A stretch of 38,084 bases of DNA from Helicobacteraceae bacterium. Lineage in GTDB: Bacteria > Campylobacterota > Campylobacteria > Campylobacterales > Sulfurimonadaceae. The notes beneath the pieces were generated by a model. It was not told where the DNA came from. It made no database searches and worked only from the letters and a program-made list of their open reading frames with translations. Positions 1-38,084 of the stretch are shown here, piece after piece; the first letter of the stretch is position 1; each line of letters opens with the position of its first letter. The stretch lies in contig CANMJR010000028.1 in assembly GCA_947498025.1 (NCBI GenBank), positions 1 to 38,084 on the forward strand, read 5' to 3'. The position numbers and the translations under genes were made by a program.

Positions 1-147
1 CTAAACTGAAAACATTTCAAATCCTGACGCAAAAATATCGTAACCGCCGAAAATACTTTAATTTACGATTTAATTTGATATGTGGATTGGTAAATTTTGA
101 TCGTGGATTTGAGGTGCCCGTAAAATGAGTTTTGCAAGAAGTCTAAT
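1..147 (+). mobile_element. 3' end of an insertion sequence (left copy)
   Basis: These 147 bases are identical to the reverse complement of 37937-38083, which is direct evidence of a repeated element. The segment carries the C-terminus of a transposase and a likely terminal end reading TTTTGCAAGAAGTC. Identity stops after position 147 (G at 148, against C in the other copy). Both copies end in CTAAT. If CTAA or TAA is a target duplication, this would fit the short YTAR or TNA targets known for IS5-group elements. The rest of the element lies outside the window, so family and full length cannot be established. Confidence 0.85.
3..128 (+). pseudogene. IS transposase, C-terminal fragment (cut by the contig edge)
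   Basis: The frame starting at position 3 encodes 41 residues and a TGA stop at 126-128. The motif YRNRRKYFNLRFNLI followed by a short Gly-Asn-Phe tail resembles the C-terminus of IS4/IS5-type DDE transposases, where a YRNRRKRF-x-LRFNLIAG-like stretch follows the catalytic Glu region. The DDE residues lie upstream, outside the window. The stop overlaps the ATG of the following response regulator (ATGA), so translation of the transposase could feed into that gene. The family call is from memory of the motif. The element may be intact in the genome and only cut here by the end of the contig. Confidence 0.7.
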
Positions 148-799
148 GATTGAAGATGATAATGAGTTGGCGCAGTTGTTAAAAATGCGTCTCAAAAAAG
201 ACAATATTGAAGTGACTATTGCTCTCACACCCTTAGAAGGGCTCACTCTTTTTCAGACAAACTCCTACGATTTGCTTGTACTTGATTTATCGCTGCCGCA
301 AATGGACGGCATGCAAATATGCTCACTTATTCGTCAAGAAAGCGATATTCCTATTATCATCTCATCTGCCCGATCAGACATACTGGACAAAAAGATGGGA
401 TTTTCACGCGGTGCAGACGATTATATTCCAAAACCGTATGATTCACAGGAACTCATTTTTAGAATCGATGCGATTATGCGGCGTATTCACCCGACACTAC
501 CAAAGAAATCAACTCCTTTTGAAATTGATGAAGAGCGTCATGAAATTTCCAGAAATGCAACTCTTTTACATCTCACGCAGGCGGAATACGACATTGTTGC
601 TTACATGATAAAAAAAGACCGTTTTGTTATTGCGCGCGAAGAGTTGTTGCTCAATATCGGCTCTATTCGTTATGAAAGCAGTCTTAAAAGTATTGATGTC
701 ATTATAGGGCGTATTCGCCAAAAAATCGGGGATGACCCGAAAAACCCACGATATATAGTCTCGGTTCGAGGCGTAGGATATAAATTTGTCAATGAATAA
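125..799 (+). CDS. OmpR-family response regulator, ArsR-like, with IS-derived N-terminus
   Basis: A two-component response regulator of 224 residues. The receiver domain (about 5-115) has acidic residues E10, D11 and D12, the phosphoacceptor D54 in VLDLSLP, and K103 in the KPYD motif. A winged-helix DNA-binding domain (about 130-222) ends with the typical RGVGYKF. The sensor kinase gene overlaps its end by 8 nt, so the two are co-expressed. The family includes Helicobacter and Campylobacter ArsR/RacR-like regulators, and the ArsS-type partner supports that. Oddity: codons 1-7 (MSFARSL) lie in the IS repeat, which ends at 147. The native gene therefore lost its own start and upstream region, and this ATG is supplied by the IS. 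Beta-strand 1 is shortened, but the acidic pocket is intact. An internal in-frame ATG at 146 would leave almost no strand 1. Activity after the insertion is plausible but unproven. Confidence 0.9.
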   Translation: MSFARSLMIEDDNELAQLLKMRLKKDNIEVTIALTPLEGLTLFQTNSYDLLVLDLSLPQMDGMQICSLIRQESDIPIIISSARSDILDKKMGFSRGADDYIPKPYDSQELIFRIDAIMRRIHPTLPKKSTPFEIDEERHEISRNATLLHLTQAEYDIVAYMIKKDRFVIAREELLLNIGSIRYESSLKSIDVIIGRIRQKIGDDPKNPRYIVSVRGVGYKFVNE

Positions 800-2048
800 A
801 CACTCCATAATCCGTCTTATTACTCTCTTTTTTATCCTGATTTTTTTCCTCATCAATGGACTGTTTTGGCTCACACAACAACACTTTTCAAAGCAACATG
901 AAGTGGAGCAGATACGCCGTTTTCTTTTAGCTGACAAATTATTTCATCACAACCAAAATGATTTTTCAATTGAATTAGAGCAACTATTGATTCGCCACTC
1001 TGCAATACCCGCCAAAAAAATCTTATCTGAGGGCAAAACAATAATAGAGTTACCGTTTGGCAAAATGATAGAATTTGATTCTCACACTTTTTTTGTAAAT
1101 ATGCCGCCGCCACCGCCACCGTCAGATTTTCATAAAGAACGAGAATTCATGCCACCACCGCCACATGACATAAAACAATTTACTTCAGTTGTACTTGAAG
1201 ATATTCAGCCACACTCTTTAGCAATATTTTGGATGGTTTTGGTTGCCACAGACACTCTTATCTTACTGTTTTTTGCCTACATTATCCGCAAACTTCTCCC
1301 TTTGCATCGCCTTAAAAATGCCATTATTGCATTTAAAGAGGGAGACACTCATCTTGATTTACCCGTTAGCGGCAAAGATGAAATTTCGCAAATAACGCAT
1401 GAGTTCAACTGCACACTTGAGAAAATTGCGTCGATGCGTGAAGCGCGCTCCCTCTTTTTACGCAATATTCTCCATGAATTAAAAACACCGATTATGAAAG
1501 GTTCACTCACGACGGACTGTTTAGAACCATCCGTGGATCAAGAGCGGTTAAAGCGGATATTCACACGCATGGATTATCTTCTCAATGAGTTTGCAAAAAT
1601 GGAAAGGTTTAGCAGCGGAGAGTGGCATCTAAATCTTCAAGAGTACAGATTTGTAGATATTCTTGACCATGCATGTGATGTATTGCTTTGCGATAAAGAA
1701 AGCATAGTTGTTAAAGGCGAAGAATCTCAGCTTATCTTGAATGTTGATTTTGAACTTTTTACGATTGCCCTTAAAAACTTAATCGATAACGCACTTAAAT
1801 ACTCTAAGGGTAAACCCATTATAATAATTAGCGCCGAATCTATTGATATTCGCAGCATTGGCGAAGCACTTCCAATTGAGAAACAAAATTTTAACAAGTT
1901 GTTTAATCGTGCTTTTGAAAACTCTTCGGCGGGTCTTGGATTAGGGTTATATATTAGTGATTCTATTATCAACAAGCACAATTTTCGACTACTGTATCGC
2001 TACGCAGACGGGTATAACTGTTTTAGTATTGTTCTAAATGGCATGTAA
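792..2048 (+). CDS. ArsS-family sensor histidine kinase
   Basis: Membrane sensor kinase of 418 residues, partner of the preceding regulator. TM1 is at about residues 6-26. A periplasmic loop follows to about residue 140, and TM2 is at about 145-165. Next come HAMP and a HisKA H-box (RNILHELKTPIMKG, His near residue 227). The ATPase domain has N-box NLIDNALKYSKG and a G2-like SAGLGLGLYIS. The G1 box lacks the usual DxGxG and reads IRSIGEALP instead, a deviation I associate with the ArsS family. The periplasmic loop contains two proline runs (MPPPPPPS and MPPPPHD) with nearby His, Asp and Glu. ATG 792 is chosen over the in-frame TTG at 786. The gene overlaps the regulator by 8 nt. The signal is unknown. 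Acid sensing is known for the Helicobacter homologue but is only an inference here. Confidence 0.88.
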   Translation: MNKHSIIRLITLFFILIFFLINGLFWLTQQHFSKQHEVEQIRRFLLADKLFHHNQNDFSIELEQLLIRHSAIPAKKILSEGKTIIELPFGKMIEFDSHTFFVNMPPPPPPSDFHKEREFMPPPPHDIKQFTSVVLEDIQPHSLAIFWMVLVATDTLILLFFAYIIRKLLPLHRLKNAIIAFKEGDTHLDLPVSGKDEISQITHEFNCTLEKIASMREARSLFLRNILHELKTPIMKGSLTTDCLEPSVDQERLKRIFTRMDYLLNEFAKMERFSSGEWHLNLQEYRFVDILDHACDVLLCDKESIVVKGEESQLILNVDFELFTIALKNLIDNALKYSKGKPIIIISAESIDIRSIGEALPIEKQNFNKLFNRAFENSSAGLGLGLYISDSIINKHNFRLLYRYADGYNCFSIVLNGM

Positions 2049-2122
2049 AAATGAACAGTGCCGTGGCTATTTGTAAATATCGCCTCTGCTGTCCGCATCA
2101 CTCACATAAATAATAATCTAGT

Positions 2123-2377
2123 TTATACATTCAAAAGCATTTTTCTAGCTTCTGCGCTTGAAACATAATCCTCTTTATTAATAGCTTCACTTAAGAGTTC
2201 TATATCTTTTTTTGTAGGCACAATATACTCTTTACCATTTATTATTTCTATAACTTCATCGGCATCATTTTTATACTCAAAATTACTTTCGTTTTTGTGG
2301 TGTGAAACAAAATTTCTTACATGTTCTAAAGCTTGAGTGAATAAACTATCATCAACATTTAATTGAATGGTTTGCAT
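2123..2377 (-). CDS. Small antitoxin-like hypothetical protein
   Basis: 84 residues, not matched to a named family. The N-terminus (MQTIQLNVDDSLFTQALEHV) could form a beta-strand plus helix, and the C-terminus ends in SSAEARKMLLNV. This layout is seen in small antitoxins of the RelB/Phd/ParD kind found in Campylobacterota. No toxin-sized frame adjoins it: the upstream neighbour on the same strand is an S4 protein and the downstream one is the convergent kinase. A strong ribosome site (AGGGGGA, 2382-2388 reversed) sits about 7 nt before the ATG, and a TATAAT -10 box lies upstream. It is well expressed by these signs, so it is likely a real gene, but its role is unknown. Confidence 0.7.
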   Translation of the reverse strand: MQTIQLNVDDSLFTQALEHVRNFVSHHKNESNFEYKNDADEVIEIINGKEYIVPTKKDIELLSEAINKEDYVSSAEARKMLLNV

Positions 2378-2412
2378 TATCTTGTCCCCCTTACCTGGAA
2401 TTTATAAAAAAT

Positions 2413-2441
2413 ATTATAGCGCATTTACTATATTGTTTTAA
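2413..2441 (-). promoter_or_regulatory. Predicted sigma70 promoter of the 2123-2377 gene
   Basis: On the minus strand a perfect TATAAT (2413-2418) follows TTAAAA (2436-2441) with a 17-nt spacer. Transcription would start near 2406, about 30 nt upstream of the ATG at 2377. The weak -35 fits Campylobacterota, where -35 boxes are poorly conserved. Confidence 0.55.
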
Positions 2442-2511
2442 GCAGCTAACAAGAGTAGAATTTTATTCACGAGGGTGTAATTTTTAGAATTTTTGCTAAA
2501 CTGCAAGAACC

Positions 2512-2718
2512 CTATTTATGCACTTCAATAACAGCATCGGCTATCTCTATCACATCACCGTCAACTATTTTGGCTCTTTTTCTAAGCTCAGTTGCACCGT
2601 TTCTCTTTACATACCCATCCGCTATAAGTAATTTTGCCTGAGCACCGCTATCTACTAAATCTAAAACTTTCAAAAGTTTAAAAAGTTCTATATACTCATC
2701 TTGAAGTTGAAATTTCAT
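2512..2718 (-). CDS. S4-domain RNA-binding protein (YbcJ-like)
   Basis: A 68-residue protein that consists of little more than an S4 domain. It begins with a short helix (EYIELFKLLKVLDLVDSG), then AKLLIADGYVKRNGATELRKRAKIVDGDVIEI, the typical S4 helix-turn-strand with RKRxK basic residues. Single-domain S4 proteins of this size (YbcJ/RQC-P-like) bind structured RNA or stalled ribosomal subunits; which applies here is not visible. The gene is divergent from znuA, and the 118 bases between them must hold both promoters. Family assignment is confident; the exact function is not. Confidence 0.85.
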   Translation of the reverse strand: MKFQLQDEYIELFKLLKVLDLVDSGAQAKLLIADGYVKRNGATELRKRAKIVDGDVIEIADAVIEVHK

Positions 2719-2836
2719 ATTTATTTCCTTTTTTGGATTGAAATAATACCGAATTATTAGCTAACTGCCTTTATTATGGTGCAATTAAGTGGCTCATAAG
2801 TACAATACTGCTTCAAAATACCATAAAGGGTGGCAT

Positions 2837-3682
2837 GTGAGAAAAATTATATTTTTACTTTTTAGTTCTCTTCTTTTTGCGAAGCCGATTGTGATTGTAA
2901 GCATACTTCCGGAAAAAACATTTGTAGAAAAAATAGCAAAAGAGATGGCTGATATTACCGTTATGGTCGAGCCGGGAAGCTCTCCGCATGCCTATGAGCC
3001 AAAGTCCTCACAAATGGTTTCTATTTCAAAAGCAGATGTCTATTTTAGCATCGGTGTTGAGTTTGAGAATGTTTGGCTGGGTAAATTCAAATCACAAAAT
3101 CCTGCACTTAAATTTGTAAATCTAAGCGACGCAATTACCAAAATTGAGATGGGAGAACATCATCATGAGGGCGAACACAATACAGGGGAACAAAACCATA
3201 GCGGACTCGACCCGCACACATGGACTTCACCTAAAAATGTTGCAATTATGGCGCTATCGATTTATGAAACACTAGCAAAGTTAGACCCGAAAAACGAGCA
3301 GTTTTACAAAGCAAATTTGAATGATTTTCTCAAAGAGATAGAAGATACAGACAGACAGATAAAAGAGGCGCTCAAAGATATGAAACCGAATAGTAAATTT
3401 ATGGTTTTTCACCCATCGTGGGGATATTTCGCACATGAGTATGGTTTAACTCAAATTGCCGTTGAAGTCGATGGCAAAAACCCGAAACCAAAAGAGATGA
3501 TTACAATTATTAATGAAGCCAAAGAGGAGAAAGTAAAAGCTATTTTCACGCAACCGGAGTTTTCAGACAAAAGTGCTCAAATCATCGCAAAAGAGGTAGG
3601 AGTAAGAGTTGAAATAGAGTCTCCAATGGCTGCTGATTGGTCTCCTAATCTCATAAAAATGGCAAAAGCAATTGCAAACTAA
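2837..3682 (+). CDS. znuA: Zinc ABC transporter substrate-binding protein ZnuA
   Basis: Periplasmic metal-binding protein (cluster A-I / TroA fold), about 281 residues from the chosen start. The GTG at 2837 is preferred over the upstream in-frame start at 2789: it has AAAGGG 6 nt upstream and directly begins a signal peptide (VRKIIFLLFSSLLFAKP). Metal ligands are visible: His in SSPHAYEP, His in the DPHTW motif, His in FHPSWGYFA, and a C-terminal acidic ligand region near ESPMAADWS. A His/Glu-rich loop (GEHHHEGEH) just before DPHTW is typical of zinc rather than manganese binders. It heads the operon znuA-znuC-znuB-NicO; znuC overlaps its end by 11 nt. Zur or Fur control would be expected, but I see no convincing box upstream. 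Confidence 0.92.
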   Translation: MRKIIFLLFSSLLFAKPIVIVSILPEKTFVEKIAKEMADITVMVEPGSSPHAYEPKSSQMVSISKADVYFSIGVEFENVWLGKFKSQNPALKFVNLSDAITKIEMGEHHHEGEHNTGEQNHSGLDPHTWTSPKNVAIMALSIYETLAKLDPKNEQFYKANLNDFLKEIEDTDRQIKEALKDMKPNSKFMVFHPSWGYFAHEYGLTQIAVEVDGKNPKPKEMITIINEAKEEKVKAIFTQPEFSDKSAQIIAKEVGVRVEIESPMAADWSPNLIKMAKAIAN

Positions 3683-4430
3683 ATTTAATTTACGCGTCAT
3701 AGAGATAGAAAATCTCTCTTTTGCATATGACAAAGAGTTTGTGCTGGAAAATATTAATTTGATAGTTGATAATAGAGATTTTTTGGTTCTCATTGGTCCA
3801 AACGGGGGTGGAAAAAGCACTCTTGTTAAACTTATTTTAGGCATAAACCCTATCCAAAGCGGTTCTATAAAAATTTTAAATAAGCCCCTTCACAAAAGTC
3901 TTACGCAAATAGGTTATGTGCCACAAAACACAAATGTAAATACTAACTTTCCTATCAAAGCAATCGAAGTTGTCATGATGGGGCATCATGCACATAAACG
4001 GGCGATTTTTGGATACAAAAAAGAGGAGATTGAACATGCCATGCATGTGCTCAGACAGGTCGGAATGGAGGAGTTTGCAGATAAAAAAATAGGTTCTCTC
4101 TCCGGCGGACAAAGACAAAGAGTGATGATAGCCCGAGCGCTCTGTGCAAACCCTAAAATTCTTCTTTTGGATGAGCCAACTTCAAGCATAGATGCAGATG
4201 GACAGAAACAGATTTATGAATTGCTCAAAGAGTTGAATAAAAAAATCACAGTTATAGTTGTGAGCCACGACCTCTCGGTTGTTTTGCAATACGCTACAAA
4301 AGTTGCTCACATCAATAAAAAGTTGGCATTCCACGATTTAAGTTCTATAAAAAAAGAGTTTGATACGGGTAATGACTCACATGTTTGTGAAGTTGAACTT
4401 CTGCAAATGTTAGGAAAATGTAAATGTTAG
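3672..4430 (+). CDS. znuC: Zinc ABC transporter ATP-binding protein ZnuC
   Basis: ATPase subunit of 252 residues that powers zinc uptake with ZnuA and ZnuB. The nucleotide-binding domain has Walker A GPNGGGKST (near residue 42), the signature LSGGQRQR, Walker B ILLLDEPTSS and the H-loop VSHD. The Q-loop is in GYVPQ. Start: the only usual start codon near the domain is TTG at 3672, which gives an 11-nt overlap with znuA. Homologues usually begin close to the VIEIENLSF strand, so a non-standard start at the ATA codons nearby is possible. Translational coupling to znuA is likely. znuB overlaps its end by 7 nt. Confidence 0.92.
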   Translation: MQTKFNLRVIEIENLSFAYDKEFVLENINLIVDNRDFLVLIGPNGGGKSTLVKLILGINPIQSGSIKILNKPLHKSLTQIGYVPQNTNVNTNFPIKAIEVVMMGHHAHKRAIFGYKKEEIEHAMHVLRQVGMEEFADKKIGSLSGGQRQRVMIARALCANPKILLLDEPTSSIDADGQKQIYELLKELNKKITVIVVSHDLSVVLQYATKVAHINKKLAFHDLSSIKKEFDTGNDSHVCEVELLQMLGKCKC

Positions 4431-5224
4431 AAGTCTTCTCTTATGAATTTATTCAAAATGCCGTCATTGCAGGAATTTTGGTCAGCCTCATTTCCGGAAT
4501 AATCGGCTCGCTCATAGTTGTAAACAGAATGGTTTTTTTAGCTGGCGGAATTGCACATGCCGCGTATGGTGGGATTGGAATAGCAATTTTTGCAGGTATT
4601 CCTATCTTTTTGGGAACGACCGTTTTTGCCGTGTTCGCTGCACTTATCATGGCTTTTGTAACCATAAGAGAGAGAGAGAATATAGACACTTTCATAGGCT
4701 TAATCTGGGCTGTCGGGATGGCAATCGGAATTATTCTCGTTGATTTGACCCCAGGCTATAATGTGGATTTAATGAGCTACCTTTTTGGTTCAATTTTAGC
4801 AGTTACAAGAGAAGATATTTACTTTATGTCCGCTCTGTTTGTAGTGATTATTTTTGTTATGACCTTTTGGTACAGAGATATTTTAGCCGTCTCTTACGAT
4901 AGCGAATATGCTGCACTCAGCGGAATCAATGTAAAGTTTTTTTACACGCTTATACTTATTTTGTCGGCGCTTACCGTTGTTATTGCCATAAAAGTAGTCG
5001 GGCTTATCTTGGTTATTGCACTTCTTACCATTCCAATTTACATTGCCCAGAATCTCTCCTCTTCGCTCTACAGCATGATGCTAATCTCAGGATTTACCGC
5101 TTCACTCTTCACGATTATGGGGCTTTGGCTCTCCTACAATTTTGATCTAACTTCGGGTGCTTGCATCATCTTGGTATCGGCTCTTTCGCTTATGCTTTTT
5201 ATGATTGTCCAAAAAATAAAATGA
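4424..5224 (+). CDS. znuB: Zinc ABC transporter permease ZnuB
   Basis: Inner-membrane permease of the ABC-3 family, 266 residues, with about eight hydrophobic segments. Typical features are the N-terminal FIQNAVIAGILVSLISGIIG segment, the RMVFLAGGIAHAAYGGIG region, and a conserved GLILVIALLTIPIYIA segment near residue 190 that belongs to the permease core. It follows znuC with a 7-nt overlap and is followed by the NicO gene with an ATGA overlap, so all four genes form one transcription unit. Zinc is inferred from ZnuA; ABC-3 permeases also carry manganese or iron. Confidence 0.9.
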   Translation: MLEVFSYEFIQNAVIAGILVSLISGIIGSLIVVNRMVFLAGGIAHAAYGGIGIAIFAGIPIFLGTTVFAVFAALIMAFVTIRERENIDTFIGLIWAVGMAIGIILVDLTPGYNVDLMSYLFGSILAVTREDIYFMSALFVVIIFVMTFWYRDILAVSYDSEYAALSGINVKFFYTLILILSALTVVIAIKVVGLILVIALLTIPIYIAQNLSSSLYSMMLISGFTASLFTIMGLWLSYNFDLTSGACIILVSALSLMLFMIVQKIK

Positions 5225-6657
5225 AAAAATTCCTTTTTATATATCTGCTGTTTCATACCACTCTTTTTGGATGTGCCACATGTCAGCTTATGATTCCAAC
5301 CGCAGAGATACAGATAAATTTGCAGATGGAAAAGAAAACTGTCAATAACATTCACATAGAGTGGCATTTTGCAGACCTCTACTCGGCAGAAATACTAAAG
5401 CAGTATGATAAAAACAGAAATCAGGTTTTAGATAACAATGAACTAAAAATTATACTTGGCGCCATGCTCGACTATCTCAAACCAAAAGAGATGCTCACAA
5501 AAATTCAGTACTCAGACAATAACTCCAAAGAGCCGACAATAATCAAACCAAAATACGAAAATTTTGATATTCAGATGATAAACAACTTTTTGGTTTTTAC
5601 CTACGATTCAGAAGTAAACATTCTCATTAGTGATAAATCCGCCATTTCACTCGCTTTTGAAGATAACGAATCCTACTTTAGTTTTGTAACAACAAAAATA
5701 ACCGTCTCAAAGAACGAATTTTCTCATCATTCAGAAAATCTCTACCTTTTTACGGCTTCCGTACTCTTTTCCGACATGCAGGTGCAGAGTAATCCCCAAC
5801 CAAAAGAGGAGAGCAAGACAGCAACTCAAGAGGCAAATCAGACAAAAATTGAGGAAGTTGCAACTCCAAAACAAGAAGAGTCTCTCCAAGCGAATATTTT
5901 AAAAGAGAGCATAACAAAAATTAAATCTCTTTTTGAGTCTATTAAAGATGAGAAAAACCCGCTCACCTATCTCTTTTTGCTCTTTTTTGCCTACATCTAC
6001 GGAGTTATCCATGCGCTAGGGCCGGGACATGGAAAAACACTGGTGGCAAGTTACTTTCTCTCAAACGAAAGATCTTACGCAAAGGCTCTTTTTGTCTCGC
6101 TTGCTATCGGTGTTGTACATACTTTTTCAGCCTTTCTTTTAACGCTGGTTATTTACTTTTTTGTCAACACATTTTTGGCGCAATTTTTAAACGATACCGT
6201 TTATTACACCACAAAAATATCGGCACTCATTATAATTGTTATAGCGCTCTATCTCATCTATCAGAAGTATAAAGCGTATAAAAAAATATCCAATGCTAAA
6301 AAAAGCAGCGGATTTACTTTTAGTGCAACACCTCACATAGCGACCTGTGCATGTTCCTCGTGCAAAGTTGACAACAACTCGACGGACATGGCACTCATTA
6401 TCTCGGCGGGAATTATTCCCTGCCCCGGAACTGTAACCATTTTTATATTTTCTCTCTCGCTTGGTTTATACTATGCGGGATTTTTATCCGCTTTTGTTAT
6501 GAGCCTTGGAATGAGCACAATTATATTTTTCTCCGCAATACTTAGTGTTGCTATTCGTAAAAGAACAGCAGATACAAACAGCAATTTAAAAAAATATTTA
6601 GAGTATGCAAGTTTATCGGTTATATTGATTTTAGGTTTTATTTTACTTTTTACATAA
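5221..6657 (+). CDS. DUF1007-NicO fusion, metal cation permease
   Basis: 478 residues in two parts. After a signal-like N-terminus (KKFLFIYLLFHTTLFG), a periplasmic DUF1007-like domain (to about 185) carries an EF-hand-like acidic motif DKNRNQVLDNNE. A charged Lys/Glu linker follows, then a NicO/RcnA-type membrane domain (about 235-478) with the hallmark HALGPGHGKTLVASY and a second motif SAGIIPCPGTVTIF. The loop before that motif holds Cys and His residues (CACSSCKVD). NicO proteins move nickel, cobalt or related cations. Fusion to DUF1007 and overlap with znuB (ATGA) suggest work on zinc or nickel with the Znu system. Import or export cannot be read from the sequence. The ATG at 5221 is chosen because the longer frame from 5161 would run inside znuB. 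Confidence 0.85.
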   Translation: MKKFLFIYLLFHTTLFGCATCQLMIPTAEIQINLQMEKKTVNNIHIEWHFADLYSAEILKQYDKNRNQVLDNNELKIILGAMLDYLKPKEMLTKIQYSDNNSKEPTIIKPKYENFDIQMINNFLVFTYDSEVNILISDKSAISLAFEDNESYFSFVTTKITVSKNEFSHHSENLYLFTASVLFSDMQVQSNPQPKEESKTATQEANQTKIEEVATPKQEESLQANILKESITKIKSLFESIKDEKNPLTYLFLLFFAYIYGVIHALGPGHGKTLVASYFLSNERSYAKALFVSLAIGVVHTFSAFLLTLVIYFFVNTFLAQFLNDTVYYTTKISALIIIVIALYLIYQKYKAYKKISNAKKSSGFTFSATPHIATCACSSCKVDNNSTDMALIISAGIIPCPGTVTIFIFSLSLGLYYAGFLSAFVMSLGMSTIIFFSAILSVAIRKRTADTNSNLKKYLEYASLSVILILGFILLFT

Positions 6658-6681
6658 CTTTTTTCTCTGAGGTGTTTGAAC

Positions 6682-7458
6682 ATGAAAATTGATGGGCGAT
6701 TTTGGCTTACAAAAAACGGACAGAGTTTTTTAGGCTCCGGAAGAATTGAACTGCTTGATAGAATCCAAAAAACAGGTTCCATCCATGCAGCCGCAAAAGA
6801 GATGAAGATGAGCTATAAAGCCGCATGGGAGCGGATAAATAGCATGAATAATCTCGCCGATAAACCGATTATAACACGAACAATAGGTGGAAAAGGGGGT
6901 GGCGGAACCGTTCTGACTCCCTACGCACATAAACTCATGGCTACCTATCACCGTTTCAATGAGCTTCATCGCCAATTTATAGACCGCTTTGCAGAAGCCG
7001 GTGATAATCCGGAACAATTAGCAAGAATTCTAAGCAGAACTTTTTTAACCACAAGTGCAAGAAATCAGCTTCCATCCAAAATAGGAAAAATAGAGCTTCA
7101 TGGACTCAATGCAGAATTAAGCCTATCTATCTCCGGCGGTGGCATGATAACTTCAAATATAACAGCAAAATCAGCTCAGAATATGGGATTAACAGAAGGC
7201 AGTGACATCTATGCCATCATAAAATCAAGTGACATAACAATTACAGAAGAGCCCCCTACTCCTCATTCCAACATAAATATATTAGAGGGAGTTATAAATT
7301 CGGTTGAAAACTCTGAGGAGTCCATTGAGATTGGTTTTTATCTCAATGAAAATACAACACTCATTGCACTCCTGAATAAATCAAATAACAACGCATTCAA
7401 AGTTGGAGAAAAGGCATACGCTTTAATATCTGCAAACAGTATTATCATAGGTTCATAG
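6682..7458 (+). CDS. ModE-like regulator with two TOBE/Mop domains
   Basis: 258 residues. The N-terminal winged helix (about 1-115) has the LysR-like ModE pattern: GSGRIELLDRIQKTGSIHAAAKEMKMSYKAAWERI, then a GGKGGGGTVLTPYA wing. Two Mop/TOBE repeats follow (about 125-190 and 195-258), each with SARNQLPSKI or an equivalent and a strand pattern that binds molybdate or tungstate at dimer interfaces. The family represses molybdate transport and regulates molybdoenzymes. No mod genes are in the window, so its targets lie elsewhere. ATG 6682 is preferred to TTG 6676 because GAGGTG at 6669-6674 is correctly spaced only for the ATG. It sits 24 nt after the NicO gene and may share its transcript. Confidence 0.88.
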   Translation: MKIDGRFWLTKNGQSFLGSGRIELLDRIQKTGSIHAAAKEMKMSYKAAWERINSMNNLADKPIITRTIGGKGGGGTVLTPYAHKLMATYHRFNELHRQFIDRFAEAGDNPEQLARILSRTFLTTSARNQLPSKIGKIELHGLNAELSLSISGGGMITSNITAKSAQNMGLTEGSDIYAIIKSSDITITEEPPTPHSNINILEGVINSVENSEESIEIGFYLNENTTLIALLNKSNNNAFKVGEKAYALISANSIIIGS

Positions 7459-7470
7459 CAGTAAAAAATT

Positions 7471-7567
7471 ATTCTCGAAAAACGATTCTCTTGTTTTGTA
7501 GCTTTAGATGGCAGGGACAATTTGTCCCTGCCATCTAAACGAACGCGTTCGTTTAGATGTGTAACAT
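7471..7567. repeat. Palindromic intergenic repeat, copy 1
   Basis: Between two convergent genes lies a sequence with two overlapping perfect palindromes. The first has 18-bp arms (7503-7520 and 7522-7539) around a single T. The second has 14-bp arms (7532-7545 and 7546-7559) with no spacer. They share the arm CATCTAAA, so this octamer can pair with TTTAGATG on either side (7503-7510 or 7552-7559). A related copy occurs at 29089-29227 with the same flanks (ATTCTCGAAAA at the left, GTAACAT at the right). It may act as a two-way transcription stop here. No run of T follows the stems. Confidence 0.85.
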
Positions 7568-7577
7568 CAAATAGCTA

Positions 7578-9908
7578 TCAAGCGTGTTTTAATAAATACT
7601 CCTTAAACTCATCCTCAGGCAACGGCTTTGAATAAAAGTAGCCTTGGATATAATAACAACCCTCTTTGTCTAAAAAATCTAGTTGCTTTTGAGTCTCAAC
7701 GCCTTCGGCAATATAATTAAGCTTTAAGCTTCTTGCCAACGCTATGATTACCCTTACTATCGCCGCATCGTCCTCATCTTTGTGAGCATCTTTTATAAAA
7801 GCTCTGTCGATTTTAAGATTATTTATTGGCAACCGTTTTAAATAGGAGAGTGATGAGTATCCTGTTCCGAAATCATCAACAGAGATTTTTATACCAAGAT
7901 TACGAATGTTATTGAGAGTATAAATAGCAGACTCAGGATTCTTCATAATCTGACTCTCAGTAATTTCAAGCTCTAAATATTGGGTATCAAAATCTATCTC
8001 TATTATTAGCTTTTTTAAATGCTCTATAAATTTTTTATTCTCAAGCTGTTTCATAGACACATTAAGGGAAAGAACACCGGTTTCTATCCCCTCTTCTTGA
8101 AATTTTTTCATGGTTTTCATAGCATTCATCATCATCCACTGGTCTATATATTTGATTAATCCAATATCCTCTGCCAAGGTTATAAATTGCATTGGAGGGA
8201 CTAATCCGAGCTCTGGATGGTTCCAGCGAATAAGAGCTTCAAGCCCTATAACCTTGCCGCTTTTAGCATTTATTTTAGGCTGATAGTAGGTAACAAACTC
8301 ATTCTCATCTATCGCTTTTCTTAAACTGCTTTCTAATATCACCCTCTCAAAAGCAAGTTCGGTCATTTTAGAGTTATAAAACTGATAGCTGTTTTTGCCA
8401 TTATCTTTGGCTTTATACATCGCAGTATCAGCGTTTCGCAACAATATAGTCGCACTGTTTCCATCATCCGGAAAGCTGCTTATCCCAATGCTAAAAGTTG
8501 CATATATTTCCTGTTTATCTATTACTATCGGCTCCTGCATGACTTCTATAATCCGCTTTGCCATAACTATAGTTTCTTGCTGCGTTCTATTTTCAAGAAT
8601 AATAGTAAACTCATCGCCGCCTAATCTTGCAACAGTATCCTCTTCTCTCGCACATAAAACCAATTTATTTGCCACCTCTTTTATGAGTTTATCTCCGACC
8701 TCATGCCCGAAGGTGTCGTTTATCTCTTTAAATCGGTCTAAATCCAAAAATAAAATCGTTACATTTAAATTACCGCTCTTCGCATGCCTTATAGCCTGTT
8801 TGAGCCTATCTAAAAATAGTATGCGATTTGGCAACCCCGTCAGGGAGTCGTAGTGCGCCAGATGCTCCAAACTTTTTGTCTGCTCTTTTAGCTCTTTTGT
8901 TTTATCTTCAACTTTTGCTTCCAGTTCTCTATGGAGCTTGGCAAGCAGAGCTTGATACTGCTTCGTGTACATGTAGTAAAAGAAGAGAAGTATAAATATA
9001 TAGGCCACAGCGAAGAGTGATATCAGCCTGTCTCTTATACGATTGATATTGCTGAAATCTATCTTTTCTAAATTTTGAAAGATTATAAAATGTCCCATAG
9101 GTTCGTTGTGAATATCAGGTAAATGATAAACCGTGACTAATTGGCTGCTTTTTTCATCAATATAAAAGCCATCAATACCGATAAACAACTCAATTCCCTT
9201 TTCATGCATAAAAGTTAGCAGTTCCTTTTTTGCATTCATATTTGCAACATAGTAGTCATCAATAAATGTTTTCGTATAGGCGAATTGAAGCTGCTCTTTG
9301 TACTTTTTATCAGCCAAAATTATTGTATCGTACCCCTTATTTTCCATTTTTGAAGCTATGGAGTTAAACTCTGCTAATGTCTCAACCATCCCTATAAACT
9401 TTCCATCACTATAAATTGGCACCATAGATTTAAATGTTAAATCAAATTTTCCGACACTTATGGATGAAATAATTTTAGGATTACGAATCATCTCTGCTAC
9501 ATCTATTCTAACATCTTTTAAATCATCTCCCTTTTTATCCGTCCAACTTCTGTAAAAACTTTTTCCATCAAGAGTTATAATCTGAAACCATAAATTCTTC
9601 AGAGATGTAAACTCGCCTAACTGTTTTGAATATTCATCTAATTTAAGGGTAGCGTTCTTATTGAGAATAGTCTCTTTAATTTCTATATTTTGTGCCATAG
9701 AAAATGCAACGATAAGAACAGCCTCCGCTTTCTCCTCTATCAAAACATTAATTTCTTTTTTCATCTGATTTGATGTTTCAAAACATTCCTCATGTTTTAA
9801 ATCATTTACGCGATTCGTAACTGTAACAAAGGCGATTATAATCCAGACAACAGTTATAAAGAGTGTCATAAAAACTAATTTAGGAGTGATTTTGTTCAGT
9901 TTAAACAT
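7578..9908 (-). CDS. Membrane diguanylate cyclase/phosphodiesterase (GGDEF-EAL)
   Basis: 776 residues that likely make and/or break cyclic di-GMP. TM1 (about 12-30) and TM2 (about 293-315) bracket a periplasmic region of about 260 residues that looks like a Cache-type sensor (motif MVPIYSDGKFIGMVETL). A coiled segment (LHRELEAKVEDKTKELKEQTKSLEHLAHYDSLTGLPNR, split here as the usual linker into GGDEF) leads to a GGDEF domain with RLGGDEF near residue 433. The EAL domain has EALIRW near 555 and the catalytic DDFGTGYSSL. Both active sites look intact, so either activity is possible. Its ATG lies inside the 3' end of the GIY-YIG gene (8-nt overlap), so the two are co-transcribed. Confidence 0.93.
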   Translation of the reverse strand: MFKLNKITPKLVFMTLFITVVWIIIAFVTVTNRVNDLKHEECFETSNQMKKEINVLIEEKAEAVLIVAFSMAQNIEIKETILNKNATLKLDEYSKQLGEFTSLKNLWFQIITLDGKSFYRSWTDKKGDDLKDVRIDVAEMIRNPKIISSISVGKFDLTFKSMVPIYSDGKFIGMVETLAEFNSIASKMENKGYDTIILADKKYKEQLQFAYTKTFIDDYYVANMNAKKELLTFMHEKGIELFIGIDGFYIDEKSSQLVTVYHLPDIHNEPMGHFIIFQNLEKIDFSNINRIRDRLISLFAVAYIFILLFFYYMYTKQYQALLAKLHRELEAKVEDKTKELKEQTKSLEHLAHYDSLTGLPNRILFLDRLKQAIRHAKSGNLNVTILFLDLDRFKEINDTFGHEVGDKLIKEVANKLVLCAREEDTVARLGGDEFTIILENRTQQETIVMAKRIIEVMQEPIVIDKQEIYATFSIGISSFPDDGNSATILLRNADTAMYKAKDNGKNSYQFYNSKMTELAFERVILESSLRKAIDENEFVTYYQPKINAKSGKVIGLEALIRWNHPELGLVPPMQFITLAEDIGLIKYIDQWMMMNAMKTMKKFQEEGIETGVLSLNVSMKQLENKKFIEHLKKLIIEIDFDTQYLELEITESQIMKNPESAIYTLNNIRNLGIKISVDDFGTGYSSLSYLKRLPINNLKIDRAFIKDAHKDEDDAAIVRVIIALARSLKLNYIAEGVETQKQLDFLDKEGCYYIQGYFYSKPLPEDEFKEYLLKHA

Positions 9909-10146
9909 TCATTAAATCCAATTTTTTATCTCGTGAAAGTTTTTTTATCTCATACTCTCTTTTGCTGGCACTACTTCTATCAACTGAATTCTCTTTATAT
10001 ACAAGTTGCACAGGTCTTCTTGCTTTTGTATATTTTGCACCTTTTTCTGAAGTGTTATGTTCATTTATTCGCCTATCTACATCTTTTGCAATACCTGTGT
10101 ATAAAGTATCATCATTACATTTTAGAATATAGACAAAATAAGACAT
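9901..10146 (-). CDS. GIY-YIG nuclease superfamily protein (YhbQ-like, UPF0213)
   Basis: 81 residues that form a bare GIY-YIG domain: YVYIL-type start (YFVYILKCNDDTLYTGIAKD), the conserved Arg in DVDRRINEHN, and the catalytic Glu in KREYEIKKL. Small stand-alone members such as E. coli YhbQ have weak or unclear DNA-cleaving activity and are not tied to a mobile element. It overlaps the start of the GGDEF-EAL gene by 8 nt. This pairing probably reflects operon economy rather than shared function. The 177 bases upstream hold no other gene. Confidence 0.9.
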   Translation of the reverse strand: MSYFVYILKCNDDTLYTGIAKDVDRRINEHNTSEKGAKYTKARRPVQLVYKENSVDRSSASKREYEIKKLSRDKKLDLMNV

Positions 10147-10302
10147 GTAGCAAAAACTCCATTATGAATTTCGGATTATTGTACTCTAATTTTCTCAAAA
10201 AATATACTTTTTAGTCTTTCATCTCTAAAAAAATGAAAATTATAAACAAGAAAATGAAACGAGAAAAACAGTGGTATTGAAAACGGGGATTTTAAAGAAA
10301 TC

Positions 10303-10325
10303 AGGCGGGATAAATATCCCCGCCT
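10303..10325 (-). terminator. Hairpin terminator after the 180-aa gene
   Basis: A GC-rich stem (AGGC, GGGATA, loop AA, TATCCC, one bulged C, GCCT) overlaps the stop codon of the minus-strand gene. On that strand it is followed by GATTTCTTT. It is the most GC-rich hairpin in this intergenic stretch and probably ends transcription in both directions. Confidence 0.6.
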
Positions 10326-10866
10326 AAGCCTCTTTATCTATAATAGAAAAACCTAAATCACTCATAGCTTTATCTACCATCTCTGTAGCTTTTTGCATGG
10401 TTTGTTGAGAAATATCCGGAAGCTTTTCACCCCACATTTTTTCTGCGTCCTTAAATCCTTGAAGCATTCCTTCACGACCGGCACGCAACTTCTCCTCATC
10501 GCCGCCGGCTCCGGCTATAACAAACTGTGCTATTCTCTCTGAGGTCTGTTTTATCCCAAAGATTCCATCTTCACTCACAAGCTTAGCTGCCTCATCTTTT
10601 GAGAGCTCTGCTATCGGTTTGCCGCTATAACCTATATCTTTCAAAAAGTTCTGAAAATCCCTAGTATCTTTTGCAGATTGATTCTGTGGATTTGCAACAC
10701 CAATCTGAGCTTGAGTAGAATTGAACGCAAAAGCATTCGCATTCTCCATTACTTGCTTTTTTAAATCCTGAGCTTCATCTTTTGTCAACTTTTCTGTAAA
10801 AACAGTTTTGATAGCCGACGAGCTTTGTGCAGAACCAACTGCACCTACACTTGATGATATTTGCAT
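10324..10866 (-). CDS. Conserved Campylobacterota hypothetical protein, 180 aa
   Basis: 180 residues, soluble, mostly helical, and without a signal peptide. The N-terminus is Ser/Ala/Gly-rich (MQISSSVGAVGSAQSSS), the style seen in flagellar hook- or rod-related cytoplasmic proteins. The C-terminal half has a conserved-looking SERIAQFVIAGAGGDEEKLRAGREGMLQGFKDAEKMWG segment (quoted in part as IAQFVIAGAGGDEEKLRAG). Similar proteins in Sulfurimonas and Arcobacter are, as I recall, often labelled 'hydrogenase-4 component G', probably in error since no hydrogenase genes adjoin it. A good ribosome site (AAAGGG) precedes the ATG by about 8 nt. I do not assign a function. Confidence 0.75.
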   Translation of the reverse strand: MQISSSVGAVGSAQSSSAIKTVFTEKLTKDEAQDLKKQVMENANAFAFNSTQAQIGVANPQNQSAKDTRDFQNFLKDIGYSGKPIAELSKDEAAKLVSEDGIFGIKQTSERIAQFVIAGAGGDEEKLRAGREGMLQGFKDAEKMWGEKLPDISQQTMQKATEMVDKAMSDLGFSIIDKEA

Positions 10867-10887
10867 AATTCACGCCCTTTCGTCTAA

Positions 10888-10929
10888 GATTTTACATGCC
10901 AACATACTAAAGGCATCTGATGTAAAATC
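10888..10929. promoter_or_regulatory. Inverted repeat upstream of the 180-aa gene
   Basis: GATTTTACAT (10888-10897) and ATGTAAAATC (10920-10929) are perfect inverted arms, extended inwards by GCC and GGC. The centre lies about 40 bp before the ATG at 10866 on the minus strand. This is a suitable place for an operator or a leader hairpin. It also lies about 60 bp upstream of the predicted cold-shock promoter. Confidence 0.5.
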
Positions 10930-10966
10930 GTCTTTAACTTATTTTTATTTAAATTTAAATAGTTGT

Positions 10967-10995
10967 TTGGTATTAAAGATTTATTTAGGTACAAT
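10967..10995 (+). promoter_or_regulatory. Predicted promoter of the cold-shock gene
   Basis: TTGGTA (10967-10972), 17 nt, then TACAAT (10990-10995). Transcription would start near 11002, giving a leader of about 133 nt before the csp ATG. A hairpin with 8-bp arms (AAAGATGA 11007-11014, TCATCTTT 11024-11031) stands at the very 5' end of that leader. Confidence 0.5.
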
Positions 10996-11134
10996 ACTGC
11001 TGATGAAAAGATGAGGCTCGAGTTCATCTTTAGTGTGTGATTTTGTATAACTGCTCAATTGTGACCCTAAAGACTCTCCAATTTTTGACTCCACTTCTTA
11101 AATGAAGCGTATTTTACACAATAGAGGTATTGCA

Positions 11135-11353
11135 ATGGCAGAATTACTAGACGGAACTGTTAAATGGTTCAATGAAGAAAAAGGTTTTGGATTTATCCAA
11201 CAAGATAACGGCGGAAAAGATGTATTCGTACACTTTCGTCAAGTTAACAACTCAGGACACGGTCGTGTTTCTTTAGCTGAAGGTCAAAAAGTAACTTTCG
11301 AACTTGGTGAAGGTCAAAAAGGTCCTCAAGCAGAGAACGTAACTCCACTTTAG
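11135..11353 (+). CDS. Cold-shock protein (CspA family)
   Basis: A 72-residue single cold-shock domain with both RNA-binding motifs, KGFGFIQ (RNP1) and VFVHFRQV (RNP2), and the usual [17 protein letters not shown] start. It binds single-stranded RNA and DNA and melts RNA structure. ATG 11135 is chosen over the in-frame ATG at 11102 because AGAGG lies 7 nt before it and family members begin at this Met. The codons look well suited to high expression. It has its own promoter and terminator. A long leader, as for E. coli cspA, suggests post-transcriptional control by temperature, but this is only inference. Confidence 0.95.
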
Positions 11354-11365
11354 TCTTAAACTTTT

Positions 11366-11389
11366 ACAGGCTTCGTGCCTGTAATTTTT
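11366..11389 (+). terminator. Rho-independent terminator of csp
   Basis: ACAGGC, loop TTCGT, GCCTGT, then AATTTTT. It begins 13 nt after the csp stop codon. The stem is short but GC-rich and is followed by a T run. Confidence 0.8.
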
Positions 11390-11423
11390 ACAACTTCAAA
11401 CTTCCCTTCTCTCTAACTTTTTT

Positions 11424-12596
11424 TTAAAATTGATTTTTTAACAAACTCAAACACTCATTTGCAATCTCTTGCTCTTCATCTGTTTTTATAACCATTAATT
11501 TAACGCTACTTTTTTTAGTAGATATAATCGTACTGTTTTGGGCATTTAAAGATTTATCTAATTCAATTTCATACAACAATGAGCTTAAAACCATCTCTCG
11601 AATGTAAGCAGAATTCTCACCTATGCCTCCTGTAAAAACTACGGCATCCACCCTGTCCAACAGCGCCATATATGCACCTATATATTTTTTTATTCTCCTA
11701 ACCATCACTTTAATTGCCAATTGTGATTTTTCATCATTTTGCTCAATTATAGTTCGTACATCATTATTTTTACAGATTCCGATTAAGCCAGATTTTTTAT
11801 TTAAAAGCTTATCTACTTCATCCACGCTCATTCCAAGTTCTCTTTGCATGTGGATAATTATAGCAGGGTCAACATCTCCGCATCTACTTCCCATGACAAG
11901 CCCCTCAAGCGGTGTAAAACCCATAGAAGTATCTATACTTACACCGTTTTCAATCGCACATGCACTTGAGCCGTTCCCAAGGTGGAGTGTAATAATATTT
12001 AATTCATTCAAATTTTTTTGCAAGAGTTTTGCTGTTTGCTTTAAAACATAAGAGTGCGAAGTTCCATGAAAGCCATATCTTCTAATCTTGTACTTCTCAT
12101 ACATCTCATAAGGGAGAGCGTAAATATATGCCTCCTCCGGCATGTTGGAGTGAAAAGCCGTATCAAAAACTGCTATTTGAGGAACATTTGGAGCTTTTTT
12201 TATAGCAACTAAAATACCTTCTAAATTTGCAGGATTGTGAAGCGGAGCAAGGGGAATGAGTGCTTCTATTTTTTTTATAATATTTTCATCAATGATAGTC
12301 GCACTTTTAAACTCTTCACCGCCGTGAACCACTCTATGCCCAATTGCACTTAGCGATGTAAAATCTTTTAATAACGAATGCTTAGACAAAAGTGAGATAA
12401 TCTCCTCTAAGCCATCATGGTGGTTTTTTATAACTGTTATTATCTCTAATTTTTTATCCTCATACTCAAGAATCATATCCGAAATGGATTCCCCGATTTT
12501 TTCAACCAAAATATGCGCCAACACCTCATTTTTTTCCATACAAAAAAGTTGGAATTTGATCGAAGAGCTTCCCGAATTAATAACCGCTATATTCAT
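11424..12596 (-). CDS. ackA: Acetate kinase
   Basis: 390 residues, full length for the family. It interconverts acetyl phosphate plus ADP with acetate plus ATP in the cytoplasm. Seen in the sequence: NSGSSSIKFQLF at the N-terminus (phosphate-binding loop 1), GHRVVHGG, the FDTAFH signature, YGFHGTSH with catalytic His, LGNGSS, the GFTPLEGLVMGSRCGDVDP signature, and FTGGIGENS near the C-terminus. Its ATG overlaps the pta stop codon (ATGA), so the two enzymes are translationally coupled and form the Pta-AckA pathway. The gene ends about 70 nt past the csp terminator, and the two genes are convergent. Confidence 0.96.
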   Translation of the reverse strand: MNIAVINSGSSSIKFQLFCMEKNEVLAHILVEKIGESISDMILEYEDKKLEIITVIKNHHDGLEEIISLLSKHSLLKDFTSLSAIGHRVVHGGEEFKSATIIDENIIKKIEALIPLAPLHNPANLEGILVAIKKAPNVPQIAVFDTAFHSNMPEEAYIYALPYEMYEKYKIRRYGFHGTSHSYVLKQTAKLLQKNLNELNIITLHLGNGSSACAIENGVSIDTSMGFTPLEGLVMGSRCGDVDPAIIIHMQRELGMSVDEVDKLLNKKSGLIGICKNNDVRTIIEQNDEKSQLAIKVMVRRIKKYIGAYMALLDRVDAVVFTGGIGENSAYIREMVLSSLLYEIELDKSLNAQNSTIISTKKSSVKLMVIKTDEEQEIANECLSLLKNQF

Positions 12597-14683
12597 CTAT
12601 TTTGTCCTGCTTGTATCGCCGTTATTGCGACTGTATTTACTATGTCTGCTACCAAACATCCGCGGCTTAAATCATTTATCGGTTTATTGAGTCCTTGGAG
12701 TATCGGTCCAATTGCTACCGCATCGCTTGAGCGCTGCACTGCTTTATAGGTATTGTTTCCCGTATTGAGGTCTGGAAAAATAAAGACCGTAGCATTACCG
12801 GCAACTTTAGAGTTTGGAAGTTTAGCCTGCGCCACCTCTTTGTCTATGGCAGCGTCATACTGAATAGGACCTTCAATAAGCAGTTCCGGATTCTTTGATC
12901 TAACTATGTTTGTAGCCTCTCTCACCTTATCCACATCCGCCCCGCTTCCGCTCTCTCCGGTTGAGTATGAGAGCATTGCAACTCTTGGCTCAATCCCAAA
13001 TGATGCAGCTGTTTTAGCCGATGAGAGTGCAATTTGAGCCAACTCATTCGCGTTAGGGTCTTGATTTACCGCACAATCTCCATATACCAAAACTTTTGTA
13101 CTCAAACACATAAAAAATACACTCGAAACTATAGAGATGCCGGGAATAGTTTTTATAATTTGAAGAGCCGGTCTTATAGTGTCTGCCGTTGAGTGCGTTG
13201 CACCACTTACCATGCCATCGGCATAACCTAAATGCACCATCATGGTTGAGAAATAATTCGCATGTTGCATTGCATCTTCAGCTGCTTGATGTGTCAAACC
13301 TTTGGCTTTTCTCATCTCATAAAATGTGTCCACGAACTCTTTCGAATATTGAGAATTTAGATGGTCTATAATAATTGCTCTACTTAAATCAAGCCCCAAT
13401 CGCATGTAGGTTTCTCTTAACTCTTTTTCTCTTCCTATAAGAATAATATCTGCCACCTCTCGACGCAAAATAATTTCAGCAGCTCTTAAAATCCTCTCAT
13501 CGCTACTCTCTGGAAGAACAATTTTTTTTTTGTTGAGCCTAGCGGATTCAAAGAGTTTATACTCAAACATAATAGGCGTTAAGACCGTACTCTGGGTATT
13601 CGTTATTTTCATCTCGATAGCTTTAATGTCAACACTAGAGTTAAAAAGTCCAAGAGCGAGTGCAATTTTTCTCTGACTTGTGACTCTCAACTTTGGTTTT
13701 ATATTTGAGATATTTTTTGCCGTCTCATAGGTGTCCGTTTCTACCGATAAAATAGGTATGCTGATATTATCCAGCCCATGAATTAACTTCTGTATATTTG
13801 GATGTGCCCGCATGTTAAAAGGAAAAATAATCCCCGTGATATTCGGATAATTATTAGAATACAAAGCTCCAAGAAGTCCCAGTATTATCTCTGAACGGTC
13901 GGCTGCAACAATAACTAAATCATCTTCCTGCACATGGTCTAAAAAGTTATCCAAAGTAAGAGCTGCAACTTTTACTCCTCGAATAATCCTTGTAACATCT
14001 TCAGCTTTTAAGACGATAGCTTTTGCCTCAAGTCCATCGATAACATCGCCTATTGTCGGCATGTCCAGCTCCGGAATCTCTTTTAGAAGATAGGTATTGA
14101 ACTCATACTCTTTTAACTCTTGTTGCAGAGAATTATACTTTTCACTATCGAGTCTATTTACAAAAGTTGCAAAATGCGTGCAGCCCTCGCTTGTAAAGTT
14201 TTCATTCTCTATAAGAATGTTTTCGTACGCCTCTTTGGCAGTTAGATTTTGAGCATTAATGATATTTATGTAAGGAGAAGCAAAATTTTGAGAAATTTTT
14301 ATGTTTAAATCGTAGCTGATTGTAGAGGTAAGAAAGGATTTATGAATCCCCTCACAAAGAACAAAATCATATTCACTCTCAAGCTTTTTAAACTTTATAA
14401 TCAACCCGTTTATTAACTCATTAATTTCATTTTGAGCTATCATACTTTCAACATACTCAACATCAAAGCCGTACGCTTCTTCATATTTCATATCGAGTTT
14501 ATATCGCTCTAACATAAATGATATGTCGTCATCTTTAAGATTACTAGAGGCAATTATGGGGCGAAAAAAAGCAACTCTGTGAAGATTTCTTTTTAGAATT
14601 TCCATCATTCCCATAGAAACAAAAAGCGTTCCGGCACCCTTTTCTTGGGCAGAAACAAACAGTGATTTAATTTTCACATGCAC
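12593..14683 (-). CDS. pta: Phosphate acetyltransferase (long form)
   Basis: 696 residues, close to the 714 of E. coli Pta. It converts acetyl-CoA plus phosphate to acetyl phosphate plus CoA. The N-terminal P-loop-like domain (residues 1 to about 200) resembles BioD/CobQ enzymes but starts with a poorly conserved P-loop (SAQEKGAGT). A DRTGG domain follows (about 215-325), then the catalytic PTA domain (about 370-690) with VLPESSDERILRAAEI, MVHLGYADGMVSGATHSTADT, MLSYSTGESGSG and GPIQYDAAID. The first gene of pta-ackA, it begins 69 bp before the end of the GNAT gene. Acetyl phosphate from this pathway can also donate to response regulators, of which two are in the window. Confidence 0.95.
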   Translation of the reverse strand: MHVKIKSLFVSAQEKGAGTLFVSMGMMEILKRNLHRVAFFRPIIASSNLKDDDISFMLERYKLDMKYEEAYGFDVEYVESMIAQNEINELINGLIIKFKKLESEYDFVLCEGIHKSFLTSTISYDLNIKISQNFASPYINIINAQNLTAKEAYENILIENENFTSEGCTHFATFVNRLDSEKYNSLQQELKEYEFNTYLLKEIPELDMPTIGDVIDGLEAKAIVLKAEDVTRIIRGVKVAALTLDNFLDHVQEDDLVIVAADRSEIILGLLGALYSNNYPNITGIIFPFNMRAHPNIQKLIHGLDNISIPILSVETDTYETAKNISNIKPKLRVTSQRKIALALGLFNSSVDIKAIEMKITNTQSTVLTPIMFEYKLFESARLNKKKIVLPESSDERILRAAEIILRREVADIILIGREKELRETYMRLGLDLSRAIIIDHLNSQYSKEFVDTFYEMRKAKGLTHQAAEDAMQHANYFSTMMVHLGYADGMVSGATHSTADTIRPALQIIKTIPGISIVSSVFFMCLSTKVLVYGDCAVNQDPNANELAQIALSSAKTAASFGIEPRVAMLSYSTGESGSGADVDKVREATNIVRSKNPELLIEGPIQYDAAIDKEVAQAKLPNSKVAGNATVFIFPDLNTGNNTYKAVQRSSDAVAIGPILQGLNKPINDLSRGCLVADIVNTVAITAIQAGQNR

Positions 14684-14752
14684 CCCTAAATATATTTATA
14701 ATTCTGAATTATAGAGCTATTTTGTTAAAGAGAGACTATTGTGTCTGATTGG

Positions 14753-15172
14753 TTACTTGAGAGACTTCAAAAAAACATAACTCACCTTTTCAAACTTCTT
14801 CTTTTCATAAAATTTGTGGGCACCTTCTCTAGCAAAGCCCGAAGAGAGAACTATATTTTTGCACATATTGGTTTTTGCGTAGTCGCTCAGATACTCCAGC
14901 ATCATCTCGCCGTATTTTTTGCCTCTATTTTTCTCATCCGTTACTAAGTCAAAAATATAAAGGTGTCTTTTATGATAAAGGTTTGTTTGTACGCTCGCTC
15001 CGGCGTAGGTGATAAGTTTTTCACCCTCCATAATTCCGAACATCTTGTACTCCATGTGCCGCATCTCATATATCAAGTCTTCAAACTCTTTATAGGAGAG
15101 CTCAACCCGAAGCTGTGACAAAACTTCATAGGCGCTCAACAGCTCTTTTAGGCTTAACTCTCTTATTTGCAT
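14753..15172 (-). CDS. GNAT-family N-acetyltransferase
   Basis: 139 residues with the GNAT fold. The acetyl-CoA-binding motif A reads DLVTDEKNRGKKYGEMMLEYL (pyrophosphate loop R/Q-x-x-G-x-G/A realised as RGKKYG), and motif B has REGAHKFYEKKKFEKVS, the usual C-terminal helix and strand. The substrate is unknown. ATG 15172 is taken rather than GTG 15175 because AAGG lies 6 nt before the ATG. It follows the pilus operon on the same strand but is separated from it by a hairpin, so it is probably transcribed on its own or by read-through. Confidence 0.88.
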   Translation of the reverse strand: MQIRELSLKELLSAYEVLSQLRVELSYKEFEDLIYEMRHMEYKMFGIMEGEKLITYAGASVQTNLYHKRHLYIFDLVTDEKNRGKKYGEMMLEYLSDYAKTNMCKNIVLSSGFAREGAHKFYEKKKFEKVSYVFLKSLK

Positions 15173-15189
15173 CACTTACCTTGGCATGT

Positions 15190-15229
15190 ACAGAGAAATA
15201 TTTTGCTTAGCAAAAAGTGGTTCCTCTGT
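15190..15229 (-). terminator. Hairpin at the end of the pilus operon
   Basis: Nested inverted repeats: outer arms ACAGAG (15190-15195) and CTCTGT (15224-15229), inner arms TTTTGC (15201-15206) and GCAAAA (15210-15215). It lies between the last pilin and the GNAT gene. It has no strong T run, so termination is only likely. Confidence 0.4.
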
Positions 15230-15284
15230 TTTGAAAATTTAGAATATTATATTGAAGCTTCTGTAAAACGCATAGAACTTAAGA

Positions 15285-15836
15285 TTAAAAAGCGTACCAA
15301 GATATTTTTTTGCTTGCTGTTGTATTATAATCTGTATCCGCTTGGATGTCACCACTATTGTAAACACCATCATCATACTTTGTATCAAGCGCCCCTGCAG
15401 CATCTGCCGGTATATTAGCTGTGGATATAAAGTTTTTACCAGCAGATGCATTTAAATCATAATTTCCTCCATATGGGCTCTTCTTTACAGAACCACTACT
15501 AACAGCTGGATTTCCACTGATAAATCCTGCCCCAACCATCTCCTGCCATGCACAAGCAGCCTCAGCAGTTGTATCAAACAGACCATTACCGCCACCGGCA
15601 GCACAACCGGTTGCTCCAAGCTCTGTCGATCTGTCTTTTGGATCATCCCCAGGCAAATAACCAAATTTATCCTGATAACTGTAAACCGCCGCCATTGTCC
15701 CATCAATATCTGTTTTTACACGTTTCTGCTTTGCATTTTCTATCATTGACTTTCCTTTTAATACACCACCAACCAACAAACCAATAATTACCAACACAAT
15801 TGATAACTCAATAAGAGTAAAACCTCTTTTTTTCAT
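15285..15836 (-). CDS. Type IV pilin/pseudopilin, last gene of the MSHA-like operon
   Basis: 183 residues. The class III signal MKKRG^FTLIELSIVLVIIGLLVGGV has the Gly -1 cleavage site, Phe +1 and Glu +5, followed by the single hydrophobic helix. The mature part is Gly/Ala/Asp-rich and has two Cys close together (GCAAGGG and AACAW) that could form a disulfide. It is a candidate for the major subunit because it is short and has its own ribosome site. It is preceded by a 64-bp gap after gspF, larger than the gaps elsewhere in the operon, so it may also have its own promoter. No prepilin peptidase is in the window. Pilus subunit against secretion pseudopilin cannot be decided from this sequence alone. 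Confidence 0.88.
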   Translation of the reverse strand: MKKRGFTLIELSIVLVIIGLLVGGVLKGKSMIENAKQKRVKTDIDGTMAAVYSYQDKFGYLPGDDPKDRSTELGATGCAAGGGNGLFDTTAEAACAWQEMVGAGFISGNPAVSSGSVKKSPYGGNYDLNASAGKNFISTANIPADAAGALDTKYDDGVYNSGDIQADTDYNTTASKKISWYAF

Positions 15837-15900
15837 TACTTTCTCCTACTATAAAATTTTAAGTTTAATAAGTATATCGGAATTAAATTAAAAAATTCTG

Positions 15901-17109
15901 TCACTTTATATTTGATGCAAGATCATAAATAGGTCCCATAAGTCCAATCATAATCAGTGCCATAAAACCGCCGACGATTATTAGAACCACCGGCTCAATT
16001 ATTTTGCCGATATTTTCTGCATAGTAATCTACCTTTTCATAATAGTGTTCAGAGATAAGCTCCAATTGCGACTCTAATGTGCCGGACGATTCACCAACAC
16101 TCATCATTCGTGTCATAAATGGGGCAAAAAGTTTGGTGTTAACAAAAGCAGATGATAACGGGCTTCCTTTTGTAACATCCTCTGCAACATCTTGGAGTGC
16201 ATTTTTATAGAGTTCATTACTAACATTTTTCTTTAAAGTATCCATGGCACCTGAGAGCGGTATTCCGGATATAAGTGCTAAGCGAAGATACTCTGAGATA
16301 AAGGCCATGTTGAAACTTGAAATTATCTGTTTTATCACCGGAGTTTTCAACATATATTTGTCTGTGACCCAGCGAACACTCTGATACCGTCTATGTGCTA
16401 GTTTAAATGCTATTACAAGCAAAACAAGAGCTAACAGCATATATGCAATATAACCGGAGATAAACTGGGAAACATTCATCAGAATAACTGTGAGAGTCGG
16501 AAGCTCAATATTCATCTCTTTAAAAAGCTCCGTCATTTGAGGCAGAACATAAATTATCCAAACAAGCATGGCTCCCATGACGGCGAAAAAGGTAAATAGC
16601 GGATAGATTAGCGCCGTTTTTACTTTCTTTTTCAGTGTCATGACACGACGCAAAAAAGTTGCCCCTCTTTTGAGCGTCACTTCGAGCTGTCCGCTCTCTT
16701 CGCCAATTTTTATAAGATTTAAAACTATATCCCCAACTACATCTTTGTAAGCCTCTAGTGCGTTCGAGAGAGATTTCCCCATTTGAATATCACCGGCAAT
16801 GTGAAACAACATATTTTTAAACTCTTTATTGTCGCTGTCATTTGCCAAATCAACAATACCTTGATGCAGAGGTAATCCGGATTTGAAGATAAGATGCAAA
16901 TCTTCAATCATCTCAATAACCTCATCCTGCGATATTTTGCCCACTCTAAGTAAAATTATGGGTGAAAGAAATGTTGGTATTTGAATGATTCTAAGAGGAG
17001 TCGTATTTTGTCGTTCCAGCTCTTGCAGTAAATCATCATAGCTTTGTGCATAAAGTAAATCCGAATTTTTTACTCCTTGGTTACTTTGACTGCTCACTAT
17101 AAAATACAT
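15901..17109 (-). CDS. Type IV pilus/T2SS platform protein (PilC/GspF/MshG family)
   Basis: 402 residues. Two GspF cytoplasmic domains, each followed by hydrophobic segments. The first has EMIEDLHLIFKSGLPLHQGI and GEESGQLEVTL, and the second has FISEYLRLALISGIPLSGAM and VGESSGTLESQL, the repeated G-E-x-S-G-x-L motif of the family. Three membrane segments lie at about 170-195, 220-240 and 375-395. The protein anchors the assembly ATPase in the inner membrane. It overlaps the ATPase gene by one base, in the same order as mshE-mshG. Confidence 0.92.
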   Translation of the reverse strand: MYFIVSSQSNQGVKNSDLLYAQSYDDLLQELERQNTTPLRIIQIPTFLSPIILLRVGKISQDEVIEMIEDLHLIFKSGLPLHQGIVDLANDSDNKEFKNMLFHIAGDIQMGKSLSNALEAYKDVVGDIVLNLIKIGEESGQLEVTLKRGATFLRRVMTLKKKVKTALIYPLFTFFAVMGAMLVWIIYVLPQMTELFKEMNIELPTLTVILMNVSQFISGYIAYMLLALVLLVIAFKLAHRRYQSVRWVTDKYMLKTPVIKQIISSFNMAFISEYLRLALISGIPLSGAMDTLKKNVSNELYKNALQDVAEDVTKGSPLSSAFVNTKLFAPFMTRMMSVGESSGTLESQLELISEHYYEKVDYYAENIGKIIEPVVLIIVGGFMALIMIGLMGPIYDLASNIK

Positions 17110-18764
17110 CAGTTCACTACTCTATGAATCTCTTGCAGAGATGTAACTCCTAAAAGTGCCTTTATGTAACCATCTTCTTTTATGCTGTTCATTCCTTTTT
17201 CTCGTGCTACTTTTAAAATATCTATGCTATTCGCATCAGTGGTAATCATGGACTCTGTTTGCGCATCAATTTCCAGTATCTCAACAATGGCTTCTCTTCC
17301 CCTATAGCCACTATTTCTGCACTGCTCACATCCGACTGCGTCAAAAAGCGTGTAGTGTGGATACAAATCCAAAATTCTCCGAGGAACACCCTCAAGAAGT
17401 AACTGCTCTACACTTTTTTGAACATTTACTTTGCAATTCGTACACAGTTTTCTGATAAGTCTCTGTGCAATAACAGCGAGCAGCCCTGAGCCGATAAGAT
17501 AAGAGGGAACTTTGAGATCACTGAGTCTGGTAATAGCTCCTATCGCATCATTTGTGTGAAGCGTCGATAAAACCAAGTGCCCCGTAATTGAGGCACGAAC
17601 TGCAAGTTCCGCAGTTTCTACATCTCTTATTTCACCTATAAGTATAACATCCGGATCTTGACGCAAAAAGGCACGAATTGCCCTATTAAAGCTGTACCCT
17701 GCCTTTTCGTTGAGTTGCGTTTGTCTGATAAACGAAAACTGGTACTCAATAGGGTCTTCAATAGTGAGAACATTTTTTTTGAGTGAGTCAATTTTGCGAA
17801 GAGCGGAGTAGAGAGTGGTGGTTTTACCGCTTCCGGTCGGTCCGACAATAAGAACAATCCCGTACGATTTAGCAAAATATCTCTCTATCTTTGCGCTGTT
17901 CTCTTCGCTGAGTCCGAGATGTTTGAGGCTAAAGAGTGATGCATTTTTTCGCAAAAGTCTCATAACTATATTTTCACCATGGCTGGTGAGAAGCGATGAG
18001 ACCCTCAGGTCAATCGTCTCATTTAAAAAAGTGTAACTAAAAGAGCCATCCTGAGGTACTCTCTGCTCCGATATATCAAGATTGCTGATGATTTTTATAC
18101 GAGATACAATCTGTGGATGCAGTTTGAGCGGCAATGAGTAGAAGTGTTCTAAAACTCCGTCAATTCTGTAAAATATATCGATTACTGAGTGTCCTGGGGT
18201 GATATGAATATCTGTTGCACGGTCTTTTATGGCGTTGTTTAGCATCAAATCTAGAAGATGCGGCGTGTCTATCTCCATGTCGCTGAGGGAGTGTTTTACA
18301 ATTTCTCTGATTTCCTGCTCGATTGGATTGTTAAGTTGATAGTAGAAAATTTCACTCTGTCTGGCTATGGAGTGCTTATCACCTACGACAAGCTTTATCT
18401 TTTTTTTTGAAATTTTTCGCAGATAATCAAGCGTCATAAGGTCGTTTACATCTTGGGTCGCCACTACAAGATACTCCCCATTCACGCTAATAGGAAGAAC
18501 ATTTCTTGTTGTTGCTATATTTTGAGGAATAAGTTTCAGTGCCTCAGCGGATGGCACCACATGTTCTAGGTCAATATACTCCAAACTGTTTTGTATTGCT
18601 ATTGCTTCGGCTATCTCGGCTGAAGTTACAAAGTCTAACTCTTGGAGCGTCTCTCCAAAAAATCTTGGATTTGCCTGCTGCACATCTAGAGCTACCTTAA
18701 CCTGCTCAGCGCTTATAAAACCCAACTCTTCAAGAAGTTGTCCTATCTGTTTCATCTGTACCAT
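17109..18764 (-). CDS. Type IV pilus/T2SS assembly ATPase (PilB/GspE/MshE family)
   Basis: 551 residues that drive pilin polymerisation in the cytoplasm. The N-terminal MshEN/T2SSE-N domain (about 1-140) has repeats of the LxxxxLxxxGxISxEQ type known to bind cyclic di-GMP in MshE proteins (here IGQLLEELGFISAEQV and GETLQELDFVTSAEIAEA). The ATPase core has Walker A GPTGSGKTTT (near 312), the Asp box and VILIGEIRDVETAELA, and the His box LSTLHTNDAIGAITRL. A zinc-binding tetracysteine (CTNC and CEQC) is intact. The GGDEF-EAL gene in the window would offer a regulatory link, but this is inference. Confidence 0.94.
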   Translation of the reverse strand: MVQMKQIGQLLEELGFISAEQVKVALDVQQANPRFFGETLQELDFVTSAEIAEAIAIQNSLEYIDLEHVVPSAEALKLIPQNIATTRNVLPISVNGEYLVVATQDVNDLMTLDYLRKISKKKIKLVVGDKHSIARQSEIFYYQLNNPIEQEIREIVKHSLSDMEIDTPHLLDLMLNNAIKDRATDIHITPGHSVIDIFYRIDGVLEHFYSLPLKLHPQIVSRIKIISNLDISEQRVPQDGSFSYTFLNETIDLRVSSLLTSHGENIVMRLLRKNASLFSLKHLGLSEENSAKIERYFAKSYGIVLIVGPTGSGKTTTLYSALRKIDSLKKNVLTIEDPIEYQFSFIRQTQLNEKAGYSFNRAIRAFLRQDPDVILIGEIRDVETAELAVRASITGHLVLSTLHTNDAIGAITRLSDLKVPSYLIGSGLLAVIAQRLIRKLCTNCKVNVQKSVEQLLLEGVPRRILDLYPHYTLFDAVGCEQCRNSGYRGREAIVEILEIDAQTESMITTDANSIDILKVAREKGMNSIKEDGYIKALLGVTSLQEIHRVVN

Positions 18765-18769
18765 CTTAA

Positions 18770-19801
18770 TTATTTACACACATTCTTTTTACAAATGCCG
18801 CTTTGACACTCACTGCCGAGTGTACATGGAGCACCCGGCGGAAGAAGCGTGCCACCGCCGCCGCCGTCTCCTACAAGGCTGAAATCAATCGTAACGGTAA
18901 AGCTTTTTTTACTCTCCCTTGCGGCGGAATCTCTTACATACACCTTCAATCCAAAGGTTCCTGCCACCGTAGAAGTACCGTAAAGATAGGGTGCAGTGCA
19001 TCTACTGTAGGTTGCCGTTGCGCAGTCGGCAGAGGAGATGAACGCTCCGCTGCAGATATTTGCATTGAGCCATTCGGGGGCATTTTCTAAACACCACTCA
19101 TAATCTTTTTCACTATCGGGATCCCCTCCGTCGGCAAAGGGAAATCCGCCGTCTGCATAGATAGTTGCTCCCGTATAATTCGTACCGTTTATGTCCCGCG
19201 GCAGAGCATAATCGGTAATAATTTTTAAGCTGTTTTGAGAGCACTCCACTAAGTTTTGCAACTCCGGAAGTGTCATCCATGTCACAATGTCGTCATACGC
19301 CTCTGCTACGTTTACCGGAGTAGTGTTGTCATCTACATTTACTGAGGGTGCATAGATATTGACTCTGTAAGGCGAGATGGATGTATTGAGGGCAGTCTGC
19401 ATATTGTAGTTGGCAGAGGCATGTGCCAAAACAAATGCTATATTTGGAATTACACGCGCAGGAGAGATACTATTATCCACCAGAGTTAGGTTTGTAGTGT
19501 CATAAGCGCATATATCATGGTCTATGCTTGACAAGTTGGCGTCCACAGCGTAAAAAATCGGGAGCTGACTGCCGGTCGCAGTGCTGATATTTGCCTCAAA
19601 CTCTGCATTGGACGGCAGATTTGGCCACATCATAGCGTATCCGATAAGAGCATTTTTTGTTGTTTCTATCTGCTCTTTGGCTTCGGCGATTTTGTTTCTC
19701 TCTCGCATAGACCTTATACTTTGAAACGAACCGCCTATTATTAATCCGATAATAGTCAGTACAATTGCCAACTCAATGAGTGTAAATGCTCTTTTTTGCA
19801 T
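18770..19801 (-). CDS. Large pseudopilin with Ig-like segment and Cys-rich tip
   Basis: 343 residues, unusually long for a pseudopilin. Class III signal MQKRA^FTLIELAIVLTIIGLIIGGS has Ala at -1 and Glu at +5. After the helix (about 6-30) comes an alpha/loop segment with several Cys, then a beta-rich stretch (about 265-305: STVAGTFGLKVYVRDSAA and SFTVTIDFSLV) that looks like an Ig/cadherin-type repeat. A five-Gly linker follows, then a short Cys-rich tail CTLGSECQSGICKKNVC. The tail pattern (C-x5-C-x4-C-x4-C) resembles small disulfide repeats in secreted proteins. It lies 5 bp from the ATPase gene, within the operon. A role as a pilus-tip minor pilin or adhesin is inferred from length and architecture only. 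Confidence 0.82.
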   Translation of the reverse strand: MQKRAFTLIELAIVLTIIGLIIGGSFQSIRSMRERNKIAEAKEQIETTKNALIGYAMMWPNLPSNAEFEANISTATGSQLPIFYAVDANLSSIDHDICAYDTTNLTLVDNSISPARVIPNIAFVLAHASANYNMQTALNTSISPYRVNIYAPSVNVDDNTTPVNVAEAYDDIVTWMTLPELQNLVECSQNSLKIITDYALPRDINGTNYTGATIYADGGFPFADGGDPDSEKDYEWCLENAPEWLNANICSGAFISSADCATATYSRCTAPYLYGTSTVAGTFGLKVYVRDSAARESKKSFTVTIDFSLVGDGGGGGTLLPPGAPCTLGSECQSGICKKNVCK

Positions 19802-19802
19802 A

Positions 19803-20864
19803 TTATTGTTCTAGCTCCAATGCTCTTCTTTGCACAGCTTGATAGAGAGGGTGACTCTTAGCCGCTTTTTGCAAAATACCCCTGTAGAGTGAGAGTGCTT
19901 TTTTACTCTCTTGGCGCATGTCTAGTGCACGGGCGTAAGCAAATATATTGTATGCATCCGATTGATTTTTTTCATATGCCATTTTGTAAAAAGAGAGAGA
20001 TTTTGCTTCATCTTCCCTCTTTTCAAAGTAGTAGCCGCAAAGAAGCATCAGATGTCCACTTTTGTCTAGCTCTATGTAGGGCAAGAGGTCACCGTAAAAA
20101 CTCTCCTTGTTGCTCTCTACCGCCCCATAAGCGTAGGCATAGATAAGGTTTCCGTTGTATTTTTCTTTCTCTATAATTACTTTTGCCTCTAGCCATGCGC
20201 CCTGTTTTCCGTAGAGGTAGCAGAGATTGTTTTTTATTTTTTGATTTGCATCTCCCGCGGCGAGAAGCATCTCAAAATAGATAATTGTACTAGAGGTATC
20301 GCCCTCTTCGTAGGCTCTCTGAGCCTTTATCACCATCTCCGAATTTGAAAATGTCGATACTTTTTGGGCTGCAGAGGTATATTCTATCTGCAACGCTTTT
20401 TCATCTGTTTTGGGAGCGTCCTCTGCCGGTTTTTCATTAGATAGAGGAGGATAATCCACTGCCAATACTTTTTCTGATGCAGGAGAGTACTCTATCGCCG
20501 CCGCTTTTTCAGAGGGAGCATCCATAAGTCCGTCTCTCATTCGTAGTTGCGTTGACTTTATTATATAAGCATCCTTAAATCCCGCCTCATGAAACTTTGC
20601 AATATAGGGTTTCATCTCTGAGTAAGAGGATGCTTGAGAGTAGCGGGCCTCAATTACACCGCTCATCTTGTAGAGACGGGTCTCTTCCAGCAGATTTGCC
20701 GGTACTTTTTTAAGCAATTTTTGAGCCTCCTCTACACTCTTTGCTAAAAATAGCTCTACCGTATAGACATCAACACTCTTCTCTTCTATTTGTGTCTCTG
20801 CTCCACACATCTCCGAAGTAGCCAAGAGCAAAGAAAAAGAGAGTATTGCGAACTGCTTTATCAC
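19803..20864 (-). CDS. SPOR-like/TPR periplasmic protein, MshN-like position
   Basis: 353 residues with a signal peptide (MIKQFAILSFSLLLATSEMCGA). An SPOR-like stretch (about 30-105: VDVYTVELFLAKSVEEAQKL and AYIIKST) may bind glycans. The region 165-350 is made of TPR-like helical pairs (MVIKAQRAYEEGDTSSTIIYFEML, then AYNIFAYARALDMRQESKKALSLYRGIL, quoted in part). TPR proteins of this kind (MshN, PilF/PilW-like) help secretin assembly in MSHA-type systems. The gene overlaps the secretin by 4 nt and is 1 nt from the pseudopilin gene. A linker rich in repeated peptides of the type YxxASEKVLAVDYPP is present near residues 125-165. Confidence 0.8.
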   Translation of the reverse strand: MIKQFAILSFSLLLATSEMCGAETQIEEKSVDVYTVELFLAKSVEEAQKLLKKVPANLLEETRLYKMSGVIEARYSQASSYSEMKPYIAKFHEAGFKDAYIIKSTQLRMRDGLMDAPSEKAAAIEYSPASEKVLAVDYPPLSNEKPAEDAPKTDEKALQIEYTSAAQKVSTFSNSEMVIKAQRAYEEGDTSSTIIYFEMLLAAGDANQKIKNNLCYLYGKQGAWLEAKVIIEKEKYNGNLIYAYAYGAVESNKESFYGDLLPYIELDKSGHLMLLCGYYFEKREDEAKSLSFYKMAYEKNQSDAYNIFAYARALDMRQESKKALSLYRGILQKAAKSHPLYQAVQRRALELEQ

Positions 20865-22351
20865 TCCACAACCTTAATTCTAATCAAGATTACCAGCTCT
20901 CTCTTCTCATCTGTTTTAACTGTACGGGTAAAGAGTGAACCAAGCCATGGAATTTCCCCGAGCAACGGGACTTTCTCCTCTTTTTTTGAGACTGCATTAT
21001 TAATCAGGCCGCCTATGAGAACTAAATCATTATTTTTGGCATAAATTATAGTTCCCGCCTCTTTTACATTCAAAACCGGCGCCGATGCAACCGTTTTTCC
21101 ATTCTCATCAGCATACTCGACAACATCTTCGATACTGGATGTAATAGGAATAACATTTAACATGATATTGGAATCATCCAAAACAGTGGGCGTAACACCC
21201 ATGGTTAAGCCGTTTAAAACATCTCTACGGGTATAGGTCACTTCGCTTGTACTTGCCGAACCGCCTGTTCCCTGCGTTATCTGCACCTCTTTTTCCCAAA
21301 AAGGAAGTAGTTTACCGGAGGAGATAATTGCCGACTGCCCACTTAGAACGCTGATACTCGGATTTGAGAGGGTATCGACATCTCCATACGCATTCAGCGC
21401 ACTTACGACAGAAGAAAAATTTTTTGCACTGTATATCATAGTTCCAGAAATAGCACCGCTTAAACCGAGTGGCTGCTGCAATTGCAGTTTGTCTCCGCTA
21501 CTGAGCACGCTATTTGCAACCGCGTCCCAACTAATTCCGAGTGAATGATTATTGTTTAAAACTACCTCTAAAATTTTTGCTTCTATAAGTACCTGTTGAT
21601 TGCACTGTTTTTTTACTCTGTTTATCATAGTTTCAATTGCATTTACATTCACTTTTTTGTCATAAACACTGAGCGTGCCGCTAAATCTGTTGAGCGTATA
21701 TTTTCCATCCGAACTCACAAGGGATGCTATATTTTTTTCAAGCTGTTCGTAAAAACTATTTATCTCTTTAGGATTATCGAATTTTAGTTTGAAATCACCT
21801 TTTATCCCTTGTGCACCACTTTTTCCACTATTTGCCGAGTTGAGCGTGTCACCGCCGAGTTCTGTTGTAAAAGAGGTGTTTGAATGTACATAAGGGATAA
21901 GAAATGTTTTTCTCTCAAACTGTTTTACATGCAGTATATTCCCGTTTAAATTATAATAACAGCCGGAGATATTCATAATTACATCCAGTGCATCTAACAG
22001 CTCGGCTTCGTTTACCGACATAGTAATAGTGATATTTTTATCAATATCTTGGTCTAGTATGAGATTCAATCCCGAGAGCTCAGAAATTGAGTACATTACC
22101 TTAGAAAATGGTGCATCTTCTGCAGAAAAAGTGATTTTTTTATCATCAAATACAGAAACATTCTGATAGACAGAAGGAAGTACCATCTCAGGAGTAGAAC
22201 CATTCACAGATGATTTTTTAAACGCCTCCATCTCTTGCTTTGCACTTTTTATGTTTGATTGTTTTTCTGTATCTTCGCTGAGCGAATTATTATGACTTGA
22301 ACAACCTGCGAGGAGTGCCAACACCCATATTATCGAAATAAAGTAAGCCAC
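20861..22351 (-). CDS. Secretin, MshL/PilQ family lipoprotein
   Basis: 496 residues forming the outer-membrane pore through which the pilus leaves. A lipoprotein-type signal (VLALLAGC at about 10-17) is followed by a STN-like short domain (about 65-140: FSAEDAPFSKVMYSISEL). The N1-type domain and the secretin core come next, with the motif VLIEAKILEVVLNNNHSLGISWDAV, a Ser/Gly-rich lip, and the C-terminal signature VPLLGEIPWLGSLFTR. The last residues (ELVILIRIKVVE) complete the family pattern. It fits MshL in both length and order. Downstream overlap with the TPR gene is 4 nt. Confidence 0.92.
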   Translation of the reverse strand: MAYFISIIWVLALLAGCSSHNNSLSEDTEKQSNIKSAKQEMEAFKKSSVNGSTPEMVLPSVYQNVSVFDDKKITFSAEDAPFSKVMYSISELSGLNLILDQDIDKNITITMSVNEAELLDALDVIMNISGCYYNLNGNILHVKQFERKTFLIPYVHSNTSFTTELGGDTLNSANSGKSGAQGIKGDFKLKFDNPKEINSFYEQLEKNIASLVSSDGKYTLNRFSGTLSVYDKKVNVNAIETMINRVKKQCNQQVLIEAKILEVVLNNNHSLGISWDAVANSVLSSGDKLQLQQPLGLSGAISGTMIYSAKNFSSVVSALNAYGDVDTLSNPSISVLSGQSAIISSGKLLPFWEKEVQITQGTGGSASTSEVTYTRRDVLNGLTMGVTPTVLDDSNIMLNVIPITSSIEDVVEYADENGKTVASAPVLNVKEAGTIIYAKNNDLVLIGGLINNAVSKKEEKVPLLGEIPWLGSLFTRTVKTDEKRELVILIRIKVVE

Positions 22352-22833
22352 TTCAACCCCTTTTGATACTCTATTAGAACACCGTCATTATTAATTTTAA
22401 TCACTTTTGCACCATCTATTATTTCTCTCTCATGTACCATTTTTCCATTAATTAAAGCAACTTTTACCTTTGGATAAATCATCTCTAGCTTATAAACAAA
22501 GCTCTCCTCTACTACCTCATCCACTACAATTATCTCTTGTTGTGGAGTGCTCTGAGTACTGATTTGTTTATTGTACAACATATTTTTAGCAATCCACTCC
22601 ACATTCGACTTTCGAAGTTCTACTTTTTTTTGTATTTCTTGATATTTTTTCGATTTTTCTTCAATCTTCAGATACATCTCCGCTTTAGAATCGAGACTTT
22701 TGTTTGAGTACTCTTCATAAGGCGAAAAAAGATAGCTTATATTTTGAACTATTTCACCACTTAAAACAGAGATAATTAAAGCAATAATAAAAGGGAGAAG
22801 AAGTGCCAAGAACTGCCTGCTATTGAGATGCAT
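22330..22833 (-). CDS. PilP/MshK-like inner-membrane protein
   Basis: 167 residues. One N-terminal membrane segment (FLALLLPFIIALIISVLSG), a long charged coiled region (LKIEEKSKKYQEIQKKVEL), then a small beta-domain (about 110-165: YPKVKVALINGKMVHEREIIDG and NDGVLIEYQKGLKWLTL). This last part resembles the PilP/GspC homology region, which docks the inner-membrane complex on the secretin. Start: ATG 22833 is preferred to ATG 22845 because GGAG lies 6 nt upstream of it and the longer start has none. It overlaps the preceding gene by 14 nt and the secretin by 22 nt. The family call rests on position and topology more than on clear motifs. Confidence 0.7.
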   Translation of the reverse strand: MHLNSRQFLALLLPFIIALIISVLSGEIVQNISYLFSPYEEYSNKSLDSKAEMYLKIEEKSKKYQEIQKKVELRKSNVEWIAKNMLYNKQISTQSTPQQEIIVVDEVVEESFVYKLEMIYPKVKVALINGKMVHEREIIDGAKVIKINNDGVLIEYQKGLKWLTLFR

Positions 22834-23311
22834 TACCCTCTCCATGATAAAGTTGAATCAGCTGTATCTCGCCTGTTATAACCGTTTTATCTATCTTTAG
22901 TTCACAAAAGTGTAAAAATCCATTCTCATATTCTAAGCCAATTAATCCAGACATATCTTTTAAGTTGTCTCTGTTCACACTGTAGAGCATGTTAGAATTT
23001 TTTGAAATCTCATCTTCATAAATAAATTTTTTTATCAGTAAATTGTAATCTCCCACATGATTGCTATAAAACTTCAGCAAGTTCTCATCCGCCCTATCTG
23101 AATTTTTTTCTATTACTTTATAATACATAGACTTATTAATACTCTCTAGCCACAGATTTATCTGACTGATTTTTGTCAGTTTTTCTATATCCTCCAACCG
23201 CTTTTTATTACTATTTTCTATCTTCAGATGCTCCTGCCCAAACCAAGAGACTGAAGCTAAGAGCAAAATAGAGAGCGCAAAATTTATTGAGATTGTTATA
23301 ATTTTAATCAT
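22820..23311 (-). CDS. PilO/MshJ-like inner-membrane protein
   Basis: 163 residues with an N-terminal hydrophobic segment (IITISINFALSILLLASVSWF) and then a helical region with coiled-coil character (IENSNKKRLEDIEKLTKI). The C-terminal part is short and beta-rich. This is the topology of PilO/GspM/MshJ. Sequence motifs are too weak to identify it alone. Its place between the PilM/N-like gene (4-nt overlap) and the PilP-like gene supports the call. Confidence 0.62.
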   Translation of the reverse strand: MIKIITISINFALSILLLASVSWFGQEHLKIENSNKKRLEDIEKLTKISQINLWLESINKSMYYKVIEKNSDRADENLLKFYSNHVGDYNLLIKKFIYEDEISKNSNMLYSVNRDNLKDMSGLIGLEYENGFLHFCELKIDKTVITGEIQLIQLYHGEGNASQ

Positions 23312-24702
23312 TTTCTTCTCTTTCTCGGCTGCTCATGAGACTCTGCTCTCTCTTTTTGCGAACCTATAACGGCACTAAAAATCATTTGAGTGTAATCATT
23401 GTGAGTTGTGCATGTAAGCCCAAAAACAGTGTCAATATTTCTAAACTCATTCATAAAAAATTTTTCAAATTGATAAAGAGCATCAAGAGAATCAAAAGAT
23501 TTAGTAAATCTAACCTCCAAATCTTGAGTATTCTCTTTATTTTTCCAGTTGAACAGTTCCGGCTTTTGCAGTTCAATAAGCGGCTTCAGTGCAAAAATAA
23601 TATCTGCCGGATGTCTTTGCAGATACTTCTCGGTTATATCAAGATTTTTCAAGCTTGTACTCAGTTCGCTCTGCGAGTATGTGTTTACACCAAGCATTTT
23701 GGAGGCAAGATTGCTTTTAATTATTTCATGTCTTTTAAGTGAATCGTAATAGATAGAAAAACTATCATACGCTAAATAAGAAGTAACAAAAAGAGCGATA
23801 ACAGATGCCGCCAAAAGAAGCTGCTTCACAATCTCAAACTGACGAAGAGCCAATAGTGAATCCGGCAAGAATTGCATGCTCCTCGGTACAAATAAATTGC
23901 CTATGGGGATTATGTACTCTTGAGGCTGCTCATTTTTCAGACCTAACAAAAATGTGTTTGGATAAAGTATAGTTACAGGGAGTTCCGTTACCATGTATAG
24001 ATTTTCAGCAATCACTTCATCTATGGCCAAAGAACCGCTCAGTGCGATTGTAGAAAATTTTATATCACGGAATTGCTGCTGTACATAGAAGATGGTTTGA
24101 TTTATCTCCTCTGCCATGTCAATTTTACGAATCCCTAAATCATCAGATGAAACGCCATTTATACGGGTAAAGATAAGTGCTTTTTTATGAATTGCCAATA
24201 CTGTAACTTTTGTTTCTTGTGCAAGGATAGAAAAGTAGCTCTCTTCATTTATACACTCTTTAGAGAGGCAGAGCAAGGAAAATTTACTTAAAGTAGAGCT
24301 TTTAATCTTCCCTAAACCATCAACTATATTTAATGTGTTAAAATAATTTTTTTCTATAATTCCATCAATATGATAGGTCGTTTTTTTCTCTTGCAGGTTC
24401 TGAAATAATTTATAATAGTTTGAAACTATACGGTTATCGGATATGGATTTGCTTACTTTTTGTAAGATAGATTTTTTAATGATTTCATCATTTTTTATAT
24501 CAGAAGCAATATCTACATTCTCATCTATAACTTCATCTATTTCAATACCTAGATAGAAATTGTCCTTATCTTTTAAAAACTCTTTTAGTTGAGCAATATC
24601 AAAAGTATGACTGCTAGTAATATTAAATAGTTTCCGATTTTTTTTTATACAAAGGACAGATACACTACTATCTTGAACATATAAAGAGTATAACTGCCCC
24701 AT
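23308..24702 (-). CDS. Fused PilM/PilN-like (MshI) inner-membrane protein
   Basis: 464 residues. The N-terminal part (1 to about 280) resembles the actin-like PilM/GspL cytoplasmic domain: alternating strands, the stretch KVTVLAIHKKALIFTRINGV, and AIALSGSL-type segments. A membrane helix (about 295-318: LLLAASVIALFVTSYLAYDSF) is followed by a periplasmic PilN-like part (about 320-450) with the coiled region and the final beta-hairpin. Such a single-chain layout is that of MshI/GspL. It opens the nine-gene operon. ATG 24702 is chosen over GTG 24705. The region upstream (110 bp to divergent pepN) must contain the operon promoter. The C-terminus is basic (RKRRK). Confidence 0.72.
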   Translation of the reverse strand: MGQLYSLYVQDSSVSVLCIKKNRKLFNITSSHTFDIAQLKEFLKDKDNFYLGIEIDEVIDENVDIASDIKNDEIIKKSILQKVSKSISDNRIVSNYYKLFQNLQEKKTTYHIDGIIEKNYFNTLNIVDGLGKIKSSTLSKFSLLCLSKECINEESYFSILAQETKVTVLAIHKKALIFTRINGVSSDDLGIRKIDMAEEINQTIFYVQQQFRDIKFSTIALSGSLAIDEVIAENLYMVTELPVTILYPNTFLLGLKNEQPQEYIIPIGNLFVPRSMQFLPDSLLALRQFEIVKQLLLAASVIALFVTSYLAYDSFSIYYDSLKRHEIIKSNLASKMLGVNTYSQSELSTSLKNLDITEKYLQRHPADIIFALKPLIELQKPELFNWKNKENTQDLEVRFTKSFDSLDALYQFEKFFMNEFRNIDTVFGLTCTTHNDYTQMIFSAVIGSQKERAESHEQPRKRRK

Positions 24703-24814
24703 CACGCTTACCTTATCTATAAATCTATTTTACATTTTATCACATTTTATCGTAGAGTAAATAACTAAAACTATTATTTTGTTATCATTACAAAAAATAA
24801 AAATGAGATAAGAG

Positions 24815-27376
24815 ATGAATGAAGTTAAAACAATATATTTAAAAGATTATAAAGCACCACTGTTTGGCATCATTCAGTGTGCCTTAACATTTGAGCTCTT
24901 TGAAGATGAGACAATTGTTACAAATAGCATGAAGATAAAAAAAGTGGATGGGAGAGCAAAAGATATTGTTTTGGACAGTGTTGATTTGGAGCTTCTAGAG
25001 GTGTGGCTCAATGATTTGCAAATTTATGAACCTCGCTACAAAGTGGAGAAAGAGAGCCTGAGTATTTTCAATATTCCGGATGATTTTACTCTGAAAATAA
25101 AAAATAAAATATTCCCGCATGCCAACACCGAACTCGAAGGTCTCTACAAATCAGGGACAATTTTTTGTACTCAAAATGAGCCTGAGGGGTTTAGAAAAAT
25201 CACCCCTTATTTAGACCGTCCTGATGTTATGTCTGTTTTTACAACTACAGTTATTGCGGACAAAAAAAGCTACCCGATTCTTCTTAGTAACGGGAATAAG
25301 AGGGAGACAAAAGATTTAGAGAATGCAAGACACAGTGTAACGTGGCACGACCCGCATCCAAAACCATCCTATCTTTTTGCACTTGTAGCAGGAGATTTGG
25401 GAGTTGTAACCGATAGTTTTATGACCATGAACAAACAGCAAGTGGAGCTCAATATCTACTGTGATTTAGGAAATGAATCCAAATGTGCACATGCTATGAA
25501 GTCGCTCAAAGAGTCTATGCTTTGGGATGAGCAAAAGTATGGGAGAGAGTATGATTTAGAGATTTACAATATCGTGGCGGTGGATAGTTTTAACATGGGA
25601 GCTATGGAGAACAAGGGTCTGAATATTTTTAACTCCGCTTATGTTTTGGCGAATGAAGATACCGCAACCGATGCAAACTTTATGGGGATTCAGAGCGTTA
25701 TCGCACATGAATATTTTCACAACTGGACGGGAAACCGTATCACATGCCGTGACTGGTTTCAGCTTACACTCAAAGAAGGGCTAACAGTTTTTCGTGATCA
25801 GTGCTTCTCTGCCGATTTGAACTCCAAAGAGATGCAGAGAATTGAGAGTGTCATAGCACTTCGAGACAGACAGTTTGTGGAGGATGCTTCGCCGACAGCA
25901 CACCCGATTCAGCCCGACTCCTACATGGCGATAAATAATTTCTACACGGCTACCGTGTATGAGAAAGGTGCCGAAGTGATTCGCATGATTCACACTCTTT
26001 TGGGTGAGGAGAACTACCGCAAAGCGACGGATTTATACTTTGAGACTTTTGATGGTCAAGCGGTGAGAACGGATGATTTTTTATGGGCGATGAGCAGTGC
26101 GAGCGGAGTAGATTTGAGTGCATTTGGGATTTGGTACCATCAATCAGGAACACCAAAGTTAGTTGTAAAAGAGAGTTATGAAGATGGTGTTTATAAGCTA
26201 TATTTGACGCAGAGAGTTCCGCATGCGGTAGATGCAACTGCTCAGAAACCATACTTCTATCCGCTAAAGATGGCTCTTTTGGATGAGAGCGGAGAAGAGA
26301 TTGTAAATCAGATTTTAATAATAAAAAAGGAGGCGGAAGAGTTTGTATTCGATGGGTTAAAATCAAAACCTGTTCTCTCTCTCAACCGCGATTTTTCTGC
26401 TCCTATTATAGTTGAACAGGAAAAAACAGATTATCCGTTTTTGATGAAATATGACAAAAATAGCTTTGTACGATATGAATCGGCTCAATCTTTTGGGGTA
26501 AAAACACTTGAAGCAATGATGGAAGGCGAAGAGATAGATAAGGAGTTTGTAAATGCATACGGCTCTATTTTAGAGCTGGATACCGACCTCTCGTACAAAG
26601 CACTTTTGCTTGAGCTTCCATCTGTATCAACTTTAATGCAAAGACAAAAAGTGGTTGACTTTGAACCTATCTATAAAGCCAAAGAGAAACTTTCAAAACA
26701 TTTAGCAGCTACCTACAAAGAGAAATTATTGGAATTTTATGATGCATTCCATGCACCGAAGAACAGCGAGATAGACGCCCTTAATATTGGTAAAAGAGCG
26801 ATTAAAAACCGAGTTTTAAGAGTTCTTTCATCGCTGGAAGACGAGGAGATAATCAATTTGGCGAAGAAACAGTATGAGGAGTCTTTGACTATGACAGACA
26901 GAGTTGTAGCTCTTGATATTTTAGAAAATACTTCAGCCCTTGATGCCACTGTGGCACAAGCAGATTTTTATGCAAAATATAAAAATGATACTTTGGTTAT
27001 GAATAAATACTTCTCAATTTTAGCAGCCTCACATAGAGATGGAACGCTTGATAGGGTTATGGCTTTGCAAAACGATGAAGTTTATGATGAAAAAGTGCCA
27101 AACCTCGTTCGTTCACTCATAGGTGTTTTTGCTCGAAACTATAAACATTTTCATGCAAAAAATGGATATGGATACTCGTTTTTAGCAGATAAGATAATTG
27201 AGATAGATAAAATTAATCCGCAAATGGCTTCGGGGCTCTGTTCGGGATTTAAAATATATGAGAAATTGAATAAAATCAACAAAAATCTTATGAAAAAAGA
27301 GATGGAGCGTATCATTTCTACACACTTTCTCTCAAAAAATTCTTATGAAATTATTAGTAAAATCTTAAAAATTTAA
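24815..27376 (+). CDS. pepN: Aminopeptidase N (M1 family)
   Basis: 853 residues, close to E. coli PepN (870). A zinc peptidase that removes N-terminal residues from peptides in the cytoplasm. The exopeptidase motif GAMENKG (near 265) and zinc site HEYFHNW (near 297), with the third ligand Glu in LKEG 18 residues further on, are intact. The C-terminal half carries the helical superhelix of the bacterial M1 group. The Tyr needed for catalysis is expected in the TVYEKGAE stretch (near 385). It is a single gene divergent from the pilus operon. No strong promoter sequence stands out upstream, apart from AT-rich boxes. Confidence 0.95.
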   Translation: MNEVKTIYLKDYKAPLFGIIQCALTFELFEDETIVTNSMKIKKVDGRAKDIVLDSVDLELLEVWLNDLQIYEPRYKVEKESLSIFNIPDDFTLKIKNKIFPHANTELEGLYKSGTIFCTQNEPEGFRKITPYLDRPDVMSVFTTTVIADKKSYPILLSNGNKRETKDLENARHSVTWHDPHPKPSYLFALVAGDLGVVTDSFMTMNKQQVELNIYCDLGNESKCAHAMKSLKESMLWDEQKYGREYDLEIYNIVAVDSFNMGAMENKGLNIFNSAYVLANEDTATDANFMGIQSVIAHEYFHNWTGNRITCRDWFQLTLKEGLTVFRDQCFSADLNSKEMQRIESVIALRDRQFVEDASPTAHPIQPDSYMAINNFYTATVYEKGAEVIRMIHTLLGEENYRKATDLYFETFDGQAVRTDDFLWAMSSASGVDLSAFGIWYHQSGTPKLVVKESYEDGVYKLYLTQRVPHAVDATAQKPYFYPLKMALLDESGEEIVNQILIIKKEAEEFVFDGLKSKPVLSLNRDFSAPIIVEQEKTDYPFLMKYDKNSFVRYESAQSFGVKTLEAMMEGEEIDKEFVNAYGSILELDTDLSYKALLLELPSVSTLMQRQKVVDFEPIYKAKEKLSKHLAATYKEKLLEFYDAFHAPKNSEIDALNIGKRAIKNRVLRVLSSLEDEEIINLAKKQYEESLTMTDRVVALDILENTSALDATVAQADFYAKYKNDTLVMNKYFSILAASHRDGTLDRVMALQNDEVYDEKVPNLVRSLIGVFARNYKHFHAKNGYGYSFLADKIIEIDKINPQMASGLCSGFKIYEKLNKINKNLMKKEMERIISTHFLSKNSYEIISKILKI

Positions 27377-27545
27377 TTTATGTAATTTTAAAAGTATCTT
27401 CAAACCCCATAAAACAGGAGGACTTACTCAATTACATTATTTTAAAATATAATTATTATTTATAAATTGAAAATATAGCAATAGCTACATTTTGAGATAA
27501 TTACGATAGAGTTTCTAAGAACTTTTTACAAAAGAGGAATTATAT

Positions 27546-29015
27546 ATGGCAAGATTAGTTGTTTTAGGGGGCGGTGTCTCGGGACACACAGCTGCGACCT
27601 TCGCAGCAGAGTGGTTAGGTTCAGCACATGAAGTTGTGGTTGTAACTCCAAATGCAAAGTGGAATTGGATTCCATCAAATATTTGGGTTGGCGTTGGTCA
27701 GATGACTAAAGAAGAAGTTACTTTTGATTTAGCTCCTGTATATGCAAAAGCCGGCATTATTTATCATCAAGCAAAAGCACTTGGTATTCACCCAGAGGGG
27801 AATGAGACAAGTGATAAGCCTTATGTAGTTGTTGAGTCAACTGAAGCGGGCAAAGCTGGTCAAATTGAAAACATAGAGTATGATTATCTTATTAACGCAA
27901 CAGGTCCAAAGCTTAACTTTGCTGCAACTCCTGGTTTAGGTGATGCGAATGGCTTAGGCGAATTTACTGTTTCAGTTTGTACAGCAGACCATGCAGTACA
28001 TGCAAATGAAGAGCTTCATAAATGCATAGAAAAAATGAAAAAAGGTGAGCGTCAGAAATTCTTAATCGGTACAGGACATGGTATGTGTACTTGTCAAGGT
28101 GCTGCATTTGAATACATTTTCAACATTGAGCATGAATTAAACAAAGCTGGTGTTCGTGATATGGCAGACATCAAGTGGATTTCAAATGAATCATTTTTAG
28201 GCGATTTCGGTGTTGGCGGACTTCACATGAAAGCTATGGGGTTTGCAGTAAGCTCAAAAATATTTGCTGAGTCTCTTTTTGCTGAGCGTAATGTCGATTG
28301 GATTATTGGCGCACATGTTAATAAAGTTGAAAAAGGTAAAGTTCACTATGAACTTCTTGATGGAAGTATGGGTGAAGAAGAGTTTGATTTTTCAATGTTA
28401 ATTCCTCCATTCGCTGGTGTTGGATTAAAAGCTATCAACAAAGCCGGTGAAGATATTACAGCAACTATTTTTGCTCCAAACGGATTTATGAAAGTGGATG
28501 CTAACTATGCTGCCGGTGCTTATGAAAACTGGAAAGCTAGTGACTGGCCTTCAACTTACCAAAACCCAACTTATGGAAATGTGTTTGCATGTGGAATCGC
28601 TTTTGCACCGCCGCATCCAATTTCTAAGCCGATGAGTTCACCAAATGGAACTCCAATTAACCCGACTCCTCCAAGAACCGGTATGCCATCAGGTATCATG
28701 GGTAAAGCTGTTGCACATAGTGTTTGTGACAGAATTTTAAAAGGTCCGGATGCTCCATTACATGAAGCTTCTATGGCTCATATGGGTGCTGCTTGTGTTG
28801 CTTCTGCAGGTAAAGGTTTATTTACTGGAACTGCTGCTGCGATGACAATTTATCCTGTTGTTCCAGATTTTGAGAAGTACCCGGGAACGGGTCGTGATAC
28901 AGAATATACATTCGGTGAAATCGGTCTTGCCGGTCACTGGATTAAACATATTTTACACCACTTGTTTATTTGGAAAGCGAAGCTTAAGCCGGGCTGGACA
29001 CTTATTCCAGAATAA
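27546..29015 (+). CDS. sqr: Sulfide:quinone oxidoreductase
   Basis: 489 residues, FAD-dependent. Oxidises sulfide and reduces the quinone pool at the membrane. The dinucleotide fold has GGGVSGHTAATFAAE at the N-terminus, NATGPKL, and a second FAD motif NVFACGIAF before a proline-rich loop. Cysteines in positions expected for SQR catalysis occur at VCTADHA (near 142), GMCTCQGAAFEY (near 178) and AACVASAGKG (near 418). The C-terminal segment (GLAGHWIKHILHHLFIWKAK) is an amphipathic membrane anchor. The SQR subtype is not assigned. RBS AGAGGAA is 7 nt before the ATG. A hairpin lies at 29054-29074 after the stop. Confidence 0.93.
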   Translation: MARLVVLGGGVSGHTAATFAAEWLGSAHEVVVVTPNAKWNWIPSNIWVGVGQMTKEEVTFDLAPVYAKAGIIYHQAKALGIHPEGNETSDKPYVVVESTEAGKAGQIENIEYDYLINATGPKLNFAATPGLGDANGLGEFTVSVCTADHAVHANEELHKCIEKMKKGERQKFLIGTGHGMCTCQGAAFEYIFNIEHELNKAGVRDMADIKWISNESFLGDFGVGGLHMKAMGFAVSSKIFAESLFAERNVDWIIGAHVNKVEKGKVHYELLDGSMGEEEFDFSMLIPPFAGVGLKAINKAGEDITATIFAPNGFMKVDANYAAGAYENWKASDWPSTYQNPTYGNVFACGIAFAPPHPISKPMSSPNGTPINPTPPRTGMPSGIMGKAVAHSVCDRILKGPDAPLHEASMAHMGAACVASAGKGLFTGTAAAMTIYPVVPDFEKYPGTGRDTEYTFGEIGLAGHWIKHILHHLFIWKAKLKPGWTLIPE

Positions 29016-29053
29016 AAATCTGGTTTTATTGTCTATCTAAGTAGTTGCTCTTG

Positions 29054-29074
29054 TGCACTTTTATGAAAAGTGCA
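29054..29074 (+). terminator. Hairpin after sqr
   Basis: TGCACTTTT, loop ATG, AAAAGTGCA (9-bp arms) followed by TAAAAC, 39 nt after the sqr stop. It is moderately stable and has no long T run, so it may be a weak terminator or mRNA 3' protection. Confidence 0.45.
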
Positions 29075-29088
29075 TAAAACACCTTGTA

Positions 29089-29227
29089 ATTCTCGAAAAA
29101 TAAAGTTTTACTAAAGAAACATTTTCGCTTTGCGAAAAGCGCTTCGCTTGTTTTCGTAGCTTTAGGGGGATGCGAGGGACAATTTGTCCCTGCTACCTAA
29201 ACGACACGTTCGTTTAGGTGCGTAACA
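29089..29227. repeat. Palindromic intergenic repeat, copy 2
   Basis: Related to 7471-7567: both open with ATTCTCGAAAA and share CTTGTTTT(C)GTAGCTTTAG, GGGACAATTTGTCCCTGC and CTAAACGA, and both end in GTAACAT. This copy has about 40 extra bases with another hairpin (TTTTCGC 29122-29128, GCGAAAA 29132-29138). The inner stems are GGGACAA/TTGTCCC (29176-29190) and ACCTAAACGA/TCGTTTAGGT (29195-29219). In the last stem A-T pairs of copy 1 are G-C here, with both strands changed together. Confidence 0.8.
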
Positions 29228-29246
29228 TAAATAAAAAGGAAATATT

Positions 29247-29411
29247 ATGTCAAAATATGGCGAAAAAAATATTAGAGCGTATGGAAATAACTTTACAACT
29301 ATGACACCTGGTCCGGTTGCAAAGTGGCTAAGAACATGTCTTATTTTTCAGGCAATAAGATTTGTAATAATCAACATAAAAATGCTAGTAGTGGTAAGTA
29401 AAAGCCACTAA
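29247..29411 (+). CDS. Small hydrophobic protein (54 aa) downstream of sqr
   Basis: A complete frame of 54 codons with a good ribosome site (AAGGA, 7 nt before the ATG). The protein starts MSKYGEKNIRAYGNNF, then TPGPVAKWLRT, then a hydrophobic or amphipathic segment (CLIFQAIRFVIINIKMLVVV) and ends in SKSH. It could be a single-pass or peripheral membrane peptide. I do not recognise a family. It lies 232 bp after sqr with the palindromic repeat between them. Function as an SQR partner is only a guess from position. Length and spacing support a real gene, but comparison with relatives is needed to confirm it. Confidence 0.6.
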   Translation: MSKYGEKNIRAYGNNFTTMTPGPVAKWLRTCLIFQAIRFVIINIKMLVVVSKSH

Positions 29412-29421
29412 AACTACAAGT

Positions 29422-29442
29422 ACCTTGGGAAATTCCCAAGGT
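29422..29442 (+). terminator. Hairpin after the 54-aa gene
   Basis: ACCTTGGGA, loop AAT, TCCCAAGGT (9-bp arms), 11 nt after the stop of the small gene. No T run follows, so it could be a terminator or only a barrier before the next gene. Confidence 0.45.
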
Positions 29443-29512
29443 TACTTCCCCAACCAACTACAACCCTCAACCAAAGAGGATAAATCCTATTTTTTTGATA
29501 AGGCAATAATTT

Positions 29513-30322
29513 ATGATTCAAGAGATAATCAAATACCCGACACCGCCAAGCATTGAGTATGGAACGGATGTTAGAATTTTTAATGAAGAAATATTTACCC
29601 TTCTTGATGATTTAAAAGATACCATCAATGAAAATAATTTAGAGGCTTTGGCAGCGTTTCAAATTGGAAGTTATTATAATATTGTTGTGATTAAAGAGAA
29701 GGATGGAACTTTTTTAGAGTTAATAAATCCTAGACTCATTAGCACAAAAGATAAAATCACAACCACGGAGACAACAGCATATTTTCCTAATCTGAGTGCT
29801 GAGATACAAAGACATGATAATATAAGTATAATTTATCAAGAGAGAGATGGTTCAATGCACTCTTTAATGGCTAGCGGAGATAAAAGCATTTTACTCCAAA
29901 GAAAACTAGACTACAATTTTGGAGCAACATTTTTAAGTAAATTGTCCAAAAAAGAGAAAGCAAAGTTTGAGAAAAAACTTGAATTTAGCTCGGATTTTGC
30001 AATCTCTGAGAGTTGTCCGACAACTTTTAAAAGAGACTATTTGGTAAAACTATCAAATATTTTACTTATTTCTATGGTATTACTTATAGTGGTGTCTTTC
30101 TTTATCAGCAATCAAGAGATACATTCCGGCATGTGGAAGACTCAACTATTTATCTCTATCACTGCCTTGCTAACTAATATTGCATACTTTTTTTACGCTC
30201 ATTATGAGGCAAAGCAGTACACTTCATGTGTGAGTTGCCAGAGCGGAAATATTATCGGCACTGCCCTTGTTGCACTGATTAAAATAACAGTGCTTACGGT
30301 TGCTTCCTACTTTATAATATAG
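29513..30322 (+). CDS. Membrane protein with an inactive peptide-deformylase domain
   Basis: 269 residues. Residues 1 to about 165 follow the peptide deformylase fold order: a PTPP start (compare YPDPRL), motif 1 LEALAAFQIG (usual GVGLAAPQVG), motif 2 FPNLSAE (usual EGCLS), and motif 3 LQRKLDYNFG (usual QHExDHLxG). The Cys and both His that bind the metal, and the catalytic Glu, are replaced (N, R, Y and K in order of position), so deformylation is not expected. Three hydrophobic segments follow (about 180-200, 210-230, 245-268), with CVSC between the second and third. It sits 15 bp before a hybrid kinase on the same strand. A sensing or scaffold role in signalling is an inference. Confidence 0.75.
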   Translation: MIQEIIKYPTPPSIEYGTDVRIFNEEIFTLLDDLKDTINENNLEALAAFQIGSYYNIVVIKEKDGTFLELINPRLISTKDKITTTETTAYFPNLSAEIQRHDNISIIYQERDGSMHSLMASGDKSILLQRKLDYNFGATFLSKLSKKEKAKFEKKLEFSSDFAISESCPTTFKRDYLVKLSNILLISMVLLIVVSFFISNQEIHSGMWKTQLFISITALLTNIAYFFYAHYEAKQYTSCVSCQSGNIIGTALVALIKITVLTVASYFII

Positions 30323-30337
30323 GTAATTTTTATTAGA

Positions 30338-32623
30338 ATGAATAATAAGGTTACCTCTCTTATCAATGCGCAGTCAGCTTTTATAGCAGCAAAAGAGACA
30401 ATCCTTTGGGATTGGATTGCGTATGACTCCCCAAAACAAATCTTACTCCAACATGAAATTGAGCCAGAGGAGTTCATCACTAAATATGCTACGGGAGTTT
30501 TTGATTATTTTATGAGTTTAATTGCAGGCAGAGTCGAGGTTGGTGGCTGCCCTGTTATGGAGCATCTATTAACATATTTAAAAGATAAAGATATTAGTGC
30601 AGATGAGTTGTTTGAGATATGTAGTCACTTTCGTCGTGCAATGATTAACTTCTCCTATGATGCAGGTTTAAATAGTAGAAATATTTCTGATGAAATTTCG
30701 TATGTTTTTGATAAAAATTTTAGAGGAATTTTAAAATTTTATACGGATACTATTTTTCAAAAACTCATCGATGCAAAGCTGGAAGCTTTAAACGCCTCAC
30801 GGGCAAAAGAGTACTTTTTATCAAATATGTCGCATGAGATTAGAACTCCGCTTAATGCAATTTTGGGCTTTGTCAATCTGTTAATAGATGATGATATTTC
30901 TAAAAAGCATAGAAAATATCTTGATATTATTCAAAACAGCGGTGAAAATCTTCTGAGTATTATTAACGATATTTTAGATTTTTCAAAACTTCGCAGTGGT
31001 GAGTTCACAATAGAACCTAAGATATTCTCTCTTCATGATGAGATAAGCCACACAATGGAGCTATTTATTGCGAGTGCTACAAGCAAAGATATTACAATTG
31101 CCTCATTTATTGACCCAGAAATTCCAAAAGAGTTGTACGGGGATTCGCTAAGAATAAAACAGATTCTATCCAATTTTTTAAGTAATGCCCTAAAGTTTAC
31201 AAAGAGCGGTGGAGTTATCTCTGTAGAAGCAAGTTGTGAAAATAAACTTCTAAAAATAAGCGTTGAAGATAATGGCATCGGAATAGAAAAACAAGATATT
31301 AAAAAAATATTTACGGCCTTCGTTCAAGCCCAACATTGCGAACAAAGCAATTGTTCCGGAACAGGTCTTGGTCTGTCAATTTGCAATCAACTGGCACTCC
31401 ACATGGGCGGCAGAGTGAACGTTGAATCTACCATAGGTAAGGGAAGCCTGTTTTGGGTGGAAATTCCTATAGAAATTCACTCTAACGAGTGTCATATATT
31501 TGAAAATTTAAAAGAGTTTTTAAATCTTAAAATTGGACTTTACTCTAAAAACAGAGAATCTATTTTTCAATATGAGTCACTGCTAAAATATGCAAATGCG
31601 TTTGGTATGGATATGGAAATAGTTGATACTCTTGACGGCGATTACGATATATTTATTTTTGTTCATGAAGAGATTAATTTCAAGTTAAAAAACAGTATTA
31701 TGAATTCTGATAAGAAGTATATTGCCCTCATGAGTAAACACTATGATGATTATGAGGTAAATGAGCATATAGCGCCCATGTGCTTTCCCCTTTATTGTTC
31801 AAAAATATACTCTACTATAAATGAACTTTTGCATAAAAGCGCAGATAATACTGTCTATGCCCAATCATCTCATCTTTTTGATGGACATATACTTATAGCA
31901 GAAGATAATGAAGCAAATCAAGAGCTTATGAAAATTATACTCACAAAGTACGGACTCAGCTTTGACATAGCAAATAACGGCTTAGATGCACTGAACTTAT
32001 ATAAACAAAATAGGTATGATTTGATTCTGATGGATGAGCAGATGCCTCTTATGAGCGGTATAGAAGCTCTAAAAGAGATAATCAAATATGAAAATGAGAG
32101 CAAAACTAGACATACTCCTATTTCTGCACTTACTGCTAATGTTATTAAGGGTGCCAGAGAGAGAGGTCTTCTTAGCGGTTTCGACGCATTTTTGGGAAAA
32201 CCTATCATTCTTAAAGAGCTGGAGAGAATCTTTTTAACATATTTAAAAGTGAATAAGAGTAGTAAAATAGAGCTCAAGCAAGAAAAGAGATCAAATGAAA
32301 CCATTATGGGGTTAGATGTAAAAAAGCTTAAAGATACACTCTTGCTCAATGATGATGAGCTTAAACTGCTCATTGAAATGTTTATAAAAAAGATGAAAAA
32401 ATCTCTGCCGGACTTAGAAAATGCAATTCACCAGAAAGATTATAAAAAAATAGCCCTCATAGCACATAGCATCAAAGGTTCGAGTGCAAATTTTAGATTA
32501 GAAGAGTTGCAAAATAGTGCCGGGGAGATGGAAAAAATGGCTCAAAATAAGAATAGTGAATATCAATATGAAGCTGTTTTTGAAATTATTAATCAAAATG
32601 TTCAAATGATAAAAATCTCCTAA
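30338..32623 (+). CDS. Cytoplasmic hybrid histidine kinase (HisKA-HATPase-REC-HPt)
   Basis: 761 residues, without membrane segments. The N-terminal helical domain (about 1-150) is not recognised; it ends in a stretch rich in aromatic residues and may resemble the RsbRD-type N-terminal domain. The kinase core has the H-box SNMSHEIRTPLNAILGF (His near 166), the N-box LSNFLSNALKFTKSGG, DNGIGI and GTGLGLSI. The region 390-515 looks like a receiver-like fold without the acidic pocket. A real receiver follows (about 520-640; ILIAEDNEAN, phospho-Asp in LILMDEQMP). The HPt domain (about 665-755) has AHSIKGSSANF with phospho-His. Phosphorelay His-Asp-His is thus contained in one chain, and the convergent regulator is the likely final acceptor. 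Confidence 0.9.
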   Translation: MNNKVTSLINAQSAFIAAKETILWDWIAYDSPKQILLQHEIEPEEFITKYATGVFDYFMSLIAGRVEVGGCPVMEHLLTYLKDKDISADELFEICSHFRRAMINFSYDAGLNSRNISDEISYVFDKNFRGILKFYTDTIFQKLIDAKLEALNASRAKEYFLSNMSHEIRTPLNAILGFVNLLIDDDISKKHRKYLDIIQNSGENLLSIINDILDFSKLRSGEFTIEPKIFSLHDEISHTMELFIASATSKDITIASFIDPEIPKELYGDSLRIKQILSNFLSNALKFTKSGGVISVEASCENKLLKISVEDNGIGIEKQDIKKIFTAFVQAQHCEQSNCSGTGLGLSICNQLALHMGGRVNVESTIGKGSLFWVEIPIEIHSNECHIFENLKEFLNLKIGLYSKNRESIFQYESLLKYANAFGMDMEIVDTLDGDYDIFIFVHEEINFKLKNSIMNSDKKYIALMSKHYDDYEVNEHIAPMCFPLYCSKIYSTINELLHKSADNTVYAQSSHLFDGHILIAEDNEANQELMKIILTKYGLSFDIANNGLDALNLYKQNRYDLILMDEQMPLMSGIEALKEIIKYENESKTRHTPISALTANVIKGARERGLLSGFDAFLGKPIILKELERIFLTYLKVNKSSKIELKQEKRSNETIMGLDVKKLKDTLLLNDDELKLLIEMFIKKMKKSLPDLENAIHQKDYKKIALIAHSIKGSSANFRLEELQNSAGEMEKMAQNKNSEYQYEAVFEIINQNVQMIKIS

Positions 32624-33369
32624 TCATCTATAAAATATCCTATTCCGGATGCATTTTTGATAATGTCATCTTTGAGTTTACTCCTAAGTCTCCAAACTAA
32701 GGTTCTGACACTGTTTTCAGTAGCACCACTTCCATCCCACACATAATTTATAGCCTGCTCAAAGCTAACAGCAACACCCATTTGAGCAACAAGAAGTCTT
32801 AGAAAAGCATTCTCTTTCTTTGTCAGCTTAATTTTTTTGCCTTTGTAAAATGTTTCACTCAGCCCAATGTCTAAATAATAATCTTCACCAAAAGGTACGA
32901 TAGGCTTATCTGATAATTTTTTTGAATAGAGAAGCTTCTCCAAGTTTAATTTATCAACTTTGAGAGAGTTAATATCATTTTTCCTTTCACCCTCTATTTT
33001 ATATTTAAAGAGAGCCATTTGTATGGTTGCATGGAGAGAGTTTGGGTCAAATGGTTTAACGATGTACCCATAAGGCTCAGTTTGTTTAGCCTGAGATATT
33101 ATCTCATCATTACTATAAGAAGTTAGATATATAAAAGGAATATTGTATTCTATTCTTATCTCTTTTGCGAGTTCAATTCCATCATTACCATCTTGTAGTG
33201 ATATATCAACAAGTATAATGTCTGGTGAATAGACTTTAATCTTATTTTTGGCTTCAGTAGCACTTTCACACATGGCAACCACATTGTACCCATGCCGCTG
33301 AAGCGATAAGCTTAGATTGGTGGCTGTAATCTCATCATCTTCAACTATAAGGATATTTACATTTTCCAT
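32620..33369 (-). CDS. OmpR-type response regulator, output of the phosphorelay
   Basis: 249 residues. The receiver (about 4-120) has ILIVEDDE, the phospho-Asp in IILVDISLQDG, and KPFD near residue 105. A linker of about 50 residues leads to a winged-helix domain (about 165-249) with YVWDGSGATENSVRTLVWRLRSKLKDD and a C-terminal GIGYFID wing. In this domain ENSVRTLVWRLRSKL matches the DNA-reading helix of OmpR relatives. It is on the opposite strand to the kinase and its TAG interlocks with the kinase TAA (CTAA at 32620-32623). The long linker and this arrangement are notable. Its targets are unknown; it is the only regulator near the kinase. Confidence 0.9.
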   Translation of the reverse strand: MENVNILIVEDDEITATNLSLSLQRHGYNVVAMCESATEAKNKIKVYSPDIILVDISLQDGNDGIELAKEIRIEYNIPFIYLTSYSNDEIISQAKQTEPYGYIVKPFDPNSLHATIQMALFKYKIEGERKNDINSLKVDKLNLEKLLYSKKLSDKPIVPFGEDYYLDIGLSETFYKGKKIKLTKKENAFLRLLVAQMGVAVSFEQAINYVWDGSGATENSVRTLVWRLRSKLKDDIIKNASGIGYFIDD

Positions 33370-33545
33370 TTAAGACCCTATTCTAAAAAGTAACTACTTT
33401 GTGATAAATAATATTGTATTATAATATAACTCTTATATATTTAGCAAGAAAACATGCGTTTAAGCATACTATTCTACGTAGTTATTTACTATTTATTTTA
33501 ATGTGCAGATTAGTAAATTTTAATAGTAGCTATGAAATTGGTGCG

Positions 33546-33574
33546 AAATAAATTTTAGTTACTAAAATTTATTT
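33546..33574. repeat. AT-rich inverted repeat near groEL end
   Basis: AAATAAATTTTA (33546-33557) and TAAAATTTATTT (33563-33574) are perfect 12-bp arms around a 5-nt loop. It lies downstream of the groEL stop on the minus strand, beyond the GC-richer hairpin. Confidence 0.6.
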
Positions 33575-33582
33575 TAAATGGT

Positions 33583-33609
33583 TGAAACTACCAAAAATAG
33601 GTAGTTTCA
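33583..33609 (-). terminator. Terminator hairpin of groESL
   Basis: TGAAACTACC, 7-nt loop, GGTAGTTTCA (33583-33609), 17 nt after the groEL stop. Together with the following AT-rich inverted repeat (33546-33574) it makes a two-hairpin end of the groESL transcript. Confidence 0.65.
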
Positions 33610-33626
33610 GAGAATAATAAAAATGA

Positions 33627-35255
33627 TTACATCATCCCAGGCATTCCACCCATTCCGCCACCCATGTCATGAGAAGGCTTCTCTTCAGGGATTTCAAAAA
33701 TTGCTGCTTCAGTCGTTAAAAGAAGACTAGAAACTGAAGTAGCATTTATAAGAGCTACTCTTGCAACTTTCAGAGGGTCGATGATGCCGGCTTCAAACAT
33801 GTCAACATATTCGCCGGTTGCTGCGTTGAAACCGATGTTTTCATTTGTCGCACTCTCAACCGCATTTACGACAACGCCTGTGTCGTAACCCGCATTTTGA
33901 GCAATTTGTTTCATCGGTGCTTTAACTGCGCGAAGGATAATCTCACAGCCGATTTTTTGGTCACCCGTTAAATCAAGATTCACTTTTGCAGCAGCACGAA
34001 CTAAAGCAGCTCCACCACCGATAATAATGCCCTCTTCTACCGCCGCTTTAGTAGCCGATAGAGCATCATCCACACGGTCTTTTCTCTCTTTCATCTCTGT
34101 TTCAGTTGCAGCGCCAACTTTAATAACTGCTACACCGCCGCTCAATTTTGCTAATCGTTCTTGAAGTTTCTCTTTGTCATACTCTGAAGTTGTTGCATCA
34201 ATTTGCACTTTGATTTCAGAAATTCTTGCTTTAACCGCTGCTTCATCCCCTGCCCCATTCACTATCACAGTATGGTCTTTGTCTATTATAATACGAGAAG
34301 CCTGTCCTAACATCTGAAGATTTGCACCCTCAAGAGTGTGTCCTGTTTCCTCCGAAATAACAGTTCCATGCGTCAAAGTTGCAATATCTTGAAGCATCGC
34401 TTTTCTTCTGTCTCCAAAACCGGGAGCTTTAACAGCAGAGATATTTAAAACACCGCGAAGTTTATTTACAACCAAAGTTGAGAGTGCTTCACCCTCAACA
34501 TCTTCTGCAATAATCAGAAGCGGACGAGATGTTTTTTGAACCTGCTCTAACACAGGAAGCAAATCTTTAAGTGAAGAGATTTTAGTATCAACGAGTAAAA
34601 TCCAAGGGTTTTCTATCTCAGCAATCATCTTTTCCGGGTTTGTAATAAAATAGGGGCTTAAATAACCGCGATCAAACTGCATGCCCTCAACAACCGTCAG
34701 TTCATCAGAAATACCTTTCGCTTCTTCAACAGTAATAACACCGTCTTGTCCAACTTTTTCCATAGCTTCGGCAATCATATCACCAATAGCCGTGTCTGAA
34801 TTTGCAGAGATAGTTGCAACCTGCGCTATATCTTTTTTACCGTTAATCGTTTTGCTAGCCGCTTTTAGGTTTACTAAAATCGCTTCACATGCTTTGTCCA
34901 TGCCGCGTTTAACTTCGACAGGATTTGCTCCTGCCGTGATGTTTCTAAGACCCTCAGAAAATATTGCATTTGCCAAAACAGTAGCTGTTGTTGTACCGTC
35001 ACCCGCTTCATCCGCAGTATTTGAAGCAACCTGTTTGACAAGTTGCGCACCCATGTTCTCAAGTGTATCTTTGAGCTCAATCTCTCTTGCAACTGTCACA
35101 CCGTCTTTTGTAATAATCGGGGAACCGTAACTTTTTTGAATCAAAACATTGCGTCCGCGAGGACCCATTGTTACCTTTACCGCATCCGTTAGTTTTGCAA
35201 CACCGCGAGCCAACGCATTTCTTGCGTTATCTGAAAAAATTATCTCTTTTGCCAT
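33627..35255 (-). CDS. groEL: Chaperonin GroEL
   Basis: 542 residues, the 60-kDa subunit of the ATP-driven folding chamber. The ATP-binding motif [11 protein letters not shown] (near 85) and PRGRNVL are present. The C-terminal Gly/Met tail [11 protein letters not shown] is typical. Lies 5 bp after groES. Family members are among the most conserved proteins, so identification is certain. The operon has no sign of a CIRCE operator; heat control may use another route. Confidence 0.98.
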
Positions 35256-35260
35256 GTGAA

Positions 35261-35521
35261 TTATCCTATTATCCCAAAAATATCATCAGTCTCTAAAACC
35301 AAAAATTTATCCGCACCAAGTGAAACTTCATTGCCTGAGTATTTTCCAAACAAGACAACATTTCCACATGCTAACTCGGTTACCTCTTTGCTCACTGCCA
35401 CAACTTCACCGCGAGACGGTTTCTCTTGTGCGCTATCTGGGATAATAATCCCTGAGCTTGTAGTATTTGCTTCTTCTAATCTTTTAACTAAAACCCTCTT
35501 GCCTAATGGTTGAAAATTCAT
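35261..35521 (-). CDS. groES: Co-chaperonin GroES
   Basis: 86 residues, the 10-kDa lid of GroEL. It starts [22 protein letters not shown], with the mobile loop near [19 protein letters not shown] and the family ending ILGIIG-like DDIFGIIG. The ribosome site AAAGGAG precedes the ATG. It is the first gene of the two-gene operon, and the promoter lies at 35547-35552. Confidence 0.97.
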
Positions 35522-35546
35522 AAATACTCCTTTGTTTTATGGCGCG

Positions 35547-35552
35547 ATTATA
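35547..35552 (-). promoter_or_regulatory. -10 box of the groESL promoter
   Basis: A perfect TATAAT on the minus strand, 26 nt upstream of the groES ATG. No good -35 hexamer is seen at the expected distance (GCCATA), which is common in this phylum. No CIRCE-type TTAGCACTC inverted repeat is visible nearby. Confidence 0.55.
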
Positions 35553-35613
35553 GTATATTTGTACTAACATATGGCTTCACGGCTTATTGTTCAACTTCCC
35601 AATTTAACATTTT

Positions 35614-35742
35614 TCAAACTCTTAAGAACTCGTCTATCAATTTTATCTTCCTTTTTTTAGCCAATTTTTGATGCCATTTTGTGAGTTCTTTAGGTGCGAG
35701 AATACCCCACCATCTAAAATACTCTCGTTTATTTTTTAACAA
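35614..35742 (-). CDS. Possible small basic protein or gene remnant (42 aa)
   Basis: In the 390-bp gap between groES and tRNA-Asn, one minus-strand frame reads like real protein: a TTG start, then KREYFRWWGILAPKELTKWH and a basic tail ending IDEFLRV. The Trp-Trp and Lys/Arg content differ from random AT-rich frames. No ribosome site lies within the normal distance of the TTG; AAAAGGG is about 19 nt away. The frame has a stop just upstream, so it could be a small gene or the tail of a decayed one. The remainder of the gap holds no other signal besides the two promoters. Confidence 0.3.
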   Translation of the reverse strand: MLKNKREYFRWWGILAPKELTKWHQKLAKKRKIKLIDEFLRV

Positions 35743-35866
35743 TTCGTACTATTGTATTATCCCTTTTCAAACAACATTGCTTTATCAATATAAAACAATC
35801 ATTCGCCTTCTAGCTTTTAATATTAAACGATTTTATAGAATATTAGTATGAAACGACCCAATTTAC

Positions 35867-35895
35867 TTGACTTTTTAATCTTCATAAAGTATAAT
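35867..35895 (+). promoter_or_regulatory. sigma70 promoter of tRNA-Asn
   Basis: TTGACT (35867-35872), exactly 17 nt, then TATAAT (35890-35895). It is close to consensus and lies 17 nt before the tRNA. Transcription from it would run into the integrase gene. Confidence 0.8.
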
Positions 35896-35912
35896 TGCGG
35901 CTCAATAAATAT

Positions 35913-35987
35913 TCCGAATTAGCTCAGCGGTAGAGTAGGTGACTGTTAATCACTTGGTCACTGGTTCGAATCCAGTATTCGGAGCCA
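35913..35987 (+). tRNA. tRNA-Asn (GTT)
   Basis: Cloverleaf of 75 nt including encoded CCA: acceptor TCCGAAT pairs with ATTCGGA, discriminator G, D arm with GCTC...GAGT, anticodon loop CTGTTAA with anticodon GTT at 35945-35947, and T arm CTGGTTCGAATCCAG. tRNA genes like this are frequent integration targets. The integrase that follows begins at or in its 3' half. Confidence 0.97.
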
Positions 35988-37288
35988 TATTAGATAGAAC
36001 CCCTAAAATATGGACTTCAAACGACTTTTTATCCCCGAATTCACATCAAAATCAAATCTATGATACTTCCAAACCAAACTATGATACTACTCCACTACGA
36101 CTTTACAAAGTAAATAATACATATTACTATCGCAGAAGAATTAAGCAAAAATTAATTAGAATATCTCTTCAGACAAAAAATATTAAAGATGCTCTAAAAC
36201 GTAAAAGAGTTTTAGACTTACTAAGTGGAGATGAGTTAATGTTTCATATAGAGCAAGGTGATTTTAAACTTATATTTGAATATGACACAGAAGAAGAGCT
36301 TAGAATAGCTTTACAGATGGGTTATCAAATGCAAATTGAAGCAAAAGTGCAAAGATATAAAGAAGTTAAAACACACTTGGAACATGCAGAACAAGCTCCT
36401 ATCAGCGATGCAACTTTTGAAACATTGCGTGATAAATATATTGCAAGCAAGAAGAAAGACGACAAGGTCGGCGTTGCAAGTATAACTGCATATAATGGTA
36501 CATTTAATATACTTATGAAGTATTTTAAAGATAAACAACTTCATACAATTACGCATAATGATTTCGATGTATTTAAAGACTATTTAATAGATTTAAACAA
36601 TATGAAAAACAAAAATATTAATAAGCATTTAATGTATTTAAAACAGTTTATAAAATTTGCAAAAATTAAAAAGCTTGTAGCTTCAAATGAAGCAGAAGGT
36701 ATAACATATTTAGATGAATTAAAAGATGAAATAGCACGCAAACAAGAAGTAAGAAACTATACAGATGAAGAAGTAAGGGCTATTCTAAATTATACTTATA
36801 GAAAGCCTGTTTACACGAAAGTTTTTAAGATTTTAGCCTACACTGGTATGCGTCCCGCTGATTTGTACGATATAAAAAATGCCAACATAAGAAAAGAAGA
36901 TGGCATTCATTATTTTAATATAACTGATGGGAAAACTTTAAACTCAATTCGAAAAGTTCCAATACACAACGAAATTTTAGAAATGGTTTTATCAACAAGT
37001 TTTCCACTTTTTGAAAATCAAGAACACGACACGATAGGTAAAAAAGTAAGACTACAGCTATACAAAGTTATTGACAAAGAAAGCGACTTAAACTTACGAA
37101 CATTCAGAGGAACATTTATTGAAAAAGCAATTGCGAACAATATTGAGCTTAACAATCTATTTCCACTTTTACAAGATACAGTTGGGCATGATAAAGGAGA
37201 TAAAATAAAATTGACGTCTGACACATATGCTAAGAATATACCACTAATTGCTAAGCAGCAAATAGTTAATAGCGTGAATTATAATTGA
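35939..37288 (+). CDS. Tyrosine recombinase/integrase of an integrative element
   Basis: The open frame runs from inside tRNA-Asn to 37288. The SAM-like core-binding domain (about 145-245) is followed by the catalytic domain (about 265-440). Active-site candidates: Arg in TGMRPADLY, Lys in DGKTLNSIRKVP, Arg in LRTFRGTFIE, His in TVGHDKGDK, and Tyr in SDTYAKN. The usual HxxR is RxxR here. The N-terminus from about residue 50 (RLYKVNNTYYYRRRIKQKL) matches the start of related integrases. No usual start codon exists between the tRNA and this part; the in-frame options are GTG 35939 and TTG 35954, both inside the tRNA. The true start is unresolved. AT-rich codon use compared with groEL suggests transfer. 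No attR copy of the tRNA end is seen to the right. Confidence 0.82.
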   Translation: MTVNHLVTGSNPVFGAILDRTPKIWTSNDFLSPNSHQNQIYDTSKPNYDTTPLRLYKVNNTYYYRRRIKQKLIRISLQTKNIKDALKRKRVLDLLSGDELMFHIEQGDFKLIFEYDTEEELRIALQMGYQMQIEAKVQRYKEVKTHLEHAEQAPISDATFETLRDKYIASKKKDDKVGVASITAYNGTFNILMKYFKDKQLHTITHNDFDVFKDYLIDLNNMKNKNINKHLMYLKQFIKFAKIKKLVASNEAEGITYLDELKDEIARKQEVRNYTDEEVRAILNYTYRKPVYTKVFKILAYTGMRPADLYDIKNANIRKEDGIHYFNITDGKTLNSIRKVPIHNEILEMVLSTSFPLFENQEHDTIGKKVRLQLYKVIDKESDLNLRTFRGTFIEKAIANNIELNNLFPLLQDTVGHDKGDKIKLTSDTYAKNIPLIAKQQIVNSVNYN

Positions 37289-37375
37289 TTAATAGCCTAA
37301 ATTATTATTAAAATTTCATAATGACAATTCAAATATCATTGTGATTAAATTCACTAAATTGAAGAGGTGTTTCTT

Positions 37376-37435
37376 ATGCATATCCCTATTTTAGGCACTT
37401 TATTTATATTCTTTGGTGGTAATTACTTAAAATGA
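37376..37435 (+). CDS. Possible 19-aa hydrophobic peptide
   Basis: ATG after a good ribosome site (GAAGAGG, 37361-37367, 8 nt spacing). The predicted peptide MHIPILGTLFIFFGGNYLK is largely hydrophobic and ends in a Lys. The stop is followed at once by two overlapping hairpins. It could be a leader or a small membrane peptide; short frames like this arise by chance, so confidence is low. Confidence 0.3.
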   Translation: MHIPILGTLFIFFGGNYLK

Positions 37436-37477
37436 GTGGGTAAAAACCCCACATAAGGGGGCTTATTTTTTTATAAC
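37436..37477. terminator. Bidirectional terminator between integrase and hypothetical gene
   Basis: A stem of CCCC (37447-37450) and GGGG (37457-37460) with T runs on both sides: CTTATTTTTTT reading +, and GGTTTTT reading -. An alternative stem GTGGG/CCCAC (37436-37440, 37448-37452) competes with it. A second small stem ATAAC/GTTAT occurs at 37473-37486. Position between convergent genes fits two-way termination. Confidence 0.65.
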
Positions 37478-37514
37478 GGGGGTTATCATTCAATCCAAGG
37501 GGGTGTAAGATTGT

Positions 37515-37889
37515 TTACACTTCTTCACAAAACATCTCACGCCACACATTGGTTAAAATTTTATTTGTTTTATCCTTGTGATATATCATAGTTTTATCCC
37601 TAAATGCCGTCCATTTCTTTGTTTCGTTTATTTTGATATTGTTTATAAATACATAATCAAATTTAGAGATATTTTCTTTAAACAGCTCCCAAAGCTTGTT
37701 TAATTTTACATTTGAATTTATATATTCATTATCTTTCAGAATATCGAAAATCATTGTAAAGACTCTTCTATTTATGAATTGATTATTAATGGCTCTCTTA
37801 ATATGCAGTACATCTTTTTTATATGATTGCTCTATATTTATAATCTCTTGAAATATTGCAAATATTTTATCTTGAAAATGATGGCTCAC
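37515..37889 (-). CDS. Hypothetical protein, 5' end truncated by an IS
   Basis: 124 residues from GTG 37889, rich in Ile, Lys and Asn, soluble, helical, with no motif I recognise (for example NNQFINRRVFTMIFDILKD and WRAF-like KKWTAFRDKTMIYHKDKT). The frame continues upstream without a stop to the IS boundary (SNQVSVLDINELHKIL before the GTG) and looks protein-like there. The first in-frame stop is TAA at the IS junction. The native gene was therefore probably longer and lost its start to the insertion. It belongs to the element that entered at tRNA-Asn. Confidence 0.6.
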   Translation of the reverse strand: MSHHFQDKIFAIFQEIINIEQSYKKDVLHIKRAINNQFINRRVFTMIFDILKDNEYINSNVKLNKLWELFKENISKFDYVFINNIKINETKKWTAFRDKTMIYHKDKTNKILTNVWREMFCEEV

Positions 37890-37936
37890 GAGAATTTTAT
37901 GAAGCTCGTTGATGTCTAAAACAGAAACCTGATTTG

Positions 37937-38083
37937 ATTAGACTTCTTGCAAAACTCATTTTACGGGCACCTCAAATCCACGATCAAAATTTACCAATCC
38001 ACATATCAAATTAAATCGTAAATTAAAGTATTTTCGGCGGTTACGATATTTTTGCGTCAGGATTTGAAATGTTTTCAGTTTAG
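37937..38083 (-). mobile_element. 3' end of an insertion sequence (right copy)
   Basis: The reverse complement of 1-147, without a mismatch that I could find. Transcription of the transposase runs leftwards, into the window. The left boundary is at 37937; beyond it sequences differ. The contig ends one base later (38084), in keeping with a repeat-driven assembly break. Confidence 0.85.
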
Positions 38084-38084
38084 C
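37956..38084 (-). pseudogene. IS transposase, C-terminal fragment (right copy)
   Basis: Encodes the same C-terminus as the left copy plus one more Ala codon (43 codons including the stop). It reads KLKTFQILTQKYRNRRKYF and onward to VPVK before TGA. The rest of the gene is beyond the contig end, so it may be intact in the genome. Confidence 0.7.

Follow-up and report, generated by a model that had tools for sequence, protein, structure and literature searches.

A membrane-anchored pseudo-peptide-deformylase linked to a sulfide:quinone oxidoreductase locus in Campylobacterota

Non-catalytic homologues of peptide deformylase (PDF) have lost their catalytic residues within the PDF scaffold, and the same is the case for the protein described here, a membrane-anchored pseudo-peptide-deformylase (mPDF). 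We know of no non-catalytic PDF homologue that has a membrane part or a sulfide:quinone oxidoreductase (SQR) gene as its neighbour. Pseudoenzymes and SQR are each already known, and in the open-access literature searched a pseudo-deformylase combined with SQR was not found in print, and no paper paired deformylase with Sulfurimonas. The passages in the open-access papers checked that mention deformylase together with SQR concern formyl-THF deformylase, and the portions of PMC7952632 and PMC4584964 covered contain 0 mentions of deformylase. Automatic annotation probably labels genes of the mPDF type 'peptide deformylase'.

The window is the whole stretch of DNA analysed, 38,084 nucleotides from a Helicobacteraceae bacterium. 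The locus comprises the following genes.

24815..27376, plus strand: 853-aa gene upstream of sqr, found there in 43/49 same-genus loci and 0/10 others; presumably M1 aminopeptidase N
27546..29015, plus strand: SQR homologue of 489 aa, upstream of mPDF (phmmer, PF07992)
29247..29411, plus strand: unannotated 54-aa gene between sqr and mPDF, with a homologue in 59/59 sqr-mPDF gaps and dN well below dS
29513..30322, plus strand: mPDF, 269 aa, membrane-anchored pseudo-peptide-deformylase (open reading frame, PF01327 match, AlphaFold2 model)
30338..32623, plus strand: hybrid histidine kinase with an N-terminal helical domain, HisKA, HATPase, receiver and Hpt (domain search; N-terminal model)
32620..33369, minus strand: response regulator with receiver and Trans_reg_C domains, convergent with the kinase (domain search)

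Linkage to SQR and the small gene

The product of 27546-29015 is homologous to solved SQRs. It matches 3hyv in phmmer with E 1.7e-40, three of its Cys residues are aligned to Cys, and PF07992 is matched with E 1.3e-08. The three aligned Cys are presumably the SQR redox cysteines. In the NCBIfam search for the SQR type the only match was NF049943, with 36 bits against a cut-off of 525.

The distribution of mPDF was determined in two genome sets. The first panel consists of 118 genomes, the window's own included, and contains 76 mPDF matches in 66 genomes and 83 SQR matches in 81 genomes; the 76 matches include contig-edge fragments, and two of them in G033 are perhaps one split gene. The phylum sample consists of 249 Campylobacterota genomes that were drawn evenly and overlap partially with the first panel. 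It contains 37 genomes with both mPDF and SQR, 19 with SQR alone, 193 with neither, and 0 with mPDF alone. mPDF is restricted to SQR genomes in 37/37 cases in the phylum sample and in 65/66 in the first panel, where the one genome that deviates, G038 (82% complete), has its mPDF at a contig edge. Within the window's genus, mPDF is absent in 15/16 genomes without SQR and present in 53/56 with SQR. The two genes are also neighbours: in the first panel, sqr immediately precedes mPDF on the same strand in 60/76 matches, with a median gap of 269 nt, and in the phylum sample 34/42 mPDF genes are found directly downstream of sqr. The phylum genomes outside the first panel hold 27 mPDF genes in 23 genomes, with SQR in 23/23 and 20/27 genes directly downstream. 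Fisher p-values for the mPDF-SQR association are 1e-16 and 2e-30, which are overstated because the genomes are related by descent. The link between mPDF and SQR is well supported and very probably real. SQR occurs without mPDF in 16 first-panel and 19 phylum-sample genomes, thus SQR does not require mPDF.

The small gene has a wider distribution than mPDF. The 59 sqr-mPDF loci, which include L068 (G118) from outside the 118 genomes and leave out L109 (G095), all carry it, and a homologue was found in 19/19 further sqr loci. Among 20 sqr loci without an adjoining mPDF, 19 have the small gene and L201 has none; 16 were detected by pattern and 3 by eye, namely L199, which has diverged, L200, and L207. 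In the core of the small gene, synonymous change exceeds amino-acid change in 8/8 comparisons. Since the small gene is also found at sqr loci without mPDF, SQR and the small peptide gene are the wider core, and mPDF is present in a subset. The C-terminus of most of the small peptides is KSH or KSHH. Additionally, a perfect 10-nt inverted repeat lies between the small gene and mPDF at 29422-29442 and has a terminator-like score on the minus strand.

The deformylase-like domain and its membrane part

PF01327 matches residues 2-149 of mPDF in Pfam with E 6.6e-27 and 94.5 bits (cut-off 22.8). TIGR00079, the NCBIfam equivalog for true deformylases, gives 62.5 bits, which is under its cut-off of 103.95. 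The AlphaFold2 model, built with 60 sequences, has a mean pLDDT of 86 and a pTM of 0.55 and features a PDF-like domain at residues 1-158. Deformylases are the top matches of this model in a Foldseek search of the PDB (2ew7, E 1.1e-12, TM 0.82 by target), and VIA-align reaches a best Z of 20.9 over 156 residues with E. coli 1bsj; the matches of both programs span residues 1-159 only, that is, without the membrane part. AlphaFold2, Foldseek, and VIA-align agree on the PDF fold for the modelled protein. The first-pass annotation had described a deformylase-derived protein with recognisable motifs and had proposed structure prediction as a check; the PF01327 match and the register of motifs I-III bear out the description, and the prediction returned the deformylase fold. 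At the level of the model, mPDF is confirmed as a membrane-anchored pseudo-deformylase. The window genome additionally encodes a canonical Def (186-aa frame on C17) and another long paralogue (272-aa frame on C13). The parts of mPDF discussed below are as follows.

29513..29986, plus strand: domain with the PDF fold (residues 1-158), predicted to be cytosolic; matched to PDB deformylases by Foldseek and VIA-align
29660..29662, plus strand: Gln50 of motif I, retained in 33/34 (alignment)
29774..29776, plus strand: Thr88, which replaces the metal-binding Cys of EGCLS
29900..29914, plus strand: R130-K131-L-D-Y134, which replaces the deformylase H-E-x-D-H (alignment)
30014..30016, plus strand: Cys168 in a CPT motif, just ahead of the first membrane helix (34/34; 60/60; 73/75 in the wider set)
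30035..30316, plus strand: three membrane helices, residues 175-195, 201-234, and 237-268 (AlphaFold2/DSSP, hydropathy)
30227..30238, plus strand: C239-V-S-C242, a CxxC between helices 2 and 3 on the predicted cytosolic face (34/34; 71/71 rows reaching it)

The metal site was compared in an alignment of 34 mPDFs with 31 canonical Defs from related genomes. The metal Cys is present in 31/31 Defs and 0/34 mPDFs, which have Thr (29), Asp (3), or Ser (2) at this position. The first metal His, found in 31/31 Defs, is Arg in 32 mPDFs, His in 1, and Gln in 1. The catalytic Glu (31/31 Defs, 0/34 mPDFs) is replaced by Lys in 32, Gln in 1, and Met in 1, and the second metal His (31/31 Defs, 0/34 mPDFs) by Tyr in 30, Met in 2, Leu in 1, and Phe in 1. 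In the window protein these positions are T88, R130, K131, and Y134, in agreement with the earlier claim that the Cys, the two His ligands, and the catalytic Glu are replaced. Motif I has lost its first Gly in 34/34 mPDFs and has the second in 15. Glu86, Arg100, Gln129, Asp133, and Gly137 are retained in 34/34.

The motif columns have a mean entropy of 0.90 versus 1.59 for the rest of the mPDF domain, and a value as low was obtained in 1/10,000 random column sets and 5/10,000 random block sets. Because the motif columns are more conserved than the remaining domain, the old pocket looks like one that has been put to a new use rather than one in decay. The reading of mPDF as a decaying pseudogene was rejected: the 76 first-panel matches, some of which are cut by contig ends, are without an internal stop, the motif columns are under tighter constraint than the other domain positions, and dN is 0.028 versus a dS of 0.200 between the window and L074. 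The mPDF frame of L072 (G066) is an exception. It stops at 180 aa and thereby lacks the membrane part, of which only a weak match of 27 aa (E 0.007) is found ~1 kb further downstream; no kinase follows, and this copy looks broken. The phylum-sample rows from G276, G217, and G152 have one stop each inside the matched stretch; their loci carry full-length mPDF frames of 268, 269, and 263 aa, respectively, and the stop in each row is therefore probably the one that ends the frame.

The membrane part features the invariant cysteines of the family. C168, C239, and C242 are the only invariant Cys columns in the 34 mPDFs, and every other column has at most 4 Cys. Cys168 is absent from L072_4, the broken-looking gene, from the partial L100_0, and from L231_0 at a contig edge; the triad is present in 19/20 further loci, where L231_0 is the one without the first Cys. 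The C239/C242 loop has a mean of 2.06 Lys and Arg residues versus 0.68 for the loop that joins helices 1 and 2, and there is no hydrophobic stretch ahead of helix 1. Together, these features suggest that the PDF domain and all three Cys face the cytosol, as predicted from sequence. The three transmembrane segments of the first-pass annotation were recovered, but the CVSC motif sits between helices 2 and 3 and not after all of them. A redox role for this Cys pair is possible. A Pfam scan of the 34 mPDFs gave no family for the membrane part and only weak scattered matches, such as FeoB_associated in 4/34 with a best E of 0.0019.

Family tree and paralogue loci

The tree was built from 72 membrane proteins and 20 of the 31 canonical Defs, with L070, L103, and L104 left out; one of these Defs, c_L019, has a very long branch. 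One branch splits the mPDFs from the Defs with 100/100 support, and the mPDFs are a single clade. A paralogue clade of 11 rows (100/99), which includes the C13 copy of the window genome, is nested inside the mPDF group. The window organism itself is Sulfurimonas-like, with a Sulfurimonas as its closest named record (97% identity). There are 14 mPDFs with neither sqr nor a kinase as neighbour, and all 11 paralogue rows are among them; the mPDF of L105 (G111) also has neither alongside.

The 12 paralogue loci consist of the 11 tree rows and L104, which was assigned to them because the genes upstream of it agree in number and length with those of L101. A CMD-family gene is found upstream in 6 of the 12 and a DsrE-family gene in 4, and L078 and L093 carry an additional pair of Sulf_transp-type genes; the neighbours were assigned by Pfam for L034 and L078 and by BLAST for the others. 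A kinase neighbour was found in 0/12, of which L101 and L104 reach a contig end just downstream. A CMD gene also adjoins mPDF in L213 and L214. In the window's own genome, the second mPDF paralogue (L034, C13:12000-26000) lies near CMD-family, DsrE-like, and MerR-type genes.

Two placements in other records were observed. L075, from another family (the L075/L119 record is titled Arcobacter sp.), has an sqr and an mPDF close to those of the window and no kinase, and its mPDF groups beside the window protein in the tree. Transfer of the module would account for this placement, as would a binning error or misplaced contig. L162, in a record titled Helicobacter pylori PMSS1, has a Sulfurimonas-like mPDF with 60% identity, and the title looks wrong.

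Possible functions and comparison with known systems

The computed evidence, which consists of the fold, the loss of the metal site, the conservation of the pocket and of the three Cys, the nesting of mPDF in SQR genomes, and the gene order, points to a pseudoenzyme of an SQR module. The reading that accounts best for it, held tentatively and at somewhat less than an even chance, is that mPDF is a membrane-anchored pseudoenzyme that serves the SQR module, with the pocket as a docking site for a partner and the Cys residues handling sulfane sulfur or thiol redox. The module in Campylobacterota would have the order sqr, small peptide gene, mPDF. Its PDF domain would not cleave; it may instead dock a partner, which could be the small peptide or SQR, held by its N-terminus or tail. 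The three Cys at the inner membrane face may accept, pass on, or reduce the sulfane sulfur (persulfide) made by SQR, or they may sense it. In the Sulfurimonas family, the hybrid kinase at the locus probably regulates the locus. The proposal of a sulfur relay is based on the conservation of the Cys residues and on the neighbouring genes, and the Cys could instead bind metal or be structural. Against a role in the SQR module speak the genomes that have SQR without mPDF and the mPDFs that have no sqr beside them, namely those of the paralogue clade and of L105. A broader claim, that a three-part membrane module of SQR, the tiny peptide, and a sulfane-sulfur-carrying pseudo-deformylase runs sulfide oxidation in many Campylobacterota, is possible but doubtful.

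It is also conceivable, although rather unlikely, that mPDF is an assembly or docking factor, in which the pseudo-PDF domain would bind the N-termini of membrane proteins that keep their formyl-Met, those of the small peptide or of others, and would aid their assembly, with the Cys structural or metal-binding. The retention of Gln50, Glu86, and Arg100, which we take to be substrate-facing positions, and the presence of the small gene next door in 59/59 loci are in keeping with such a role. According to the title of PMC5454389, SRP prevents the N-terminal processing of bacterial membrane proteins, which counts for it as well. However, assembly by itself leaves the conservation of the three Cys and the thiol/sulfur company of the paralogue unexplained.

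The hybrid kinase has been at the centre of another proposal, in which the dead PDF domain would bind formylated or N-terminal peptides, or the CxxC would sense redox, and signal to the adjacent kinase. In the window, 15 nt separate the mPDF and kinase reading frames, and the spacing is 0-20 nt in 36/41 measured pairs. A kinase follows mPDF in 41/49 sqr-mPDF loci of the window's genus and in 8/8 same-family loci of a further set. A stricter script returned a kinase in 39/59 loci, since in L058 and L059 the longest reading frame starts in overlap with mPDF, and a wider limit gives 41/59. Among the 8 same-genus loci without a kinase, L079 and L103 reach a contig end and the mPDF of L072 looks broken. 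The kinase gene beside mPDF in L045 (G013) is present as two reading frames of 236 and 351 aa and is probably broken. Outside the family, however, the kinase is found at 0/19 sqr-mPDF loci (0/10 and 0/9 in the two sets), and it adjoins mPDF only in the Sulfurimonas family. Six loci (L192, L194, L196, L197, L213, and L214) have the order sqr, small gene, kinase with no mPDF between, and no mPDF was found genome-wide in G022 (82% complete) or G042 (99%). The mPDF gene and the kinase gene are therefore each found at sqr loci without the other. Because the kinase is absent outside the Sulfurimonas family and occurs at sqr loci without mPDF, it is a feature of one family's sqr locus and not of mPDF as such.

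The kinase also owns an N-terminal domain of its own, which weighs against mPDF as its input. The first 150 residues (30338-30787) are modelled as an all-helical domain with a pLDDT of 87.6, in which C71 and C95 are invariant in 55 sequences, and this domain is a possible sensor in its own right. A PDB sequence search with the kinase N-terminus had a best E of 1, and a structure search with the domain gave no match under E 0.001; the best was 0.098, among globin, phycobilisome, and RsbR-type rows, which is only a hint of a globin/RsbR-like fold class for the model. The co-occurrence with the hybrid kinase that the first-pass annotation proposed to survey holds for many genomes of the same family and fails at the 19 loci outside it. 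Its idea that the dead domain exists to report to the kinase is not supported by these loci and the six sqr-kinase loci, and an obligate kinase input as the main function of mPDF was rejected on the same counts. Signalling to the kinase is an improbable function for mPDF and is at best a family-specific extra.

Sensing by the cysteines without catalysis is improbable to the same degree. Here mPDF would be a thiol or persulfide sensor whose Cys sense sulfane sulfur and which passes the signal on to SQR activity, to the kinase if the locus has one, and to other partners elsewhere. The Cys conservation and genomic context that favour the SQR-module reading favour a sensor too, and a kinase is present in one family; against this, in the loci examined no output partner besides the sqr locus is conserved across families. 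That mPDF has remained an active deformylase, or is a different hydrolase whose active site has changed, is very hard to credit: the fold, Gln50, and Glu86 are retained, but none of the 34 mPDFs has the Cys, the Glu, or the second His, and the first His is found in 1/34.

The tie of mPDF to SQR and the tiny peptide gene suggests that it may assist sulfide oxidation in a way not described before. The genes for the pseudo-deformylase and for the tiny peptide, both of which accompany one SQR, are two concrete genes that can be deleted. If the three-part membrane module is real, it would reveal the destination of the SQR sulfur on the inner side of the membrane, and an enzyme fold linked to translation and protein maturation would have been re-used as a membrane accessory in sulfur metabolism.

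Three known systems are closest to this locus. The hybrid histidine kinases, for which BarA and TorS are the best NCBIfam matches, share HisKA, HATPase, receiver, and Hpt domains with the neighbouring gene, whereas no part of mPDF is kinase-like and sqr loci that lack mPDF can have the kinase. The upstream gene is a homologue of SQR (PDB 3hyv, 3sz0); mPDF itself is no SQR but a satellite gene of that locus. Peptide deformylase (PF01327; E. coli and H. pylori Def) shares with mPDF the fold, the register of motifs I-III, and Gln50, Glu86, Arg100, and Asp133. In contrast to peptide deformylase, mPDF has lost its metal ligands (the Cys and two His) along with the catalytic Glu, and it has gained three membrane helices and three conserved Cys.
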